A stretch of 64,000 nucleotides of DNA, taken from Salinibacterium sp. ZJ70. Its GTDB lineage: Bacteria > Actinomycetota > Actinomycetes > Actinomycetales > Microbacteriaceae. Both the position numbers and the translations under genes were made by a program. This document shows, piece by piece, positions 1-64,000 of this stretch. The notes beneath the pieces were generated by a model. That model made no database searches. It saw nothing but the letters and a program-made list of their open reading frames with translations, and was not told the origin of the DNA. The stretch spans positions 1,860,001 through 1,924,000 of the forward strand of contig NZ_CP061770.1 in assembly GCF_011751865.2 (NCBI RefSeq), given 5' to 3'. Within the stretch, counting starts at the first letter, position 1, and each line of letters begins with the position of its first letter.

Positions 1-640
1 GCACCGCGGAGTCGGCGCGCATGAACGCCGCGAGACTGCGCAGCACGGACGGCAGCTCGGTGCCGCCCACATCGCGGGCCACACGCAGCGTCTCGACCAC
101 ACGATCCGCGACCGGATCTGCGAGCCGATCCTTGAGCGCGTCGAGTGCGAACTCGAGGCGGCCCGTCGCGCGATGATCGGCCGCGAACTCCGCGAACGCG
201 AGCCGCAGCGGCTCGGGGCCGGATTCGGCGAGCGCCGCGAGAGCGTCACCGAGCGGGAGTCCCGACCGCAGCCCCGCGACCAGATGATCGATGGCGTCGG
301 GCCAGACGGCGCGCATCGCCCGCCGTCGGGTGCGCGCGCGGGCCAGCACGAGGGCGAACGGTGCTGTGGTCGCCGCGAGGCCGGCAGCGGCGGCGAGCGC
401 GACGACCGGGGTGACCGCGAGCACCACGAAGCCGGCGATCGAGCCGCACGCGAGCGCCACGAACAGGAGCGCGGGGACGGTCACCCGCCCAAGCCCTGCC
501 TGCGCGAGTGCGTCCTCGAGTCGCGAAAGCACCCCCTCGCGCCGGACACGCGTCTCGGCCTGTCCACGAGGCCACAGCCACACGGATGCGATCAGCAGCA
601 CGCCGACGCCGAGTAGCAGACCCCAGAGCGCGCCGTTCAC
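1..640 (-). CDS. tadB: TadB-like type II/IV secretion platform protein (partial)
   Basis: Inner-membrane platform protein of a Tad (Flp pilus) assembly system, expected to work with the TadA ATPase encoded just upstream. The gene runs off the window edge, so only the first 213 residues are visible. They show an N-terminal hydrophobic segment, a second long hydrophobic stretch at about residues 50-85, and the start of a T2SSF-like cytoplasmic helical domain (a region beginning WPDAIDHLVAGLRSGLPL). The GTG start overlaps the TadA stop by 4 bp (GTGA), which implies translational coupling. The family call rests on this domain pattern and on the neighbour. TadC and the pilins should lie beyond position 1. 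Confidence 0.8.
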   Translation of the reverse strand, partial: MNGALWGLLLGVGVLLIASVWLWPRGQAETRVRREGVLSRLEDALAQAGLGRVTVPALLFVALACGSIAGFVVLAVTPVVALAAAAGLAATTAPFALVLARARTRRRAMRAVWPDAIDHLVAGLRSGLPLGDALAALAESGPEPLRLAFAEFAADHRATGRLEFALDALKDRLADPVADRVVETLRVARDVGGTELPSVLRSLAAFMRADSAV

Positions 641-1953
641 CGCACGGCGTCCCAGCTGACGGCACCCATCGGATCCGGGGTGCGCGGGACGAGCGCGGGA
701 CTCGCGAGCTCCTGCGGCATCGCCTCCGCGGGACGGGCGGTGAGCACCCGCAGATCGATGCCGGCCCGCTCGAACGGCTCCGTGCGCGCCGGGAGGTCAC
801 CGGTCGGTTCGAGACCCGCATCGGTGAGACGGAAGACCGTGTCCGCCTCGACGATCCCGTCGACGACCTTCCCGGTGGGCGCGATGATCTCGACCACCCG
901 GCGGCGCCCGTCGCGGTGCAGCTCGGCGTGCACGACGAGGTCGATCGAGGAGGCGACGGTGGGCGTCACGAAGCTGACATCGATGTTGCGGCCGGCGAGC
1001 AGCGGCAGGGTGCACAGCTTGATGAGCGCCTCCCGCGCGCTGCCGGCGTGGAGCGAGCACATGCCGGGGATGCCCGCGTTGAGCGCGATGAGCAGGTCGA
1101 GCGACTCGGCTTCGCGCACCTCGCCCACGATGAGCCGGTCGGGGCGCATGCGCAGCGATTCCTTGATGAGGCGCCGCAGGGTGATCTCGCCCGTACCTTC
1201 AAGGCTCGGCTGGCGACACTGCATCGCCACGTGATCCGCGGTCGGCACCGAGAGCTCGAACGTCTCCTCGACGGTGACGACGCGCTCATCGCTGCGGCAC
1301 TCGCCGAGCAGCGCGCCGAGCAGCGTCGTCTTGCCGGTGTGGGTGGCGCCTGTCACGAGGATGTTGAGCCCCGCACGCACGGATGCGGCGAGGAAGTCGG
1401 CGGCGGAGCGGGACAGCGTGCCGAGGCGCACGAGATCGTCGAGCCCGCGCATCCCGCTGCGGAAGCGGCGGATGTTGATCGAGATGTGCTGGCGCGTCAC
1501 ATCCGGGATGACGGCGTGCAGGCGCGAGCCGTCGGGCAGCGAGGCATCGACGAACGGGGACGACAGGTCGATGCGGCGACCGGTCTGGTGCAGCATCCGT
1601 TCGAGCAGCTCGCGCACCTCGCCCGCGGTGAGCACGAGCGGCACCCGCTCCGACACACCGTCTCGGGCCACGAAGACCCGGTCGGGGGCGTTGATCCAGA
1701 GCTCTTCGACCGTCGGATCGTCGAGATACGGCTGCAGCGGCCCGAGCCCTGTGAGCGCCGCGAGCACCTGCCTGGCGATGCCCGCCTCGTCGGTGAGCAG
1801 CGGCCCGGCCCCGGCGAGCGCCAGCTCGGCGGAGCGCTGCACCTCGTCACGCACGTACCGCTCGGCAACGCGCCGATCCGCGTGCAGATCGACGCCGTCG
1901 CGCCGCACCCGCTCGCGCACCCGCTCCGTGATCGCCCCGACCTCACCCGCCAC
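637..1953 (-). CDS. tadA: TadA/CpaF-family secretion ATPase
   Basis: Hexameric ATPase that powers assembly of a Tad/Flp pilus, on the cytoplasmic face of the membrane. The protein is 438 residues, normal for CpaF. Visible motifs are Walker A (GATHTGKT, residues 202-209), an acidic box (VTVEETFEL), and the Walker B/His-box region RPDRLIVGEVREAE at about 270-283, followed by SLHAGSAREAL. The start is a GTG at 1953. It is co-transcribed with tadB through a 4-bp overlap. No tadZ or prepilin peptidase gene lies immediately upstream. The unrelated cupin gene ends about 97 bp away, so this is probably the first gene of the tad operon here. Confidence 0.93.
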   Translation of the reverse strand: MAGEVGAITERVRERVRRDGVDLHADRRVAERYVRDEVQRSAELALAGAGPLLTDEAGIARQVLAALTGLGPLQPYLDDPTVEELWINAPDRVFVARDGVSERVPLVLTAGEVRELLERMLHQTGRRIDLSSPFVDASLPDGSRLHAVIPDVTRQHISINIRRFRSGMRGLDDLVRLGTLSRSAADFLAASVRAGLNILVTGATHTGKTTLLGALLGECRSDERVVTVEETFELSVPTADHVAMQCRQPSLEGTGEITLRRLIKESLRMRPDRLIVGEVREAESLDLLIALNAGIPGMCSLHAGSAREALIKLCTLPLLAGRNIDVSFVTPTVASSIDLVVHAELHRDGRRRVVEIIAPTGKVVDGIVEADTVFRLTDAGLEPTGDLPARTEPFERAGIDLRVLTARPAEAMPQELASPALVPRTPDPMGAVSWDAVR

Positions 1954-2050
1954 GCCGACATGATGGCGGGAAGCGGCACAGCGCGGTGCGAATACTCCAC
2001 AGGATGCGTGCCGACACCGTCGTAGAACGGCAGACGGCTACAGATCGTCC

Positions 2051-2404
2051 TCAGTCGTCGATCACCGTGTAGTGCTTGCGCAGCGGCTCGTGCACCTCCC
2101 ACTCGCCCACCCAGCCCGAGGGCATCACCATGACGTCGCCGGGAGCGAAGCGGATGGGCTCGCGCCCCTCCTGCGTGATCGTGACGGAACCCGAGAGGAT
2201 CGTGCAGATCTCCGTGTAGCCGTCGCGGCGAGCCGTGAAGCGGCCGGGCGTGCACTCCCAGAGGCCCGTCTCGATCTTCCCGCCCGTCCATACGGGCTCG
2301 GTGGCTTCCGTGAGCCCCTCGGTGAGAGCGGTCGGCTTGGCGGTGTGCTCGCCGAGGGAGCCCTCCGTGGTGCGAAGGCGGGCGATGGTGGCGGTGTCGG
2401 TCAT
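2051..2404 (-). CDS. Cupin domain protein (DUF861/Cupin_3 type)
   Basis: Small 117-residue single-domain cupin. The core reads GRFTARRDGYTEICTILSG followed by RFAPGDVMVMPSGWVGEW, the two cupin half-motifs of the DUF861/EutQ-like group. The classical His ligands are mostly missing, as is common in that group. ATG at 2404 is chosen because GAGAAAGG lies at a good distance upstream. It follows the flavoprotein gene by 13 nt on the same strand, so the two are almost certainly one operon. This pairing recurs with putrescine/gamma-glutamylputrescine-type oxidases. The exact substrate is not readable from the sequence. Confidence 0.8.
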   Translation of the reverse strand: MTDTATIARLRTTEGSLGEHTAKPTALTEGLTEATEPVWTGGKIETGLWECTPGRFTARRDGYTEICTILSGSVTITQEGREPIRFAPGDVMVMPSGWVGEWEVHEPLRKHYTVIDD

Positions 2405-2417
2405 GCGAGTGCCTTTC

Positions 2418-3791
2418 TCAGTGTCGGCCGGTGATGATGTCGGCGATCTTCGCGATCGGCGAGGTGCGGGCGCTGCCGCGGTCCTCGATCCGGTCGGCCA
2501 TGCCATACGCGGTGTAGAGGCCCTTGGTGGCGATCCAGCGCAGCGGCTCAGGCTCCCATTTGCGCACCCGGTGGTTCACCCACGGCAGCGTCGTGAGGTC
2601 GGTGCCGCGGCCCAGGATGAGGTCGGCGAGCGTGCGCCCGGCGAGGTTGGTGCTCGTGACGCCCGTGCCCACGTAGCCGCCGCCCCACGCGATGCCCGTC
2701 GTCGGGTCGAGACCGACGGTCGCCGACCAGTCGCGCGGCACGCCGAGCACGCCTGACCAGACATGGTCGATCTGCGCGTCGCGGGTGGCGGGGAAGAACC
2801 GCAGCATGATCCGGCGCAGCTTCTCGGCCGTCACCTCGGGCGTCTGACCGTCGAGGTCGGTGCGCGAGCCGTACCGGTAGGGCACACCGCGCCCCCCGAT
2901 GGCGATGCGGTCATCCGCGGTGCGCTGCGCGTACATGTACACATGCGCCATGTCGCCGAGCACCTCGCCCTTCGACCAGTTGAGCTCGTCCCACACCGAG
3001 GCAGGCAGCGGTTCGGTCGCGATGAGCGAGGAGTTCATCGGCAGCCAGAGGCGGCGCAGGCCCTTCAGCTGGGCTGTGAAGCCCTCGGTGGCGCGCACGA
3101 CGTACGTGGCCTCTACGTCGCCGTGGGTGGTGAGCACCTTGCGCGGCAGGATCTCGAGCGCGCGGGTGTTCTCGTAGATCGTCACGCCGAGCCGCTCGAC
3201 GGCCGCCGCGAGGCCTGCGGCGAGCTTGGCGGGCTGGATGCGCGCGGAATGCGGATGCCACATCGCCGCACGCGTGTGCGCGACGTTGATCTTCGCCTTC
3301 GCATCCGACGCCTCGAGCAGCTCCACATCGGTACTCGCCCATTGCTGTTCCGCGGCAGCCCAGGCACGCAGGCGCGCCTCCTGCGCGGGTGTGTAGGCCA
3401 CGTTGAACTCGCCGCCCTTGAGGATGTCGGCGTCGATGCCCTCCACCTCGGTGACGCGGATCACCTCGTCGACGGTGGCGTTCGCCTCGCGCTGGAAGCG
3501 CTCGATCTCGTCACGGCTGTGGGTCTTCAGGTACTGCTCGCGCCCGCCCGTGATCGAGTTGGTGAGCCAACCGCCGTTGCGCCCCGAAGCTCCGTAGCCC
3601 ACATGCCGCTGCTCGATGATGGCGATGCGCAGCGAGGGGTCGGCCTTCTTCAGGTAGTAGGCGGTCCAGAGCCCGGTGTATCCGGCGCCGACGATCGCGA
3701 CATCGGTCTGCAGCGAGCCGGGCAGCTCGGGGCGCGTGACGCGGGCACTGCCCGCGACGTTCCACCAGTGGGAGACGTCTCCGTTGATCAT
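2418..3791 (-). CDS. FAD-dependent amine oxidoreductase (DAO family, PuuB-like)
   Basis: Flavoprotein oxidase of the D-amino-acid oxidase fold, likely acting on an amine or amino acid derivative. The N-terminus holds the dinucleotide-binding motif VAIVGAGYTGLWTAYYL followed by the acidic end of the second strand (IIEQ) and GYGASGRNGGW, typical of gamma-glutamylputrescine oxidases. Length is 457 residues, normal for the family. ATG at 3791 has a nearby GGAAG; an in-frame ATG 12 nt upstream is the alternative. It is the first gene of a two-gene operon with the cupin. Putrescine or polyamine catabolism is inferred from family resemblance only, since no other puu genes are visible. Confidence 0.85.
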   Translation of the reverse strand: MINGDVSHWWNVAGSARVTRPELPGSLQTDVAIVGAGYTGLWTAYYLKKADPSLRIAIIEQRHVGYGASGRNGGWLTNSITGGREQYLKTHSRDEIERFQREANATVDEVIRVTEVEGIDADILKGGEFNVAYTPAQEARLRAWAAAEQQWASTDVELLEASDAKAKINVAHTRAAMWHPHSARIQPAKLAAGLAAAVERLGVTIYENTRALEILPRKVLTTHGDVEATYVVRATEGFTAQLKGLRRLWLPMNSSLIATEPLPASVWDELNWSKGEVLGDMAHVYMYAQRTADDRIAIGGRGVPYRYGSRTDLDGQTPEVTAEKLRRIMLRFFPATRDAQIDHVWSGVLGVPRDWSATVGLDPTTGIAWGGGYVGTGVTSTNLAGRTLADLILGRGTDLTTLPWVNHRVRKWEPEPLRWIATKGLYTAYGMADRIEDRGSARTSPIAKIADIITGRH

Positions 3792-4005
3792 GCAAGCTTC
3801 CATTCGCGTCGGGTCGGGCGCAGAGGATCGGGGTGATCCTGTCGGGCTCCCTCAGATTGCCATTGCCAGGGGCAGGCGTGCTACACCACTGGGATCCTCG
3901 CGGCCGTCGCGTCGTGTATGCGCATCTGAAGCCGCCCTCTGGCGACCCCCCTGACCACCCGCCAGAGCCGCTCGTCTGCAACCGCGCCCGTAGACTGAGC
4001 AGGCT

Positions 4006-4089
4006 GCGGGAGTGGTGAAATGGTAGACACGCAGGATTTAGGTTCCTGTGCCGCGAGGCATGCGGGTTCGAGCCCCGCCTCCCGCACCA
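4006..4089 (+). tRNA. tRNA-Leu (anticodon TAG)
   Basis: Class II tRNA of 84 nt with the 3' CCA encoded. The acceptor stem GCGGGAG (4006-4012) pairs with CTCCCGC. The anticodon stem is CAGGA/TCCTG with loop TTTAGGT and anticodon TAG at 4039-4041. A long variable arm (TGCCGCGAGGCA) and the T-arm GGTTCGAGCCC follow. A TAGACT box at 3991-3996 is a plausible -10 for it. Confidence 0.97.
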
Positions 4090-4103
4090 GTCGACGCGTT
4101 CGT

Positions 4104-4134
4104 CGCGATTCAGGGGGAATGCCCCCGAATCGCG
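4104..4134 (+). terminator. Hairpin terminator after tRNA-Leu
   Basis: An 8-bp stem (CGCGATTC/GAATCGCG), one bulged A, then five G-C pairs around an AATG loop. It lies 15 nt after the tRNA. No U-tract follows (C-rich instead), as is usual for actinobacterial terminators. Confidence 0.6.
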
Positions 4135-4208
4135 TCCCCCCGATGCCGCTACGCTGAAATGAATCGCCCGCCGATCTGCTTCGATCGACGACCAGGAAGA
4201 TCTCTCGC

Positions 4209-4982
4209 GTGCCACTCACCACACTTTTCGCTACTCTCCTCGCCGCCGCGCCCACAGCTCTGATCCCCTGGCTCGACCCGCACGCGATCATCGTCGAAGC
4301 GGGCCCCTGGGCCCTGCTCGTGGTGTGCCTCATCGTCTTCGCCGAGACGGGTCTGCTGGTCGGCTTCATCCTGCCGGGCGACACGCTCCTCATCATCACG
4401 GGGCTTCTCACCTTCACCGGAACGATGACGGAGGCCGGAACCGGCATCCAGATCCCGATCTGGGTCGTCTGCCTCTCGATCATGGTCGCCGCATTCGCCG
4501 GCGGTGAGCTGGGGTACGTGATCGGGCACAAGACCGGCCCCGCGATCTTCGAGAAGAAGGAGAGCGGCATGTTCTCGAAGGAGAACGTGCTGCGCACCAA
4601 CGCGTTCATGGAGAAGTGGGGCCCGCTCGCGATCGTCGTGGCGCGCTTCGTGCCCATCGTGCGCACCTTCGCTCCCATCGCGGCAGGCGTCGCGCACATG
4701 AACTACAAGCGCTACTCGCTCTACAACGCGGTCGGCGCGGCCATCTGGGGTGCCGGCCTCACCTTCGGCGGCTTCCTGCTCGGCTACTTCGAGCCGATCG
4801 CCGACTTCGTCATCGAGTACATCGACGTGATCCTGCTGTGCGCGATCGCCCTCGCCGTGATCCCCACGGTGTTCCACTACGTGCAGGGCGTCGTCAAGGC
4901 CCGTCGCGCGCGCGCCCGCGGCGAAGACAAGCCGCTGAGCAAGGACGAGCTCGCGCTCGACCCGGACGTGCTCGACGACTGA
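4209..4982 (+). CDS. DedA family membrane protein
   Basis: Polytopic inner-membrane protein of the DedA/VTT superfamily, 257 residues. Members are linked to lipid scrambling/flipping and envelope homeostasis. Family signatures are visible: the acidic/glycine re-entrant motif FAETGLLVGFILPGDTLLI near residue 45 and ARFVPIVRTFAPIAAG (the F-x-P-x-x-R motif) near residue 147. Hydrophobic segments cover the N-terminus, the centre and residues 195-225. The tail is charged and cytoplasmic-looking. GTG at 4209 follows AGGAAGA. It stands alone between tRNA-Leu and the convergent metal-regulator operon. Confidence 0.92.
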   Translation: MPLTTLFATLLAAAPTALIPWLDPHAIIVEAGPWALLVVCLIVFAETGLLVGFILPGDTLLIITGLLTFTGTMTEAGTGIQIPIWVVCLSIMVAAFAGGELGYVIGHKTGPAIFEKKESGMFSKENVLRTNAFMEKWGPLAIVVARFVPIVRTFAPIAAGVAHMNYKRYSLYNAVGAAIWGAGLTFGGFLLGYFEPIADFVIEYIDVILLCAIALAVIPTVFHYVQGVVKARRARARGEDKPLSKDELALDPDVLDD

Positions 4983-5005
4983 CCCTGGATGCGCGCGCGG
5001 CGCCG

Positions 5006-5650
5006 CTATGCGCTGCGCGACTCCCTCAGGGGCACCAGCCACACCGCCTCGGCGACGTCGCCATCCAGCTCCCCTGCCGTGACGATCGTGTCGAGCCCGA
5101 TGCCGTCGTCGCTGATGCGACGCAGCACGTCGCCGTCGCGGTCGCTGATGCGCGCCACCCTCCCCACCGTGCTGGCCTCAAGTGACGCCGCCAGCACGGC
5201 CTCCGGTCGCGTGATCGTGCCGTCTGGTGCCGGGATCGGATCCCCGTGCGGGTCGCGCGTGGGATACCCGAGCTGGGCGTCGATCGCGGCGAGCATCCGG
5301 TCGCTCAGCACATGCTCGAGCACCTCGGCCTCGTCGTGCACCTCATCCCAGTCGTAGCCGAAGCCCTCCACGAGCCAGGTCTCGACGAGACGGTGGCGAC
5401 GCACCATCCGCAGGGCCTGCGTGCGCCCCTCGTCGGTGAGCTGGATCGCGCCGTACGGCTGGTGGGTCACGAGCCCCTGCCTGACGAGCTTCTTCACCAT
5501 CTCGGTGACGGTCGACGGCACGAGCCCGAGACGCGCGGCGAGCTGCGAGCCCGTGATGGGCGCATCCTGCCACTCGGTGTGGCCGTGGATGACCTTGAGA
5601 TAGTCCTCGACGGTCGAGGAGGCGGTCTTAGCGATGGGCGTGCTCCTCAC
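5006..5650 (-). CDS. DtxR/MntR-family metal-dependent transcriptional regulator
   Basis: DNA-binding repressor or activator that senses Mn2+ or Fe2+. The winged-helix N-terminus reads SSTVEDYLKVIHGHTEW, then TGSQLAARLGLVPSTVTEMVKKL, the DtxR-type helix-turn-helix. The dimerization/metal domain has the expected HRLVETWL and EAEVLEHVLSDRM segments, and an SH3-like C-terminal part follows. Length is 214 residues. The GTG start at 5650 lies inside the 3' end of the upstream CDF transporter gene (23-bp overlap), so the regulator is co-expressed with a cation exporter. Manganese homeostasis is the simplest reading, but metal identity is not proven. Confidence 0.9.
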   Translation of the reverse strand: MRSTPIAKTASSTVEDYLKVIHGHTEWQDAPITGSQLAARLGLVPSTVTEMVKKLVRQGLVTHQPYGAIQLTDEGRTQALRMVRRHRLVETWLVEGFGYDWDEVHDEAEVLEHVLSDRMLAAIDAQLGYPTRDPHGDPIPAPDGTITRPEAVLAASLEASTVGRVARISDRDGDVLRRISDDGIGLDTIVTAGELDGDVAEAVWLVPLRESRSA

Positions 5651-6548
5651 ACTGCGAGTGCCCGGCTGGCTCCAGCTGGAACGTGGAGTGCGCGACGTCG
5701 AAGTGTCCGGCTAGGCAGGCGCTCAGCTTCTCGAGCAGCGCACCCGTCTCGCCGCGCACGAAGATCTCGGGGTCGACCGCCACGTGCGCGGTGAAGACGG
5801 GCGAGCCGGAGGTGATGTCCCAGATGTGCACGTCGTGCACCTCCACGACGCCGGGGGTCTCGCGCAGGTGCGACCGGATCTGCTCGACGTCCCGGTCGCG
5901 CGGAGCCGACTCGGTGAGCACGCGGATGACATCGCGCAGCAGGATGGCGGCGCGCGGCGCGATGAGCGCCGCGATCACGAGAGAGGCGATGGCGTCGGCC
6001 TGCACGAATCCGGTGAGCAGAATCACGGCGCCGGCGGCGATCGCCGCGACGGAGCCGAGCATGTCGCCGAGAACTTCGAGCAGCGCGCCGCGCAGGTTGA
6101 TGGAGGTGCGGTCGCCGCCGCGCAGCACCGCGAAGGCGACGATGTTGGCGAGAAGGCCGACTGTGGCGATCACGAGCATCGGCCAGGCGTCGATGTGGTC
6201 GATGCCCGACACGAGCCGCTTCACACCCTCGACCCCCACGAACACGGCGACGACGATCAGGATGATTCCGTTGATGAGCGCGCCGAGGACCTCGACGCGC
6301 TGGAATCCGAAGGTGTGACGATCCGTCGCGGGGCGCGCCGCGACGACGGACGCCACGAGCGCCACCGCGAGGCCGATGGCGTCGCTCGACATGTGGCCTG
6401 CGTCGCCGAGGAGGGCGAGAGAACCCGAGATCGCGGCCCCCACGAGCTCGGCGACGAGCACCGTGACCGTGATCGCGAGCGCGATCGCAATGCGGATGCG
6501 GTTGCCCGCTCCACGCGCGACGGCGCCGTGATCATGCCCGTGACCCAT
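5628..6548 (-). CDS. Cation diffusion facilitator (CDF) metal exporter
   Basis: Proton-coupled efflux of divalent cations (Zn, Mn, Co or similar) across the cytoplasmic membrane. The protein is 306 residues. The N-terminus carries a short His-rich motif (MGHGHDH), and the C-terminus another (CEEHAHR). Six hydrophobic segments include the metal-site motifs LLGDAGHMSSDAIGL (TM2) and QADAIASLVIAALI (TM5, D-x-x-A-S form), followed by a ferredoxin-like cytoplasmic domain (HDVHIWDITSG). It overlaps the DtxR-type regulator gene and follows rdgB by 68 nt. The HxxxD-type TM2 site with DxxxS in TM5 leaves the metal open. Confidence 0.93.
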   Translation of the reverse strand: MGHGHDHGAVARGAGNRIRIAIALAITVTVLVAELVGAAISGSLALLGDAGHMSSDAIGLAVALVASVVAARPATDRHTFGFQRVEVLGALINGIILIVVAVFVGVEGVKRLVSGIDHIDAWPMLVIATVGLLANIVAFAVLRGGDRTSINLRGALLEVLGDMLGSVAAIAAGAVILLTGFVQADAIASLVIAALIAPRAAILLRDVIRVLTESAPRDRDVEQIRSHLRETPGVVEVHDVHIWDITSGSPVFTAHVAVDPEIFVRGETGALLEKLSACLAGHFDVAHSTFQLEPAGHSQCEEHAHR

Positions 6549-6616
6549 GCCTCCAGGCTAGGCCGAGCGCGGCGCGCGCGATGCCCGTTCGGGCTTGTCG
6601 GGAATGACTCTCGTGC

Positions 6617-7195
6617 TCAGCCGTACAGTTCGCGCAGCTTCGCGACGAGCTCCCCGAACGCGCGGGCGCGGTGGCTGATCGCGTTCTTCTCGTCGGGGGT
6701 CAGCTCGGCCGCTGCGACCTCGATGCCGTCGGGCTGGAAGATCGGGTCGTATCCGAACCCGTTCGCCCCGGACGGCTGCTCGAGAACACGGCCAGGCCAG
6801 GTGCCGCGCACGACGATCTCGGTGTCGCCGTCGACGAGCGCGGCGACGCACACGAAGTCCGCCGAGCGGTCGGTCGCGCCCTCGAGGTTCTTCAGCAGCA
6901 GGGCGTTGTTGTCGGCCGAGTCGCCGGTTCCCGCGTAGCGCGCCGAGCGGATGCCGGGGGCACCATCGAGCGCATGCGCGGCGATGCCGGAGTCGTCGGC
7001 GATCGACGGGAGCCCGGTGTGCGCGTACGCGGCGCGCGCCTTGATGAGCGCGTTCGCCTCGAACGTGTCGCCGTCCTCCACAGGCTCCGGGCCGTCGTAG
7101 CCGACAAGCTCGTGGCCGCCGAGACGCTCGCCCAGGATGCGGCGCAGCTCCTCGACCTTGTGGGCGTTGTGGGTGGCGAGGACGAACGTGGTCAC
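6617..7195 (-). CDS. rdgB: RdgB/HAM1 non-canonical purine NTP pyrophosphatase
   Basis: Cleans the nucleotide pool by hydrolysing dITP, ITP and XTP to monophosphate and pyrophosphate. The 192-residue protein begins with the family's [16 protein letters not shown] motif. It contains ADDSGI, the ARYAG segment and a C-terminal SHRARAF motif (residues in the substrate pocket). The GTG start at 7195 overlaps the RNase PH stop by 4 bp. This rph-rdgB coupling is conserved in Actinobacteria. Confidence 0.95.
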
Positions 7196-7923
7196 GCTCC
7201 CAGGACCTCGTTCTGGATGCGCGTCAGCTCAGCGGTGCCGGCGAGACCGAGGTCGAGCAGCGCGTCGAGCTCGCGGCGGTCGAACGGAGCGCCCTCGGCG
7301 GTGCCCTGCACCTCGACGAAGAGGCCGCGGCCCGTCGCGACGATGTTCATGTCGGTCTCGGCGCGCACATCCTCGGTGTAGGCGAGGTCGAGCATCGGAG
7401 CACCGTCGATGATGCCGACGCTCACGGCCGCGACCGAGTCGATGAGGGCCTTCGAGTTCTTGCCGATGAAGCCCTTCGCACGCCCCCACTCCACCGCCTC
7501 GGCGAGCGCGACGTACGCGCCCGTGATGGCGGCGGTGCGGGTGCCGCCATCGGCCTGCAGCACGTCGCAGTCGATCACGATCGTGTTCTCGCCCAGAGCC
7601 TTCGTGTCGATGACGGCACGGAGGCTGCGCCCGATGAGGCGCGAGATCTCGTGCGTGCGTCCGCCGATGCGGCCCTTCACCGATTCACGGTCCATGCGCT
7701 CGTTGGTGGAGCGCGGGAGCATCGCGTACTCGGCGGTCACCCACCCCTTGCCCTTGCCCATGAGCCAGCGCGGCACGCCGTTCGTGAAGCTCGCCGTGCA
7801 CAGCACCTTCGTGTTGCCGAAGGAGACCAGCGCGCTGCCTTCGGCCTGCGCGCTCCACCCGCGTTCGATCGTGACGGTGCGCAGCTGATCAGGGGTGCGG
7901 CCGTCGGCGCGGGTGTCGGTCAT
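7192..7923 (-). CDS. rph: Ribonuclease PH
   Basis: Phosphate-dependent 3'-5' exonuclease that trims tRNA 3' ends. Length is 243 residues, the usual size. Family segments visible are [19 protein letters not shown] at the N-terminus, [37 protein letters not shown] in the core (read across the active site), and the late catalytic stretch [20 protein letters not shown] at 7923 lies 30 nt after the murI stop, so murI-rph-rdgB form one operon. Confidence 0.97.
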
Positions 7924-7953
7924 GAGACTCCTTGGTGGGGATGTGGCGGGCGG

Positions 7954-8799
7954 TCAGCCGACGACGGGGATCGCGTCGGTGGGAAAGCTCTCGACGCGGT
8001 GCACCTCGGGTCCGAGGAAGCGTGCGGCGAGTTCGAGGAAGCGGGCCTTATCGGAGCCCGTCGATTCGAAGCGGTGGGTGGGATGTTCCGTCGCCGTGCG
8101 CTCCAGGTTGTGCGAGACGAGGGTTCGGTACAGATCCGACGCCGTCTCCTCCGCGCTCGAGACGAGACGCACCTCCGGACCCATCACGTACTGGATCGCC
8201 GCCGACATGAGCGGGTAGTGGGTGCAGCCGAGCACGAGGGTGTCGACATCGGCCTCGATGAGCGGGTCGAGGTACTGGCGCGCGTAGCGGAAGAGCTCGG
8301 GGCCGCTGGTGACCCCCGCCTCCACGAACTCGACGAAGCGCGGGCAGGCGCGACTGAACAGCTCGAGCCCGTTGGCGGCGGCGAACGCGTCGTCGTAGGC
8401 GCGTGACTGGATGGTGCCGACGGTGCCGATGACGCCGACGCGGCCGTTGCGGGTGGAGCGCACCGCAGCACGCACCGCAGGCTGGATGACTTCGAGCACC
8501 GGAATGCCCGCGCCGACCGTGTAGCGCTCGCGCGCATCGCGCAGCACCGCTGCGGACGCCGTGTTGCACGCGATGACGAGGGCCTTCACGCCCTGGTCGA
8601 CCAGGTCGTCCATGAGCTCGAGCGCGTACGCACGCACCTCGGCGATGGGCTTCGGACCGTACGGAGTGCGGGCCGTGTCGCCCACATAGATGATCGACTC
8701 GTTGGGGAGCTGGTCGATGATCGCTCGCGCAACCGTCAGGCCGCCCACACCGGAGTCGAAGACGCCCAGCGGGGCGTCGGTTGAGGGACCAGCTGTCAC
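7954..8799 (-). CDS. murI: Glutamate racemase
   Basis: Converts L-glutamate to D-glutamate for peptidoglycan. Length from GTG at 8799 is 281 residues, matching the family. Both catalytic cysteines are present: Cys78 in VIACNTASA and Cys192 in LGCTHYPL. Also present are [16 protein letters not shown] near the N-terminus and [11 protein letters not shown]. The reading frame stays open further upstream, but that part has no family similarity, so GTG 8799 is preferred. It is the first gene of the murI-rph-rdgB operon. Confidence 0.95.
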
Positions 8800-8903
8800 A
8801 GGAACCAGCGTACCCGCGCCCCATGTCGCGCGCCGCTGTCGCCGCGCTGCGCGGCTGTGGATGAGCGCGTCGCCGCGCGCCGGGAATGCCCTACCGTGTC
8901 GGC

Positions 8904-9431
8904 ATGCCCCAGACCTTCCGTCTGCTCGCGCTGCTCGTGGTGGCGTCTCTCGCGCTCGTCGGATGCGTGCCCGGCGACCAGCCCGCACCCTCCCCTGCCC
9001 CGACAGAGGCCGCCGTCTTCGCCTCCGAGGAGGAGGCCCTCGCCGCCGCGGAGGAGGTGTACGGGAATTACCTCGCAACGCTCGACGCGATCTTCGAGGA
9101 CGGAGGCGAGAACCCGGAGCGACTTCTGGACTTCGCATCCCCGGAGGTCTTCGAGCAAGAGGCAGCTGGGTTCGAGCGATTCCAGTCGCAAAAGCTTCGC
9201 GGACTTGGCGCCTCCACCTTCACGGCCAGGCTTCAGTCATACGAGGCGATCGGGAGCGTCACGATCTATGTATGTGAAGACATCAGCAATACAGATGTTC
9301 TTGGCCACGACGGAGCATCCGTCGTCGCCCCGGACCGAACCAACCAAATCCCCTACGAAGTCACCGTCGCCGGGACTCCGCTTCGGGTCGTCATGCGCGA
9401 TGTCTGGCCAATGGGCGACATATGTGGCTAA
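8904..9431 (+). CDS. Secreted lipoprotein of unknown function
   Basis: I do not recognise the family. The 175-residue product has a lipoprotein signal peptide: a short basic N-terminus, a hydrophobic core ([15 protein letters not shown]) and the lipobox LVGC, so it should be anchored outside the membrane. A Pro/Ala-rich linker and a Glu/Ala-rich helical region follow. ATG at 8904 lies 6 nt after TACCGT (8892-8897), a leaderless layout. The 3' half (about 9060-9420) uses codons rare elsewhere here (AAA, TAT, GTA, AAT, CTT), so GC is locally lower. Its stop overlaps the start of the next gene, so the two are probably a functional pair. Confidence 0.75.
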
Positions 9432-10249
9432 CCCTTGCTGCGGCCCTGCTCGCCGCGATCTCTATCATCTCGGCGACCCCGCCACCCACGACGTCTGAAG
9501 AGTCCGGCAAGTGCGACACCGCTGACTTCAGAACGGGCGATTGCACCATCAGCGGGACTGTAGTCGAGGGAGGAGCGGAGCTTGTAGGCGGTGGCGCTTC
9601 AGGCGGAGGAAGTGAGGTGGGCAGAGGAGCTGGCGAGAGCGAAATCGGCGGAGGGGGTTCCGGCTCGGGGACGGGCGGGGGCACGGGCTCCGGCGGCGGC
9701 CAAGCCGCACAGCCGTGCGAGCTGGCGCCGGGGGTGCCGTGCCGCGACAACTTCGAGGTCGTCCGCCCGATCACTCTCAGCGATGTCGCGCACTACCTCG
9801 TGGCCGACACGGTGCAGCAGATGGAGCCGGACGGCTGGGTGGTGGCGAAGCTCCCCGCCAACTTCTACTCCTCTGCCCGAGCCCACGTCGTGAGCGGCAC
9901 CCTGCTCGGCAGTCCCGCCGACGTGCGCTTCACGCCGATCCGCTGGAACTGGGACTACGGCGACGGCCAGACCGCGCGCCCCACCACCCCCGGTGCCACC
10001 TGGGCGGCGCTCGGGCTGCGCGAGTTCGACGCGACCCCCACGAGTCACATCTACGCGCGCCCCGGCGAGTACACGGTCCGGCTCACCATCACTTACCGCG
10101 CCGAGTACCGCTACGCAGGCGATGATTTCACCCCGATCACCGGCACGATCACCCGCCCCGCGAACGATCTGCACATCACCGCCCGCGGGGCGAAGACGGT
10201 GCTCGTCGATCGCGACTGCCTCACCACCCCCACCGGCCCCGGCTGCTGA
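9422..10249 (+). CDS. Secreted Gly/Ser-rich protein with PKD-like domain
   Basis: Exported 275-residue protein. A hydrophobic N-terminal segment (signal peptide or anchor, about residues 2-20) is followed by a low-complexity Gly/Ser region at about 55-95. The C-terminal part carries a PKD-like beta-sandwich signature (WNWDYGDGQ near residue 180 and SHIYARPGEYTVRLTITY near 205). PKD domains usually mediate surface or glycan interactions. ATG at 9422 overlaps the upstream lipoprotein stop by 10 bp (ATGTGGCTAA), so it is translationally coupled to it. The ligand and exact role are unknown. Confidence 0.7.
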   Translation: MWLTLAAALLAAISIISATPPPTTSEESGKCDTADFRTGDCTISGTVVEGGAELVGGGASGGGSEVGRGAGESEIGGGGSGSGTGGGTGSGGGQAAQPCELAPGVPCRDNFEVVRPITLSDVAHYLVADTVQQMEPDGWVVAKLPANFYSSARAHVVSGTLLGSPADVRFTPIRWNWDYGDGQTARPTTPGATWAALGLREFDATPTSHIYARPGEYTVRLTITYRAEYRYAGDDFTPITGTITRPANDLHITARGAKTVLVDRDCLTTPTGPGC

Positions 10250-10296
10250 CGCGGCCGACTGCAAGTCGCACCCGCGCCGAGCCGTATCCTGGGCGA

Positions 10297-11598
10297 ATGA
10301 CATCGCCGGCGCTGCTGACCGACCGCTACGAACTCACCATGATCGACGCGGCCCTCCACGCTGGCACCGCGCACCGACCGTGCGTGTTCGAGCTGTTCGC
10401 TCGCCGCCTCCCTGACGGCCGCCGCTTCGGCGTCGTCGGCGGCACAGGACGCCTGATCGAGGCGATCTCCGAATTCCGCTTCGGTCCCGACGAACTCGCC
10501 TGGCTCAAGCGTGAGAACGTCGTCGCCGCCGACACCCTCGACTGGCTCGAGTCGTACCGATTCAGCGGCACCATCCGCGGCTACCGCGAAGGAGAGCTGT
10601 ACTTCCCTGGCTCCCCCCTGCTCGTCATCGAGGCCGGATTCGCCGAAGGCGTCGTGCTCGAGACCCTCGCCCTCTCCACGCTCAACTACGACTCCGCTGT
10701 CGCATCCGCGGCCGCCCGGATGGTCGCCGCCGCGGGTGGCCGGCCGCTCGCCGAGATGGGCTCGCGGCGCACCGGCGAGCGTTCCGCTGTCTCCGCCGCG
10801 CGCGCCGCCTATATCGCCGGCTTCAACGCCACCTCCAACCTCGAAGCCGGACGCCGGTGGGGCGTGCCCACGATGGGCACATCCGCGCACGCGTTCACCC
10901 TGCTGTTCCCCACCGAGGAGGAGGCCTTCGCCGCGCAGGTGGCGAGCCTCGGACCCGGAACCACCCTGCTCGTCGACACCTACGACATCCGCACCGGCGT
11001 CGAGAACGCCGTCCGCGCCGCCGGCACAGGCCTCGGGGCCGTGCGCATCGACTCCGGCGACCTCGGCGTCGTCGTGCGCGAGGTGCGCAAGCAACTCGAC
11101 GAACTCGGCGCCACCGGCACCAAGATCACCGTCACCAACGACCTCGACGAGCACGCGATCGCCTCCCTCGCCGCGGCGCCCGTGGACTCGTACGGTGTCG
11201 GCACGTCTGTCGTCACCGGCTCCGGCCACCCGGCCGCGGGCATGGTCTACAAGCTCGTCGCGCGCCAGAACGACGACTCCACCTGGAGCTCGGTCGGCAA
11301 GACGTCCGAAGGAAAGGCGACCATCGGGGGTCGCAAGCAGCCCATCCGTGCGCTGTGGGAGGGCGTCGCCGTCTCCGAGGACATCTACGTCGACGACGCT
11401 CCCGTCGATATCGCCCCGGAGCAGGGCCGTGCCCTGCACACCCCGCTCGTCACCGACGGCGAGATCCACGCTGATGTCATCGGCATCGCCGGGGTGCAGG
11501 CCGCGCGCGAGCACAACGCCCGCGCCGTCGCCGAGATGCCGAACGACGCCTTCCGCCTCTCGCGCGGCGAACCGGCGATCCGCACCCGCTACCTCTGA
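10297..11598 (+). CDS. pncB: Nicotinate phosphoribosyltransferase
   Basis: First step of NAD salvage from nicotinate (Preiss-Handler): nicotinate + PRPP + ATP to nicotinate mononucleotide. The 433-residue protein opens with ALLTDRYELTMIDAAL, the family N-terminus. It contains PLAEMGSRRTGE, GTSAHAFTLLFPTEEEAF and VRIDSGDLGVVVREV, segments of the phosphoribosyl-binding barrel. ATG at 10297 lies 6 nt after TATCCT (10285-10290), so the mRNA is probably leaderless. It is convergent with the DUF3039 gene. Confidence 0.95.
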   Translation: MTSPALLTDRYELTMIDAALHAGTAHRPCVFELFARRLPDGRRFGVVGGTGRLIEAISEFRFGPDELAWLKRENVVAADTLDWLESYRFSGTIRGYREGELYFPGSPLLVIEAGFAEGVVLETLALSTLNYDSAVASAAARMVAAAGGRPLAEMGSRRTGERSAVSAARAAYIAGFNATSNLEAGRRWGVPTMGTSAHAFTLLFPTEEEAFAAQVASLGPGTTLLVDTYDIRTGVENAVRAAGTGLGAVRIDSGDLGVVVREVRKQLDELGATGTKITVTNDLDEHAIASLAAAPVDSYGVGTSVVTGSGHPAAGMVYKLVARQNDDSTWSSVGKTSEGKATIGGRKQPIRALWEGVAVSEDIYVDDAPVDIAPEQGRALHTPLVTDGEIHADVIGIAGVQAAREHNARAVAEMPNDAFRLSRGEPAIRTRYL

Positions 11599-11614
11599 GC
11601 GGTGCGGGCCCCGA

Positions 11615-11878
11615 TCACTTCAGAAGCTCGTAGATCTTCTGGCAGTCGGGGCACACGGGGAACTTCGACGGGTCGCGACCCGGAATCCACTTCTTGCCGC
11701 ACAGCGCGCGCACGGGCTTGCCGGTGACCGCCGACTCGACGATCTTCTCCTTCTTCACGTAGTGCGCGAAACGGTCGTGGTCACCGTCCTCGGTGAGCTC
11801 GCCCTCGAGGAGCTTCTCCAGCTCACGATCGAGCACATCCGTGCTCCCGCCGATCTGATCCGCATCACGCTCGCTCAT
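11615..11878 (-). CDS. DUF3039 family protein
   Basis: Small 87-residue soluble protein of the actinobacterial DUF3039 family. A charged helical N-terminal half (DVLDRELEKLLEGELTEDGD) is followed by HYVKKEKIVESA and a probable zinc-binding knuckle formed by ALCGKKW and PVCPDCQKIY. The function is unknown. It is convergent with pncB, with only 16 bp between stops. Confidence 0.9.
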   Translation of the reverse strand: MSERDADQIGGSTDVLDRELEKLLEGELTEDGDHDRFAHYVKKEKIVESAVTGKPVRALCGKKWIPGRDPSKFPVCPDCQKIYELLK

Positions 11879-11946
11879 CCGCCCAGATTACGACGAAAAA
11901 CCCCACTCCGTCTCCTCGCGCTCACGCCACTCACGGCGAAGGCGGA

Positions 11947-13551
11947 TCAGTTGCGCAGGGTGAAGGCCAGCAGCTCCGGCCCGCGGCGGTCGATCGCCAC
12001 GCCGCCCGCACGAACCCCGACGAGGTACGCGATGAGTCCCGACAGTGCGCCGACTCCGAGCGCGATCCAGCCCCAGCGTCCGCCCATGAGCCACCACGCT
12101 GCTGCGGCCGCGAACGCGGGGGCCGCCACGATCACCGCGAACAGCAGCGACATCGACTGCGCGACCCCGCCGATGCTGCCCGCGACCTGCGGGGACTGCC
12201 ACGCCGGGTCCCCCGGTCGCGGAGCGGGATACGGGAACCGTGCCGAATACGCACTTCCCACACCGATGCCGCCGAGCAGCAGGGCGATGCAGACGCCCGC
12301 CAGCGCGGGAGCGATATCGCTGCTTCCGTACGCCCACAGCGTGAGCGGGATGCCCACCGCGAGAAGCAGCGCACCGATGACGAGCACGGGAACCGCGCGC
12401 CCGTGGCGGTCGTGCGATCCGCGCGTCTGCGCCGAGACATGCTGCCAGAACGCCGTCGAGTCGTAGGCGAGATCGTTGTGGATGGTCGCCCAGCCGATGA
12501 GCAGCGACAGCACAGGCAGCGGCACGAGCACCGCGTACTGGAACGGCACGCCACCCACCCAGAACGCAAGAAGCAGAAGCGCCGGGATGACGGGCACGAT
12601 GCTGAGGGTCACGAAGTAGCGCGGATCGCGGATCCAGTAGGTCGTGGAGCGAGCGCCGACGGCGCCCACGGGGGTCGCCGGGAAGCGCGCGAACCAGCCG
12701 GGGATGCGCACGCGACGCGGGGCGGGTGCGCGGCGGCTCGCCTGGAGTCGGCGATGCACGATACCGAAGCGCAGGCCGCCGAGCGCGAGGATGACGGCGA
12801 GCGCGAACCACACCCGCACCCATCCGGCCGCCGGATCTCCGAGCGGCTCCGAGCCGTCCGCGACGGCCGCCCACAGCATGCCGAGGGGGGTCGTCGCCAC
12901 CGCGTCGAGGTTGTCGAGAACGAACGTGCGCACGGGCTTCGAGAAAGCCTCGACCCACCGCAGCTCGCTGATTCGCGGCGACAGCACGATGAGGACGATC
13001 ACGAGGCCGAACAGCAGAGCGAACGCACCCAGGAAGTCGGCCCATGCCGACGCCCGCTGGCGGTGCCGAAGGGCGACGCCCACCTGGCGCCCCAGATCCA
13101 GCAGGATCATGCCCAGCACCACGATGAGCGGCGCCACCGCCCACGCGATCGGCAGAGCGGATGGCTCGTCCGCCCACGCAACGGCAGGGGCGAACGAGAT
13201 CGGGATGAGCAGGATCGTCGGTCCGATGAGGGGCAGCAGGAACGTCGCCACGTTGATCGCACCGGGCGACAGCGGGTAGCCGAGGAACGCGCGCGGGGCG
13301 AGAGGTTCGACGCGCACCGTGATCATCGGCAGGATGAACGCTGCGAGCATGAGCCACGTGCCGACGGCGATCGTGGCGCGGGTGACGAACACGTCGGAGT
13401 GCTGCGACATCCAGCCCGCGCCGACGAGCAGCGCGATGGTGCCGGCGATCGCCGCGAGCCATGCGAGCGCGACGGCGATTCCGCGCCCGACACCGCCGCG
13501 GAGTTCATTGACGAGGACGCGCAGCCTCAGTCGGAGAAGCTCTGCAACCAC
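11947..13551 (-). CDS. ABC exporter membrane protein
   Basis: Large polytopic membrane protein of 534 residues with many hydrophobic segments, including pairs at about residues 20-75, 85-150, 165-205 and in the last 200 residues. It should form the membrane part of the ABC transporter encoded just upstream. GTG at 13551 is chosen because it gives VVAELLRLRLRVLVNEL, a natural start of a permease, and overlaps the ATPase 3' end by 25 bp. The reading frame stays open far upstream, but there it only shadows the ATPase gene. The substrate is unknown. The layout suits ABC-2-like exporters. Confidence 0.75.
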   Translation of the reverse strand: MVAELLRLRLRVLVNELRGGVGRGIAVALAWLAAIAGTIALLVGAGWMSQHSDVFVTRATIAVGTWLMLAAFILPMITVRVEPLAPRAFLGYPLSPGAINVATFLLPLIGPTILLIPISFAPAVAWADEPSALPIAWAVAPLIVVLGMILLDLGRQVGVALRHRQRASAWADFLGAFALLFGLVIVLIVLSPRISELRWVEAFSKPVRTFVLDNLDAVATTPLGMLWAAVADGSEPLGDPAAGWVRVWFALAVILALGGLRFGIVHRRLQASRRAPAPRRVRIPGWFARFPATPVGAVGARSTTYWIRDPRYFVTLSIVPVIPALLLLAFWVGGVPFQYAVLVPLPVLSLLIGWATIHNDLAYDSTAFWQHVSAQTRGSHDRHGRAVPVLVIGALLLAVGIPLTLWAYGSSDIAPALAGVCIALLLGGIGVGSAYSARFPYPAPRPGDPAWQSPQVAGSIGGVAQSMSLLFAVIVAAPAFAAAAAWWLMGGRWGWIALGVGALSGLIAYLVGVRAGGVAIDRRGPELLAFTLRN

Positions 13552-14822
13552 TCCATGCCTTCCACCGCGGATTCTCCGCCGGCGAGTTCGACGAAACGCT
13601 GCTCGAGGGTTCCGCCTGCGACGACCTGCTCGGTGGGGCCCGCCGCGAGAACGGCGCCCTCGACGATGATCGCGATCGTGTCGCACACCCGCTCGGTCAG
13701 CTCCATGCTGTGGCTCGAGAGGATGACGGTGCCGCCCGCTGCGGTGAACTGCATGAGCGCGTCGAGCACGAGAGACGTGGAGACGGGGTCCACGGATTCG
13801 AACGGCTCGTCGAGGATGAGCAGACGCGGGGCGTGGATCATGGCCGCGGCGATCGCGATCTTCTTCGTCATGCCCGCCGAGTAGTCGGAGACGAACCGGT
13901 GCAGCGAGTGCTCGAGGCCGAAGGCGGATGCGAGATCGGCGGAGCGCTGGGCGATCGTGGGGCGGTCGAGGCCGCGCAGCGCACCCGCGTGGTACAGGAA
14001 CTCCGCGCCCGTGAGGCGGTCGAAGAGTCGGAGCCGATCGGGCAGCACGCCGATCTGGCGCTTGGCGCGCACCGGGTTCTCCCACACGTCGAGTCCGAAC
14101 ACGCGCACGGTGCCCTCGTCGGGACGCAGCATGCCGGTGACCATGCCGAGAGTCGTGGTCTTGCCTGCGCCGTTCGGTCCGACGATGCCGAAGAACGAGC
14201 CGGGCCGCACGTCGAGGTCGATGCTGTCGACCGCGACGGCGCGGCCGTAGGTCTTGCGAAGACCGCGCACCGACAGAGCGATATCGCTCGACGGAAGCAT
14301 GACGGGGATCGCGGAGGTGTCGGGCGCGAGCGCTGGTTCGGGCTGCGGTTCGACGGCGACGGTTGCGTCATCCTCGTCGACCTCGGCGGGGGTCTCGACG
14401 ATCTCGACCGGCACCTCGGCCTCAGCGTCAGCGATCAGCGCGGAGTCCTCGACCTCCGGCTCCGGCGTCGGCTCCTCGAGGACAGGCTCCGACTCTTCGA
14501 GCGGCGCGTCCGGCTCATCGACGACCGGCTCGGCCGCGACGTCCTCCATCAGCGCGACAGGCGGATCGACCGTCTCGGACTCTGCGGCATCGGCCGGTTG
14601 CGCGCGTCCAGGCGCCGCCTCGTCACCCACAGCGACCTCCTTCACGACAGGCGCGGGCTTCGCGCCTTCGAGCGTGATGAGCGGAGCTTCGACCGGCCGG
14701 ATGGGGTCGGTCTTCGCTGCACCGGTGCGCGAACGGGAGGCGGCCGACGCGGATCCCCGGCGCGCTGAAGAGCCCGACGGGCGACGGCTCGGCGTGGTGG
14801 GTGCAGTGGGTTCAGGATCCAC
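13527..14822 (-). CDS. ABC transporter ATPase with long acidic N-terminal extension
   Basis: Nucleotide-binding subunit of an exporter, 431 residues. The C-terminal 245 residues form a complete ABC domain: Walker A GPNGAGKTT, signature SDYSAGMTKK (degenerate LSGGQ), Walker B LLILDEPF, and the H-loop SSHSMEL. The first 180 or so residues are a disordered-looking Ser/Arg then Pro/Glu/Val-rich extension that is not usual for the family. GTG at 14822 is the likely start. A shorter form from the ATG before LPSSDIALSV is possible. It overlaps the permease gene, so the two are one operon. Confidence 0.85.
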   Translation of the reverse strand: MDPEPTAPTTPSRRPSGSSARRGSASAASRSRTGAAKTDPIRPVEAPLITLEGAKPAPVVKEVAVGDEAAPGRAQPADAAESETVDPPVALMEDVAAEPVVDEPDAPLEESEPVLEEPTPEPEVEDSALIADAEAEVPVEIVETPAEVDEDDATVAVEPQPEPALAPDTSAIPVMLPSSDIALSVRGLRKTYGRAVAVDSIDLDVRPGSFFGIVGPNGAGKTTTLGMVTGMLRPDEGTVRVFGLDVWENPVRAKRQIGVLPDRLRLFDRLTGAEFLYHAGALRGLDRPTIAQRSADLASAFGLEHSLHRFVSDYSAGMTKKIAIAAAMIHAPRLLILDEPFESVDPVSTSLVLDALMQFTAAGGTVILSSHSMELTERVCDTIAIIVEGAVLAAGPTEQVVAGGTLEQRFVELAGGESAVEGMEWLQSFSD

Positions 14823-15076
14823 TGGTTCACCGTATCAACACCACGCCCTTCCTCCGAGAGAGATGAGCCAGAATCATCCCCGGGGTGGATCCCTCGCCTT
14901 CGCCGTCACTGCAGAGTTATCACGAATCGGGAACGAACAGGCGATACCCCGTGACTTCCCATACGCCGTCAGTAAACTCTCCAACGCACAACGGCGTGTC
15001 TTCACCACTGCTTGCAACCGAACATCGCGGCTGATCGGCCCATGTACGCAAGCCCGAGACCTCCGAGGAGTCCCCT

Positions 15077-15769
15077 GTGACCACGAACATCGTGATCCTT
15101 GCCGCTGGCATGGGCAGCCGCCTGGGCCGTTCGCTTCCGAAGCCGCTCACCGAACTCGCTGACGGCCGCACGATCATGAAGCAGCAGTTCGACAACATCC
15201 ACCAGGCGTTCGGTCGCGACGTCAAGGTGACGATCGTGGTCGGCTACAAGCTCGAGCACATCGTCGAAGCGTTCCCGAACGCGAACTTCGTGCACAACGA
15301 GGCGTATGACCAGACCAACACCTCCAAGAGCCTCCTGCGGGCTCTCCAGGCCACCAAGCACGCTCCCGTGCTGTGGATGAACGGCGACGTCGTCTTCGAC
15401 CCCGAGGCGCTTGTGCGCGCCGGCGACCTCGTCGCCCGCGGCCAGAGCTTCGTGGCCGTCAACACCGCGAAGGTGTCCGACGAAGAGGTCAAGTACACGA
15501 CCGCCGCCGACGGCAGCATCAAGCTCCTGTCGAAGCAGGTCAAGGGCGGCCTGGGCGAAGCGGTCGGCATCAACTTCGTGTCGCAGAACGACAAGCAGGC
15601 GCTCATCCACCACCTGCAGCGCGTCGACGACCAGGACTACTTCGAGCGCGGCATCGAGCTCGCGATCGAGCACGATGGCCTTCGCTTCATGCCCGTCGAC
15701 ATCTCCGACCTCTACGCGGTCGAGGTCGACTTCGCCGAGGACCTGGAGCGCGCGAACCTCTTCGTGTGA
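15077..15769 (+). CDS. Sugar/choline-phosphate-type nucleotidyltransferase
   Basis: Nucleotidyltransferase-fold enzyme that likely makes an activated CDP- or NDP-linked precursor for a cell-wall polymer. The 230-residue protein starts with the NTP-binding signature VILAAGMGSRLG, then LPKPLTEL. The metal-binding aspartate is in LWMNGDVVFD, and the rest resembles LicC/TarI-like short members. GTG at 15077 follows GAGGAG. The next gene starts 43 nt downstream, so a polymer-synthesis/export operon is likely, though that gene also has its own leaderless promoter. The exact nucleotide and acceptor are not determined. Confidence 0.8.
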   Translation: MTTNIVILAAGMGSRLGRSLPKPLTELADGRTIMKQQFDNIHQAFGRDVKVTIVVGYKLEHIVEAFPNANFVHNEAYDQTNTSKSLLRALQATKHAPVLWMNGDVVFDPEALVRAGDLVARGQSFVAVNTAKVSDEEVKYTTAADGSIKLLSKQVKGGLGEAVGINFVSQNDKQALIHHLQRVDDQDYFERGIELAIEHDGLRFMPVDISDLYAVEVDFAEDLERANLFV

Positions 15770-15812
15770 GTCGTCGCACGTCATCCGCGCCTGCGCGGAC
15801 TAGATTGACGGG

Positions 15813-16613
15813 GTGAGTTCTGCCGCGCTGTCCCGACGCGAGTTGTCGCCGTTCACGCGGTACCGCCGCTCGCTGTGGCTGCTGACCACGCGCGACCTCA
15901 AAGTGCGGTACTCGACGTCGTTCCTCGGGTACTTCTGGTCGATCCTCGACCCGCTGCTGATGAGCCTCATCTACTGGTTCGTCTTCACGCAGGTGTTCGA
16001 CCGCTCGGTGGGACTCGAGCCGTACATCGTGTTCCTGCTCTGCGCGCTCCTGCCGTGGACGTGGTTCAACGGCGCCATCTCGGATGCCACACGCGCCTTC
16101 ACCAAGGAGGCGAAGCTCATCCGGTCGACGACGATCCCCCGCACCATCTGGGTGGCTCGGCTCGTGCTGTCGAAGGGCATCGAGTTCGTGGCCGCGATCC
16201 CGATCATCGCGGTGTTCGCGATCTTCACCGGTGCGACGCTGCACTGGGAGGCCGTGTACGCCCTCCTCGGCATCCTCCTGCAGGCCATCCTGATGATGGG
16301 AATCGGACTGTTCGTGGCGCCCCTGGTGGTGTTCTTCCGCGATCTGGAGCGGGCGGTGAAGCTCATCCTGCGCTTCCTCTTCTACGCGTCGCCCATCATC
16401 TACGGGCTCCACGATCTGAAAGACGTGGGACTTGAGCAGTGGGGCGCGCTCAACCCCCTCGCCGGCATCTTCAGCCTCTATCGCGCCGCGTTCTTCCCGC
16501 AGCAGCTGGACTGGTTCGCGGTCGCGATCTCCGCGGGCGTGAGCCTGGTTGCGTTCGCGGTCGGTCTCCTCGTGTTCCGCCGCACCATCCGCACCGTGCT
16601 GAAGGAGATCTGA
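15813..16613 (+). CDS. Polysaccharide/teichoic-acid ABC exporter permease (TagG/Wzm-like)
   Basis: Membrane subunit of an ABC-2 exporter that moves lipid-linked wall polymers across the membrane. The 266-residue protein has the ABC-2 family layout: an amphipathic N-terminus (RRSLWLLTTRDLKVRY), six hydrophobic segments, and the conserved YFWSILDPLLMSLIYWFVF and LEPYIVFLLCALLPWTWF stretches. GTG at 15813 lies 6 nt after TAGATT (15801-15806), a leaderless layout. It is joined to the ATPase gene by a 1-bp stop/start overlap (TGATG). Confidence 0.92.
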   Translation: MSSAALSRRELSPFTRYRRSLWLLTTRDLKVRYSTSFLGYFWSILDPLLMSLIYWFVFTQVFDRSVGLEPYIVFLLCALLPWTWFNGAISDATRAFTKEAKLIRSTTIPRTIWVARLVLSKGIEFVAAIPIIAVFAIFTGATLHWEAVYALLGILLQAILMMGIGLFVAPLVVFFRDLERAVKLILRFLFYASPIIYGLHDLKDVGLEQWGALNPLAGIFSLYRAAFFPQQLDWFAVAISAGVSLVAFAVGLLVFRRTIRTVLKEI

Positions 16614-17359
16614 TGACGTCAGACGACGTGGTCATCGCGGTGCGCGATGCCGGCATCCGGTTCAAGCGCAACCGGTCGTCGCGCCGCAACTTCAAGGATC
16701 TGTTCGCCGGCCGCAAGCGCCGCACGCGTCCCGGCGAGTTCTGGGCGCTGAGGAACGTGGACTTCGAGGTGCGCGCGGGTGAGGCCATCGGCGTCGTCGG
16801 ACGCAACGGCCAGGGCAAGTCGACTCTGCTGAAGCTCGTGGCGCAGGTGGTGTTCCCCGATGAGGGCTCCGTCTCCGTGCATGAGGGCGTGGCCCCGCTC
16901 ATCGAGATCACCGGCGGCTTCGTGAACGACCTCTCGGTGCGCGAGAACGTGTACCTCACGGCCGGGCTGCACGGGATGACGCGGCGTGAGATCGACGAGT
17001 GCTTCGACGAGATCATCGACTTCGCCGAGATCGGCGACTTCGTCGACACCCCGTACAAGCACCTCTCGAGCGGCATGAAGGTGCGCATCGCGTTCGCGGT
17101 GATCTCGCGACTCGAGGAGCCGATCCTGCTCGTCGACGAGGTGCTCGCGGTGGGCGACAAGGCATTCCGCGACAAGTGCTACACGCGCATCGAGGAGCTG
17201 CTCGCGGGAGGCCGCACACTGTTCTTCGTCTCGCACAACGAGCGCGACCTGCTGCGCTTCTGCACGCGCGGCCTCTACCTCGACAAGGGCGCACTCAAAC
17301 TCGACGGCCCGATCAGCGAGGTCGTCGCGCAGTACAACGCCGACTACGGCACCCGCTGA
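16613..17359 (+). CDS. Polysaccharide/teichoic-acid ABC exporter ATPase (TagH/Wzt-like)
   Basis: ATPase partner of the preceding permease, 248 residues. Motifs are Walker A GRNGQGKST, a signature region HLSSGMKVRIAF, Walker B PILLVDEVLAVGD, and the H-loop FVSHNERD. GVVGRNGQGKSTLLKL and the DEVLAVGD sequence are characteristic of the Wzt/TagH polysaccharide exporter subfamily. No C-terminal carbohydrate-binding domain is present, so substrate recognition is of the short (TagH-less-tail) type. ATG at 16613 overlaps the permease stop by one base. Confidence 0.92.
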   Translation: MTSDDVVIAVRDAGIRFKRNRSSRRNFKDLFAGRKRRTRPGEFWALRNVDFEVRAGEAIGVVGRNGQGKSTLLKLVAQVVFPDEGSVSVHEGVAPLIEITGGFVNDLSVRENVYLTAGLHGMTRREIDECFDEIIDFAEIGDFVDTPYKHLSSGMKVRIAFAVISRLEEPILLVDEVLAVGDKAFRDKCYTRIEELLAGGRTLFFVSHNERDLLRFCTRGLYLDKGALKLDGPISEVVAQYNADYGTR

Positions 17360-17399
17360 TTCCTGGCTCGCGCACATGCTTGTCGCATAGCGTGGGCTC

Positions 17400-18287
17400 G
17401 TGGACGAATCCCGCACCAACGCTGATGTGACTCCCCCGGGCACGGACGCCTCCACCCTGCCGCCTCCGCAGGCGACCGCGGATGAGGTGCAGCTGTCGCG
17501 GATCGACATGATCCTCGATCGCATCATGTCGGTGCAGCGCCCGGCGGTGCTCGCGCACCTGCGCGGCATCCGCTCGTACCATCCCGATGCCTCGCCCGAG
17601 CAGGTGCTGCGCATCCTCGAGCGACGCTACCTCGCCACCGTCACCACGAGCGGTGCCGGCGTCGGCGTCGTGGGCGCGGTGCCCGCAGTCGGCACAGCGG
17701 CGGCGCTCGCCCTCTCGACGGCAGACACCGTGCTCTTCCTCGAGACGACGGCCCTCTACGCGCAGTCGGTCGCCGAGCTGCACGGCATCCCGGTCGAGGA
17801 TCCGGAGCGCGGCAGAGCGCTCGTGCTCGCGATGGTCGTGGGCGGGCCGTCGAAGGAGCTGCTCACCCAGCTCGCCGGACGCGCCACCGGACGCGCGCCT
17901 GCGCAGCAGGAGTTCTGGGGCGCGATGATCGCCAAGAACCTCCCCCGCACAGCTGTCGTGCAGTTCATGGACAATGTGCGCCGCGTGTATCTGCCCCGGA
18001 TGATCGCGAAGACGACGGGCACGATCGTGGGTCGTGTGCTGCCGTTCGGCATCGGCGCGGTCGTCGGAGGCACGGCCAGCCAGATCCTCGGGCGACGCGT
18101 GATCGCGACCTCGCGTGTGGCGTTCGGGCCTCCGCCGCCCTGGTTCCCCGAGAGCACGACGCCGAAGGTCGTCATCCGCGATAAGCGGGCCGCGAAGAAG
18201 GCGGAGCGCGCCGTCGTCACGCAGCAGCGCCGCTCGATCCGCGCCGCCAAGCGCACCCCGGGCGCTCCGTCGACCCCACCGGGGTGA
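17400..18287 (+). CDS. Hypothetical membrane-associated protein
   Basis: Unrecognised 295-residue protein. A Pro/Thr-rich N-terminus precedes a helical region, then a glycine/alanine-rich hydrophobic hairpin (GAGVGVVGAVPAVGTAAALAL near residue 85) and a second one (VLPFGIGAVVGGTASQILG near 215). The C-terminus is strongly basic (RDKRAAKKAERAV...). Such glycine hairpins suggest reversible membrane association. GTG at 17400 lies 6 nt after TAGCGT (17388-17393), so it has its own leaderless promoter and is separate from the exporter operon upstream. Confidence 0.7.
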   Translation: MDESRTNADVTPPGTDASTLPPPQATADEVQLSRIDMILDRIMSVQRPAVLAHLRGIRSYHPDASPEQVLRILERRYLATVTTSGAGVGVVGAVPAVGTAAALALSTADTVLFLETTALYAQSVAELHGIPVEDPERGRALVLAMVVGGPSKELLTQLAGRATGRAPAQQEFWGAMIAKNLPRTAVVQFMDNVRRVYLPRMIAKTTGTIVGRVLPFGIGAVVGGTASQILGRRVIATSRVAFGPPPPWFPESTTPKVVIRDKRAAKKAERAVVTQQRRSIRAAKRTPGAPSTPPG

Positions 18288-18365
18288 TCCGCGGGCCGAT
18301 CACGATTCGAGAAGCGCCGCCGCATCCGATCGCCGTACGCTCATCCCACGGGAACGGAGGATCAC

Positions 18366-18821
18366 ATGGCTGGCACGACAGATCGCGGTTCGGAGGTCTG
18401 GACCGAAGAGGAGAAGGCGGCGATGCGCGAGAGCGCGGCCGAACGCAAGGCGCAGCGCAGCCGTCGGGGCTCGAAGGCTGAGAAGGCAGCCGCCGATGCC
18501 GCCGCCGTGCTCGAGAAGATCGCCGAGATGCCGGACGACGATCGGGCGATCGCAGAGGCGGTGCACCGGATCGTGACCGAGAACGCGCCGCAGCTCGCGC
18601 CGAAGACCTGGTACGGCATGCCCGCGTACTACCGCGACGGCAAGGTGCTGTGCTTCTTCCAGTCGGCTGCGAAGTTCACGACCCGCTACTCGACTCTCGG
18701 GTTCGACGACAGCGCGGCCCTCGACGACGGCGACATGTGGGCGACGACCTTCGCGATCACCAAGCTGACTCCGGCGGTCGAGAAGCGGATCGCCGAACTG
18801 CTCGCGTCCGCGCTCGGCTAG
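18366..18821 (+). CDS. DUF1801 domain protein
   Basis: A 151-residue protein with a Lys/Ala/Glu-rich N-terminal half followed by a DUF1801/YdhG-like fold. Its motifs are ENAPQLAPKTWYGMPAYYRDGKVLCFFQSAAKFTTRYSTLGF. DUF1801 includes frataxin-like iron-chaperone candidates, but the function here is unproven. ATG at 18366 follows GGAGG. It overlaps the convergent TagB-like gene by 4 bp. A second, shorter DUF1801 paralogue lies at 51207-51569. Confidence 0.8.
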   Translation: MAGTTDRGSEVWTEEEKAAMRESAAERKAQRSRRGSKAEKAAADAAAVLEKIAEMPDDDRAIAEAVHRIVTENAPQLAPKTWYGMPAYYRDGKVLCFFQSAAKFTTRYSTLGFDDSAALDDGDMWATTFAITKLTPAVEKRIAELLASALG

Positions 18822-20119
18822 TCGTCGGCTGAGGGGAAGCCCTCGTCGTCCTCATCGTCGTCGAGCGGATCCGATTCGGAGGTGAGGGGGTCGTCGCTGT
18901 GCACGCGCGCCTGGCGCTCCCATTCGGCGATGAGCGTCTCGACGGCTGCGTGGAAGCGCGCGGTCGCCGCCCCGGGCGTGGTGTCGCCGAAGTGGTGGTT
19001 GGCCCAGTACGCGAGCGTCTCGCGGGCCTTCGGGTCGTTGAGGGCGCGGTCGACCTCCGTGAGGACGTCCGCCGCCTGATCGGCCGTGAGCCACTCCGCG
19101 GCCCCGAGGTAGCCTCCCTCGTCGACCTCGGCATCAGGTGACGCCGGACGGGTGACGAGGATGGGCTTGCCCACGGCGAGACGGTCGTAGACCATCGCCG
19201 AGATGTCGGTGATCGCCACATCGGCCGCGGCGAGCTGCCAGCCGAGCTGCGGACCGTCGTCGAAGACGTGGTGCGCGGTCGGGTCAGCCGCGTTCGCGGC
19301 GGCGATCGCCGCGATGATGCGCTGGTTCGCCGCGCGGTACTCGCGATCGATCACTCCGGAGCGAGGGTGCGGTCGGTAGACGAGCCGGTGATCGGGCGAC
19401 GCGAGGATGGCTTCGGTGAGCGCGACACCGTGGGTGGCGATCGAGCCGTATGCGGCCGCCGGGCGGTCGCCCTCCCACGTGGGGGCGTAGAGCACCACCG
19501 TGCGATCGTCGTCGGGGTACGGAACTTCGCCTGCGAAGTGGTCCGCCTGCGGACGCCCGATGGCGAGCGCCTTGGTGGCGACGTTGTAGGCCCACAGCTT
19601 CTTCGAGAGGCGATCCTTGGCAGCCTGACCGGCGACGAACGCGTAGTCGTACGCCTTGAACTGGTTCGAGGTCATGTACATCTTGTCGGACTCGCCGTGG
19701 TTGATGAACACGTGCCACATGCGCCCATACCGGAACATCTGGAAGTTCTTCATGTTCTGGTTCACGTACAGCACCATCCGGAGGTCCTGTCGACCCACGA
19801 ACGCCTCCAGGTCGGTGACCTTGCGGCAGTAGACGACGGGAACCGGCGACTCGTCCTTGAGAACGAGCGTGGCGCCCGGGCTGCGGGTGATGATCGCGAC
19901 GGGATGCGTCTTCGCGAGCTCCGCGAGCGGCGCGTACCACTGGCGGATCTGGTAGAGATTCACGCGCGCGTCGGCGAAGTAGACCGCGATGTGCACGCCC
20001 GGCTTCTCGCCGGTGCCCTCTGCCTCGATGCGCTCCGCGAGGGCACGGCGCGTTGTGCGTGAGCGCAGCGCGTTGCGCAGAACCTTCCGCGCGGCTTTGA
20101 TGTCGCTGGTCAGCCCCAT
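18818..20119 (-). CDS. CDP-glycerol glycerophosphotransferase, TagB-like
   Basis: Peripheral membrane enzyme of the TagB/TagF family that transfers glycerol-phosphate (or a related unit) from a CDP-activated donor to a lipid-linked wall polymer. The 433-residue protein shows VFINHGESDKMYM (the His of the WHG-equivalent motif), LYAPTWEGDRP and VYRPHPRSGV (second catalytic His). It also has the nucleotide-binding AITDISAMVYDRLAVGKP. ATG at 20119 follows GAGGAAGGACG. The tail is very acidic (DDDEDDEGF). It lies on the opposite strand to the exporter genes and belongs to the same glycopolymer region. Confidence 0.88.
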   Translation of the reverse strand: MGLTSDIKAARKVLRNALRSRTTRRALAERIEAEGTGEKPGVHIAVYFADARVNLYQIRQWYAPLAELAKTHPVAIITRSPGATLVLKDESPVPVVYCRKVTDLEAFVGRQDLRMVLYVNQNMKNFQMFRYGRMWHVFINHGESDKMYMTSNQFKAYDYAFVAGQAAKDRLSKKLWAYNVATKALAIGRPQADHFAGEVPYPDDDRTVVLYAPTWEGDRPAAAYGSIATHGVALTEAILASPDHRLVYRPHPRSGVIDREYRAANQRIIAAIAAANAADPTAHHVFDDGPQLGWQLAAADVAITDISAMVYDRLAVGKPILVTRPASPDAEVDEGGYLGAAEWLTADQAADVLTEVDRALNDPKARETLAYWANHHFGDTTPGAATARFHAAVETLIAEWERQARVHSDDPLTSESDPLDDDEDDEGFPSADD

Positions 20120-20273
20120 CGTTCGTCCTTCCTCGGGCGCTCTCGGCGCCTCTTCCATTACACCAGCCGAGCTGCGCGGCCCCGGCGCGTGCGCGGGCAT
20201 CGTTATGGAACCGGTGGGTGACGCGGGACTTTCGTCACACCATCCGAGCCTCCGCATCCGGTTGGATGGTGAG

Positions 20274-20675
20274 GTGACCACCAACCCCGTGACGCGCCTC
20301 ACCGACGACCAGTGCTGGGCTCTCCTCGAACGCGAGCGATTCGGCCGCCTCGCCACCAACGCCCTCGGCGTCATGGACATCACGCCGATCAACTACGTGA
20401 GCGACAACCGCACCCTGCTCATCCGCACCGCGCCCGGCTCGAAGCTGCTCGAACTCACCGTCAACAGCGACGTCGCCTTCGAGATCGACGAGCGGGCGCC
20501 CGGATACGCGTGGAGCGTCGTGCTCAAGGGCCGTGCCCGCATGATCACCGACGCGCACGAGATCGCCGTGGCCGAGCGCGCAGGTCTGCAGACCCAGATC
20601 GCCACCGAGAAGACCATCTGGGTGCGCATCGAGCCCACGCAGGTCTCGGGGCGCCACTTCGTGCTCAGCGCGTAG
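20274..20675 (+). CDS. Pyridoxamine 5'-phosphate oxidase family flavin-binding protein
   Basis: Split-barrel flavin-binding protein of 133 residues. The N-terminus LTDDQCWALLERERFGRLATN and the strands DITPINYVSDNRTLLIRTAPGSKL match the nitroimidazole-resistance-like/PPOX group. GRARMI and WVRIEPTQVSGRHF complete the barrel. GTG at 20274 after GGTGAG is the preferred start; an ATG about 70 nt upstream is possible but adds no family sequence. The substrate is unknown. It sits divergently from the TagB-like gene. Confidence 0.85.
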   Translation: MTTNPVTRLTDDQCWALLERERFGRLATNALGVMDITPINYVSDNRTLLIRTAPGSKLLELTVNSDVAFEIDERAPGYAWSVVLKGRARMITDAHEIAVAERAGLQTQIATEKTIWVRIEPTQVSGRHFVLSA

Positions 20676-20727
20676 TCCCCCAACTGCGCCTCGTGCCCGG
20701 CATGCCGTGCATGACAGAATCGGGAAC

Positions 20728-23505
20728 GTGCCGGCCACCTTCACCTTCGGATCCGGCAACGCCCGCAAACTGCTGAGGCTGCCGCTCTATGCGCTCGGCG
20801 CGCTCGTCTCCCTCGTCGTGCCGCGCAGCCGCCGCCTGTGGGCGTTCGGATCCGGGATCGGCCCGGGCGAGGGCGCCCTGCCGCTCTACCGCCTCGCCCG
20901 TGAACGGCTCGATGGCGACATCCGCCTCGTCTGGCTCGCGTCGAGCGATGCCGAGCTCGCACATGCCCGGCAGCTCGGACTCGACGCCGTCATGAAGCAC
21001 GGGTTCCGCGGCTTCTGGCTCACTCTGCGCTCCCGCGTGCTCGTCGTGACGCACGGGTTCGGCGACGTCAACCGCTACGCCACCCGCGGAGGGTTCGTGG
21101 TGCAGCTGTGGCACGGCATCCCGCTGAAGAAGCTGCACCTGGACTCCCCCGCGACTCTCAAGATCAGCGGCATCCCCGACAACCGCTACGTGCGCGCGCT
21201 CCTGCGCCGTGCGTACAGCGTCGCGGGCCGCGGCATCGACCTCTTCCCCGTCGCATCCGAGCTCGTCGCGCCCCGCATCGCGACCGCATTCGGGGTTCCG
21301 CGCGAGCGGATCGTGGCCGTCGGCGACATCCGCGACGATGCACTCTGCGCCATCTCGCCCGCCGAGGCGCGCGAACGCGCCCGCGCGCAGCTCGACGAGA
21401 CCGTCGGCCCCATCGACTCCTCGACGCGCGTCGTGCTGTACGCGCCCACCTGGCGCGACGGCGGGGTCGACCCCGGCATTCCCACGCAGGGCGACTGGAA
21501 GCTCATCGCCGCGTGGCTGGAGGCGCGCGACGCCGTGCTGCTCGTGCGCGCTCATCCGCTCGGGCTCGGGGACTACCAGCGCGGCCCTGCGACGTCGTCG
21601 CGCATCCGCATACTGAGCTCGCGCGAGATCGCGGATGTCACGCCCGTGCTTCCCGGCGTCGACGCTCTCGTCACCGACTACTCGTCGATCGCCTACGACT
21701 ACGCGCTCACCGACGGCCCCATCGTGTTCTTCGCCACCGATGTGGAGCTGTACGCCCGCCGCCGCGGGCTCTACGAGAACTACCGCATCTTCAGCGACGA
21801 CCGCGCGGTCTCGACGTGGGCGCACGTTCTCGAGCAGCTCGATGAGGCGGGCACGGACTCCGATCTGGGTCTGCGACTCACACGTCACTCCACGTGGCTG
21901 CGCGAAGAGCACTTCGATCGGCTCGACGGACGCGCGGCCGAGCGCGTGCTGCACGAGATCCTCGCGCGCACCCGGCAGCCGACGCTCGATGCGCACGTCC
22001 CGGATGGCCGACTGCCGCGCGCTCGTGTCGTCGAGGCCGCGTTCGAAGAGGCCGCGGGCGGGCCGGCGCTGCGCGTGACGATCGCCGACCCGCCTCGCGA
22101 TGTGGCGGCTCTGCGACTCGAGGGCTCCCGCGCCCGTGTCGATGCGTCCGTGGACGTCGGCGGAAGCCTGAGTGTGCGCCTCCCGCTGCTCGTCGACCGG
22201 TGGGGGTCGAGCAGTCTCGCACTCCCCTCGGGCCACTACCGTCTGACGATCGACGGCACTGTTCCCACGACCCGGGTGCACGTGGACACGGCGTTGCCAT
22301 CGAGGTTCGAGCATCCGCTGTTCCATGCGCAGCTCGTCGACGAAGCAGGCGGCCTCGTGCTCGTGGTCTCGCCCCCGCTCGCCGACGACGAACGCGGAGC
22401 GGCAGCCCAGCGCCGACTCGAGCTCGAGTACCGACGCGCGGATCACACGGCTGAAGATGCCGTGTTCCTCGAGAGCTTCTACGGACAGTCGGCCTCGTGC
22501 AACCCGGCGGGGATCGCGCGGATGCTGCGGAAGATGAGACCCGGGATCACGCGCTACTGGAGCGTCATCGACGGCTCTGTCGCGATCCCCGACGGAGATG
22601 TGCGGCTCATCGAGGGCAGCCGTGAATGGTGGCGCGTGCGCGGCAGCGCACGTGTGCTCATCGTGAACGACTGGCTGCGCAAGCGGTTCCGCCGTCAGCC
22701 GCACCAGCACGTCCTGCAGACCTGGCACGGCACGATGCTCAAGCGGCTCGCACTGGACCGCCCGCGTGTGGGTCTGCGGACGCGGCTCGCGGTGAAGCGC
22801 GAGAGCGCTCGCTGGGACGCGCTCCTCACCCAGAACACGTACAGTGCGCGGATCTTCGCCCGCGCCTACGCATTCGACCGACCCACGTGGGACGAGGGAT
22901 ACCCCCGCAACGACCGGCTCGTCACCCACGTCGATGCAGACGCCATCCGCGACGCCGTCGGCATCCCGGCCGGCTCCCGCGTCGTGCTGTACGCGCCCAC
23001 CTGGCGGGACGACCGCACCGAGATGGTCGACTATCTCGACCTCACCCGGTTCGCCGCGGAGCTTCCCGCCGACCACGTGCTGCTCGTGCGCGGCCACTCG
23101 CGCACCCTCCGCTACGGGCGCGACGTCGAAGGTCACCGCCTGATCGACGTCACGAGCTACCCCAACGTCACCGACCTGCTCGAGGTCTCGGACGTGCTCG
23201 TCACCGACTACTCATCGGTGATGTTCGACTTCGCAGCGACGGGTCGACCGATCGTGTTCTTCACGCCCGACCTCGCTCACTACAGCTCCGACCTGCGCGG
23301 CTTCTATTTCGACCTGCTCGCCGAAGCGCCCGGACCGATCGCCCGCACGCGCGATGAGCTGCTCGATGCGATCGTCGACATCGAACTCTGGCATGAGCGC
23401 TACCGTCGCCAGATGGCGCGATGGCGCGAGCGCTTCACGCCGCTCGACGACGGCCGCGCAGGCGAGCGCGTCGTGAGACGCATGATCGACCTCGACTGGA
23501 TCTGA
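20728..23505 (+). CDS. Tandem TagF-like glycerophosphotransferase (two catalytic domains)
   Basis: Very long (925 residues) wall-polymer polymerase with two complete CDP-glycerol glycerophosphotransferase domains. Domain 1 (about 1-420) has VVQLWHGIPLKKL, VLYAPTWRDGG, RAHPLG and VTDYSSIAYDY. Domain 2 (about 580-925) has VLQTWHGTMLKRL, VLYAPTWRDDR, RGHSRT and VTDYSSVMFDF. The middle 150 residues are beta-rich and look like an Ig-like spacer. A two-domain enzyme may act processively or add two different units. The start is GTG 20728, 7 nt after CAGAAT; a GTG 21 nt upstream is possible. Confidence 0.9.
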   Translation: MPATFTFGSGNARKLLRLPLYALGALVSLVVPRSRRLWAFGSGIGPGEGALPLYRLARERLDGDIRLVWLASSDAELAHARQLGLDAVMKHGFRGFWLTLRSRVLVVTHGFGDVNRYATRGGFVVQLWHGIPLKKLHLDSPATLKISGIPDNRYVRALLRRAYSVAGRGIDLFPVASELVAPRIATAFGVPRERIVAVGDIRDDALCAISPAEARERARAQLDETVGPIDSSTRVVLYAPTWRDGGVDPGIPTQGDWKLIAAWLEARDAVLLVRAHPLGLGDYQRGPATSSRIRILSSREIADVTPVLPGVDALVTDYSSIAYDYALTDGPIVFFATDVELYARRRGLYENYRIFSDDRAVSTWAHVLEQLDEAGTDSDLGLRLTRHSTWLREEHFDRLDGRAAERVLHEILARTRQPTLDAHVPDGRLPRARVVEAAFEEAAGGPALRVTIADPPRDVAALRLEGSRARVDASVDVGGSLSVRLPLLVDRWGSSSLALPSGHYRLTIDGTVPTTRVHVDTALPSRFEHPLFHAQLVDEAGGLVLVVSPPLADDERGAAAQRRLELEYRRADHTAEDAVFLESFYGQSASCNPAGIARMLRKMRPGITRYWSVIDGSVAIPDGDVRLIEGSREWWRVRGSARVLIVNDWLRKRFRRQPHQHVLQTWHGTMLKRLALDRPRVGLRTRLAVKRESARWDALLTQNTYSARIFARAYAFDRPTWDEGYPRNDRLVTHVDADAIRDAVGIPAGSRVVLYAPTWRDDRTEMVDYLDLTRFAAELPADHVLLVRGHSRTLRYGRDVEGHRLIDVTSYPNVTDLLEVSDVLVTDYSSVMFDFAATGRPIVFFTPDLAHYSSDLRGFYFDLLAEAPGPIARTRDELLDAIVDIELWHERYRRQMARWRERFTPLDDGRAGERVVRRMIDLDWI

Positions 23506-23525
23506 TCGGCGAACCCTGCGCTGCG

Positions 23526-24572
23526 TCAGGATTCGGTGCGCGAGGTGTCGACGGCGTTGCCGCCGCCGCGTGTCACCCCGACCAGGAATCCCGCGCCCCA
23601 GCTCACGTGCATCACGAAGATCGCGTACATGAAGCGCAGCCGGTCCGAGAGCGAGCCGTGGGACCGGATGGCGGCGAGCACCAGCAGACCCACATAGGCG
23701 AGCGGGCCGAGGTACACCAGAGACAGAAGCCACGCGACGGGGCCTGCGATGAGTCCCGTGAGCAGGAAGGGCGCGAGCAGCACGCACAGCGCCAGCCCGA
23801 TGACGAAGAGCGGGGGCGCGAAGTAGCGCGCGGAGTTGCGCAGGCCGAGACGCCTCACGAGCTCGCCTCGCCAGATGCCGGTCGCCCAGAACTGTCGTGA
23901 GAGCGCACCCCACGTGGAACGCGGCCAGTACCGCACGTGCAGCGACGGGTCGAACCACACGAGATGCCCGCGCTCGCGCAGCCGGAAGTTCAGCTCCCAG
24001 TCCTCGCCGCGACGGACCGTCTCGTCGTAGCCGCCGACCTCGCGCAGCACCCCGGCATCCATGATGCCGAGGTAGGCGGATTCGGCGGGGCCCGCGCTCG
24101 CGTCCACGAGGTGGTACGTGCCGCCTCCGAGTCCGAAGCGACTGTTGTAAGCGCGTGCGATCGCGATCTGCACGCCGGAGCGTCCATCGGCGAGCATGAC
24201 TCCCCCGACGCTCGCGGCGCCCGTGCGCCGCAGCACCTCCACGCCGCGTGCCGTGTAGTCAGGGGCGAGCTCGGTGTGGGCGTCCACTCGCACGATCACC
24301 GGGTACTGCGCGGCGGCGATCGCCAGGTTGAGGCCGATCGGGATGTCCATGCCGGGGTTCTGCACGACGCGGATGCGCGGATCGTCTGCGACGAGGCCGT
24401 CGACGACCTGGCTCGTTCCGTCGGTCGAGGGGCCGAGAGCGAGAATCACCTCGACCGGGCCGTCGTAGCGCTGGTCGAGAACCGAGCGCACGGCATCCGC
24501 GATGTATCCGACCTCATTGAGCACGGGCATCACGTATGAGACCCCCGAGAGCTCGTGGGGGGCGTCGGCCAT
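23526..24572 (-). CDS. Family 2 glycosyltransferase with C-terminal membrane helices
   Basis: Membrane-bound GT-A glycosyltransferase, 348 residues. The N-terminal domain has SYVMPVLNEVGYIADAVRSV, ALGPSTDGTSQVV and VRVDAHTEL (the D-x-D/H metal site). The acceptor-site region RRGEDWELNFRLRERG includes the ED motif. Three C-terminal hydrophobic segments (about 240-330) anchor it. Likely role: adding sugar to the envelope polymer made by the nearby TagB/TagF-like enzymes. ATG at 24572 follows GGAGGATGT. It is convergent with the tandem TagF-like gene. Confidence 0.88.
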   Translation of the reverse strand: MADAPHELSGVSYVMPVLNEVGYIADAVRSVLDQRYDGPVEVILALGPSTDGTSQVVDGLVADDPRIRVVQNPGMDIPIGLNLAIAAAQYPVIVRVDAHTELAPDYTARGVEVLRRTGAASVGGVMLADGRSGVQIAIARAYNSRFGLGGGTYHLVDASAGPAESAYLGIMDAGVLREVGGYDETVRRGEDWELNFRLRERGHLVWFDPSLHVRYWPRSTWGALSRQFWATGIWRGELVRRLGLRNSARYFAPPLFVIGLALCVLLAPFLLTGLIAGPVAWLLSLVYLGPLAYVGLLVLAAIRSHGSLSDRLRFMYAIFVMHVSWGAGFLVGVTRGGGNAVDTSRTES

Positions 24573-24663
24573 ACATCCTCCGGTCTCCGCGTCAGCGGCG
24601 GTTCGATCGAGCCTAGCAACGGCGGCGTGCACAACCGCGGCGACGCGAGACACGCAGGATGAG

Positions 24664-24698
24664 AACGGGGCGGCACGCGCATGCGCGGCCGCCCCGTT
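24664..24698 (-). terminator. Strong hairpin terminator after htrA
   Basis: An 11-bp perfect stem AACGGGGCGGC/GCCGCCCCGTT encloses a 13-nt loop that is itself self-complementary (CGCGCATGCGCG). It lies 15 nt downstream of the htrA stop. Confidence 0.65.
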
Positions 24699-24713
24699 TC
24701 GGAGTTCAGCGGA

Positions 24714-26351
24714 TCACGGAAGTGCGCCGAGAGTCACCTCGACGGTGGAGCGCTTGCCGTCGCGCACGAACACGAGTTCGGTCGATTCGCCCGCGGGGAG
24801 GGCGCGCACCTGCGCCGTGAGATCCACGGAGCTCGTAATGGGCTTGCCCGCGAACTCGGTCACGACGTCGCCTGCGCGCAGCCCTGCGGCCTCGGCGGCA
24901 CCATCGCCGGTGATCTCCTGGATGACCGCTCCGACGACGTCCGAGTCCTCGGAGGTGGCCGTGGTGACGCTCGCTCCAAGCAGGCCGTGCGAGGCTTCGC
25001 CCTCGTCGATGAGCTCCTCAGCGACGCGCTTCGCGAGCGACGACGGGATCGCGAAGCCCACGCCGATCGATCCGCTCTGACCCGAGTTGAATCCTCCGGT
25101 CGATGCGATCGCGACGTTGATGCCGACCAGGCGGCCCTCATCATCGACGAGCGCACCGCCCGAGTTGCCGGGGTTGATCGCGGCGTCGGTCTGGATGACG
25201 GGGATGGAGATCGACGCGCTCGGCTGCGCCTGCTGGTTCTCGCCACCTCCGTCGAAGTTCCAGAAGTCGAACGGGCCGGGCCCGCTGTTGTCGTCCTCCG
25301 GGGCGTCGCCCTGCTCCTCAGGGACGGCCGACGACGCCACCTGGATGCTGCGATCGAGAGCACTCACGATGCCGTCGGTGACCGTATTGGCAAGCCCCAG
25401 AGGCGCGCCGATGGCGATGACGCGGTCACCCACGCTGAGCTCGTCGGAGTCGGCCCACTCGATCGGGGAGAGCCCTTCGGGGTCCGCGACCTTGAGCACG
25501 GCGAGGTCCACCGTCGGGTCGAGTCCGACGACCTCGGCGCTGAAGATGCGTCCGTCGAAGGTCGTGACCTGGATCTGGGGAGTGCTCGACGCGCCGTCGA
25601 GCGTGACGACGTGGTTGTTGGTGAGGATGTAGCCGTCCTTGCTCAGGATGACTCCGGATCCGGACCCGCCGCTGTCGTTCGCGCTCACGTTGATCGTGAC
25701 GACCGACGGTGCGGCCTTTGCGGCGACGGCCGTGACGAGCTCTGCCTCGTCAGGATTCTTGATGGTGATGGTCTGGGGGTCGGACGTGGTCGTTCCCGAC
25801 TGGCCGCCGTTCTGCGCGCTGATCGCCCATGCGGCGACACCGGCTCCGGCCCCTCCGCCGATGAGAGCCGCGACGAGCGCGGTCGCGACGAGAGGCGCGG
25901 AGAGCCATCGCTGCTTGCGCTCTGTCGTTTCGGTCGTCTGCTCGATCTTGGCCGCGGAAGGTCCCCCGAACGTCGGCGAGGGCTGGCCGGTGGGATGGCT
26001 GGCCGTCGGGGCTGCGGTCGGCTGATAGGGCGGCGGGGTCGTGGCTGCCGGCGGAGTCGACGCAGTGGGCGTGGACGCGGGCTGCGCAGTGGGTGGCGTC
26101 GAAGCCACAGGCGTCGGCGACGCCGCAGGCGGAACGGGCGCAGAGTGCGTGGTCGACGCCGCAGGCGGCGTCGTGGCAGCAGGCGGCGTGGGCGCGACGG
26201 GCGGCGCGGATGCCGGAGTCGCGGGAGGCGCACCCTCGACCGGAGTCGCCGCAGTCGGCTCGCCAGTCGACTCGGTCGGCAGCGCCGCGTCGGAAGCGGA
26301 ATCAGCCGACTCGACGGGTTCGGAGGTGGGGTTCGTCGGTGTCTCGGACAT
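24714..26351 (-). CDS. HtrA/DegP-type serine protease with PDZ domain
   Basis: Membrane-tethered extracytoplasmic protease for envelope quality control. The 545-residue protein has a Pro/Ala/Thr-rich disordered cytoplasmic region (about 1-145), one transmembrane segment (151-178), and a trypsin-like domain. The triad is His247 (TNNHVV), Asp282 (VDLAVLKV) and Ser397 (NPGNSGG). A C-terminal PDZ domain spans about 455-545. The insert at 345-375 is Asp/Gly-rich. ATG at 26351 has an excellent GGAAAGGAG. It is followed by a strong terminator, so it is probably monocistronic. Confidence 0.95.
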   Translation of the reverse strand: MSETPTNPTSEPVESADSASDAALPTESTGEPTAATPVEGAPPATPASAPPVAPTPPAATTPPAASTTHSAPVPPAASPTPVASTPPTAQPASTPTASTPPAATTPPPYQPTAAPTASHPTGQPSPTFGGPSAAKIEQTTETTERKQRWLSAPLVATALVAALIGGGAGAGVAAWAISAQNGGQSGTTTSDPQTITIKNPDEAELVTAVAAKAAPSVVTINVSANDSGGSGSGVILSKDGYILTNNHVVTLDGASSTPQIQVTTFDGRIFSAEVVGLDPTVDLAVLKVADPEGLSPIEWADSDELSVGDRVIAIGAPLGLANTVTDGIVSALDRSIQVASSAVPEEQGDAPEDDNSGPGPFDFWNFDGGGENQQAQPSASISIPVIQTDAAINPGNSGGALVDDEGRLVGINVAIASTGGFNSGQSGSIGVGFAIPSSLAKRVAEELIDEGEASHGLLGASVTTATSEDSDVVGAVIQEITGDGAAEAAGLRAGDVVTEFAGKPITSSVDLTAQVRALPAGESTELVFVRDGKRSTVEVTLGALP

Positions 26352-26463
26352 CGGTGCTCCTTTCCAAGCACCGCAATCGTCCAACCGAAAGCTGAACGAA
26401 CCGTAAGGCGCCCCTGGGAGCCTACTTGGCCGACCCCAAGCGGCGTCGGATAGCGTGGGACGA

Positions 26464-27666
26464 GTGACTGAACGACCCTGGATGCGCGTCGCGCGAGGTG
26501 CCCTGCTCGTCGACCCTGACGGCTCCGCACGCCCCACGATCTTCGCCGAGATGTCAGCTCTCGCTGCTGCCACAGGCGCCCTCAACCTCGGCCAGGGGTT
26601 CCCCGACGAGGACGGCCCCGCCGAGGTTCTCGAGGCGGCTCGAGAGGCCATCGCATCCGGTCTCAACCAGTACCCGCCTGGGCTCGGCATGCCGGTTCTG
26701 CGCGACGCTATCGCGCGTCATCAGAAGCGCTTCCGCGGCCTCGAGGTCGACCCCGACACCGAGGTTCTCGTGACGGCGGGTGCCACCGAGGCGCTCACCG
26801 CGACCCTTCTCGCCTTCGTGGACGCGGGCGACGAGGTCGTGACCCTCGAGCCCGCATACGACTCCTACGTCGCTGCCATCGCGCTCGCAGGTGGGCGCCA
26901 CGTGGCTGTCCCTCTCACGGCGCCCGACTTCCAGCCCGACCCCGACGCCCTGCGCGCGGCTGTGAACGACCGCACGGCCGTCATCCTCCTCAACTCGCCG
27001 CACAACCCGACAGGCTCGGTGCTCGACCCGTCGTTCCTCGACCTCGCGATCGAGCTCGCGCACCGCCACGACGCGATCGTCGTCACCGACGAGGTGTACG
27101 AGCACCTGGTCTTCGATGGCGTGACGCACGTCCCCGCGGCGACGCGGCCCGGTGCGCACGGACGCGTCGTGTCGATCTCGAGTGCGGGCAAGACGTTCTC
27201 GACCACCGGCTGGAAGATCGGATGGATCACTGCCGCGCGCGAGCTGCGGGATGCGATTCTCGCCGTCAAGCAGTTCCTCACCTACGTCAACGGCGGCCCG
27301 TTCCAGCCCGCGATCGCCGTGGGACTCGACCTTCCCGACACCTACTTCACAGACGCCGCCGCGACGCTGCAGATGAAGCGCGACATCCTCTCGGCCGGGC
27401 TCCGCGATGCCGGGTTCACCGTCAGCGTCCCGCAGGGCTCGTACTTCGTCGTCGCCGATGCCGCACCGCTCGGTGTTGACGATGCGGGTGCCTTCTGCCG
27501 TCGGCTTCCGGAACTCGCCGGTGTGGTCGGCATCCCCCTCACCGCATTCGTGCACCCGGATCGCCGTATGCCGTACAGATCTCTGGTGCGGTTCGCGTTC
27601 TGCAAGCGCGTCGAGGTGCTCACGGAGGCCGCCGACCGTCTCGGAGCGCTTCGCAACGGCTCCTGA
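26464..27666 (+). CDS. PLP-dependent class I/II aminotransferase
   Basis: Fold-type I aminotransferase of 400 residues. The PLP lysine is in SSAGKTFSTTGWKIGW. NSPHNPTGSVLD, IVVTDEVYEHLVFDG and the N-terminal GALNLGQGFPDEDGP place it with the kynurenine/methionine or N-succinyldiaminopimelate aminotransferase group (DapC-like in actinobacteria). Which substrate it uses cannot be told from sequence alone. GTG at 26464 lies 7 nt after TAGCGT (26451-26456), consistent with leaderless expression; another GTG lies 9 nt upstream. It is divergent from htrA. Confidence 0.9.
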   Translation: MTERPWMRVARGALLVDPDGSARPTIFAEMSALAAATGALNLGQGFPDEDGPAEVLEAAREAIASGLNQYPPGLGMPVLRDAIARHQKRFRGLEVDPDTEVLVTAGATEALTATLLAFVDAGDEVVTLEPAYDSYVAAIALAGGRHVAVPLTAPDFQPDPDALRAAVNDRTAVILLNSPHNPTGSVLDPSFLDLAIELAHRHDAIVVTDEVYEHLVFDGVTHVPAATRPGAHGRVVSISSAGKTFSTTGWKIGWITAARELRDAILAVKQFLTYVNGGPFQPAIAVGLDLPDTYFTDAAATLQMKRDILSAGLRDAGFTVSVPQGSYFVVADAAPLGVDDAGAFCRRLPELAGVVGIPLTAFVHPDRRMPYRSLVRFAFCKRVEVLTEAADRLGALRNGS

Positions 27667-27747
27667 GGGCGTCCCCCGAACAGGGCAAGGTACGGCGTCG
27701 CCTGTACGCCTAGCCTGGGGCGGTACACCAATTACCGGAACGGAACC

Positions 27748-28392
27748 ATGGACTCCACCACCCCACTGGCTCCCCGCATCCTGGACGCGGCAGAGGCGAT
27801 CGTCATCGGCGACGGCCTGGACGCTCTCGGGTACGGCACCCTCTCCGAGCGCCTGGGTGTCGCCCGTGAGTCGATCCGCGCCACCTACCCGGTGTTCGAG
27901 CAGCTGCTCGGGAGCGTGCTCGCACGGATGACCGCCTCCCTCGCGCACGTCGTCGTCGACAATGTGGAGCGCGACCCACGCGGCGGTCTGCCCTCACGAA
28001 TCTACGGATACGCGCTCAGCGCCATCTACGAGACGCCTCTCGCGCGCGCCCTCTACTTCGCCGACCCGCAGGCGCTCGCGCGCACGATGCGCACGCTCGA
28101 TGGCGTCGGGGCCGTGCCCGACCTGTCGATCAGTCCTGCGCTGCTTCCCGACCTGCAGACGGCTGGCATGGCGCGTGCCGACATCGACGCCTCGAGCGTC
28201 TCCGCTGTCCTCCAGGCGATCGGAGCCGGGGTGTCGATGACCTCCTCCGAACAGCGTCTCTCCGACATCTCCGCCGGGCTCCGCACCCTGCTGGAGCGCG
28301 CAGTCGACGCGGACCCGGAAGACACCGCTCCCGGCAAGGAGATCGCCTACCGCTACGCGGCGCGGGTCATTCGCGCGGGATCGCTCTCCTGA
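27748..28392 (+). CDS. TetR/AcrR-family regulator
   Basis: Likely DNA-binding regulator, 214 residues. The N-terminus (PRILDAAEAIVIGDGLDALGYGTLSERLGVARESIRATYPVFEQLL) has TetR-type helix-turn-helix spacing, though the usual Y-x-H-F motif is altered to ATYPVFEQ. The C-terminal half is helical ligand-binding-domain-like. ATG at 27748 follows GGAACGGA. A TAGCCT box lies about 35 nt upstream. Its target is unknown. No operator palindrome was obvious in the 80-bp upstream gap. Confidence 0.8.
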   Translation: MDSTTPLAPRILDAAEAIVIGDGLDALGYGTLSERLGVARESIRATYPVFEQLLGSVLARMTASLAHVVVDNVERDPRGGLPSRIYGYALSAIYETPLARALYFADPQALARTMRTLDGVGAVPDLSISPALLPDLQTAGMARADIDASSVSAVLQAIGAGVSMTSSEQRLSDISAGLRTLLERAVDADPEDTAPGKEIAYRYAARVIRAGSLS

Positions 28393-28431
28393 GCGCGACC
28401 TGACGCGCACGCTGCGATCAGCAGGCCCCGA

Positions 28432-29250
28432 TCAGCAGGGCTCGACGCGGAAGCGACGGAGCTTCAGTGCGGGGTTGATGTGTCGCACATCGGCGACGCG
28501 CTTCGCGTCGACCCAGGCGACCGCGACATCCGTGGTCTCGCCGAGGGTGACGAGCTCGACGCCCATCGGATCGACGACCATGCTGTTGCCCACGCCCACG
28601 GGCGGCGCGTGGTCGGCAGCCGCTACGAAGACGGTGTTCTCGATCGCGCGCGCGGTGAGCAGCGTGCGCCAGGCGGATTCCTTCAACGGGCCCCGTACCC
28701 ACTCCGCCGGCACGAGCACCAGATCGACACCCGCGTCGACGAGCTGGCGCGTCACCTCGGGGAAGCGCACGTCGTAGCAGGTCTGGATGCCGATGGTGAA
28801 GCCGCCCGCGTGGAACGTCTGCGGCTCCTGGATCGTGCCGGGGACGATCCAGTCGGATTCGCGCGACCCGAACGCGTCGTACAGATGCACCTTGCGGTAG
28901 CGCGCGATCAGCTCGCCGTCGGGGTCGAGCACGACGACCGTGTTGGCGGCGCGCTCGGTCTCCCCCGGCACCAGCTCGAGCATGCCCGCGACGATGTGCA
29001 CGCCGAGCTCGGAGGCGATCTCGGCGAGACCGCGCACGAACGGACCGTGCAGCGTCTGCGCATTCTCGACCCAGTCCGGCCCCATCGTGGGGGTGAAGTA
29101 GGACGAGTACTCGGGGAAGACCACGAGCATCGCACCGCGGGACACCGCGTCGACGGCGAGGCGCGACATCTGCTCCAGGTTGGCGGAGGTGTCATCGCTC
29201 GGCGCGAACTGCGCCACAGCGACGGCGTAGGGGGCGTGCTCGGTGTTCAT
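28432..29250 (-). CDS. Carbon-nitrogen hydrolase (nitrilase superfamily amidase)
   Basis: C-N hydrolase of 272 residues. The catalytic triad is clear: Glu in VVFPEYSSYF, Lys in ARYRKVHLYD, Cys in IGIQTCYDVRFPEV. The C-terminal part (VVDPMGVELVTLGET) is as in omega-amidase/Nit-like amidases. Such enzymes hydrolyse small amides or deaminated glutathione, but the substrate here is not determined. ATG at 29250 lies 7 nt after TAGGGT (minus strand), a leaderless layout. An in-frame GTG 9 nt upstream is the alternative. Confidence 0.92.
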   Translation of the reverse strand: MNTEHAPYAVAVAQFAPSDDTSANLEQMSRLAVDAVSRGAMLVVFPEYSSYFTPTMGPDWVENAQTLHGPFVRGLAEIASELGVHIVAGMLELVPGETERAANTVVVLDPDGELIARYRKVHLYDAFGSRESDWIVPGTIQEPQTFHAGGFTIGIQTCYDVRFPEVTRQLVDAGVDLVLVPAEWVRGPLKESAWRTLLTARAIENTVFVAAADHAPPVGVGNSMVVDPMGVELVTLGETTDVAVAWVDAKRVADVRHINPALKLRRFRVEPC

Positions 29251-29423
29251 ACCCGCCACCCTACGCTCGGCCGCACGGACGCGCCTCAGCCTGATGCGGT
29301 TCGTGCGTCGACACGCAGGGAGGAGTCCAGAGGATCCCGTCGATGTCGCCGACGGCGACGTGCCACTCGGTGACGCCGCGGATCACAGCCCCCGAGCGCA
29401 CACGGCGCCCAGAGCCGATCGCG

Positions 29424-29804
29424 TCAGGCGGTGCGGAACTGCGGGGACCCGAGGACCCGCTCGACCGTCAGCTCGAGTACGACGCGTTCGGGGTTGGGCC
29501 GCGGTGCGCGGTAGCGGGCCGTGTACAGCTCGACGGCGAACGCGACCGACTCGGCATCCTCGAGGATCCGCGCGGGGCCTTCGAAGCTCAGCCAGCGCAT
29601 CCCATCGACGGTGCTGACGCTCGCACGCCCGGAGCGCGCGGCGTTCACGAACTTCTGCGAGCCTCGCGTGCCGATGACGCGCACGATGCCGTCGCGATAG
29701 GTGATGCCGACGGGAACGGCATGGATGCGTCCGTCGCGCCCGATCGTCGAGAGGGTCGCGAGGTGATACTCGGACAGGAAGTCGAGGGCGTCTGGCGTGA
29801 TCAT
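29424..29804 (-). CDS. PPOX class F420-dependent enzyme
   Basis: A 126-residue split-barrel protein. The sequence DFLSEYHLATLSTIGRDGRIHAVPVGITYRDG followed by GTRGSQKFVNAARSGRASVSTVD is typical of F420/flavin-binding PPOX oxidoreductases in Actinobacteria. ATG at 29804 follows GGAGA. It lies downstream of tRNA-fMet on the same strand, with a hairpin between them. The substrate is unknown. Confidence 0.88.
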   Translation of the reverse strand: MITPDALDFLSEYHLATLSTIGRDGRIHAVPVGITYRDGIVRVIGTRGSQKFVNAARSGRASVSTVDGMRWLSFEGPARILEDAESVAFAVELYTARYRAPRPNPERVVLELTVERVLGSPQFRTA

Positions 29805-29834
29805 GTCTCTCCGAAGGAAGATGATGCCGGAAAT

Positions 29835-29866
29835 GAAGAAGGCCGCCCTCTCGGACGGCCTTCTTC
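29835..29866 (-). terminator. Hairpin between tRNA-fMet and the PPOX gene
   Basis: An 11-bp perfect stem GAAGAAGGCCG/CGGCCTTCTTC with a 10-nt loop lies immediately downstream of the tRNA on the minus strand. It is a likely terminator or tRNA 3'-trailer signal. Confidence 0.6.
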
Positions 29867-29869
29867 GTG

Positions 29870-29946
29870 TGGTTGCGGGGACAGGATTTGAACCTGCGAC
29901 CTCTGGGTTATGAGCCCAGCGAGCTACCGAACTGCTCCACCCCGCG
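29870..29946 (-). tRNA. Initiator tRNA-fMet (anticodon CAT)
   Basis: A 77-nt tRNA with CCA encoded. The acceptor arm has the C1-A72 mismatch and the anticodon stem has three G-C pairs (CTGGG/CCCAG) around CTCATAA, both initiator hallmarks. A TAGGCT box at 29958-29963 (minus strand) is a likely -10. Confidence 0.97.
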
Positions 29947-29982
29947 TCGGTAATACCAGCCTAACACGGTTTCGGAGGGGTC

Positions 29983-31602
29983 CTAACCAGCGCGGTCGAG
30001 GCGCTCGATGAGCTTGTGCGGGAACCCCTCGCGGCGCATGCGCTCCTGCACGGCACGGTGGTCGTAGGCCACGCGCTCGAAGCGCACCGTCGACGCCTCG
30101 ACATCGAGCACGGCGTACGCGGCGCCCGGCATGCCGTCGCGTGGCTGCCCGAGGCCACCGGGACACACGAGCGCAGCGTGCTGGCGCCGGAGATCGAGGA
30201 TCGTCCGCGGGTCGTGGAACTCGCCGGGTGCCCCGCGCAGCCGCCGCACCCAGGCGCCCGCGATGTGGGTGTTGCCGTGGAGGCACACCCGGATGCCGTC
30301 GAGCTCGAGGGCTGCGAGGTTGTCGTCGGCGGTCATCCGATACACGTAGGCATTGAAGCGCTCAGGGTCGATGGGCGCGCCGTGCAGCGCGAGCCAGCCG
30401 TCGGCGTCGTGCAGCTCACGCGGCAGCGACTCGAGCCACGCGCGTGCCGCCGCGTCGAGCCGCCCCCGCGTCCAGTCAGCCGACCAGCGCGCGTCCGGGT
30501 TGAACGTCGCCGGGGTGTCGGCGATCGCGGCGAAGTCATGATTGCCGAGGATGCCGACCACCCGAGGGTCGCCCGCGAGTCGGTGCACCACCTCCGCGGG
30601 ATCGGGCCCATATCCGACGGAGTCCCCGAGCACGACGATCCGTGAGGCCGTGCGCGCGTCATCGGTGTCGAGAACCGCCTCGAGGGCGTCGAGATTGGCG
30701 TGGACATCGGCGATGAGGAGCACGGGGCCGACTGCTGCTGCCTGCGCAGGTGCGGATGACTGAGCGAGACCGCGTGGTTCCCCGGCCTCGAACGAGACAG
30801 CCTCGGGAGCACCCTCAGCCGGTTGCGGTGACGAAGAGATCAGCGGCCGCGTGGGGGTCGGAACATGCCGCGTGAGCGCTGCGGCCACGCCGAGGCTCAG
30901 ACCGTTGCCGCTGCCCCGACGCAGCGAGTCGGCGAGGTCGCGCCCTGCGACGAGCTGGGGTCGCCGGCGCATCTGCTCGCGGAGCTCGGTTCCGAGCGCC
31001 TCGCCATGCAGCGGAGTGAGAGAGGGGATGCGCCTGCCGAGCACGTCGAGCGCGACGGCGAGGCCGATGCCGTCATCCCAGGGATAGAGATCATCGTCGA
31101 GGTAGCGCAGAGGGCCGTCGTCGACCCACGCGAAGTTCGACAGCCCCTCGTCGAGGCGCCAGCCCTGCAGCGCGGCATCCAGGTAGATGCGCGTGAAGTC
31201 GGCGCAGAAGTCGCGCCAGCGGTCGATGATCTCGGTATCGCTCCACAGATGAAGCGGCTTCAGACGGCTCGTCGCGACACCCAGACGGCTGCGCTCCCCA
31301 CCCTCGATCACGAACCACGTGCGATCGGGCGCGTAGCAGCCGAGCGCGCGCTCTCGATCGATGCGGGCGGCGACCCAGCGGTCGACATCCGTCGAGGCGA
31401 GTTCGAACTCGACGCGTCCCTTGACGACGACGCGCGCCGATGCCCAGACGGTCGTGGAGCTGCGCCCGGGGAAGTCTGACGAGCGAGCGGTGGTCTGCGG
31501 GTGCTGGAGCGCCTCGACGATGAGCGCGCGATCGAGCACGCGCGTGGGGTCGACAGCCGCGACGACTCTCACAGTGTCGTCGGGTCGGCGCGGCTGTCTC
31601 AC
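29983..31602 (-). CDS. Kinase-fold / metallophosphoesterase fusion protein
   Basis: A 539-residue two-domain protein. Residues 40-200 resemble a lipopolysaccharide-kinase/APH-like fold: a candidate ATP lysine (K61 in VVVKGRVEF), a catalytic-loop-like LDEGLSNFAW (150-159), and YLDDDLYPWDD (168-178) where the metal-binding DFD would be. After a 50-residue linker, residues 295-539 form a calcineurin-like phosphoesterase with all five motifs: DVHANL, GDSVGYG, GNHD, LHGAP, GNTH. GTG at 31602 starts 10 nt after the Roadblock gene stop. Co-location with a GTPase/Roadblock module suggests reversible phosphorylation signalling, which is inferred. Confidence 0.8.
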   Translation of the reverse strand: MRQPRRPDDTVRVVAAVDPTRVLDRALIVEALQHPQTTARSSDFPGRSSTTVWASARVVVKGRVEFELASTDVDRWVAARIDRERALGCYAPDRTWFVIEGGERSRLGVATSRLKPLHLWSDTEIIDRWRDFCADFTRIYLDAALQGWRLDEGLSNFAWVDDGPLRYLDDDLYPWDDGIGLAVALDVLGRRIPSLTPLHGEALGTELREQMRRRPQLVAGRDLADSLRRGSGNGLSLGVAAALTRHVPTPTRPLISSSPQPAEGAPEAVSFEAGEPRGLAQSSAPAQAAAVGPVLLIADVHANLDALEAVLDTDDARTASRIVVLGDSVGYGPDPAEVVHRLAGDPRVVGILGNHDFAAIADTPATFNPDARWSADWTRGRLDAAARAWLESLPRELHDADGWLALHGAPIDPERFNAYVYRMTADDNLAALELDGIRVCLHGNTHIAGAWVRRLRGAPGEFHDPRTILDLRRQHAALVCPGGLGQPRDGMPGAAYAVLDVEASTVRFERVAYDHRAVQERMRREGFPHKLIERLDRAG

Positions 31603-31612
31603 CCCGCTGTTC

Positions 31613-32020
31613 TCACGGTACGAGCGGCTCGATCTGGGGAGCCGCCATGCGAACGGCCGACCAGCCGAGGCCGAGGTTGGCACGGCGTCCGGTGATGAGC
31701 ACGACGAGCGCGTTCGGCTTGTTGGGCAGCACGAGCATGAAGTGGTACGTGTGCTCGGTGGTCATCTGGATCTCGCGCGTGAGGCGGCGAGGCGGCACTC
31801 CGCGCTGCTGCGCGATGAGCGTCTCGACGGCGCTCACCGTGCGGCCGCGGAACATGTCGACGGCGGCTGCCGCGACGGCGTCCAGGTAGCTCTGCGTGAA
31901 GTACGGGACGTTGTGAGTGGCGGCGAGCAGGAGGCCCGACTCCAGGTCGACGACAGCGAAGCCGAGACCGTCGTCGACGGAGTTGAGAACGGTGCGGCAG
32001 TGGTCTTCGAGTGCGCTCAT
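31613..32020 (-). CDS. Roadblock/LC7-like protein (second copy)
   Basis: A 135-residue alpha/beta protein resembling the Roadblock/LC7 (MglB/CvnB-like) fold: GFAVVDLESGLLLAATHNV, then the helix YLDAVAAAAVDMFRGR, then EHTYHFMLVLPNKPNALVVLITGR. Roadblock proteins regulate small Ras-like GTPases as GAPs or scaffolds. ATG at 32020 follows GAAAGAG. It sits between the other Roadblock gene (86-nt gap) and the kinase/phosphoesterase gene (10-nt gap). The assignment rests on fold pattern and neighbours, not on a search. Confidence 0.7.
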   Translation of the reverse strand: MSALEDHCRTVLNSVDDGLGFAVVDLESGLLLAATHNVPYFTQSYLDAVAAAAVDMFRGRTVSAVETLIAQQRGVPPRRLTREIQMTTEHTYHFMLVLPNKPNALVVLITGRRANLGLGWSAVRMAAPQIEPLVP

Positions 32021-32106
32021 GTACGGGCTCTTTCTTCGATGTGCGAACCGTCGCCTGAGTTCGCCGGGGAAACCGGGTTCGGCGATTCGGGCGCGCGGGC
32101 GGGTGG

Positions 32107-32604
32107 TTACGGGTAAAGCGACTGAGTCGTCTGGAGGACGGGTGCCTCCGGGACGATAGGAGCACTGTATCGGGCGGCGACCGCCGCGGAGGGTTGCCGC
32201 GCGAGGGCCGCGAGAGCGTCGCCGATCTCCTGTGTGGCGAGACGCACGAGTGAGAGCGCCGTGCCGAGGTTGTCACCCATGCGGAAGTGCGCGGCGACGA
32301 CGTACGGCTGATCGGAAACGCGCATCTGCACTACGAACCCCTGGGTCGCCTGCACGATGACGGCCTCGCCGTGCCCGGCGCTGAGTTCGGCGACGACGGC
32401 CTCGCCGAGCGCCTGCACCGAGCTCGAGATGCTCGCGAAGCGTCCGTCGCTCTCGCCGCCGGCAGGCGTGCGGGTCACCTCGAAGCCGTCATCCGAGAGC
32501 AGCAGGGCGAGGGCGAGCGATCCTGCGCTCTGACGGATCCGTTCGAGCGCGGCGGTGCCGATGGTGACGATCTCAGGGGCGAACCTCTCGTCGGCGAAGG
32601 TCAT
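32107..32604 (-). CDS. Roadblock/LC7-like protein (first copy)
   Basis: A 165-residue Roadblock-like protein next to the GTPase gene. The core has LALALLLSDDGFEVTRT, SISSSVQALGEAVVAELSAGHGEAVIVQATQGFVVQMRVSD and FRMGDNLGTALSLVRLATQEIGDALAAL, the alternating strands and long helices of Roadblock/LC7 proteins. Its ATG overlaps the GTPase stop by 4 bp (32601-32604), so the two are translationally coupled, as in MglA/MglB and CvnB/CvnD pairs. Confidence 0.75.
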   Translation of the reverse strand: MTFADERFAPEIVTIGTAALERIRQSAGSLALALLLSDDGFEVTRTPAGGESDGRFASISSSVQALGEAVVAELSAGHGEAVIVQATQGFVVQMRVSDQPYVVAAHFRMGDNLGTALSLVRLATQEIGDALAALARQPSAAVAARYSAPIVPEAPVLQTTQSLYP

Positions 32605-33161
32605 GCCGTTTCCTTTCCGTAGATCAGGGCTCGTGCGTCGATGCCGGCTGCGAGCACCGAGAGCATCGTCGTGAGGTCACTACGCCGGCGGGCGTCGACC
32701 GTGAACACCGGCGCAGGGAGTTCGGGGAACCGTGCCGCAAGCAGGCGGCGGTAGTCCTCGAGCGACGGCCCGGATGCGAGGTCACTGCGGGTGATGCCGA
32801 CGACCACGGCGCCTCGGCGTCCGATCTCGGCGAAGTCGGTGAGGAAGGAGTCGAGGTCGCCGAGCGGGTCGGGCGCGTCACCGCGCACGAGCACGAGCAG
32901 TCCGACAGCACGCTGGGCGAGGATCTTCCACATGAAGGCGAACCGTCGCTGCCCGGGGATGCCGTACAGCCGGAGCTTCTCGCGGGGCGCGAGTTCGATC
33001 TCGCCGTAGTCGAGGGCGACCGTCGTGGTCTCCTTGTCGACCACGTCGCGTTCGGTGTTGCGCGCCTCGGTTGTGACGATCGGGATGTCGCTCACCGCCG
33101 AGATGGCGGTGGTCTTGCCTGCCCCCATGGGGCCAGCAACGAGGATGACGTGCTCAGCCAT
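32601..33161 (-). CDS. Small Ras-like GTPase (MglA/CvnD-like)
   Basis: A 186-residue P-loop GTPase. The G1 Walker A is GPMGAGKT (10-17). The G3-like motif is YGIPGQRRFAFMW (66-78), characteristic of actinobacterial conservon GTPases. The G4 NKxD position reads TRSD (124-127), so guanine specificity could be modified. The C-terminal DARRRSDLTTMLSVL takes the place of G5. ATG at 33161 overlaps the upstream winged-helix-like gene by 8 bp. Partner Roadblock proteins are encoded directly downstream. Confidence 0.85.
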   Translation of the reverse strand: MAEHVILVAGPMGAGKTTAISAVSDIPIVTTEARNTERDVVDKETTTVALDYGEIELAPREKLRLYGIPGQRRFAFMWKILAQRAVGLLVLVRGDAPDPLGDLDSFLTDFAEIGRRGAVVVGITRSDLASGPSLEDYRRLLAARFPELPAPVFTVDARRRSDLTTMLSVLAAGIDARALIYGKETA

Positions 33162-33813
33162 GCGCGACGACCCCCAGGCGCGAGCGCAGGCGCCCGAAAA
33201 GCCCACGGCGCTCACGTCCCACCTGGCGGGCGCGACGTGTCGCGTCCTCCACGATGGGCGGAGGGACGACCGAGCCCTGGCTCGCCTCAACGCCTCCGGC
33301 GAGAGCGAGCGCGTTGATGACCGCCTGAACTTCGGACTGGTCGGCGTCTGCGAGCGCCGCCGTCTCAGCGACGGTCAGTGCCTGACCGCTGCCGAGTGCC
33401 GCGAGGATGCGGATCTCGCTGCCGGAGTGCGTGAGCTGGGTGAGATTGGGCCAGCGTGTGAGGCGATAGCGATCCCCGGCGCGGAGCCAGAATGCAGGGC
33501 TGCCGCCGAAAGCCGCACGGCTGATCTTCCAGAGCAGCGGGTCGATGGGCGACCATTCGACCCACGGGAAGAGCTCCTGGTCGGGGTCGATCTGCTGCGA
33601 GTAGAGCGCAACGGTGCGCGGCGAGAGCGGCAGGGCGTCGAGCGGTCGGTCGATGTAGAACCGCGAGCGTGGGAAGTCGATCCACAGCGTCCCGAAGTCG
33701 GGTGAGGTCACTGCGAGTGCCATGGGCTGCTCGAACGACCGCATCGAGTTGATCGCTCCGGTGACGCTGGCCCATCCATCGGTGGTCGGCGGCACCGCCC
33801 CCTGCATCGACAT
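33154..33813 (-). CDS. Winged-helix-like protein, first gene of GTPase/Roadblock module
   Basis: A 219-residue protein I cannot assign to a named family. The N-terminal two thirds are mixed beta/alpha (LAVTSPDFGTLWIDFPRSRFYIDRPLDALPL). Residues about 130-185 look like a winged helix: SEIRILAALGSGQALTVAETAALADADQSEVQAVINAL. The tail is basic (RRARQVGRERRGLFGRLRSRLG). By position it would match DUF742 (CvnC) of Streptomyces conservons, but that is only suggested by order. ATG at 33813 follows AGGGGGG. It overlaps the GTPase gene by 8 bp and heads the operon. Confidence 0.7.
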   Translation of the reverse strand: MSMQGAVPPTTDGWASVTGAINSMRSFEQPMALAVTSPDFGTLWIDFPRSRFYIDRPLDALPLSPRTVALYSQQIDPDQELFPWVEWSPIDPLLWKISRAAFGGSPAFWLRAGDRYRLTRWPNLTQLTHSGSEIRILAALGSGQALTVAETAALADADQSEVQAVINALALAGGVEASQGSVVPPPIVEDATRRARQVGRERRGLFGRLRSRLGVVAHG

Positions 33814-33848
33814 GTAGCCCCCCTGGATGCATTGACAGTCACGAAAAT

Positions 33849-33860
33849 ATGACGTGTCAT
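33849..33860. promoter_or_regulatory. Inverted repeat upstream of the GTPase/Roadblock operon
   Basis: ATGAC-GT-GTCAT, two 5-bp arms with a 2-nt centre, lies 36 bp upstream of the winged-helix gene start in an unusually AT-rich spot. It could be an operator. No regulator is identified. Confidence 0.35.
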
Positions 33861-33941
33861 CGCAATACTACCTGCGGCGTTCCGCGGAAAGCCGGGACCA
33901 AAGGCCCTGTCGCTACCCCCAAATCGGACTACACAGACAGG

Positions 33942-34321
33942 TCAGTAGAGGGTCGCTGCGATGGCATAGTCGATCCGCATGCCGCATCGATCAGCGCCGT
34001 CACGACCTCCGCAATCGGATGCGTCCACGCCCCGGTGGTCGAGTTCCGCACCTCGACCCGGCATCCGCATAGTCACCCGCCTCGACGAGCACATCGGGCT
34101 GCCCACCGAACCAGCGGTAGCGCAGCACCGGGAGCCCGGGAGCCGGCCGATCGTGCCCCATGTGATGCACACGACGGCGAAGCTCGCTGGCCTCGGACGT
34201 CGATGCCCGGTCGTACATCTTGCTGCCCACGTGGATGGGAACGAGCTCATCCCAGCGCGCGATTGCGCTCCAGCCACTCCCCCTCGCGGAGGTCGACCTG
34301 CCGGGATGGCTCGTCCGTCAT
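33942..34321 (-). pseudogene. Degraded class I SAM-dependent methyltransferase
   Basis: Three reading frames together give a recognisable methyltransferase with its core missing. ATG at 34321 starts MTDEPSRQVDLREGEWLERN, then a stop (GGA TGA) occurs. A shifted frame continues WDELVPIHVGSKMYDRAS... and PVLRYRWFGGQPDVLV followed by EAGDYADAG. Another frame gives EVRNSTTGAWTHPIAEVVTALIDA, and a third ends MRIDYAIAATLY before the stop. The SAM-binding glycine motif is absent, so about half the gene is deleted. It starts 2 nt after the UPF0182 stop, so it was part of that operon. The upstream stretch 33861-33941 shows nothing coding. Confidence 0.75.
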
Positions 34322-34323
34322 CG

Positions 34324-37230
34324 TCAGCCAGCTGCGGCGAGTGCCTTCTCGATCGCCGTCTGCATGCGCTTGTCGGCTTCAGCCGCGGCGACCAGGTCTC
34401 CGGCGGCGTACGCCGCCTGGCGGTCGTCGAACGCCTTCTTCCATTCGTCGAGCGCAGCCTTCACTGCAGCATCGGTGTCCGTCGAGCCACCGGTGCCCGG
34501 CTCAGCAGTGCCCGGATCGGTGCCGGGATCGGTTCCCGGATCCGTTCCAGGTTCGACGCCCGGATCCGCACCCGGGATGGTCTCGGCATCCGTGTCGCCG
34601 GCCTCGGCACCCGAGTCACCTTCGAACAGCACGTCGAGCGCCTCGGTGAGGGTGTCTTCGAACGCGACCTTGTCACCGAACGCCACGAGCACCTTGCGCA
34701 GGAGCGGGTAGCTGGTCTCACCCGTCGAGCGCACGTACACGGGCTGCACGTAGAGCAGACCGCCGCCGACGGGGAGCGTCAGCAGGTTGCCGCGCGTGAC
34801 GGTCGTGGCACCGCGCTCGAGGAGCGCGATCTGGTTGGCGACCTCTGCCTCGGTGTTGAACGAGTTCTGCACCTGACCGGGGCCCGGCACGGTGTCCTGC
34901 GTGGGCAGGGTGAGCAGGGTCAGCTTGCCGTAGTTCTCGCCCGGGTCGGAGTTCGCCGCGAGGTAGCCCGTGAGCACGCTCTGGCTCTTCGCGTTCTTCG
35001 CGGGGATGAACGTCGAGTAGATCGAGAACGCGGGCGACTCCCATCCGGGAACCTGCATCGTGAGGTAGTACGGGGGCTGCTTGACGGCGCCCGACTGAGT
35101 CGGGTCATCCGGCGTCGCCCACGCGTTGTCTCCCGAGTAGAGCGATCCGGCGTCGGTCACGTGGTAGGTCTGCAGAACCGAGCGCTGCACCTTGAAGAGG
35201 TCGGCCGGGTAGCGCACGTGCGACATCAGCTCGTCGCTCATCTCGGATGCAGGAAGCAGCGTCGACGGGAACACCTTCTGCCACGTGGCGAGGATCGGGT
35301 CCTCCTCATCCCACGCGTAGAGGGTGACTTCACCCGTGTACGCGTCGACGGTCGCCTTCACCGAGTTGCGGATGTAGTTGACGTCGTCGAGCGGGAACGC
35401 CGGTGCAGGCGTGTAGGTGTCGGCGATGGTCGACGACAGCTGCTGGATGCTCGAGTACGGGTAGTCGGCGCTCACGGTGTAGCCGTCGACGATCCACAGC
35501 ACCTTGCCGTCGACGACTGCCGGGTAGGTGTCGGAGTCGAGCGTCAGGTACGGAGCGACGTTCTTGACGCGGGTGAGCGGGTCGCGGTCGTAGAGGATCT
35601 GCGACTCGTCGGTGACGGCCTCCGAGAGGAGCATGTCAGCCGTCTGGAACTTGATCGCGTACGCGAGCTTCTTGACGATGTTGTCGAGCTTCGGTCCGCC
35701 GTCGCCCCGGAAGGTCGTCTTGGCGTTCGACTCGCTGTCTTCGCCGCCGCTCGGGTAGTCGAGCTCGACGGGGGCCGCGTCCTCGGGGGCGCCGACGATC
35801 GAGTACAGGGGCGAGTTCTCACCGAAGTAGATGCGCGGCTCGAAGTCGCCGAGCGCACCCACGGACGGGATACCCGCCTGCAGGAACTCGGGTTGGCCGT
35901 CGACCGTGCGCTTGTTGCCGTACGCGGCGACCACGCCGAAGCCGTGCGTGTAGACGAGCGCGCTGTTGTACCAGCTGCCGGTCTGCGTGCTCTGGTCGAG
36001 CTCGCGCACCGCGATCACGGTGTCCTGGGACTTGCCGTCGATCGTGTAGCGGTCGACGTCGAGGTGATCGGCGAACTGGTAGTACTGCTTGACGCGCTCG
36101 AGCTGCGCGAACGTGTCGCTCACGAGCGCGGGGTCGAGGATGCGGATGTTGGCGGTCGTCTCGGCGTCCTCACGGAGCGCGCCCTGAGAGGCCGTCGTCT
36201 CGGCGTCGTACGACACGACCTCGATGTCGTCGAGGCCGTAGGCCGTGCGGGTGGCGTCGATGTTGCGCTGGATGTACTCGGCCTCGGCAGTGCGCGCGTT
36301 CGGGTCGACCGTCAGGCGCTGCACGATGGCCGGGTACACGGTGCCCACGACGAGGCTCGCGACAAGCAGCAGACCGGTACCGATGATCGGCAGGCGCCAA
36401 CGGCCGATCACCGCGGTCACGAGGAACAGCACAGCCACGAACGCGGCGATGCCGGCGAGGATGGCACGGCCGGGGATGCCGGCGTTGACGTCGGTGTAGA
36501 GCGCTCCGGTGACGAGGCCCGTGTTGGTCGTAAGGGTCGCGTACTGGTCGAGCCAGAGGCTGACACCCTGCAGCAGCAGGTAGATGCCCGCGGTGACGGC
36601 GAGCTGGATGCGCGCGGCGCGCGTGACGCGCACCTCACGGCCGTTCACACGGATGCCGCCGTACAGGTAGTGGGTCGCGACGGCCGCGATGCCCGCGATG
36701 AGCACGATCGCGGACGCGTATCCGACGAGGCCGCGGAAGAACGGGAGCTCGTAGATGAAGAACGAGACGTCGAAGCCGAACTGCGGGTCGACCGTGCCGA
36801 ACTCGGTGCGGTTGAGGTACTGCAGTGCGACCGGCCAGCGCGCGGCGGTCGAGACGCCCACGAAGAGACCGAGCAGCACGGGGATGCCGATCATCGCGAT
36901 GCGACGCAGCGGCTCGATGACCTGCTGGTAGCGGTCGAGCTCCGAGTTGAGCTTCTGGTACAGCGGCCGCGAGCGGAACGCGAGGAAGATGCTGAGGCCG
37001 ACGACCGCGAAGGTCGCCGCGAACCCGATGCCGAACATGGCGGCCATCGCCCACCACTGGGTGGTGAGCACCGGCAGGAAGCCGAGTTGGTCGTACCAGA
37101 GGACGTTGGTGTACAGGTTGGCGAACACCAGGAACAGCACGACGAGGGCGACGAGGATCGCGATGACGATCGCGAACGTGCTGCGTCCCCGGGCGCGCGG
37201 ATCGATGGTGCTGCTTGCGGCGGATGTCAC
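34324..37230 (-). CDS. UPF0182 family large membrane protein
   Basis: A 968-residue protein of the UPF0182 family. The first 330 residues hold seven hydrophobic segments, starting FAIVIAILVALVVLFLVFANLYTNVLWYDQLGF. The rest is a large extracytoplasmic domain (WNTAL-like strands, GNKRTVDGQPEFLQAGIPS, YSIVGAPE). The C-terminal 100 residues are acidic and repetitive (GTDPGTDPGTDPG), then a helical tail. The function is unknown. It is conserved in Actinobacteria and next to the same S16/PDZ protease. GTG at 37230. Confidence 0.93.
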   Translation of the reverse strand: MTSAASSTIDPRARGRSTFAIVIAILVALVVLFLVFANLYTNVLWYDQLGFLPVLTTQWWAMAAMFGIGFAATFAVVGLSIFLAFRSRPLYQKLNSELDRYQQVIEPLRRIAMIGIPVLLGLFVGVSTAARWPVALQYLNRTEFGTVDPQFGFDVSFFIYELPFFRGLVGYASAIVLIAGIAAVATHYLYGGIRVNGREVRVTRAARIQLAVTAGIYLLLQGVSLWLDQYATLTTNTGLVTGALYTDVNAGIPGRAILAGIAAFVAVLFLVTAVIGRWRLPIIGTGLLLVASLVVGTVYPAIVQRLTVDPNARTAEAEYIQRNIDATRTAYGLDDIEVVSYDAETTASQGALREDAETTANIRILDPALVSDTFAQLERVKQYYQFADHLDVDRYTIDGKSQDTVIAVRELDQSTQTGSWYNSALVYTHGFGVVAAYGNKRTVDGQPEFLQAGIPSVGALGDFEPRIYFGENSPLYSIVGAPEDAAPVELDYPSGGEDSESNAKTTFRGDGGPKLDNIVKKLAYAIKFQTADMLLSEAVTDESQILYDRDPLTRVKNVAPYLTLDSDTYPAVVDGKVLWIVDGYTVSADYPYSSIQQLSSTIADTYTPAPAFPLDDVNYIRNSVKATVDAYTGEVTLYAWDEEDPILATWQKVFPSTLLPASEMSDELMSHVRYPADLFKVQRSVLQTYHVTDAGSLYSGDNAWATPDDPTQSGAVKQPPYYLTMQVPGWESPAFSIYSTFIPAKNAKSQSVLTGYLAANSDPGENYGKLTLLTLPTQDTVPGPGQVQNSFNTEAEVANQIALLERGATTVTRGNLLTLPVGGGLLYVQPVYVRSTGETSYPLLRKVLVAFGDKVAFEDTLTEALDVLFEGDSGAEAGDTDAETIPGADPGVEPGTDPGTDPGTDPGTAEPGTGGSTDTDAAVKAALDEWKKAFDDRQAAYAAGDLVAAAEADKRMQTAIEKALAAAG

Positions 37231-37324
37231 GTGGGCGCTCCTGGCGGGTCAGCGGGGTCAGAACAAGCCCCGGCGGCTCCCCCTCATCCTAGGGGGGCCG
37301 TTCATCCCCCGCCTGGGAGCGTCG

Positions 37325-38428
37325 TCAGCTTTCGCACGTAGCGAACGCGGAGAGGTCCTGCCCGGCACCGATCGCCTCGACGACATCGACGGCCTCATCG
37401 AGGGTGTCGACGGCGAACACCGCGAGGCCGTCGGGAACGCTGCCGACGACCGCGGAGCAGTTGGCCTCGGGAGCGAGGAACCAGTCGGCTCCCGCGCTGC
37501 GCGCACCGTACATCTTCTGCACGATGCCGCCGATGGGCCCCACCTCGCCATCGGGCGTGATGGTGCCGGTGCCCGCGATGCGCTCGCCCCCGGTGAGCTC
37601 CCCCGGGGTGAGGGTGTCGTAGATGCCGAGGGCGAACATCATGCCGGCGCTCGGCCCGCCGACGTTCTGCAGGCGGACCTCGACGTCGAACGGGAACACG
37701 TAGCGATAGCCCGGCAGAACGCCGATCATGGGGCTCGGGTCGCTGGCGGAGCGCGCGACGGGCGTCACCTCGACGCTCAGCTCTTCGCCGTCGCGCACGA
37801 TGTCGAGGGTGAGCGGTGTGCCGACACCCGCCTGCTGGACGACCGCGCGCAGATCGCTGTCTTCGACGATCGGCATGCCCTCGGCCGAGACGAGCTCGTC
37901 GCCGGGCTCCAGCACCTCGGACGCCGGGGTGTCTTCGGCGATCGTCATGGCGAGCACGCGCGTCTCATAGGGGATCTCGAGCTGTGTGAGCGCGGCCGCG
38001 ACCGCATTCGACTGAGACGCCTCCATGTCGATCGCACTCTGTTCGCTCGCCTCGTCGGCGGTGCGGCCGTCGGGGTAGACGGCGTCGATGTCGAGCACGG
38101 CCTTCGTGGGGTCGAGGTTCGCGGCGAGGACGTCGAACCAGCTGATCGGGCGCTCGCGGGATCCGTCGAGGTAGACGGTCAGCAGGTCGAGTGAGCCCGT
38201 GGTGGGGTAGGTGGGCGCACCTTCGACATCGATGATGGGCACCGTCTCGTCGCCGTCGGTCGTATCACCGAGCGTGTTGTACACCGGACCCGGCCGTTCG
38301 ACGACGAACGGTGCAGGCGAGACGCCGAAGACGAGCACTCCGAGCACGACGAGAACCACGACGATCTGCACGATCAGCTGAGTGCGCGACCCGCGGGACC
38401 CCTCGGGGATGATGTCGGTTGCGGTCAC
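37325..38428 (-). CDS. PDZ/Lon-like (S16) membrane protease, YlbL family
   Basis: Membrane-anchored serine-lysine protease of 367 residues. An N-terminal transmembrane segment (LIVQIVVVLVVLGVLVFGV) precedes a PDZ domain at about 145-215 and a C-terminal S16 domain. The catalytic Ser is in VGGPSAGMMFAL and the Lys in GGIVQKMYGARSAGAD. GTG at 38428 has GAGGAAGAG upstream. The frame stays open further upstream, but only as a shadow of the divergent gene. It is probably co-transcribed with UPF0182 (94-nt gap). Confidence 0.93.
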   Translation of the reverse strand: MTATDIIPEGSRGSRTQLIVQIVVVLVVLGVLVFGVSPAPFVVERPGPVYNTLGDTTDGDETVPIIDVEGAPTYPTTGSLDLLTVYLDGSRERPISWFDVLAANLDPTKAVLDIDAVYPDGRTADEASEQSAIDMEASQSNAVAAALTQLEIPYETRVLAMTIAEDTPASEVLEPGDELVSAEGMPIVEDSDLRAVVQQAGVGTPLTLDIVRDGEELSVEVTPVARSASDPSPMIGVLPGYRYVFPFDVEVRLQNVGGPSAGMMFALGIYDTLTPGELTGGERIAGTGTITPDGEVGPIGGIVQKMYGARSAGADWFLAPEANCSAVVGSVPDGLAVFAVDTLDEAVDVVEAIGAGQDLSAFATCES

Positions 38429-38524
38429 GCTCTTCCTCACGTGTTCGCTGCGGGCGCAGGCGAGACGGCCCCAGCCTAAGTCAGAATCCCTGCTGCATCC
38501 TGAGGCTGCGACTAGCGTTGAGTC

Positions 38525-39877
38525 ATGGCTGATGACCCGCGCGACGACAACGGCGACGACCCCGCCGAGGAGCTTCGCGACATGCTCCGCGACTTCCTCT
38601 CCGGAGGCGGCGACATCGATCCCGCGCAGCTCGCGAACGCGGCTGGCTTCCCCGCGGACCCGGAGCTCGTGCGGCAGCTCATGAGCCAGCTGCAGAACGC
38701 CATGCAGTCCAGCGGCGACGGCATCGACTGGCAGCTCGCACTCGACCAGGCGTCGACGCTCGCGGCACGCTCGGCCGTGCCGGCGACGCCCGAGGAGGTC
38801 GCGGCTCTCGAGCAGGCGCTGCATCTGGCGGCGCTGTGGCTCAGCGAAGCGACCGACATCGCCGAGCTCACCGTCGAACCGGCTCTTCTGACCCGCGCGG
38901 GATGGGCCGAGACCACGATGGATGTCTGGACCCAGCTGGCAGAGCCGGTGGCCGACTCCATCTCGGCGGCTCTCACGAACGTGCTCACCGAGCAGGCCCC
39001 CGAGGAGTTCGCGGGGATGATGGGCGACGCCAGCCGACTCATGCGCAACCTGGGCGGAACGCTCTTCGCGATGCAGCTCGGCCAGGTGGTCGGGCAGCTC
39101 GCACAGGAGGTCGTCTCGGGCGGCGACATCGGCATCCCGCTGCTCGACGGCGACCAGCGCCAGGCGGCACTCGTCCCGCAGAACGTGCACGCGTTCGCGC
39201 GCGAGCTCGAGATCCCCGTCGATGAGGTGCGGATCTACCTCGCCGTGCGCGAGCTCGCGCACGCACGCCTGTTCCGCCACGCGAAATGGCTGCGCCTGCA
39301 TCTGCTCACGCAGGTCACCGACTACGCCCGCGGCATCCGCATCGACACGACGCCGCTCGAGGAGCTCGCCGCCGACTTCGATCCGCAGAACCCCGAGGCG
39401 CTTCAGGACGCGCTGACGAGTGGCAAGCTCATCCCGCCGAAGACGGAGGAGCAGCTTGCCGCGCTCGCGCGCCTCGAGACGATGCTCGCGCTCGTGGAGG
39501 GCTGGGTCGACGTCGTCACCGCGCAGGCCACGGCGCGACTGCCGAAGTCCGCCGCGATCGCCGAGACGGTGCGCCGTCGCCGCGCCGCGGGCGGTCCCGC
39601 CGAGAAGGCGTTCGCGAGCCTCGTGGGTCTCGAGCTGCGCCCGCGGCGCCTGCGCGAGGCAGCCGCCATGTGGCAGGCCGTCACGGACGCGGTGGGCGCG
39701 GATGCGCGCGACTCGCTCTGGGCGCATCCGGATATCGTGCCGAGCGACCGCGACATCGACGACCCGACGCTGCTCATCGCGCGCATGACGGGCGGAGAGC
39801 CGGAGCTCGACGATGTCGACCGCGCGCTGCAGGATCTGCTCGACGACGAATCCGGCGACCGCCCGCACGAGGAGTGA
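38525..39877 (+). CDS. DUF2342 zinc-dependent protease-like protein
   Basis: A 450-residue member of the actinobacterial DUF2342 family (often called zinc-dependent metalloprotease or F420-biosynthesis-associated). The metal-site region reads YLAVRELAHARLFRHAKWL, a degenerate HExxH-type helix, with ALVEGWVDVVTAQA further on. The N-terminus is acidic. ATG at 38525 lies 6 nt after TAGCGT (38513-38518), so transcription is probably leaderless. It is divergent from the S16 protease, a conserved arrangement. Activity is unproven. Confidence 0.9.
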   Translation: MADDPRDDNGDDPAEELRDMLRDFLSGGGDIDPAQLANAAGFPADPELVRQLMSQLQNAMQSSGDGIDWQLALDQASTLAARSAVPATPEEVAALEQALHLAALWLSEATDIAELTVEPALLTRAGWAETTMDVWTQLAEPVADSISAALTNVLTEQAPEEFAGMMGDASRLMRNLGGTLFAMQLGQVVGQLAQEVVSGGDIGIPLLDGDQRQAALVPQNVHAFARELEIPVDEVRIYLAVRELAHARLFRHAKWLRLHLLTQVTDYARGIRIDTTPLEELAADFDPQNPEALQDALTSGKLIPPKTEEQLAALARLETMLALVEGWVDVVTAQATARLPKSAAIAETVRRRRAAGGPAEKAFASLVGLELRPRRLREAAAMWQAVTDAVGADARDSLWAHPDIVPSDRDIDDPTLLIARMTGGEPELDDVDRALQDLLDDESGDRPHEE

Positions 39878-39895
39878 GCTGCCGCCGGAGCGGGC

Positions 39896-42112
39896 TCAGC
39901 GCGGCAGCGGCCGGAAGGCGCGCAGCCGCAGGCTGTTGGTGACGACGAACACCGACGAGAGCGCCATCGCCGCGGCCGCGAGGATGGGGTTCAGCACCGC
40001 CATCATCGCCACGGGGATCGCCGCGACGTTGTAGGCGAAGGCCCAGAACAGGTTGCCCTTGATGGTGCCGAGGGTGCGCCGCGCGAGCCGGATGGCATCG
40101 GGGACGACGAGCAGGTCGCCGCTCACGATCGTGAGATCGGCGGCCGTCATCGCCGCATCCGTTCCGGTGCCCATCGCGATGCCGAGGTCGGCGGCGGCGA
40201 GCGCTGCGGCGTCGTTGACGCCGTCGCCCACCATCGCCACGACGCGCCCTTGCTTCTGCAGCTCGCGCACGGCGGCGAGCTTGTCGGCGGGGGTCGCCTC
40301 GGCGCGCACCTCGTCGATCCCCACGGCCTGCGCCACCGCGGACGCGGCACCCCCGTTGTCGCCCGTGAGGAGCACGGGCGTGAGCCCCAGCGCCCGCAGA
40401 CGTCGGATGGCCTCCGCGCTCGTCAGCTTCACGGTGTCGGCGACGCTCACCGCTCCGCGCACCTCGCCGTCCCATGCGATGACGACGGCCGTGGAGCCCG
40501 ACGACTCAGACGCGTCGATCCAGGCACCGAGCTCTGCGGGCACCTCGAGCGCCCACTGATCGCGCAGCCACGAGCGTCGGCCGGCGAGCACGAGTCGCCC
40601 CTCGACGATCGCCTGCACGCCCGCACCGGGGTGCGACGTGAAGCTCTCCGCCATCGGGACCTCAGGGGCGCAGGCGGCAATCGCTCGACCGACCGGGTGC
40701 TCGGAACCGTGTTCGGCGGCGGCGGCGATCCGCAGAAGCTCGCCGGCATCCGTCGCCCCCACCGTGCGGTGGGCCTGCACCGCCATCTCCCCGCTCGTGA
40801 TGGTGCCCGTCTTGTCGAGCACGATCGTGTCGATGCGGCGGGTCTGCTCGAGCACCTGGGGTCCGCGGATGAGGATGCCGAGCTGCGCGCCGCGGCCCGT
40901 CCCCACGAGGAGCGCGGTGGGCGTCGCGAGGCCGAGAGCGCACGGGCAGGCGATGATGAGCGTCGTCACGGCTGCTGTGAAGGCCACCTCGATGGGCGCC
41001 CCCGCGATCATCCACCCGGCGAAGGCGATGAGGGCGAGCGCGATCACGACGGGCACGAAGACAGCGGAGACGCGATCGGCGAGGCGCTGCACCTCGGCTT
41101 TGCCGGTCTGCGCCTCCTCGACGAGCCGCGCCATGCGGGCGAGCTCGGTGTCGGATCCGATGCGCGTCACCTCGACGAGCAGTCGGCCGCCCGCGTTGAC
41201 CGTCGCGCCGATGACCCGATCGCCCGGGCCGACATCGGCAGGAACCGACTCGCCCGTGAGCATGCTCTCGTCGACGGCGGACACGCCGTCGCACACGATG
41301 CCATCGGAGGGGATCTTCTCCCCCGGTCGCACGATCACGGTGTCGCCCACCTGCAGTCGGTCGACGCTCACGCGCGACTCCACACCGCCCTGCAGCACGG
41401 TGGCGTCGCTCGCGCCGAGTTCGAGCAGGGCGCGCAGCGCCTCGCCGGAGGCGCGCTTGGCGCGCTGCTCGAGGTAGCGACCCGCGAGGATGAAGACGGT
41501 GACGATCGCGGCGATCTCGAGGTAGAGCTCATCTGCACCACCCTCCGGCGTGCCGAACCAGCGCACGCTCATGGTCATGCCGCGCATGCCCGCCTCGCCG
41601 AAGAACAGGGCGTAGAGCGACCATCCGAAGGCCGCGAGCACACCCACGCTGATGAGGGTGTCCATCGTCGCTGTGCCGTGGCGCAGGTTGACGGCGGCGG
41701 CACGGTGGAAGGGCCAAGCACCCCAGACGACGATCGGGGCCGTCAGGGTGAGCGCGAGCCACTGCCAGTTCGGGAACTGCAGGGCGGGGATCATCGAGAG
41801 GAGCGCCACGGGAACCCCGAGCGCGGCGGTGACGATGAGCCGCTGGCGCCATGCGTCGAGGGCCGCATCGGCGCGGGATCCGGCCGCTTCGGGGGCGACC
41901 GGCGCGGGAACGCTCGCCGCGTATCCGGCGGCTTCGACGGCGGCGATGAGCTCGTCGAGTTCGACGCCGTCGGCGCGCACCCGCGCCTTCTCGGTGGCGA
42001 AGTTGACGGTCGCCTCGACGCCGGGGAGCTTGTTGAGCTTGCGCTCGATGCGCGTGGCGCACGATGCGCAGGTCATCCCCTCGACGTCGAGTTCGACGTC
42101 GAGGGCGGTCAT
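39896..42112 (-). CDS. copA: Copper-exporting P1B-type ATPase
   Basis: Exports Cu+ from the cytoplasm. The 738-residue protein has an N-terminal HMA domain (GMTCASC, Cys15 and Cys18), eight hydrophobic segments, and the actuator motif LTGESVP. The transmembrane metal site is [18 protein letters not shown], the phosphorylation site DKTGTITSG, the HP motif SEHPVGRAI, and the hinge [10 protein letters not shown]. The CPC motif supports Cu+/Ag+. The start overlaps the copZ stop by 4 bp (ATGA), and both lie behind a CsoR-like operator. Confidence 0.96.
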
Positions 42113-42330
42113 GATGCCGACGACAGCGTGTAGCCGGCCTCGTCGATCGCGACGCGCACCGCGTCGAGGTCGAGGGGTTCGCTGCTCTCCACGTGCACGC
42201 GCGAGGATCCGCCCTTCACGAGATCGACGTTCACGGCGTCGACGCCCGGTACCGCCGTGAGCTCTTCGGTGACGCTCGCCACGCAGTGCGAGCAGGTCAT
42301 CCCGTCAACGAGGTAGGTGCTGGTGATCAT
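42109..42330 (-). CDS. copZ: Copper chaperone (HMA domain)
   Basis: A 73-residue single HMA-domain protein that carries Cu+ to CopA. The metal-binding motif is DGMTCSHC (Cys13 and Cys16), followed by the ferredoxin-like fold ([24 protein letters not shown]). ATG at 42330 has no Shine-Dalgarno but lies 6 nt after TATCAT, so the transcript probably begins at the start codon. It is the first gene of copZ-copA, coupled by a 4-bp overlap. Confidence 0.95.
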
Positions 42331-42336
42331 GCGACG

Positions 42337-42365
42337 ATGATACCCCCCAGGGGTATGTTCTCGCA
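42337..42365 (-). promoter_or_regulatory. copZA promoter with CsoR-like operator
   Basis: The -10 element TATCAT occupies 42337-42342. Overlapping its upstream edge is the palindrome ATACCCC-CCA-GGGGTAT (plus strand, 42340-42356), which matches the known CsoR copper-repressor site form. A weak -35 (TGCGAG) falls at 42360-42365. Bound CsoR would block the promoter until Cu+ is present. No csoR gene is in the window. Confidence 0.75.
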
Positions 42366-42381
42366 CGGTCCGCGTCACGTG

Positions 42382-42891
42382 TCAGGGAACGCGCACCGCC
42401 ACCGGCGCCGCCTTCAGGGAGACGACGAACGCGCCGCCCTTCGTGGACTGCTGCCCCACCTCGGAGAACCCCATCGCGGCATGGAACGCGTGAGACACCG
42501 GGTTCGGCGGCTCGATGTTGACCTCGCACGTCACCTCGGAGGCTCCCCGCTCGCGCGCGGCGTCGAAGACGCGCTCGTAGAGCTCGCGCCCGAGCCCCGA
42601 TCCGCGCGCGGAGTCGGCGAGCGCGATGCGATCCACGTACAGGAAGTCGTCCGAGCGCTCACTGAACCAGCGGTAGTTCTCGCTCGCATACGCGAGACCC
42701 GGATCCATCGCGAGCACGAACCCGATCGGCTCGCCATCGCGCTCCGCGACGAGCGAGAACGTCGACAGCGCAGCGAGCTCGGCGAACTCGTCCTCGGGCG
42801 TGATCGGCACCGCGGGGTAGGCGGCGTCGTTGATGACGACGAGCTGCGGGATGTCGGCGGCGGTCAGCGGACGGATGAGGTGGTCGTGCAC
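42382..42891 (-). CDS. GNAT family N-acetyltransferase
   Basis: A 169-residue acetyltransferase. The acetyl-CoA pyrophosphate loop is ARGSGLGRELYERVF, preceded by the core strand DDFLYVDRIALAD. The C-terminal HAFHAAMGFSEVGQQ is the usual last helix and strand. The substrate is unknown. GTG at 42891 follows TTTCGAG. Its stop lies 51 bp upstream of the copZ start, so the copper promoter sits within a very short gap. Confidence 0.9.
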   Translation of the reverse strand: MHDHLIRPLTAADIPQLVVINDAAYPAVPITPEDEFAELAALSTFSLVAERDGEPIGFVLAMDPGLAYASENYRWFSERSDDFLYVDRIALADSARGSGLGRELYERVFDAARERGASEVTCEVNIEPPNPVSHAFHAAMGFSEVGQQSTKGGAFVVSLKAAPVAVRVP

Positions 42892-42908
42892 CTCGAAAGG
42901 CTAACGGC

Positions 42909-43607
42909 TCAGCCCGGGAAGCCCTCGGTGACGTTGTTCTGCAGCCAGGCGAGCGGGTCCACGAAGTCGTCGTTCACGAGGATCGAGAAGTGCAGGTGCG
43001 CACCGGAGGTCTGGCCGGTGTTGCCCGCGAGCCCCACGACCTGCCCACGCGTGACCGTGGTGCCGACCGGGAGGTTGCTGCCCGCGACGAGGTGCGCGTA
43101 GCCGCTGAGGACACGCTCGCCGTCGATGTTGTGCTCGATCAGCACGTAGCTGCCCCAGCCGCCCATCGGGCGCGAGATGACGACGCCGTCCGCGATCGCG
43201 TGGACGGGCGCACCGTATCCGGGAGTCCAGTCGACACCCGAGTGGTTCGTGGAGCAGCCGCCGCACGGAGCCTTGCGGTGCCCGAAGTGGCTCGTGAGGG
43301 TCGTGCCGGGGTCGACCGGGTACTGCACCGGCGTGTAGTGGGTGATGTCGTATTCAGCGGTCTCGGAGATGAGCGGTGCGCTCTCCTCCGACTCGACCAC
43401 CTCCGTCGAGACGTGGAGAGACTGGCTCCCGACCACCGTCTCCTGCACAGGTGCGGCGGTCGCGGCGAGGGCGGGGAGGTCCTGCACGACGACGAGACCG
43501 GCGCTCATCGCCATCGTGGCCGCGGCGAGGCTGCGCCGGCGGACGTTGAGGAATCCACGCAGCGGCTTGGCGGCGCGCGCAGATGCGGGCAGGAGGGTGT
43601 TGAGCAC
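42909..43607 (-). CDS. Secreted M23 family metallopeptidase (LytM-like)
   Basis: Exported zinc endopeptidase, probably cutting peptidoglycan cross-bridges. From GTG 43607 the product is 232 residues: a basic N-terminus, a signal-peptide core (SLAAATMAMSAGLVVVQ) and a Thr/Glu-rich linker. The M23 domain includes zinc ligands in HFGHRKAP and NHSGVDW and the motif GAHLHF. An earlier GTG (about 43713) is in frame, but the added residues look non-coding and fall in a strongly foldable RNA leader. The start is therefore uncertain. Confidence 0.88.
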   Translation of the reverse strand: MLNTLLPASARAAKPLRGFLNVRRRSLAAATMAMSAGLVVVQDLPALAATAAPVQETVVGSQSLHVSTEVVESEESAPLISETAEYDITHYTPVQYPVDPGTTLTSHFGHRKAPCGGCSTNHSGVDWTPGYGAPVHAIADGVVISRPMGGWGSYVLIEHNIDGERVLSGYAHLVAGSNLPVGTTVTRGQVVGLAGNTGQTSGAHLHFSILVNDDFVDPLAWLQNNVTEGFPG

Positions 43608-43735
43608 GAATTCGGGTCTCTCGGGTTGCAGGCCGCACAGCAGGGACTGCGGCCTGGCGCGACTGCGCGCCGTCGGATCGGTCGTGGCCAGGTGGGTCGT
43701 TCCGGAGGTGATGATCACTCTCGGAACCCGAGCCG
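43608..43735 (-). promoter_or_regulatory. Structured 5' leader of the M23 peptidase gene
   Basis: Complementary arms CTCGGGTT/AACCCGAG (43620-43627 with 43725-43732) close a multi-helix region. Inside are AGGCCGCA/TGCGGCCT (43630-43637/43648-43655, 10-nt loop) and, immediately beside it, GGCGCG-ACTG-CGCGCC (43656-43671). A TTCCG/CGGAA helix (43700-43704/43722-43726) competes with the closing stem. The closing arm ends next to the GAGAGA that would serve as ribosome-binding site. I do not recognise the family. The closing and inner stems are read directly from sequence. Confidence 0.5.
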
Positions 43736-43849
43736 TGATCCACTGTGGTCGATCCCCCTGGGGGCTTCCTGGCATGCACCTTGTGATCACGTGGGAATGT
43801 TGACGCGTCATCTCCTGATCGGGGAATCCCCCGCCACTACAGTGGCTCC

Positions 43850-45277
43850 GTGACGGAACGCCCCACCACCGCCGATCTCGATCGACGCGACCTCACACTC
43901 GATCTCGCACGCGTGGTGTGCGTGCTCATGGTCGTCACCATCCACCTCCTCTTCGTCGGGGTCGGCCCCGACGTCGACGGCGGGCTGAGCGTCAGCCGGC
44001 CCCTCGAGGAGCTCCCCTGGTTCTGGACGGCCACCTGGGTGGGGCAGATCATGCCGCTGTTCTTCGTGGTGGGCGGATTCGCCACCGCCACGTCGCTGCG
44101 CAGCCTGCGGCGGCGCGAACCGGATCCCGATCGTGCGGATCGGATGTTCGTGCACACCCGGATGCAGCGCCTCATCCGTCCGGCGCTTCCGCTCTTCATC
44201 GTGCTGGCTGCGGCGCTCGGAGTCGCCACCGCGATCGGCGTCGATCCCGGCCTGCTCGAAGCCGTCGCGACGGGCATCGGCAGCCCTCTCTGGTTCCTCT
44301 GCGCCTACCTGCTGTGCCAGTTCACCGCCCCCACGCTCCTGCGGCTGCACGAACGCGCACCCCGCGCGACAGTGATCGCGCTCCTCGCGTGCGTGGTCGC
44401 CGTCGACATCGCGCGATTCCTCTGGGCGGATGCGCCGCGCGACCAGGCCGGCGTGGGCATCGGCGGGTACCTCAACCTGCTGTTCGTGTGGGCGCTCGTG
44501 CACCAGATCGGCTTCTGGTACGCGGACGGCTGGTTCGCCCGGCGCCGCGCCTGGCAGCTCATCGCCATCGCGGCCGTCGCGTGGGCGAGTCTCGTTCCGC
44601 TCACCGCATTCCTGCCGTACTCGCTCGACATGCTCTCGAACCTCAACCCGCCCACGATCCCGCTCGTCACGTTGGGAATCGGGCAGGCGGCACTGCTGCA
44701 GCTGCTGAAGCCGCCGCTCACCGCGCTCATGCGAACACGCGCCGCCCGAGGAGTGGTCTACGTCATCGGCTCCCGGCTCATGACGATCTACCTGTGGCAC
44801 CTGCCGCTCATCATCGTGCTCGCGGGCATCGGCCTGCTGCTTCCGGGGGCATCGCCCGTGCCGGGGAGCGCCGAGTGGTGGGTGACGCGGCCTCTCGTGC
44901 TCGTGGTCCTGCTCGCCGCCCTGATCGGGCTGTCGGTGCCGCTGCGGCGCTTCGAGCAGCCTGCTGCCGTCACCGAGCCCGCCTCACGACCCGTCCTCGC
45001 TCTCACAGCGATGCTCGCCGTCGTGCCCACGTACTTCATCACCGTGTTCGGGCTCGACCTGCCGTCGGCCGTCGCCGGAGCGATCGGGCTCGGACTCGGT
45101 GCGTTGCTGCTGGGAGCCGGTCAGAAGCCGAAGTCGCCGAAGTCGGATGCACCGAACTCCGAGCTGCCGAAGTCGGATCCGGCATCACCGCCATCGGCGG
45201 CCCCCGCCTCCGGCTCGGCTCCTGCGCTGTCGCCCCACGGCAGGAACGCGCTCATGAGCGCCGACCCCACGACGTAG
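43850..45277 (+). CDS. Acyltransferase family membrane protein
   Basis: A 475-residue membrane acyltransferase of the acyltransferase_3 type. It has about ten hydrophobic segments. The N-terminal DLARVVCVLMVVTIHLL carries the conserved His, followed by WVGQIMPLFFVVGGFA. Such proteins acetylate envelope glycans or lipids. GTG at 43850 lies 6 nt after TACAGT (43838-43843), a leaderless layout. The last 50 residues are a Pro/Ser/Lys-rich tail that overlaps the convergent gene by 157 bp, an unusual overlap that may reflect loss of an earlier stop. Confidence 0.88.
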   Translation: MTERPTTADLDRRDLTLDLARVVCVLMVVTIHLLFVGVGPDVDGGLSVSRPLEELPWFWTATWVGQIMPLFFVVGGFATATSLRSLRRREPDPDRADRMFVHTRMQRLIRPALPLFIVLAAALGVATAIGVDPGLLEAVATGIGSPLWFLCAYLLCQFTAPTLLRLHERAPRATVIALLACVVAVDIARFLWADAPRDQAGVGIGGYLNLLFVWALVHQIGFWYADGWFARRRAWQLIAIAAVAWASLVPLTAFLPYSLDMLSNLNPPTIPLVTLGIGQAALLQLLKPPLTALMRTRAARGVVYVIGSRLMTIYLWHLPLIIVLAGIGLLLPGASPVPGSAEWWVTRPLVLVVLLAALIGLSVPLRRFEQPAAVTEPASRPVLALTAMLAVVPTYFITVFGLDLPSAVAGAIGLGLGALLLGAGQKPKSPKSDAPNSELPKSDPASPPSAAPASGSAPALSPHGRNALMSADPTT

Positions 45278-45684
45278 CCGGCGACCGTCCCGAGCATCGA
45301 CCCGGCGAACATCGTGCCGAGGGTCGGACCGGGCTGCTGGGCCTGGTTGTTGGCATTCGAGAGGATCCGCTCGACGGATCCGGGATTGCGCACCTCGGCA
45401 CGCGTCGCCGCGCGGGCGAGCGTCTCGGGCTCACTCGACAGCGGACGCTCGCCGGTGACCGCGCCCTTGCTGAGCTCCTCGTAGATGAGTGCGCGCTGGT
45501 TGTCGGTGAGACGCGCGAACGCCTCGGAGTGAACCTGCTCGATCGTCTCGGGAGGCGCGGTGTTCAGCAGGTAGCGGTAGCGCTCCAGTGCGCGCTCGTC
45601 CTCGCTCTTGGCAGTTCGGTTCGTGAACCCTGCCGCGCGTGCTTTCGGCTGCTCGGATCCGAACAGTCGATCGAGAAAACCCAT
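45121..45684 (-). CDS. Hypothetical protein with glycine-zipper and SDFG-repeat tail
   Basis: Unrecognised 187-residue protein. The middle (AKSEDERALERYRYLLNTAPPETIEQVHSEAFARLTDNQRALIYEEL) looks helical. A glycine-zipper hydrophobic segment (TMFAGSMLGTVAGYVVGSALMSAF) follows. The C-terminal 30 residues repeat an acidic-Phe-Gly pattern (SDFGSSEFGASDFGDFGF). ATG at 45684 has GGAGG. Convergent with the acyltransferase gene and overlapping it by 157 bp. The membrane location is inferred from the zipper. Confidence 0.75.
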   Translation of the reverse strand: MGFLDRLFGSEQPKARAAGFTNRTAKSEDERALERYRYLLNTAPPETIEQVHSEAFARLTDNQRALIYEELSKGAVTGERPLSSEPETLARAATRAEVRNPGSVERILSNANNQAQQPGPTLGTMFAGSMLGTVAGYVVGSALMSAFLPWGDSAGAEPEAGAADGGDAGSDFGSSEFGASDFGDFGF

Positions 45685-45745
45685 GCTGTGTGCCTCCAGG
45701 TGCCACGGTAGGGCCGCGGGCTGAACGCGTGCTGAAACCCGCCTG

Positions 45746-47266
45746 TCAGGCCGGCCCGAGATCCACCGCAGGCTCGAGGAATCCGTCGATGACGAGCTCG
45801 CGCACCTCGGCGAGCAGTGCGTCGCGCATCGCGTCGGCGTCGGTCTCGAGCAGCTGCGCAACCGCGTCGAGGATGACGCCGAGGGCGAGCTCGCCATCGC
45901 ACGCGCCGACCACGGCCGCGAGTGCGGCGTCCGCGCGCAGGTCGCGGCGCAGCCCACGGCCCTGCCGCAGCAGGATCACCGAGGGATCGGCGTGGCCCGG
46001 CCAGTAGCTGCGCTCCTCGGTGACATCCGCCGCCACCCGGAAATGCATCGCCGCGAGGGCGTCGCCGTCGAGACCCACGATCGCATCGCGGGCGTGCAGC
46101 ACACGGGAGAGGTGCGCCCCGATGCCGACGGCGTCATCGAGCTGTGCATCCGCGCGCTCGGTGCGACGGAACGGCGGCGTATCGAGGGCGCGGCGCAGCA
46201 CGACGTACCCGAAGCCGACCTCCGTCACCCCTCGGTGGGCGAAGTCATCCATCCACGCCGCCACCAGGCGCTCGAACTCGGGCGCCCCCGGACGCGTGCC
46301 GCCGTCGCGGATCCAGGTCTCGGCATAGCGAGCGGGGTCGAGGCGATCCCGCTCCAGCACCCACACATCGAGGCCCGAGTCCGTCGCCCAGTCGGCGGCA
46401 CGCGTGAGGCCGTCGGCGTCGGCGCGGTACTCCCAGTTGCCGAGCAGCTGGGCCGTGCCTCCCGGGTTGAGGTGCGCCGCGGCGTCCGCGACGACCTCCG
46501 CGACCAGGGAGTCGCCTTCGCGGCCGCCATCGCGGTACTCATACTCCGGCACGTCCGGGGTGCGCGGCGTGATGACGAACGGCGGATTCGAGACGATGCG
46601 GTCGAAGGTCTCGCCGGCGACCGGTTCGTAGAGGCTGCCGAGACGGAACTCGATCCCGTCGACTCCGTTCACGGCGGCGTTGAAGCGCGCGTAGCGAAGG
46701 GCGCGCTCCGAGATGTCGGTCGCGACGACGCGGCGCGCGAAGCGGCGGGCGTGCAGCGCCTGGATGCCGCAGCCGGTGCCGAGATCGAGCACCGACTCGA
46801 CATCATCCGGGAACTGCAGGCGCGCGAGCGTCATCGACGCGCCGCCCACCCCGAGCACATGATCGGTGGGTAGCGCACCACCCCGCGCCAGCTCGCCGAG
46901 GTCGGATGCGAGCCACCACTCCCCCGCCCCGTGCAGATCGGCGAAGCCGTACGGCCGCAGGTCGACGAGCGGCGCGACCGTCTCACCCTCGACACGGATG
47001 AGCTCGAGCTCCTCGGCCCCCGCGAGGCCGAGCGTCGTCAGCACGCGAGCGAGCTCCTCCGCCCCCACCTTCTCGCCCAGCACGAAGAGACGACCGAGCA
47101 CCGCAGCAGGGTAGGCGGACGCAGCGAGCGCCCGCGAGGCGGGCACCCGGTTGCCGCGGCGAAGCGCCTCCTCAGCGGGTGCACCCCAGAGGGCGTCGAG
47201 GTGATCGACGGTGAATCGCGCCGCCGTCAGGTCGGTGCGAAGGGAGGCGATGAGCTGGGTGTCCAC
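45746..47266 (-). CDS. Class I SAM-dependent methyltransferase (HemK-like N-domain)
   Basis: A 506-residue protein with a Rossmann methyltransferase centre. The SAM motif is VLDLGTGCGIQALHA, then VATDISERALRYARFNA, and the NPPF-type motif is RIVSNPPFVITP, typical of methyltransferases acting on Gln or on nucleotide amines. About 145 residues precede it and 200 follow. The latter contain a winged-helix-like region and an acidic end. The target is unknown. GTG at 47266 after GGTGAG is preferred; an ATG 48 nt upstream is the alternative. Confidence 0.88.
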   Translation of the reverse strand: MDTQLIASLRTDLTAARFTVDHLDALWGAPAEEALRRGNRVPASRALAASAYPAAVLGRLFVLGEKVGAEELARVLTTLGLAGAEELELIRVEGETVAPLVDLRPYGFADLHGAGEWWLASDLGELARGGALPTDHVLGVGGASMTLARLQFPDDVESVLDLGTGCGIQALHARRFARRVVATDISERALRYARFNAAVNGVDGIEFRLGSLYEPVAGETFDRIVSNPPFVITPRTPDVPEYEYRDGGREGDSLVAEVVADAAAHLNPGGTAQLLGNWEYRADADGLTRAADWATDSGLDVWVLERDRLDPARYAETWIRDGGTRPGAPEFERLVAAWMDDFAHRGVTEVGFGYVVLRRALDTPPFRRTERADAQLDDAVGIGAHLSRVLHARDAIVGLDGDALAAMHFRVAADVTEERSYWPGHADPSVILLRQGRGLRRDLRADAALAAVVGACDGELALGVILDAVAQLLETDADAMRDALLAEVRELVIDGFLEPAVDLGPA

Positions 47267-47337
47267 CTCACCATTCAACCTGACAGCATCCTCCAGAGCG
47301 CGCGGCGAGAGCACCGCTCGGGCTAGCCTGGCCGACG

Positions 47338-47832
47338 ATGAACCCTCTCGACGCGTCCGACATCCGAGCCTCGTTCGTCAATGCCGAAGGCCTCGACGTC
47401 GAGAGCATTCCCCTGCCCGGCCTGCACGAGACGCTGTGGGAGGAGCGAGAGTTCCTGGGATGGCGCGACCCCTCGACGGCGCACCGCGGCTACCTCGTGT
47501 ATTGGCGAGGCAACACCCCGACGGGCATCGTGCTGAGCGCGGCAGCATCGCGTCTGCCTGCGGGCGCGGCGATGTGCTCGTTCTGTCACACATCGCAGCC
47601 CGCTGGTCAGGTGCGGCTGTTCTCGGCGCTGCGCGCGGGAAATGCCGGACGCCGAGGCGACTCGGTGGGCACGTACGTCTGCTCGGACCTCGGATGCCCC
47701 ACGCTCATCCGCGTGGCCCCGCACGGAAGCCCGTGGGATCCGAACCCGGATGCCGTCGTCGCGAAGCGCGGAGCAGCACTGCTGTCGCGCGTCGACGGGT
47801 TCACGTCGCGCGTGCTCGCACCCCTCGACTGA
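47338..47832 (+). CDS. FBP domain (elongation factor G-binding, FusB-like) protein
   Basis: A 164-residue protein with a helical N-terminus and a C-terminal treble-clef zinc finger (CSFCHTSQ and CSDLGCPTLIR). These four Cys and the GTYVCSDLGC pattern are those of FBP/FusB-like proteins, which bind EF-G and can release it from fusidic-acid-stalled ribosomes. ATG at 47338 lies 8 nt after TAGCCT (47324-47329). It is divergent from the methyltransferase gene, which starts about 70 bp away. Confidence 0.88.
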   Translation: MNPLDASDIRASFVNAEGLDVESIPLPGLHETLWEEREFLGWRDPSTAHRGYLVYWRGNTPTGIVLSAAASRLPAGAAMCSFCHTSQPAGQVRLFSALRAGNAGRRGDSVGTYVCSDLGCPTLIRVAPHGSPWDPNPDAVVAKRGAALLSRVDGFTSRVLAPLD

Positions 47833-47855
47833 GGAGCGCGTTCAGACGGAGAAGG

Positions 47856-48029
47856 TCAGTCGAACTTCTCGAGCAGGTGGAACGGGATCGCGAACGCGGC
47901 AGACGCGGCGAGGACGCCGGCAGTGAAGACGGCGATGGCCACCCAGCCCTCGAACACGTCGGCGTAGGCGAACGCGGCCATTCCCGCGAGGAAGACCACG
48001 GAGGAGAGCAGGAAGATGACGACCTTCAT
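47856..48029 (-). CDS. Small two-helix membrane protein (57 aa)
   Basis: A 57-residue protein with two hydrophobic helices: VVIFLLSSVVFLAGMAAFAY, then VAIAVFTAGVLAASAAFAI, and a short charged end (HLLEKFD). ATG at 48029. It is convergent with the FBP gene and divergent from the NYN gene. Function unknown. The even codon use and clean start and stop support it as real. Confidence 0.7.
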   Translation of the reverse strand: MKVVIFLLSSVVFLAGMAAFAYADVFEGWVAIAVFTAGVLAASAAFAIPFHLLEKFD

Positions 48030-48110
48030 GTCGCTCAGCCTACCGTGCGAGTCGGCCTCCGGAACTCATGTCCGCGCCAGGTAGGCTCGCATCGGAACCA
48101 AGGAGTGGTC

Positions 48111-49082
48111 ATGGCAGAGCAGACCGATACCGATCGCGTCGCGGTCTACATCGATTTCGACAACATCGTGATCTCGCGATACGACCAGATCCACGGCAGC
48201 GGGGCCTGGCGCAAGGACAACGCGCGGGATGCGCGACCGGCCGTCAAGGAGAAGCTCGTGAGCGCCGGGATCGACGTCGGCGCGATCCTCGAGTACGCGT
48301 CGTCGTTCGGAACGGTCGCCATCACGCGCGCCTATGCCGACTGGTCGGTGCCCGCGAACTCCGACTACAAGTCGCAGCTCGTCGACCGCGCGATCGACCT
48401 CACGCAGCTCTTCCCTGCATCGGGCACCAAGAACGGAGCCGACATCCGTCTGTCGGTGGACGTGCTGGAGGACCTCTTCCGCCTTCCCGACATCACGCAC
48501 GTCGTGATCGTCGCCGGCGACTCCGACTACATCGCCCTCGCCCAGCGCTGCAAGCGCCTCGGCCGTGTGGTCGTGGGCATCGGCGTGGCGGGCGGCACTG
48601 CGAAGGCGCTCATCTCGGCGTGCGACGAGTTCGAGACCTACGATGACCTGCCGGGTGTCGAGGCGGCACCGCCGCGTCCCATCACCCCGCGGCACGCAGC
48701 GACCGAGACCCTCGCACCTGCGGAGTCCGCACCCAAGGCGAGCTCGTCGCGGGCGACCGCGGCCTCGGCTTCGAGCCCGAAGTCGTCAGGTCCTGCCGAC
48801 ATCTTCCTCGCGCCTGTCGTCGATGGGCAGGTGAGCGATCACGAGGCGACGCGCCTGCTCGTGCGCGCGCTCGAGTTCGGGCACGGCAAGAACGAGGACG
48901 CCGAGTGGCTCAACGCCTCGGCGGTGAAGTCGCAGATCAAGCGCCTCAACCCCTCCTTCAGCGAGAAGGCGCTCGGCTTCTCGAGCTTCACCGACTTCGT
49001 GCGCTCGCGCGACAGCGTCGCCGAGGTGAAGGCCGACGGCCAGCAGCGCGCCATCCGCCTCCGCAACCGCGAAGCGAAGTAG
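48111..49082 (+). CDS. NYN domain / OST-HTH (LOTUS) RNA-associated protein
   Basis: A 323-residue protein. Residues 1-175 are a NYN/PIN-like nuclease fold with the acidic residues in place: AVYIDFDNI, TKNGADIRLSVDVLED and VIVAGDSDYIALAQRCKRLG. A Ser/Ala/Pro-rich linker (185-240) joins it to a C-terminal OST-HTH/LOTUS domain (about 245-320), an RNA-binding module. The combination suggests RNA cleavage or turnover. ATG at 48111 follows AAGGAG. In bacteria the partner and RNA target are unknown. Confidence 0.92.
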   Translation: MAEQTDTDRVAVYIDFDNIVISRYDQIHGSGAWRKDNARDARPAVKEKLVSAGIDVGAILEYASSFGTVAITRAYADWSVPANSDYKSQLVDRAIDLTQLFPASGTKNGADIRLSVDVLEDLFRLPDITHVVIVAGDSDYIALAQRCKRLGRVVVGIGVAGGTAKALISACDEFETYDDLPGVEAAPPRPITPRHAATETLAPAESAPKASSSRATAASASSPKSSGPADIFLAPVVDGQVSDHEATRLLVRALEFGHGKNEDAEWLNASAVKSQIKRLNPSFSEKALGFSSFTDFVRSRDSVAEVKADGQQRAIRLRNREAK

Positions 49083-49147
49083 CTGGAGCCGCACGTCATA
49101 TTCCGAGTTCCGGGAATGATCCGGGTGCCAGATCGTTCTCGTCACAC

Positions 49148-49807
49148 ATGACGACTTTCGGAATCATCGGCGCGGGCAACATCGGATCACGGTTGGCGAA
49201 GGCGCTCACGGGTGCCGGGCACGATGTGGTGATCGCGAACTCCCGCGGCCCCGAGACGCTCGCCGCCCTCGTGGCGGAGCTCGGTCCGCGGGCACGAGCG
49301 GCGACCGTGCAGGAAGCAGCAGAATCCGCAGAGATCGCGGTGGTCACGATCCCGCTCGGCGCGATCGACACCCTGCCCGTCGCGCCGTTCGCGGGCAAGG
49401 TCGTACTCGACACGAACAACTACTACTGGGAACGCGACGGCCACATCCCCGAGCTCGACCGCGGCGAGGCGACCACCTCGGGGTTGCTGCAGGCGAAGCT
49501 GACGGGCGCGCTCGTCGCCAAGGCGTTCAACAACATCCTCGCTCCCGAGATCCTGACGACAGGCTCCCCCGCTGGCACGCCCGGCCGCCGCGCGCTCGGC
49601 ACGGCGAGCGACTCGGCGGAGGCGATCGAGGCGGTCACGCGGATCTACGACGAGCTCGGCTTCGACACGGTCGTGGTCGGCCCGCTCAGCGAGTCGTGGC
49701 GGCTCGAGCGGGACCGCCCCGGATATGGCCAGCGGCAGACGGCTGACGAGATGCGCGCCAACCTCGCTCGCGCACAGCGCGTGCGCGCGGAGGACACGGA
49801 GAGCTGA
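49148..49807 (+). CDS. NADPH-dependent F420 reductase-like (FNO family) oxidoreductase
   Basis: A 219-residue Rossmann enzyme. FGIIGAGNIGSRLAKALTGAGH is the NADP motif with the following ANSRGPETL. DTNNYYWERDG and AFNNILAPEILT are the segments seen in NADP:F420 oxidoreductase and Fno-like proteins. ATG at 49148 has no obvious Shine-Dalgarno. The true cofactor partner is unproven. The region between it and the next gene (49808-49910) holds a TTAGCGT box. Confidence 0.85.
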   Translation: MTTFGIIGAGNIGSRLAKALTGAGHDVVIANSRGPETLAALVAELGPRARAATVQEAAESAEIAVVTIPLGAIDTLPVAPFAGKVVLDTNNYYWERDGHIPELDRGEATTSGLLQAKLTGALVAKAFNNILAPEILTTGSPAGTPGRRALGTASDSAEAIEAVTRIYDELGFDTVVVGPLSESWRLERDRPGYGQRQTADEMRANLARAQRVRAEDTES

Positions 49808-49910
49808 CCTGAGCCGTGCATCTGCGCGCCCTGGGCATCCCCTCAGAGTTCGATCCGCGCCCGCGGAACGCGACTTAGCGTGGGGAGCACCCAACGGAAG
49901 GAGCACGACG

Positions 49911-50459
49911 ATGACGCACCTCACCGGAAAGACGGTGGCTTTCCTCCTGACCGATGGCTTCGAGGACTCGGAGCTGACGCATCCGTGGGAGGCAGTCACC
50001 GAGCATGGTGCGACAGCCGTTCTCGTCTCGCCCGAGTCGGGTGAGATCACCGGCAAGAACGGCCACACCCAGAACGTGGATCGCCAGGTGTCGGATGTCG
50101 TGTCGAGTTCGTTCGACGCCCTGGTTCTGCCGGGTGGCGTCGTCAACGCCGACCACCTTCGCATGGACGACGACGCTGTCGCCTTCGCCCGCGGATTCTT
50201 CGAGGAGCACAAGCCCGTGGGCGTCATCTGCCACGGGGCGTGGATCCTCGCCGACGCGGATGTGCTCGACGGCCGCACCATCACCAGCTACCCCAGCCTC
50301 AAGACCGACCTGCGCAACGCCGGTGCGGAGTGGGTGGATGAGGAGGTCGTCGTCGACGCTGGCCTCGTCTCGAGCCGCACCCCCGATGACCTGCCCGCGT
50401 TCAGCGCGAAGGTGGTCGAGGAGATCGCCGAGGGGAAGCACGCCGAGCAGACGGCGTGA
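49911..50459 (+). CDS. DJ-1/PfpI family (type 1 glutamine amidotransferase-like) protein
   Basis: A 182-residue alpha/beta protein. The nucleophile elbow is GVICHGAWIL. FLLTDGFEDSELTHPWEA provides the conserved Glu near the N-terminus, and VLPGGVVNADHLR is also present. The family includes stress-response deglycase and protease-like members. The exact activity is unclear. ATG at 49911 follows GGAAGGAG. A strong hairpin lies right after the stop. Confidence 0.9.
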   Translation: MTHLTGKTVAFLLTDGFEDSELTHPWEAVTEHGATAVLVSPESGEITGKNGHTQNVDRQVSDVVSSSFDALVLPGGVVNADHLRMDDDAVAFARGFFEEHKPVGVICHGAWILADADVLDGRTITSYPSLKTDLRNAGAEWVDEEVVVDAGLVSSRTPDDLPAFSAKVVEEIAEGKHAEQTA

Positions 50460-50467
50460 CACGAGCG

Positions 50468-50508
50468 GGCGCGGCACGGGTCATGGCTTGGCGGCGCCGT
50501 GCCGCGCC
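50468..50508 (+). terminator. Hairpin terminator after the PfpI gene
   Basis: A 12-bp perfect stem GGCGCGGCACGG/CCGTGCCGCGCC with a 17-nt loop starts 8 nt after the stop. The 78 bases beyond it, up to the next gene end, hold nothing I can support. Confidence 0.6.
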
Positions 50509-50586
50509 GTCCTGTCGTCGACGAGGTCGCGGATGACGCTCTTCGGATCCGTGTCGGGGTCGCGCACCTTCACGCAGGGGCGGCGT

Positions 50587-51204
50587 TCATGCGCGCACCA
50601 CGGGCTGCCGCAGGATGGTGCGCAGCTTCTCGGGGGCGGTGCGGCGCGGGTCGCTCAGGTAGATCTCGTGGTGGTGGCCCGTCATCCTGAGCCCCTCCCC
50701 CGGGATGAACTCGTCGTGCAGCCGGGCGAGCAGCGGGGCTTCGTCGTCGAAGGTCCCGATGTGCAGCGTCTGCACGCACAGGCCCTCGTCGAGGGTCTCG
50801 ACCCGCACATCCGCAAGGCGCGCAGGCGGCTGCTTCTTGGACCGCACCGCGTCGCGGGCCGCCTCGATGGCCGCATCGTCGATCCACTCCGGCACGAACA
50901 GCAGCAAGGTCCAGCTCCAGGCGGACTTGTCGCGCCCCGAGGTGAACGCCGCCATGTCGTCCGCCCACCACAGTCCCTCGAGCGGCGGCACGACGAAGTC
51001 ACGCCCGGCGCGCTTGCTCGCGAACTTGAGTGCGTACGCGAGCGGATAGAGCGCTTCGATCGCGGTGCCGAACGGCTCGGTGTTCGGGTCGCCCGCGCCG
51101 TCGATCGCGAGGTAGCGGGCGGGTGCGACGGTGAGCATCCGGAACTCGCCCGCCTTCGCGCGGTAGCGGTCGAGCTTCTTGAGGTCGGCGGCGTCGCTCG
51201 GCAC
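50587..51204 (-). CDS. GyrI-like small-molecule-binding domain protein
   Basis: A 205-residue protein of the GyrI-like (SHV-type ligand-binding) group. The repeated beta-alpha-beta-beta pattern shows in APARYLAIDGAGDPNTEPFGTAIEALYPLAYALKFA and WTLLLFVPEW plus VRVETLDEGLCVQTLHIGTFDDE. It ends MTGHHHEIYLSDPRRTAPEKLRTILRQPV, typical of the group. GTG at 51204 starts 2 nt after the upstream DUF1801 stop, so the two are an operon. Ligand unknown. Confidence 0.88.
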   Translation of the reverse strand: MPSDAADLKKLDRYRAKAGEFRMLTVAPARYLAIDGAGDPNTEPFGTAIEALYPLAYALKFASKRAGRDFVVPPLEGLWWADDMAAFTSGRDKSAWSWTLLLFVPEWIDDAAIEAARDAVRSKKQPPARLADVRVETLDEGLCVQTLHIGTFDDEAPLLARLHDEFIPGEGLRMTGHHHEIYLSDPRRTAPEKLRTILRQPVVRA

Positions 51205-51206
51205 GG

Positions 51207-51569
51207 CTAGCTGTCCTCCTCGCGCTGGGCCAGGATCGCGCGGCAGATGCGCGAGATGAGTTCCGTCGGCAGCGGCTCGGAGTGCGGGAAGATGACCGAA
51301 TCCTTGCCGGAGCGGCGCGGCGCCACCTCCGCCTCGTACGGCTCGGCCAGGTGCGGCACCGGATAGAGGCCGATGTGCTTCTTCCACGCTGCGAAGTGCA
51401 CCGCGTAGCGACCGCCGAGCATGACCGCAGCGATGCCGTAGCGCATCCGCTGCTCACCGCCCGGAACTTCGGCGAGGATCGCGTCACGCACCTCACGCAG
51501 ACGGGTCGCGATGTCGTCGGGGAAGCTGGCGATGTAGGCGTCGACGGTCACGGGTCCGGGTGTGGGCAT
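51207..51569 (-). CDS. DUF1801 (YdhG-like) protein
   Basis: A 120-residue DUF1801 protein: TVDAYIASFPDDIATRLREVRDAILAEVPGGEQRMRYGIAAVML, AAWKKHIGLYPVPHLAEPYEAE and SEPLPTELISRICRAIL. YdhG-type members are proposed iron chaperones, but this is unproven. ATG at 51569. The GyrI-like gene begins 2 nt after its stop. A second DUF1801 gene lies at 18366-18821. Confidence 0.88.
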   Translation of the reverse strand: MPTPGPVTVDAYIASFPDDIATRLREVRDAILAEVPGGEQRMRYGIAAVMLGGRYAVHFAAWKKHIGLYPVPHLAEPYEAEVAPRRSGKDSVIFPHSEPLPTELISRICRAILAQREEDS

Positions 51570-51734
51570 GCCCCCATGTTGGTCGTCGTGCCTCCTGCAC
51601 GGAACCCCTTGACCCGTCCCGTGACGGCGCCCAAGCGGCAGGCAGCGTGTCGGGAATCACTCACCCCTGGCGCAGAGCCCTGCCCGGATCTAGCATCGGC
51701 ACACGACCATCCGCGTGCGGAAAGAGGTTCGATC

Positions 51735-52295
51735 ATGAGCGCCCCACTGCAGTACATGGCCCTCGCCTCCGTCGACGGTTACATCGCCGACCGGGACGGC
51801 AACTGGGACTGGGCTGTGCCGGACGCCGAGGTGCACGCCTTCATCAACGAGCTGTGCCGCCCCTCCGAGGTGTCGCTGCTCGGACGCCGGATGTGGGAGG
51901 TCGACTCGTGGTGGGCGACCGTCGACATGGCGACGCTGCCGCCCGTGGAGCTCGCGTGGGCGAAGCGCTGGCACGAGGTGCAGAAGGTGGTGTATTCCCG
52001 AACCCTCCACTCCGTCACGGTGCCGGGGGTCATCCTGCGGCACGACTTCGATCCGGTGGAGGTGGGCCGGTGGAAGACCGAATCGGAGGCGCCCCTGCAG
52101 ATCGGCGGTGCGACGCTCGCGTCGGTCGCGGCGCGCGCGCAACTGCTCGATGAGCTGCACATCTTCCGGGCGCCGGTGGTGGTGGGCGGCGGAACCCCGT
52201 TCCTGGAAGAGGATGTGCGTCTGGGGCTCGAGTTGCGGGCCGTGCGCGAGTTCGCGAGCGGCTTCACCTACGCGTACTACCGCGTGGTGCCCTGA
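51735..52295 (+). CDS. Dihydrofolate reductase / RibD C-terminal family protein
   Basis: A 186-residue protein of the RibD-C/DHFR-like fold. MALASVDGYIADRDGNWDW is the N-terminal strand and loop, SLLGRRMWEVDSWWAT follows, and QIGGATLASVAARAQLLDELHIFRAPVVVGGGTPFLEE is the NADP-binding end. The substrate is unknown. ATG at 51735 follows AAAGAGG; a TAGCAT box is about 40 nt upstream. Confidence 0.9.
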   Translation: MSAPLQYMALASVDGYIADRDGNWDWAVPDAEVHAFINELCRPSEVSLLGRRMWEVDSWWATVDMATLPPVELAWAKRWHEVQKVVYSRTLHSVTVPGVILRHDFDPVEVGRWKTESEAPLQIGGATLASVAARAQLLDELHIFRAPVVVGGGTPFLEEDVRLGLELRAVREFASGFTYAYYRVVP

Positions 52296-52329
52296 GTCGG
52301 TCGGCGCGCCAGCGGCACCGGACATGCAC

Positions 52330-52385
52330 GAATCGGGCCATATCGCCGGTTCAGGCCCCGTGAAACGACACAGAGGCACGAACGC
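52330..52385. repeat. REP-like hairpin element, degenerate copy
   Basis: A 56-nt intergenic element, aligning without gaps to 52690-52745 with 39 of 56 positions identical by eye. Shared blocks include GAATCG, TTCAGGC, TGAAACGAC and GAGGCACGA. Its arms pair poorly, so it looks like the decayed copy. Confidence 0.6.
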
Positions 52386-52463
52386 CCGGGGCTCACCCCG
52401 CATACTCAGGTGCCCTCACCACCACTGCGTGACACACGGGCGCGGCTCCGCCAGGATGACGCC

Positions 52464-52685
52464 ATGTCGTCATCCGATCTCTGGGCGTACCTGCCGCTGC
52501 TCATCATCCTGATCTATGTGACCCTGGCGGCGCTCGCGCTCCTTCTTCTGTACGGGATCATCCGCGTCGCCGTGGCGAGGGGGATGCGCGACCACCAGCG
52601 CTGGCTCGAACAGACCGGTCGTGTGGCCGGCCCGGGCGCTGGGCCTGCAACGAGCTACACGCCGGACGGCCCACGCCGCTTCTGA
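52464..52685 (+). CDS. Small single-pass membrane protein (73 aa)
   Basis: A 73-residue protein with one long hydrophobic helix (YLPLLIILIYVTLAALALLLLYGIIRVAVA, about residues 9-38) and a Gly/Pro-rich soluble tail. ATG at 52464. Flanked on both sides by the two copies of a hairpin repeat. Function unknown. Confidence 0.7.
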   Translation: MSSSDLWAYLPLLIILIYVTLAALALLLLYGIIRVAVARGMRDHQRWLEQTGRVAGPGAGPATSYTPDGPRRF

Positions 52686-52689
52686 CAAC

Positions 52690-52745
52690 GAATCGTGCCG
52701 CTTTGTCGATTCAGGCGGGCTGAAACGACGCGGAGGCACGATTCT
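52690..52745. repeat. REP-like hairpin element, intact copy
   Basis: A 55-bp imperfect palindrome between convergent gene ends. The outer arms GAATCGTGCC/GGCACGATTC are a perfect 10 bp, and inner arms GTCG/CGAC and TTCAG/CTGAA close a GCGGG loop. It may act as a bidirectional terminator or be a REP/MITE-type repeat. Confidence 0.65.
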
Positions 52746-52753
52746 CGGGGGTG

Positions 52754-54325
52754 CTACACCTGCGTCGCACGCTCCAGCACGAGCTCGCGCACGCGGGCGG
52801 CGTCCGCCGACCCGCGCATGGCCTTCATGACGGCGCCGATGACGGCACCGGCGGCCTGCACCTTGCCGTCGCGGATCTTCTCGAGCACGTCGGGCTGGGC
52901 GGCGAGCGCCTCGTCGATGGCGGCGATGAGCGCGCCGTCGTCCGAGACGACCTTGAGGCCGCGCTTCTCGACGACCTCCGACGGCCGGCCCTCACCCGCG
53001 ATGACGCCTTCGAGCACCTGACGGCCGAGACGGTCGGTGAGGTCGCCCGACTCGATGAGGGCGATGAGCTCGGAGACGTGCAGCGGCGACACGAGGTCGG
53101 CCGGATCGGCGCCCTGCGCGTTGGCGAGGCGGGCGATCTCGCCCGTCCACCACTTGCGGGCCTGCGCGGGGGCAGCGCCTGCGGCGACGGTCTGCTCGAT
53201 CTCGGTGAGGAGGCCGGCGTTGTTCACGTCGCGGAACTCGAGATCCGTGAAGCCCCACGCCTGCTGCAGGCGACGGCGGCGCACCGACGGCGACTCGGGC
53301 AGCTCGGCGCGCAGCTTCTCGATCAGCTCCAGGCTCGGCTCCACGGGAAGCAGGTCGGGCTCCGGGAAGTAGCGGTAGTCGTCGGCATCCGACTTGGGGC
53401 GACCGGCGGAGGTCATGCCCTTGTCTTCGTGCCAGTGGCGCGTCTCCTGGGTGATCGTGCCGCCCTTGGCGAGTATCGCCGCCTGGCGCTGGATCTCGTA
53501 GCGGATGGCGCGCTCGATGGAGCGCAGCGAGTTGACGTTCTTGGTCTCGGTGCGGATGCCGAGCTTCACCTCGGGGTGCGGGTTGACCGATCCGTCGTGC
53601 GTCTCACCGAGCTCGGCGACAGGCGCGGTGCGCGGACGCAGCGACACGTTCGCGTCGCAGCGCAGGTTGCCGCGCTCCATGCGGGCTTCCGAGATGCCGA
53701 GCGACTTCGCGATCTCGCGGATCGTGGCGACGTACGCCTTCGCCACCTCAGGTGCCCGGTGCTCGGTGCCGTAGATCGGCTTCGTGACGATCTCGACGAG
53801 CGGCACACCCGCGCGGTTGTAGTCGACGAGCGAGTACTCGGCACCCTGGATGCGGCCCGTGGAGCCGCCCATGTGGGTGAGCTTGCCGGCGTCCTCTTCC
53901 ATGTGCGCGCGCTCGATCGGCACGATCACCGTGGTGCCGTCTTCGAGGCCCACCTCGAGCGAGCCCTCGTAGGCGATCGGCTCGTCGTACTGGCTGATCT
54001 GGTAGTTCTTCGCGAGGTCGGGGTAGAAGTAGTTCTTGCGCGCGAAGCGGCTGGATGCGGCGATCGAGCAGCCGAGCGCGAGGCCCAGCGAGATCGAGTA
54101 CTCGACGGCCTTCCCGTTGACGACCGGCAGGCTGCCGGGCAGCCCCAGGTCGACGGGGGTGATCTGCGTGTTCGGACCAGCACTGTGCCCCTCGGGGGAT
54201 GCCGGGTTCGGCGCATCCGAGAACATCTTGGTGGCGGTCGACAGCTCGACGTGCACCTCGAGTCCGAGCACCGGCTCGAACAGCTCGAGCGCCTTATCGA
54301 AGTCCATCAGTTCAGCCTTAGCCAT
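52754..54325 (-). CDS. gatB: Asp-tRNA(Asn)/Glu-tRNA(Gln) amidotransferase subunit B
   Basis: Kinase and tRNA-binding subunit of GatCAB, which amidates mischarged Glu-tRNA(Gln) and Asp-tRNA(Asn). The 523-residue protein starts with [19 protein letters not shown], shows [20 protein letters not shown] and ends with the helical YqeY-like tail. ATG at 54325 lies 7 nt after TAGGAT (minus strand), a separate leaderless promoter. gatC and gatA are more than 4 kb away, so gatB is uncoupled from them. Confidence 0.97.
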
Positions 54326-54370
54326 GGGGTCAATCCTATTCCGACCTGATGGGCCACCCGGACCCCCGGG

Positions 54371-55333
54371 TCACTCCCCCGGCCGAACGAGGATGTTGCC
54401 CACCTTGCGGCCCGAGTCGATGCGCCGGTACGCGTCGGCGATGCCGTCGAGCGGATGCACGGATTCGACGAGCGGATCGAGCACCCCCTCGGATGCGAGA
54501 CGCAGCACCTCGCGGAGGTTCTCGATCTTCTCGGATGCGGGCCCTGCCTTCACCTGTCCGCGCGCGGTGATGGTGTCGCCGAGCCCAGCCACCGCGAGCA
54601 GCAGCACACCGCGCTCGGTGAGCAGCTGCCGACCGGCCGCTGCGGTGATGTTGCCGACGGTGTCGAAGACGACGTCGAAGCGCTCCCCCGCCGTCGCGAG
54701 CTGCGAGACGGGCGTGGCGCGGTAGTCCACGGTGCGCGTCGCACCGAGACGCGTCGCGAGCTCGGCGTTCGCGGTGCTCGTGACCGCGGTGACCTCGCCG
54801 CCCAGGTGGCGCGCGAGCTGGATGGCGCTCGACCCGACAGCGCCTGAGGCTCCGTTCACGAGCACCGTCATGCCGGCGGCGAGGTGCGCCTTGTCCCGCA
54901 GGTAGTCGAGCGCGGTCGTGCCCCCGAAGAGCACCGCGGCCGCGGCATCGGGACTGAGGCCCTCGGGGATCGGGGCGAGGCGCACGGCCGGCGCGACGAC
55001 GAACTCCGCGTGTCCGCCCACGGTGAAGCCCGCCATCCCGGCGACACGGTCGCCCACGGCCGCGCCGTCGACTCCCGCGCCGAGCGCCGCTACCTCGCCC
55101 GCGTACACGGCACCCAGCACGCGCTTGCGCGGGCCGCGGATGCCGAGGGCGAGCTTTCCGGGCAGCGCGAAACCGGGCGGGAAGACGCCGGATCGCATCC
55201 GGGCGTCGCCGCTCGTGACGGCGGATGCGATCACCCGCACGAGCACCTCGCCGGTGCCCGGCTGCGGCACGGGCACGTCGCGCACCCTCGCCACCTCGGG
55301 CGGTCCGTAACGCTCGACGACGACTGCGCGCAT
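54371..55333 (-). CDS. NADP-dependent zinc-type quinone oxidoreductase
   Basis: A 320-residue medium-chain dehydrogenase/reductase of the quinone-oxidoreductase branch, lacking the zinc ligands. N-terminus VVVERYGPPEVARVRDVPVPQPG; NADP motif VLVNGASGAVGSSAIQLARHLG. ATG at 55333. It is divergent from the TetR gene, and two matching palindromes lie between them, so it is probably its regulated partner. The substrate is unknown. Confidence 0.92.
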   Translation of the reverse strand: MRAVVVERYGPPEVARVRDVPVPQPGTGEVLVRVIASAVTSGDARMRSGVFPPGFALPGKLALGIRGPRKRVLGAVYAGEVAALGAGVDGAAVGDRVAGMAGFTVGGHAEFVVAPAVRLAPIPEGLSPDAAAAVLFGGTTALDYLRDKAHLAAGMTVLVNGASGAVGSSAIQLARHLGGEVTAVTSTANAELATRLGATRTVDYRATPVSQLATAGERFDVVFDTVGNITAAAGRQLLTERGVLLLAVAGLGDTITARGQVKAGPASEKIENLREVLRLASEGVLDPLVESVHPLDGIADAYRRIDSGRKVGNILVRPGE

Positions 55334-55343
55334 CTCGATCTCC

Positions 55344-55392
55344 CTTACAGCTGTAAGTCCCTGTGGCGCTACGGTAGCCTTACACCCGTAAG
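55344..55392. promoter_or_regulatory. Two TetR-type operator palindromes
   Basis: CTTACAGCTGTAAG (55344-55357) and CTTACACCCGTAAG (55379-55392) share arms TTAC/GTAA and lie 35 bp apart (start to start), between the divergent oxidoreductase and TetR genes. One is next to each start, as in auto-regulated TetR pairs. Confidence 0.75.
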
Positions 55393-55413
55393 AACACAAG
55401 CAGGAGGCGACGG

Positions 55414-56097
55414 ATGGCAGCACGCACGCCCCTCACGCGATCCGGCATCGTGGACGCGGCGGTCGCCGTGGCCGACGCGAACGGGCTCGACGGCGTCAGC
55501 ATGCGCAGCGTCGGCAAGCAGCTCGGCGTCGAGGCGATGAGCCTCTACCACCACATCGAGGGCAAGGAGCAGCTGCTCGACGAGCTCGCCGACTGGGTGT
55601 TCGCGCACATCCGCATGCCCTCACCCGAGGCGAGTTGGCGCGACGGCATGGCCGATCGCTCGCGCTCCGCACGCGACGTGCTCTCGGCGCACCCCTGGGG
55701 GCTCGCGCTCGTCGAATCGCGGCGCAACCCCGGCCCCATCCTGCTCGCCCACCACAACGCCGTGCTCGGATGCTTCCGACGCGGCGGCTTCAGCGTGCGC
55801 CTCGCCGCGCATGCGTTCTCGGTGATCGACTCCTACGTCTACGGCTTCGTGTACACCGAGCAGCGGCTGCCCTTCGAGGCCGACGAACCGGCCGAGGACT
55901 TCGCCACCGGGCTCGCCCTCGCCGCAGAGCACTACCCGCACATGGTCGAGATGGTCACCGAGATGATGGTCGGCCAGCACTACGCGTACGGCGACGAGTT
56001 CGAGTACGGGCTGGGCCTCATCCTCGACGCCCTCGAATCCCGCCTCGCCGACGAGCAGCGGGCAGCAGCATCGGATCCGCGACTCGCTGTCGACTGA
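55414..56097 (+). CDS. TetR-family regulator (TetR_C domain)
   Basis: A 227-residue repressor. The helix-turn-helix is GLDGVSMRSVGKQLGVEAMSLYHHIEGKEQLL. The C-terminal region resembles TetR_C (YHHIEGKEQLLDELADWVF then EHYPHMVEMVTEM). ATG at 55414 follows AGGAGG. It probably represses itself and the divergent oxidoreductase through the two palindromes. A strong hairpin follows the gene. Confidence 0.92.
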   Translation: MAARTPLTRSGIVDAAVAVADANGLDGVSMRSVGKQLGVEAMSLYHHIEGKEQLLDELADWVFAHIRMPSPEASWRDGMADRSRSARDVLSAHPWGLALVESRRNPGPILLAHHNAVLGCFRRGGFSVRLAAHAFSVIDSYVYGFVYTEQRLPFEADEPAEDFATGLALAAEHYPHMVEMVTEMMVGQHYAYGDEFEYGLGLILDALESRLADEQRAAASDPRLAVD

Positions 56098-56127
56098 GGC
56101 TCGACCCGCGCACACACAGCCCACACA

Positions 56128-56161
56128 CAGACCGCCCGGCGCCAAGCTGCCGGGCGGTCTG
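56128..56161 (+). terminator. Strong hairpin terminator after the TetR gene
   Basis: A 13-bp perfect stem CAGACCGCCCGGC/GCCGGGCGGTCTG with an 8-nt loop. It is the strongest hairpin in this area and may also serve the convergent SRPBCC gene. Confidence 0.75.
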
Positions 56162-56219
56162 CGCTGGGGGCAGTTCCTCGCCGAGGGGGGTCGACGAGGA
56201 ACATCTCATCGCGAGGGAA

Positions 56220-56675
56220 TCAGCTAGACACGTCTCCGCGCCACGCACCGGTCTCGCGACCTTTGTCTTCGATGAACTTCTTGAAGTTCTCGAGGTCCTT
56301 CTTCACAGCGTGCTTCCCAGCACCCACCCAGGAGCCGATCGTCTCGAGGGCACCCTCGGGGTGCCAGTCGATCTGCACCGTGACGCGCGACGACGTATCC
56401 GAGAGCTTGTGGAACGTGACGACGCCCGCGTGCTCGGTGTCGCCGCCCGTGCTGTGCCACGCGACGCGCTCGTCGGGGTGCTGCTCGGTGATCTCAGCGT
56501 CGAACTCGCGCTCGTGTCCGGCGACCTTCACCTTCCAGTGCAGGTGAGTGTCGTCGATCTGGGTGATCTGCTCGACCTCGTCGAGGAAGTAGGGGAAGGA
56601 CTCGAACTGAGTCCACTGGTTGTACGCCGTCGTGACGGGCACGTCGACGTCGATGCTCTCGGTGATCTGAGCCAT
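56220..56675 (-). CDS. SRPBCC (START-like) family protein
   Basis: A 151-residue helix-grip protein: TESIDVDVPVTTAYNQWTQFESFPYFLDEVEQITQIDDTHLHWKVKVAG, then EFDAEITEQHPDERVAWHS and TFHKLSDTSSRVTVQIDWHPEG, ending in a long helix. The cyclase/dehydrase-like SRPBCC group binds hydrophobic ligands. ATG at 56675. Ligand unknown. Confidence 0.9.
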   Translation of the reverse strand: MAQITESIDVDVPVTTAYNQWTQFESFPYFLDEVEQITQIDDTHLHWKVKVAGHEREFDAEITEQHPDERVAWHSTGGDTEHAGVVTFHKLSDTSSRVTVQIDWHPEGALETIGSWVGAGKHAVKKDLENFKKFIEDKGRETGAWRGDVSS

Positions 56676-56848
56676 GGGTCTCGGTCTCCTTCGATGAACG
56701 GTTGACCTCAAGCCAACGCGGAAGGCCCGGATGCGCCCAGCCCCTTGACACGACCGGCGCGGGCCCGCATGACACGGGGTATGCGATAGCGTGAACTCCG
56801 CATCCGACGCGGCCCCCGACGCACCGAAACCTCGAACCGGAGTGAGAA

Positions 56849-57751
56849 TTGCGCCGCACCGCCCGCACCGCCCGCACCGCCACCGTCACCGCCTTGTGTG
56901 CCGCGGCCCTGACGCTCGCACCCACCGCCGCCCACGCGGCGAGTGATCCGACGCCCGGGACATACGCGGTCGAGTGGAGCTCGAGCGATCTGCTCAGCGT
57001 CGCCGCCGACGGCACGGGGACGGTCGTCGCCGCGAATGCTGGCCCGGTGAGCGTGACCGGTTTCGACGTCGATGAGACGGGCGCGGGATACGCGATCCGC
57101 TGGGACTCCGACGCCCTCTACGCCGTCGACATCTCGGGGGCGAGCTCGCAGGCAGCTGCCATCACCGACGGCAGCGCCACGTACACGTTCTGCACCGCAC
57201 TCGACTACACCGATGGCGTGATCTGGATCGCGTGCAACATCTCCGGAAACCGCTCCGCCGTGGGAACCGTCGACCCCACCACGGGCCTCTTCACCATCAC
57301 CGCCCTGACCCTCAGCCCGCTCTCGTCACTCGCCACCGATCCGGTCTCCGGCGTGCTCTACGGCTTCGGACACGACGGCTCCGTGCAGTCGATCGTCGGC
57401 GCCGACGTCACCGTCGTCGCGGACCCGACGCGCACCTCGATCTGGGCAGCCGACTTCGCTGCCGATGGAACGCTCTGGGTGGCGGTCGGCGCCACGGCGA
57501 CCCTCACGACCCTCGGCGCGTGGACGCCTGTCGTGATCAACACCGGGCTCGCTGACCAGTTCTACGAGAGCCTCACCGTCGTGAGCGCCCCGGCCGCGCC
57601 TGCCGCGCCGACCGCGCCGACCGCACCCGAGCTGGCGTCCACGGGTCTCAACGGAACGGGCGCGTCGATCGCGCTCGGTGCGGCAGCGGTCATCGTCGTC
57701 GGCGGTCTGCTGCTCGTCATCCGCCGCCGCGCGGCGCGCTCGCACGACTGA
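56849..57751 (+). CDS. Sortase-anchored (LAxTG) surface protein, beta-propeller-like
   Basis: A 300-residue secreted protein: signal peptide (basic N-terminus, then ALCAAALTLAPTAAHAA), an NHL/Kelch-like repetitive beta-rich domain (about 40-245, repeats such as TPGTYAVEWSSSDLLSV, GVLYGFGHDGSV and TLWVAVGATATL), a Pro/Ala linker and the sorting signal LASTG (262-266). A hydrophobic helix and RRR close the chain. TTG at 56849 is used with GGAGTGAG upstream. Probably attached by a class E-type sortase, which is outside the window. Confidence 0.85.
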   Translation: MRRTARTARTATVTALCAAALTLAPTAAHAASDPTPGTYAVEWSSSDLLSVAADGTGTVVAANAGPVSVTGFDVDETGAGYAIRWDSDALYAVDISGASSQAAAITDGSATYTFCTALDYTDGVIWIACNISGNRSAVGTVDPTTGLFTITALTLSPLSSLATDPVSGVLYGFGHDGSVQSIVGADVTVVADPTRTSIWAADFAADGTLWVAVGATATLTTLGAWTPVVINTGLADQFYESLTVVSAPAAPAAPTAPTAPELASTGLNGTGASIALGAAAVIVVGGLLLVIRRRAARSHD

Positions 57752-57765
57752 GACGCGCACGCGCG

Positions 57766-58146
57766 TCAGCGCCGCGTCGACCAGAGCGCCCAGCCGATGA
57801 GCACCGGCTGGAAGAACAGCCGCACGAAGCGCTTCTCATCCGTGTCGAGCCCGAACGCATCACGCTGGTGCAGCCACTGGGCGATGTTGCCCGGGAACAC
57901 CGCGGCGAAGAAGCCCGCCGCGATCCAGCCGATGCCGCGGCGCCAGCGCCGCGGCGCCACGACGAGCGCGGAGCCGAGCGCGACCTCGACGACGCCTGAG
58001 GCCACAACGGTCGTGTCGGGATCCAGCGGCACCATCTTGGGCACCTGTGCCTGGAACTCCTGGCGCGCGACGGTGAGGTGCGAGACTCCGGCGAACACGA
58101 GCATGCCGCCGAGGGCGACGCGCGAGAGCATGCGGATGACGGTCAT
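57766..58146 (-). CDS. DoxX family membrane protein
   Basis: A 126-residue membrane protein of the DoxX group: four hydrophobic segments, with LGGMLVFAGVSHLTVAR as the first and the C-terminal FFQPVLIGWALWSTRR. Members are linked to redox/membrane homeostasis, with no clear activity. ATG at 58146 lies 6 nt after GATTCT (minus strand). Convergent with the LAxTG protein gene. The 58147-58294 gap holds nothing convincing. Confidence 0.88.
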   Translation of the reverse strand: MTVIRMLSRVALGGMLVFAGVSHLTVARQEFQAQVPKMVPLDPDTTVVASGVVEVALGSALVVAPRRWRRGIGWIAAGFFAAVFPGNIAQWLHQRDAFGLDTDEKRFVRLFFQPVLIGWALWSTRR

Positions 58147-58294
58147 ACCGCGAGAATCGCATGCGTCAAGCCGGATGCCCAGGGGGTTGCGCGGCGCTCA
58201 GTCGCCGGCACCGGCGGCCACCGCACAGGCGCGCGCCGCAGCGGAGAGCCTCATCGACGCCGCCGAGCTGGACTGACCGCCCCAGACAGCGAAA

Positions 58295-58340
58295 CCGCTC
58301 CTGTGCATCACCCGGAAACCGGATGACGGCACAGGAGCGG
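58295..58340 (-). terminator. Long hairpin terminator after gatA
   Basis: A 12-bp perfect stem CCGCTCCTGTGC/GCACAGGAGCGG encloses a further CCGG-AAA-CCGG helix. It starts 19 bp after the gatA stop and ends the gatCA transcript, which explains why gatB has its own promoter. Confidence 0.75.
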
Positions 58341-58359
58341 TGTCGCGACAGACGTCAGA

Positions 58360-59862
58360 TCAGAGTGCGGGCGCCTTCGAGAGCAGCGGGCCGCCCCACT
58401 TCTCCTCGAGCAGCTGCTCGAGCGCGGCGCCGACCGTGTACAGACGCGCGTCCTCGCGGGCGGGCGCCATGAACTGGATGCCGACCGGCAGGCCGTCCTC
58501 ATCCGCGAGGCCCGACGGCAGCGAGATGCCGGGCACGCCCGCGAGGTTCGCGGGGATCGTGGTGAGGTCGTTGAGGTACATCGCGAGCGGGTCGTCGACC
58601 TTCGAGCCGAGCGGGAACGCGGTCGTCGGCGCGGACGGCGTGGCGAGCACGTCCACCGTCTCGAACGCGGCGTCGAAGTCACGCTGGATGAGCGTGCGCA
58701 CCTTCTGAGCCGAGCCGTAGTACGCGTCGTAGTAGCCCGCCGAGAGAGCGTAGGTGCCGAGGATGATGCGGCGCTTCACCTCGGGGCCGAAGCCCTGCGC
58801 ACGCGTGGCCGACATGACATCCTCGACCGTCGACTGACCCTCGGGAGTCACCCGGAGGCCGAAGCGCACCGAGTCGAACTTCGCCAGGTTGCTCGACGCC
58901 TCCGCCGGGAGGATCAGGTAGTACGCGGCGATCGCGTACTGGAAGCTCGGGGCGTGCACCTCGACGATCTCGGCGCCCTGCGCCTCGAGCAGTGCGAGCG
59001 ACTCCTGGAAACGCGCCACGACGCCGGGCTGGAAGCCCTCGCCGCCTGCGAGCTCCGACACGACGCCGACGCGGAGGCCCTTCAGGGCACCCTCGCGACG
59101 ACCGGCGCGCGCCGCCTCGGCGAACGACGGCCAGGCATCCGGGATCGACGTCGAATCGCGCGGGTCGTGCCCGCCGATGACATCGTGCAGCAGAGCCGCA
59201 TCGAGCACCGTGCGCGACACCGGGCCGATCTGGTCGAGCGACGACGCGAGCGCGATCGCGCCGTAGCGGGAGACGCCGCCGTACGTGGGCTTCATGCCCA
59301 CCGAACCCGTGACGGCCGCAGGCTGGCGGATCGAGCCGCCGGTGTCCGAGCCGAGCGCGAGAGGCGCCTCGAACGCCGAGACGGCCGCAGCCGAACCGCC
59401 GCCCGAACCGCCGGGGATGCGCGAGAGGTCCCAGGGGTTGTGGGTGTTCCCGTATGCGGAGTGCTCCGTCGAGGAGCCCATCGCGAACTCGTCCATGTTG
59501 GTCTTGCCGAGCGGCACGAGCCCCGCAGCGCGCAGCTTCGCCACGACGGTCGCGTCGTACGGCGGAACCCAGCCCTCGAGGATCTTCGAACCGGACGTCG
59601 ACGGCATATCGAGCGTGCAGAGCACATCCTTGATCGCCACCGGAACACCCGCGAGACCCGAGGCCTCACCCGCGGCGCGCGCGGCGTCGATACGGCCAGC
59701 CGTCTCGATCGCGTTCTCGCTCACGTGGAGGAACGCGTGCACCTCGCCGTCGACCTGCGCGATGCGGTCGAGGTGGGCCTGCGTGAGCTCCACGCTCGAC
59801 ACCTCGCGCGCGTCGAGCAGCTCGACGAGCTCGGCGGCGGACTTGCGGATCAGCTCGCTCAC
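58360..59862 (-). CDS. gatA: Asp-tRNA(Asn)/Glu-tRNA(Gln) amidotransferase subunit A
   Basis: Amidase subunit of GatCAB that supplies ammonia from glutamine or asparagine. The 500-residue protein carries the amidase-signature triad: Lys in VAIKDVLC, Ser in [12 protein letters not shown] and Ser in [16 protein letters not shown] overlaps the gatC stop by 4 bp. It ends at a long hairpin, so gatB is not in the same transcript. Confidence 0.97.
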
Positions 59863-60158
59863 TGCTCTTCTCCCAGAATCGAGGTCACCTTGAAGAAATC
59901 GCCGTCGCGTTCGGGGGCACCCGCGAGCGCCTCATCCGGCGTCAGCGTCTGGCCGACGACATCCGGGCGCAGCACCGTGCCGAGGGCGATCGGGTGGCTC
60001 GTCGCGGGGACGTCGGGGGTCGCGACCGAGCGGACGGTGGCGACAGCATCGACGATCTGGCCGAGTTCGCCCGTCAGGCGCTCCACCTCCTCGTCGGTGA
60101 GTCCGATGCGAGCAAGGTGCGCGAGGTGGCGCACGACTTCCGGGGTGATCTCAGACAC
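59859..60158 (-). CDS. gatC: Asp-tRNA(Asn)/Glu-tRNA(Gln) amidotransferase subunit C
   Basis: Small structural subunit that stabilises GatA-GatB. The 99-residue protein has the family core [33 protein letters not shown] and the late [13 protein letters not shown] and LRPDVV segments. GTG at 60158 lies 6 nt after TAGGAT (minus), with GGAGG in between, so both leaderless and SD-led initiation are possible. It is 35 nt downstream of the DUF1023-like gene and 4-bp coupled to gatA. Confidence 0.95.
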
Positions 60159-60193
60159 GCCTCCATCCTACGAGTCGCGGAGGCTCACCCGAT

Positions 60194-61570
60194 TCAGATG
60201 GTGCTGCGATGCAGTCGCTTGACGGGCTTCGCGGCCGCGTCGCCCGCAGAGCGGTCGGCGGCGGTGGCGTAGTCGCCCGCCCCGATCGAGATGAGCGCGA
60301 GGTTGCGCAGCGAGCTGCCGCCGCGCGCGAAGTAGTCGTTATGGCTCATCGCCCCACCGAGCGCCCTGCCCGTCACCGGATCGACGCCGGGCGCCACCGA
60401 GAAGCGCTTCGCCCCGTAGGACGGCGACAGCGGCTGGCTGCCGAACACCCCCGAGGCCGGAATCGGATCCCAATCCGCGGCGCCCACCCACACGTTGCCG
60501 TTCGGCACGTGCAGGGCGTCGACGGATCGCGCTGTGCTTCCCGGCGACCCCACGAGCGCCAGCGCATCCACCCACACGTCGTCCTCCTCAAGCGACAGCA
60601 GCGCCGCCGTCGAGCCGTACGAGTGGGCGAGGATGCTGATGTACGGCTGGTCGTCGCCGCGCTCCGCACGCAGGCCACGCAGCGACGCCGAGAGTGCGTC
60701 GCGCCCCTCACGGGCGAGTTCCATGGATGCCACATTCAGCAGGCTCGGCGTCTGATACCCGATCCACGCGATGGCGGCGACCCTCGGCTGCTCCTCGGGC
60801 CGCAGCTCGTCGAGCCACGACTGCTGAGCGTCGACGAGGTCGGCGGCCGTCTCGGTCCACGCGACGATCTGCGCATCGACCCCGAAGAACATGCCGGGCA
60901 CCAGATACGAGACGTAGTCGGCCGTCGCGACATCGCCTACCGAGATGACCGCGCGCCCCTCGCCTTCCGTGTCGAGCGCGATGAGACGCCGGGCGGTGCC
61001 GTCATCGGCAGCGAGGGCCTGCGCCACCTGCTCGAGCATGTGCTCCTGCGCCGCCAGCGCGGCGCGCTCGGCTCGCCCGGCGCGCCCATCGAGTCGCTCC
61101 TCGATCGCGTCGACCGTGCGTTCGAGCACACCGCGATTGGCGATGTCGCGGATCACCAGCGGCACACCCTCGAGGTTGCCCACCACCTGCGGCGCGGCCG
61201 AGAGCAGGGCGCTGCGCGTGCGCGCGGGTGCGACACCCCACCAATCGGCGACTGCCGTCGCCGTCGGCGGTCGCGTGGAGAGCTCCGCCATGATCGCCGG
61301 GTTGCTTCCGATGATCGACACCGCATCCGTGCGGCTCAGCTCGGTGAGCCGGTCGAGGAACGCCACTCCACGCAGAGTCTCCATGGGTGCGGTCGACCCG
61401 CCGAGGTCGGGCGAACGCCCCACCTCCAGCGCGGGAGCCGACGTCACCGGGGCCTCCGCGACCACCGCATAAGCGGCGCTCGCGGGCATGCCTGACAGCC
61501 CGGTGACAACCACCGGGCTCATGACCATAAGGGCGATCCCTAACAGCTGTTTGCCTTCCCCGCGACGCAC
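60194..61570 (-). CDS. DUF1023-type alpha/beta hydrolase, secreted
   Basis: A 458-residue alpha/beta hydrolase. The nucleophile elbow is ILAHSYGSTAAL, and AGVDPVTGRALGGAMSHNDYF carries the late His, as in the actinobacterial DUF1023 group. A hydrophobic N-terminal segment (LLGIALMVMSPVVVTGL) predicts export. GTG at 61570 is the best start: TAGACT lies about 18 nt upstream, and the frame above it looks non-coding. It sits between ligA and gatC with small gaps, an unusual neighbour for both. Substrate unknown. Confidence 0.85.
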   Translation of the reverse strand: MRRGEGKQLLGIALMVMSPVVVTGLSGMPASAAYAVVAEAPVTSAPALEVGRSPDLGGSTAPMETLRGVAFLDRLTELSRTDAVSIIGSNPAIMAELSTRPPTATAVADWWGVAPARTRSALLSAAPQVVGNLEGVPLVIRDIANRGVLERTVDAIEERLDGRAGRAERAALAAQEHMLEQVAQALAADDGTARRLIALDTEGEGRAVISVGDVATADYVSYLVPGMFFGVDAQIVAWTETAADLVDAQQSWLDELRPEEQPRVAAIAWIGYQTPSLLNVASMELAREGRDALSASLRGLRAERGDDQPYISILAHSYGSTAALLSLEEDDVWVDALALVGSPGSTARSVDALHVPNGNVWVGAADWDPIPASGVFGSQPLSPSYGAKRFSVAPGVDPVTGRALGGAMSHNDYFARGGSSLRNLALISIGAGDYATAADRSAGDAAAKPVKRLHRSTI

Positions 61571-61610
61571 AGCATTCGTGAGCCGCCAGTCTAGGGACGC
61601 ACGACTCCTG

Positions 61611-64000
<2,390 letters not shown>

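Follow-up and report, generated by a model that had tools for sequence, protein, structure and literature searches.

A cluster of five genes, here named g1 to g5, lies on the minus strand of the Salinibacterium sp. ZJ70 genome within the window, the 64,000-nucleotide stretch of DNA that was analysed. The genes are tightly packed, with overlaps of 8 and 4 bp and gaps of 86 and 10 nt, and their coordinates agree with the layout described in an earlier sequence-only reading of this DNA. A UPF0182 gene lies upstream, a tRNA-Met followed by a PPOX-type oxidoreductase gene lies downstream of g5, and scans for promoters and terminators returned nothing exceeding chance. The product of g1 (33154-33813; 219 aa) can be called winged-helix-like, as it had been before, only at the level of sub-threshold matches (TrmB, E 0.0018). 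This protein measures 219-222 aa in the window and in genome G106, about 110 aa less than at six proteobacterial g5 loci (331-342 aa), and its long N-terminal part is absent; the Stenotrophomonas g1 is short as in the window (227 aa). The small GTPase of the earlier reading is confirmed in g2 (32601-33161; 186 aa), an MglA-type protein identified by PDB profile matches (Rab1B, E 3.9e-7; MglA, E 7e-4), G motifs and a tree, with ATP_bind_1 as its sole Pfam match over the cut-off. Its G1 motif reads GPMGAGKT and its G3 motif PGQ, while G4 is without Lys (GITRSD) and G5 is of the DAR type (VDAR). RblA, an MglB-like Roadblock/LC7 protein, is encoded by g3 (32107-32604); the window protein scores 17.5 bits against Robl_LC7, under the 23-bit cut-off, and the two proteobacterial orthologues scanned exceed it (38.7 and 38.3 bits).

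Two Roadblock-like proteins had been proposed, and the second, g4 (31613-32020), is established less firmly than g3. Neither the window g4 nor the one orthologue scanned has a Pfam match, and at E<=10 the g4 profile finds a single PDB match, a weak one to the Roadblock protein MglC (E 0.014). The hhalign probability is 95% against the RblB of ordinary modules and 7% against RblA, and relatives of g4 carry the database names Roadblock/LAMTOR2. The protein belongs to a highly conserved special Roadblock type, termed RblB*, with the motif HxxPYFTQxYxDAVAAAAVxMFRG and near-invariant residues at Y40, T42, Y45, T88, T91 and T110.

The last gene, g5 (29983-31602), begins with GTG and encodes a protein-kinase-like domain (residues ~1-245) followed by a calcineurin-like metallophosphoesterase (~291-539), as had been read from the sequence. 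The N-terminal domain has zero Pfam matches and so adds a kinase-like family without a Pfam model. It was modelled alone because a structure search with the whole model was filled by the phosphoesterase half; the predicted model (pLDDT 90, pTM 0.86) returned kinase-like folds throughout the best 50 matches shown in each of two structure searches, led by AceK in Foldseek (E 1.1e-4) and by Bud32/PRPK in VIA. The C-terminal domain is identified by a Pfam match over the cut-off and by its fold. In an alignment of 37 g5 proteins, comprising the window and 36 of 79 database matches, K61, D151, N156, D169 and D170 occur in 37/37 and E84 in 36/37; these are presumably the VAIK-type Lys (K61), the alpha-C Glu (E84), the catalytic D151...N156 and a DFG-like D169/D170. 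In the phosphoesterase, D299, H301, D327, N354, H355, H407 and H446 are likewise found in 37/37, within what are taken to be the metal-site motifs DxH, GD, GNH, H and GHxH, and 12 of the 37 (the window and 11 of 36 relatives) have Asn in place of the first His of GHxH. Overall, the kinase-like half of g5 retains its catalytic residues, and the phosphoesterase half has every metal-site residue except one.

The combination of a GTPase/Roadblock module with a kinase/phosphoesterase fusion is real and is conserved well beyond the window genome. Full-length g5, and with it the full set of five families, is rare in the Microbacteriaceae (2 of 349 genomes); the class of genome G359, presumably Gammaproteobacteria, has g5 in 14 of 369 genomes and supplies 10 of the 12 linked g5-g4 cases. 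These 12 cases, the window among them, are drawn from 16 g5 genomes in two phyla, and the two genes lie <=175 bp apart in 10 of the 14 class genomes, in the window genome (G000) and in G106. Since, in addition, the order g1-g2-g3 is found at 11 of 15 loci retrieved by their GTPase, the five-gene grouping is not due to chance. Eight of the 12 linked pairs are convergent (tail-to-tail), so that the neighbourhood persists without a single common transcript. The window genome itself has two further modules of the g1-g4 kind, both without g5.

RblB* was defined by a score >150 bits on a profile from 12 g4 genes, every one adjoining g5; the searches gave no scores between 67 and 179 bits, and six class genomes with best scores of 58 to 67 bits were left out of the count. 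On this definition RblB* is present in 16 of 16 g5 genomes, including four in which it is unlinked to g5, and in the class of 369 genomes it occurs in 14/14 with g5 versus 3/355 without. Because the profile was built solely from g5-linked genes, the genomes with unlinked genes provide the fair test: when the 10 genomes supplying profile g4 are excluded, RblB* is found in 4/4 versus 3/355 (p 5e-8). Where the second Roadblock gene of a GTPase locus was of the ordinary type, g5 was found in 0 of 10 cases, within the stretch examined around each; these loci were retrieved by GTPase and the g5 loci by g5, L061-L072 having been chosen because they hold it. A distance-matrix co-evolution analysis did not single out the RblB*-g5 pair. 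From the genomic distribution, g5 is genetically tied to RblB* in two phyla, and the dependence looks one-way, as RblB* is far wider than g5.

Of seven RblB* loci that have no GTPase, three carry the gene of a different phosphatase at a distance of at most 1 kb, among the neighbours scanned; these are a PP2C, a SpoIIE-type and, by eye, one ApaH-like enzyme. Many PP2C- and SpoIIE-type phosphatases act on proteins. Chemosensory genes adjoin two of the three g5-less RblB* modules in the class of G359. When neighbouring genes were clustered across 38 loci, no partner common to many g5 loci emerged beyond g1-g4; the largest other groups were response-regulator-type (6 loci), ABC-transporter-like (5 loci) and the uncharacterised protein c7 (4 loci: L069, L078, L079 and L080). 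PilM is present in the window genome, pilin-like genes lie near L035 and L063, and a PilS-like kinase lies near L063; the PilM profile also matches in 9 of 14 control genomes, and a link of the module to pili is suggestive only.

The sequence-only reading had framed the cluster as conservon-like, with the fusion replacing the sensor kinase. Conservons (CvnA-D; Group 2 MglA) are indeed GTPase and Roadblock signalling clusters, but the window has neither an adjacent histidine kinase nor DUF742, possesses a second Roadblock protein and g5, and encodes a GTPase of another clade. DUF742 was absent from the window genome at E<=1e-3 and from g1 to g5 at E<=1, and no sensor histidine kinase stands beside the GTPase among the immediate neighbours scanned. 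In a GTPase tree covering groups other than 1, 4 and 5, a branch at 100/100 parts 33 rows, including the window and, as a long branch, Stenotrophomonas, from six CvnD, here P-loop ORFs adjoining DUF742 matches in two genomes. Conservon membership was rejected on these three grounds.

Among published systems, those of the Group 3 MglA kind are instead the ones that g1-g4 most resemble. As described in the main text of Wuichet and Sogaard-Andersen 2014 (PMC4316618), a Group 3 cluster holds a winged-helix protein, an MglA homologue and one or two MglB homologues; its GTPase lacks the Lys of [NT]KxD in G4 and has DAR in G5, traits common to Group 2. The window resembles this description in uniting a GTPase, two Roadblock-type proteins and a (sub-threshold) winged-helix-like protein in one cluster, and in the non-canonical G4 and the DAR of its GTPase. 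Differences are also apparent. Group 3 is given there as almost exclusively beta/gamma-proteobacterial, with Stenotrophomonas as a named genus, whereas the present host is an actinobacterium; the Group 3 winged-helix protein is described with a receiver-like N-terminal region, and the window g1, like that of Stenotrophomonas, lacks the long N-terminal part; and that main text, with zero matches for phosphatase or phosphoesterase, was not seen to mention RblB* or g5. Since a sensor histidine kinase is no part of the Group 3 systems as described, there is none for g5 to stand in for, and it is more readily understood as something added to a Group 3-type module.

From that perspective, the five genes may form a Group 3-type MglA GTPase switch with its own reversible-phosphorylation enzyme, g5 acting on RblB* or its partners, a proposal with roughly an even chance of being correct. 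The kinase would phosphorylate, and the phosphoesterase dephosphorylate, a module protein, most likely RblB*, with its near-invariant Tyr and Thr residues, or a complex of RblB* with g2/g3. Phosphorylation would then alter GTPase binding or activation by the RblA/RblB* platform, an effect likened to the binding of MglB by MglC in Myxococcus, and output might run via g1, at the level of transcription, and/or via a polar machine, possibly type IV pili. A bolder version, tentative and rather doubtful, is that g5 is a dedicated phosphate writer/eraser of a new kind for a bacterial Ras-like GTPase, its kinase and PPP-like phosphoesterase domains setting RblB* and via RblB* the GTPase, with RblB* a general phospho-responsive adaptor coupled elsewhere to PP2C-type phosphatases or chemosensory systems.

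Other explanations compete with this proposal. The two g5 domains could instead be a small-molecule enzyme pair, one phosphorylating and the other hydrolysing a nucleotide or other metabolite, with the GTPase/Roadblock module sensing or answering the signal; this is somewhat unlikely, given that the closest folds to the kinase domain are the protein kinase/phosphatase AceK and Bud32/PRPK and that PP2C- and SpoIIE-type phosphatases adjoin two RblB* genes. The Asn at one metal-site position and the lack of any known activity of g5 would suit a scaffold or pseudo-enzyme that only binds the module and whose domains sense nucleotides without catalysis. Among the 37 aligned g5, however, each of the remaining catalytic positions examined in the two domains keeps the same residue in 33 to 37 proteins, which makes such a role distinctly improbable. 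A true Streptomyces-type conservon minus its sensor kinase might be argued from a GTPase with Roadblock proteins in an actinobacterium and from the shared DAR motif, and is very hard to reconcile with the missing DUF742, the GTPase clade and the Group 3-like pairing of two Roadblock proteins with a winged-helix-like one. Harder still to sustain is g5 as an unrelated neighbour. Its scarcity in Microbacteriaceae and its absence from both paralogous modules of the window genome fit that view, but a chance neighbour was rejected on the recurrent adjacency to g4 in two phyla and the presence of RblB* in every g5 genome.

A reversible-phosphorylation switch of this kind has partial parallels. The Sphaerobacter thermophilus metallophosphoesterase 3rqz, whose title gives no function, is a chain of 239-245 residues with no kinase domain, unlike g5. 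AceK, the isocitrate dehydrogenase kinase/phosphatase, also unites kinase and phosphatase in one polypeptide, the activities of g5 being predicted; one kinase-fold site of AceK serves both reactions, whereas g5 has its phosphoesterase as a separate domain. A search of open-licence papers found no system pairing a kinase or phosphoesterase with Roadblock/MglA, and the recurring g5-RblB* pairing in distantly related bacteria points to a form of switch control not found described in that literature. The MglA/MglB/MglC system of Myxococcus xanthus has one GTPase and two kinds of Roadblock protein, as in the window, and according to the abstract of PMC7949163 MglC binds MglB without the part of MglB that contacts MglA; that abstract names no kinase/phosphoesterase protein, and MglC itself matches g4 weakly. 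Bacterial Ras-like GTPases are mostly tied to two-component systems, as the main text of PMC4316618 has it. If the proposal is true, the fusion, occurring with one ultra-conserved Roadblock type in two phyla, would represent another kind of input for these GTPases, with g5 giving Group 3 MglA systems a concrete candidate enzyme.

All five open reading frames of the module were confirmed, with the strands, the overlaps of 8 and 4 bp and the gaps of 86 and 10 nt that the sequence-only reading gave them, in a genome that forms one contig of 2.84 Mb. They encode a winged-helix-like protein (g1), an MglA-type GTPase (g2), the Roadblock protein RblA (g3), the Roadblock-type protein RblB* (g4), and a protein-kinase-like domain fused to a calcineurin-like phosphoesterase (g5). 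The set is a genuine variation on an established type of GTPase system and is found in two phyla; among the papers listed by the literature searches, no description of it turned up. A database record from Salinibacterium sp. ZJ77 holds a g5 98% identical to that of the window.

A search with the single g5 protein matched 8 of 60 Microbacteriaceae genomes, at full length only in the window's own. A 37-row profile, used for full-length counts, detected the fusion in 2 of 349 genomes of the family (the own genome and G106) and in 14 of 369 of the putatively gammaproteobacterial class of G359. Among 14 searched genomes with GTPase loci from a scan of named genomes, one has full-length g5 and in another two the match is to the phosphoesterase half; across 386 genomes of the phylum, only the own genome has it at full length, four other matches being confined to the phosphoesterase half. 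Loci L101-L104, from four phylum genomes, hold frames that match this half only (E<=1e-60), with stop codons in two of the four, and are possibly kin of the fusion's source. G106 repeats the window's order g1-g2-g3-g4-g5. Within the class, g4 lies no more than 175 bp from g5 in 10 of 14 genomes (eight convergent, two co-directional; in G398 the contig stops after g4); g5 lies away from the module in G359, G395, G540 and G647.

The g4 adjoining g5 is a separate Roadblock type, RblB*, defined here by more than 150 bits on a profile of 12 such genes: g5-adjoining genes score 235-252, other RblB* genes 179-238 and ordinary module Roadblock proteins at most 28. Averaged over 11 loci, its identity is 63%; the GTPase reaches 47% and g5 37%. 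Of the 369 class genomes, 17 carry RblB*, namely all 14 with g5 plus G541, G602 and G725; with the 10 profile-source genomes left out, it is present in 4/4 genomes with g5 versus 3/355 without (p 5e-8). Three of 349 family genomes carry it: the own genome, G106 (three copies) and G130, which has no g5. Since database records place RblB* in Marinobacter and many other organisms, it is far wider than g5. In 142 sequences, 22 from the window and loci and 120 that ranked best among 1941 database matches, invariant residues include Y40, D47, G59, E66, T91, H93 and W120, and H36, T42, Y45, R58, R73, T88 and T110 are near-invariant. Tandem RblB* pairs occur at L075:4204-5061 and L076:8655-9678, with no GTPase within the fetched stretch.

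Two further modules, built likewise from a g1-like gene and genes for a GTPase, RblA and RblB, lie at 936 kb and 1272 kb of the own genome, both lacking g5. Close to the former, L044:14001-16337 (about 941-943 kb) holds two RblA-like genes and one RblB-like gene without a GTPase. The g1 paralogue at L044:10211-11218 bears an N-terminal DUF2510, a domain not found on scanning the window g1. GTPases of the window kind occur in 4 of 60 sampled family genomes and 9 of 9 of the genus, own genome included in each. The named-genome scan (591 candidate stretches) yielded at least 15 GTPase loci, eight actinobacterial and seven proteobacterial among those listed, with Schumannella, Curtobacterium, Homoserinibacter, Stenotrophomonas and Thiomargarita among their sources. 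The order g1-g2-g3 holds in 11 of the 15 listed; the others show g2-g3-g1 (two), Roadblock genes first (one) or a contig edge (one). Single modules with two GTPase genes occur at L031 (Thiomargarita) and L066 (G626). A conserved protein adjoins the module at L069:9895-11541, L078:9256-10854, L079:7322-8923 and L080:16698-17669; three of these copies have lengths of 532-548 aa, and a Pfam scan of the L078 and L079 copies gave no match.

Neighboring genes offer clues to function. Seven RblB* loci have no GTPase (L073-L076, L086-L088), and in three of these, among the neighbors scanned, a different phosphatase gene lies no more than 1 kb away: PP2C in L075, a SpoIIE-type in L088 and, by eye, an ApaH-like one in L074. 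MCP, a CheW-like protein and a response regulator adjoin two of the three class modules having RblB* but not g5, and in G647 a pilin-like gene and a PilS-like kinase lie within about 7 kb of g5. According to a Snodgrassella study (PMC11112851), an orphan mglB allele alters soft-agar spreading and colonization in a Group 3 species, and MglB is bound by a second Roadblock protein, MglC, as the abstract of PMC7949163 states. Building on the established parts, folds, conservation and linkage of the module and g5, we propose that g5 may add and remove phosphate on RblB* or an RblB* complex as its candidate target; this change would shift the GTPase cycle, whose output could be g1-dependent transcription, a polar machine or both. 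Against this scheme count the weak distance co-variation between RblB* and g5, an Ap4A-hydrolase-like fold, one changed residue in the metal site and the wide occurrence of RblB* without shown g5.

The sequence-only reading had framed the module as conservon-like, after the Streptomyces clusters that combine a histidine kinase, Roadblock, DUF742 and GTPase. In a tree of 39 GTPases, from which Groups 1, 4 and 5 were left out, the six conservon members (P-loop ORFs adjoining DUF742 matches) split off as one side (support 100/100). The window GTPase and the G106 one pair as sisters (99/92) within 12 actinobacterial rows that form a clade (100/99) amid proteobacterial rows; those of Rhizobacter, Tahibacter and Stenotrophomonas form three long branches of unsure placement. 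Passages of Wuichet and Sogaard-Andersen (PMC4316618) describe the Group 3 MglA set as a protein with receiver-like and winged-helix parts, there called uncharacterized, an MglA homologue with an odd G4 and DAR in G5, and one or two MglB homologues, in almost exclusively beta/gamma-proteobacterial hosts. The window g1 is without the long N-terminal part present in g1 of six proteobacterial g5 loci, and the Stenotrophomonas g1 is also short. Because gene content and motifs match Group 3, the GTPase falls outside the conservon side and DUF742 was looked for in the own genome and not found, a conservon is ruled out and the module is, judged by its sequence, Group-3-like.
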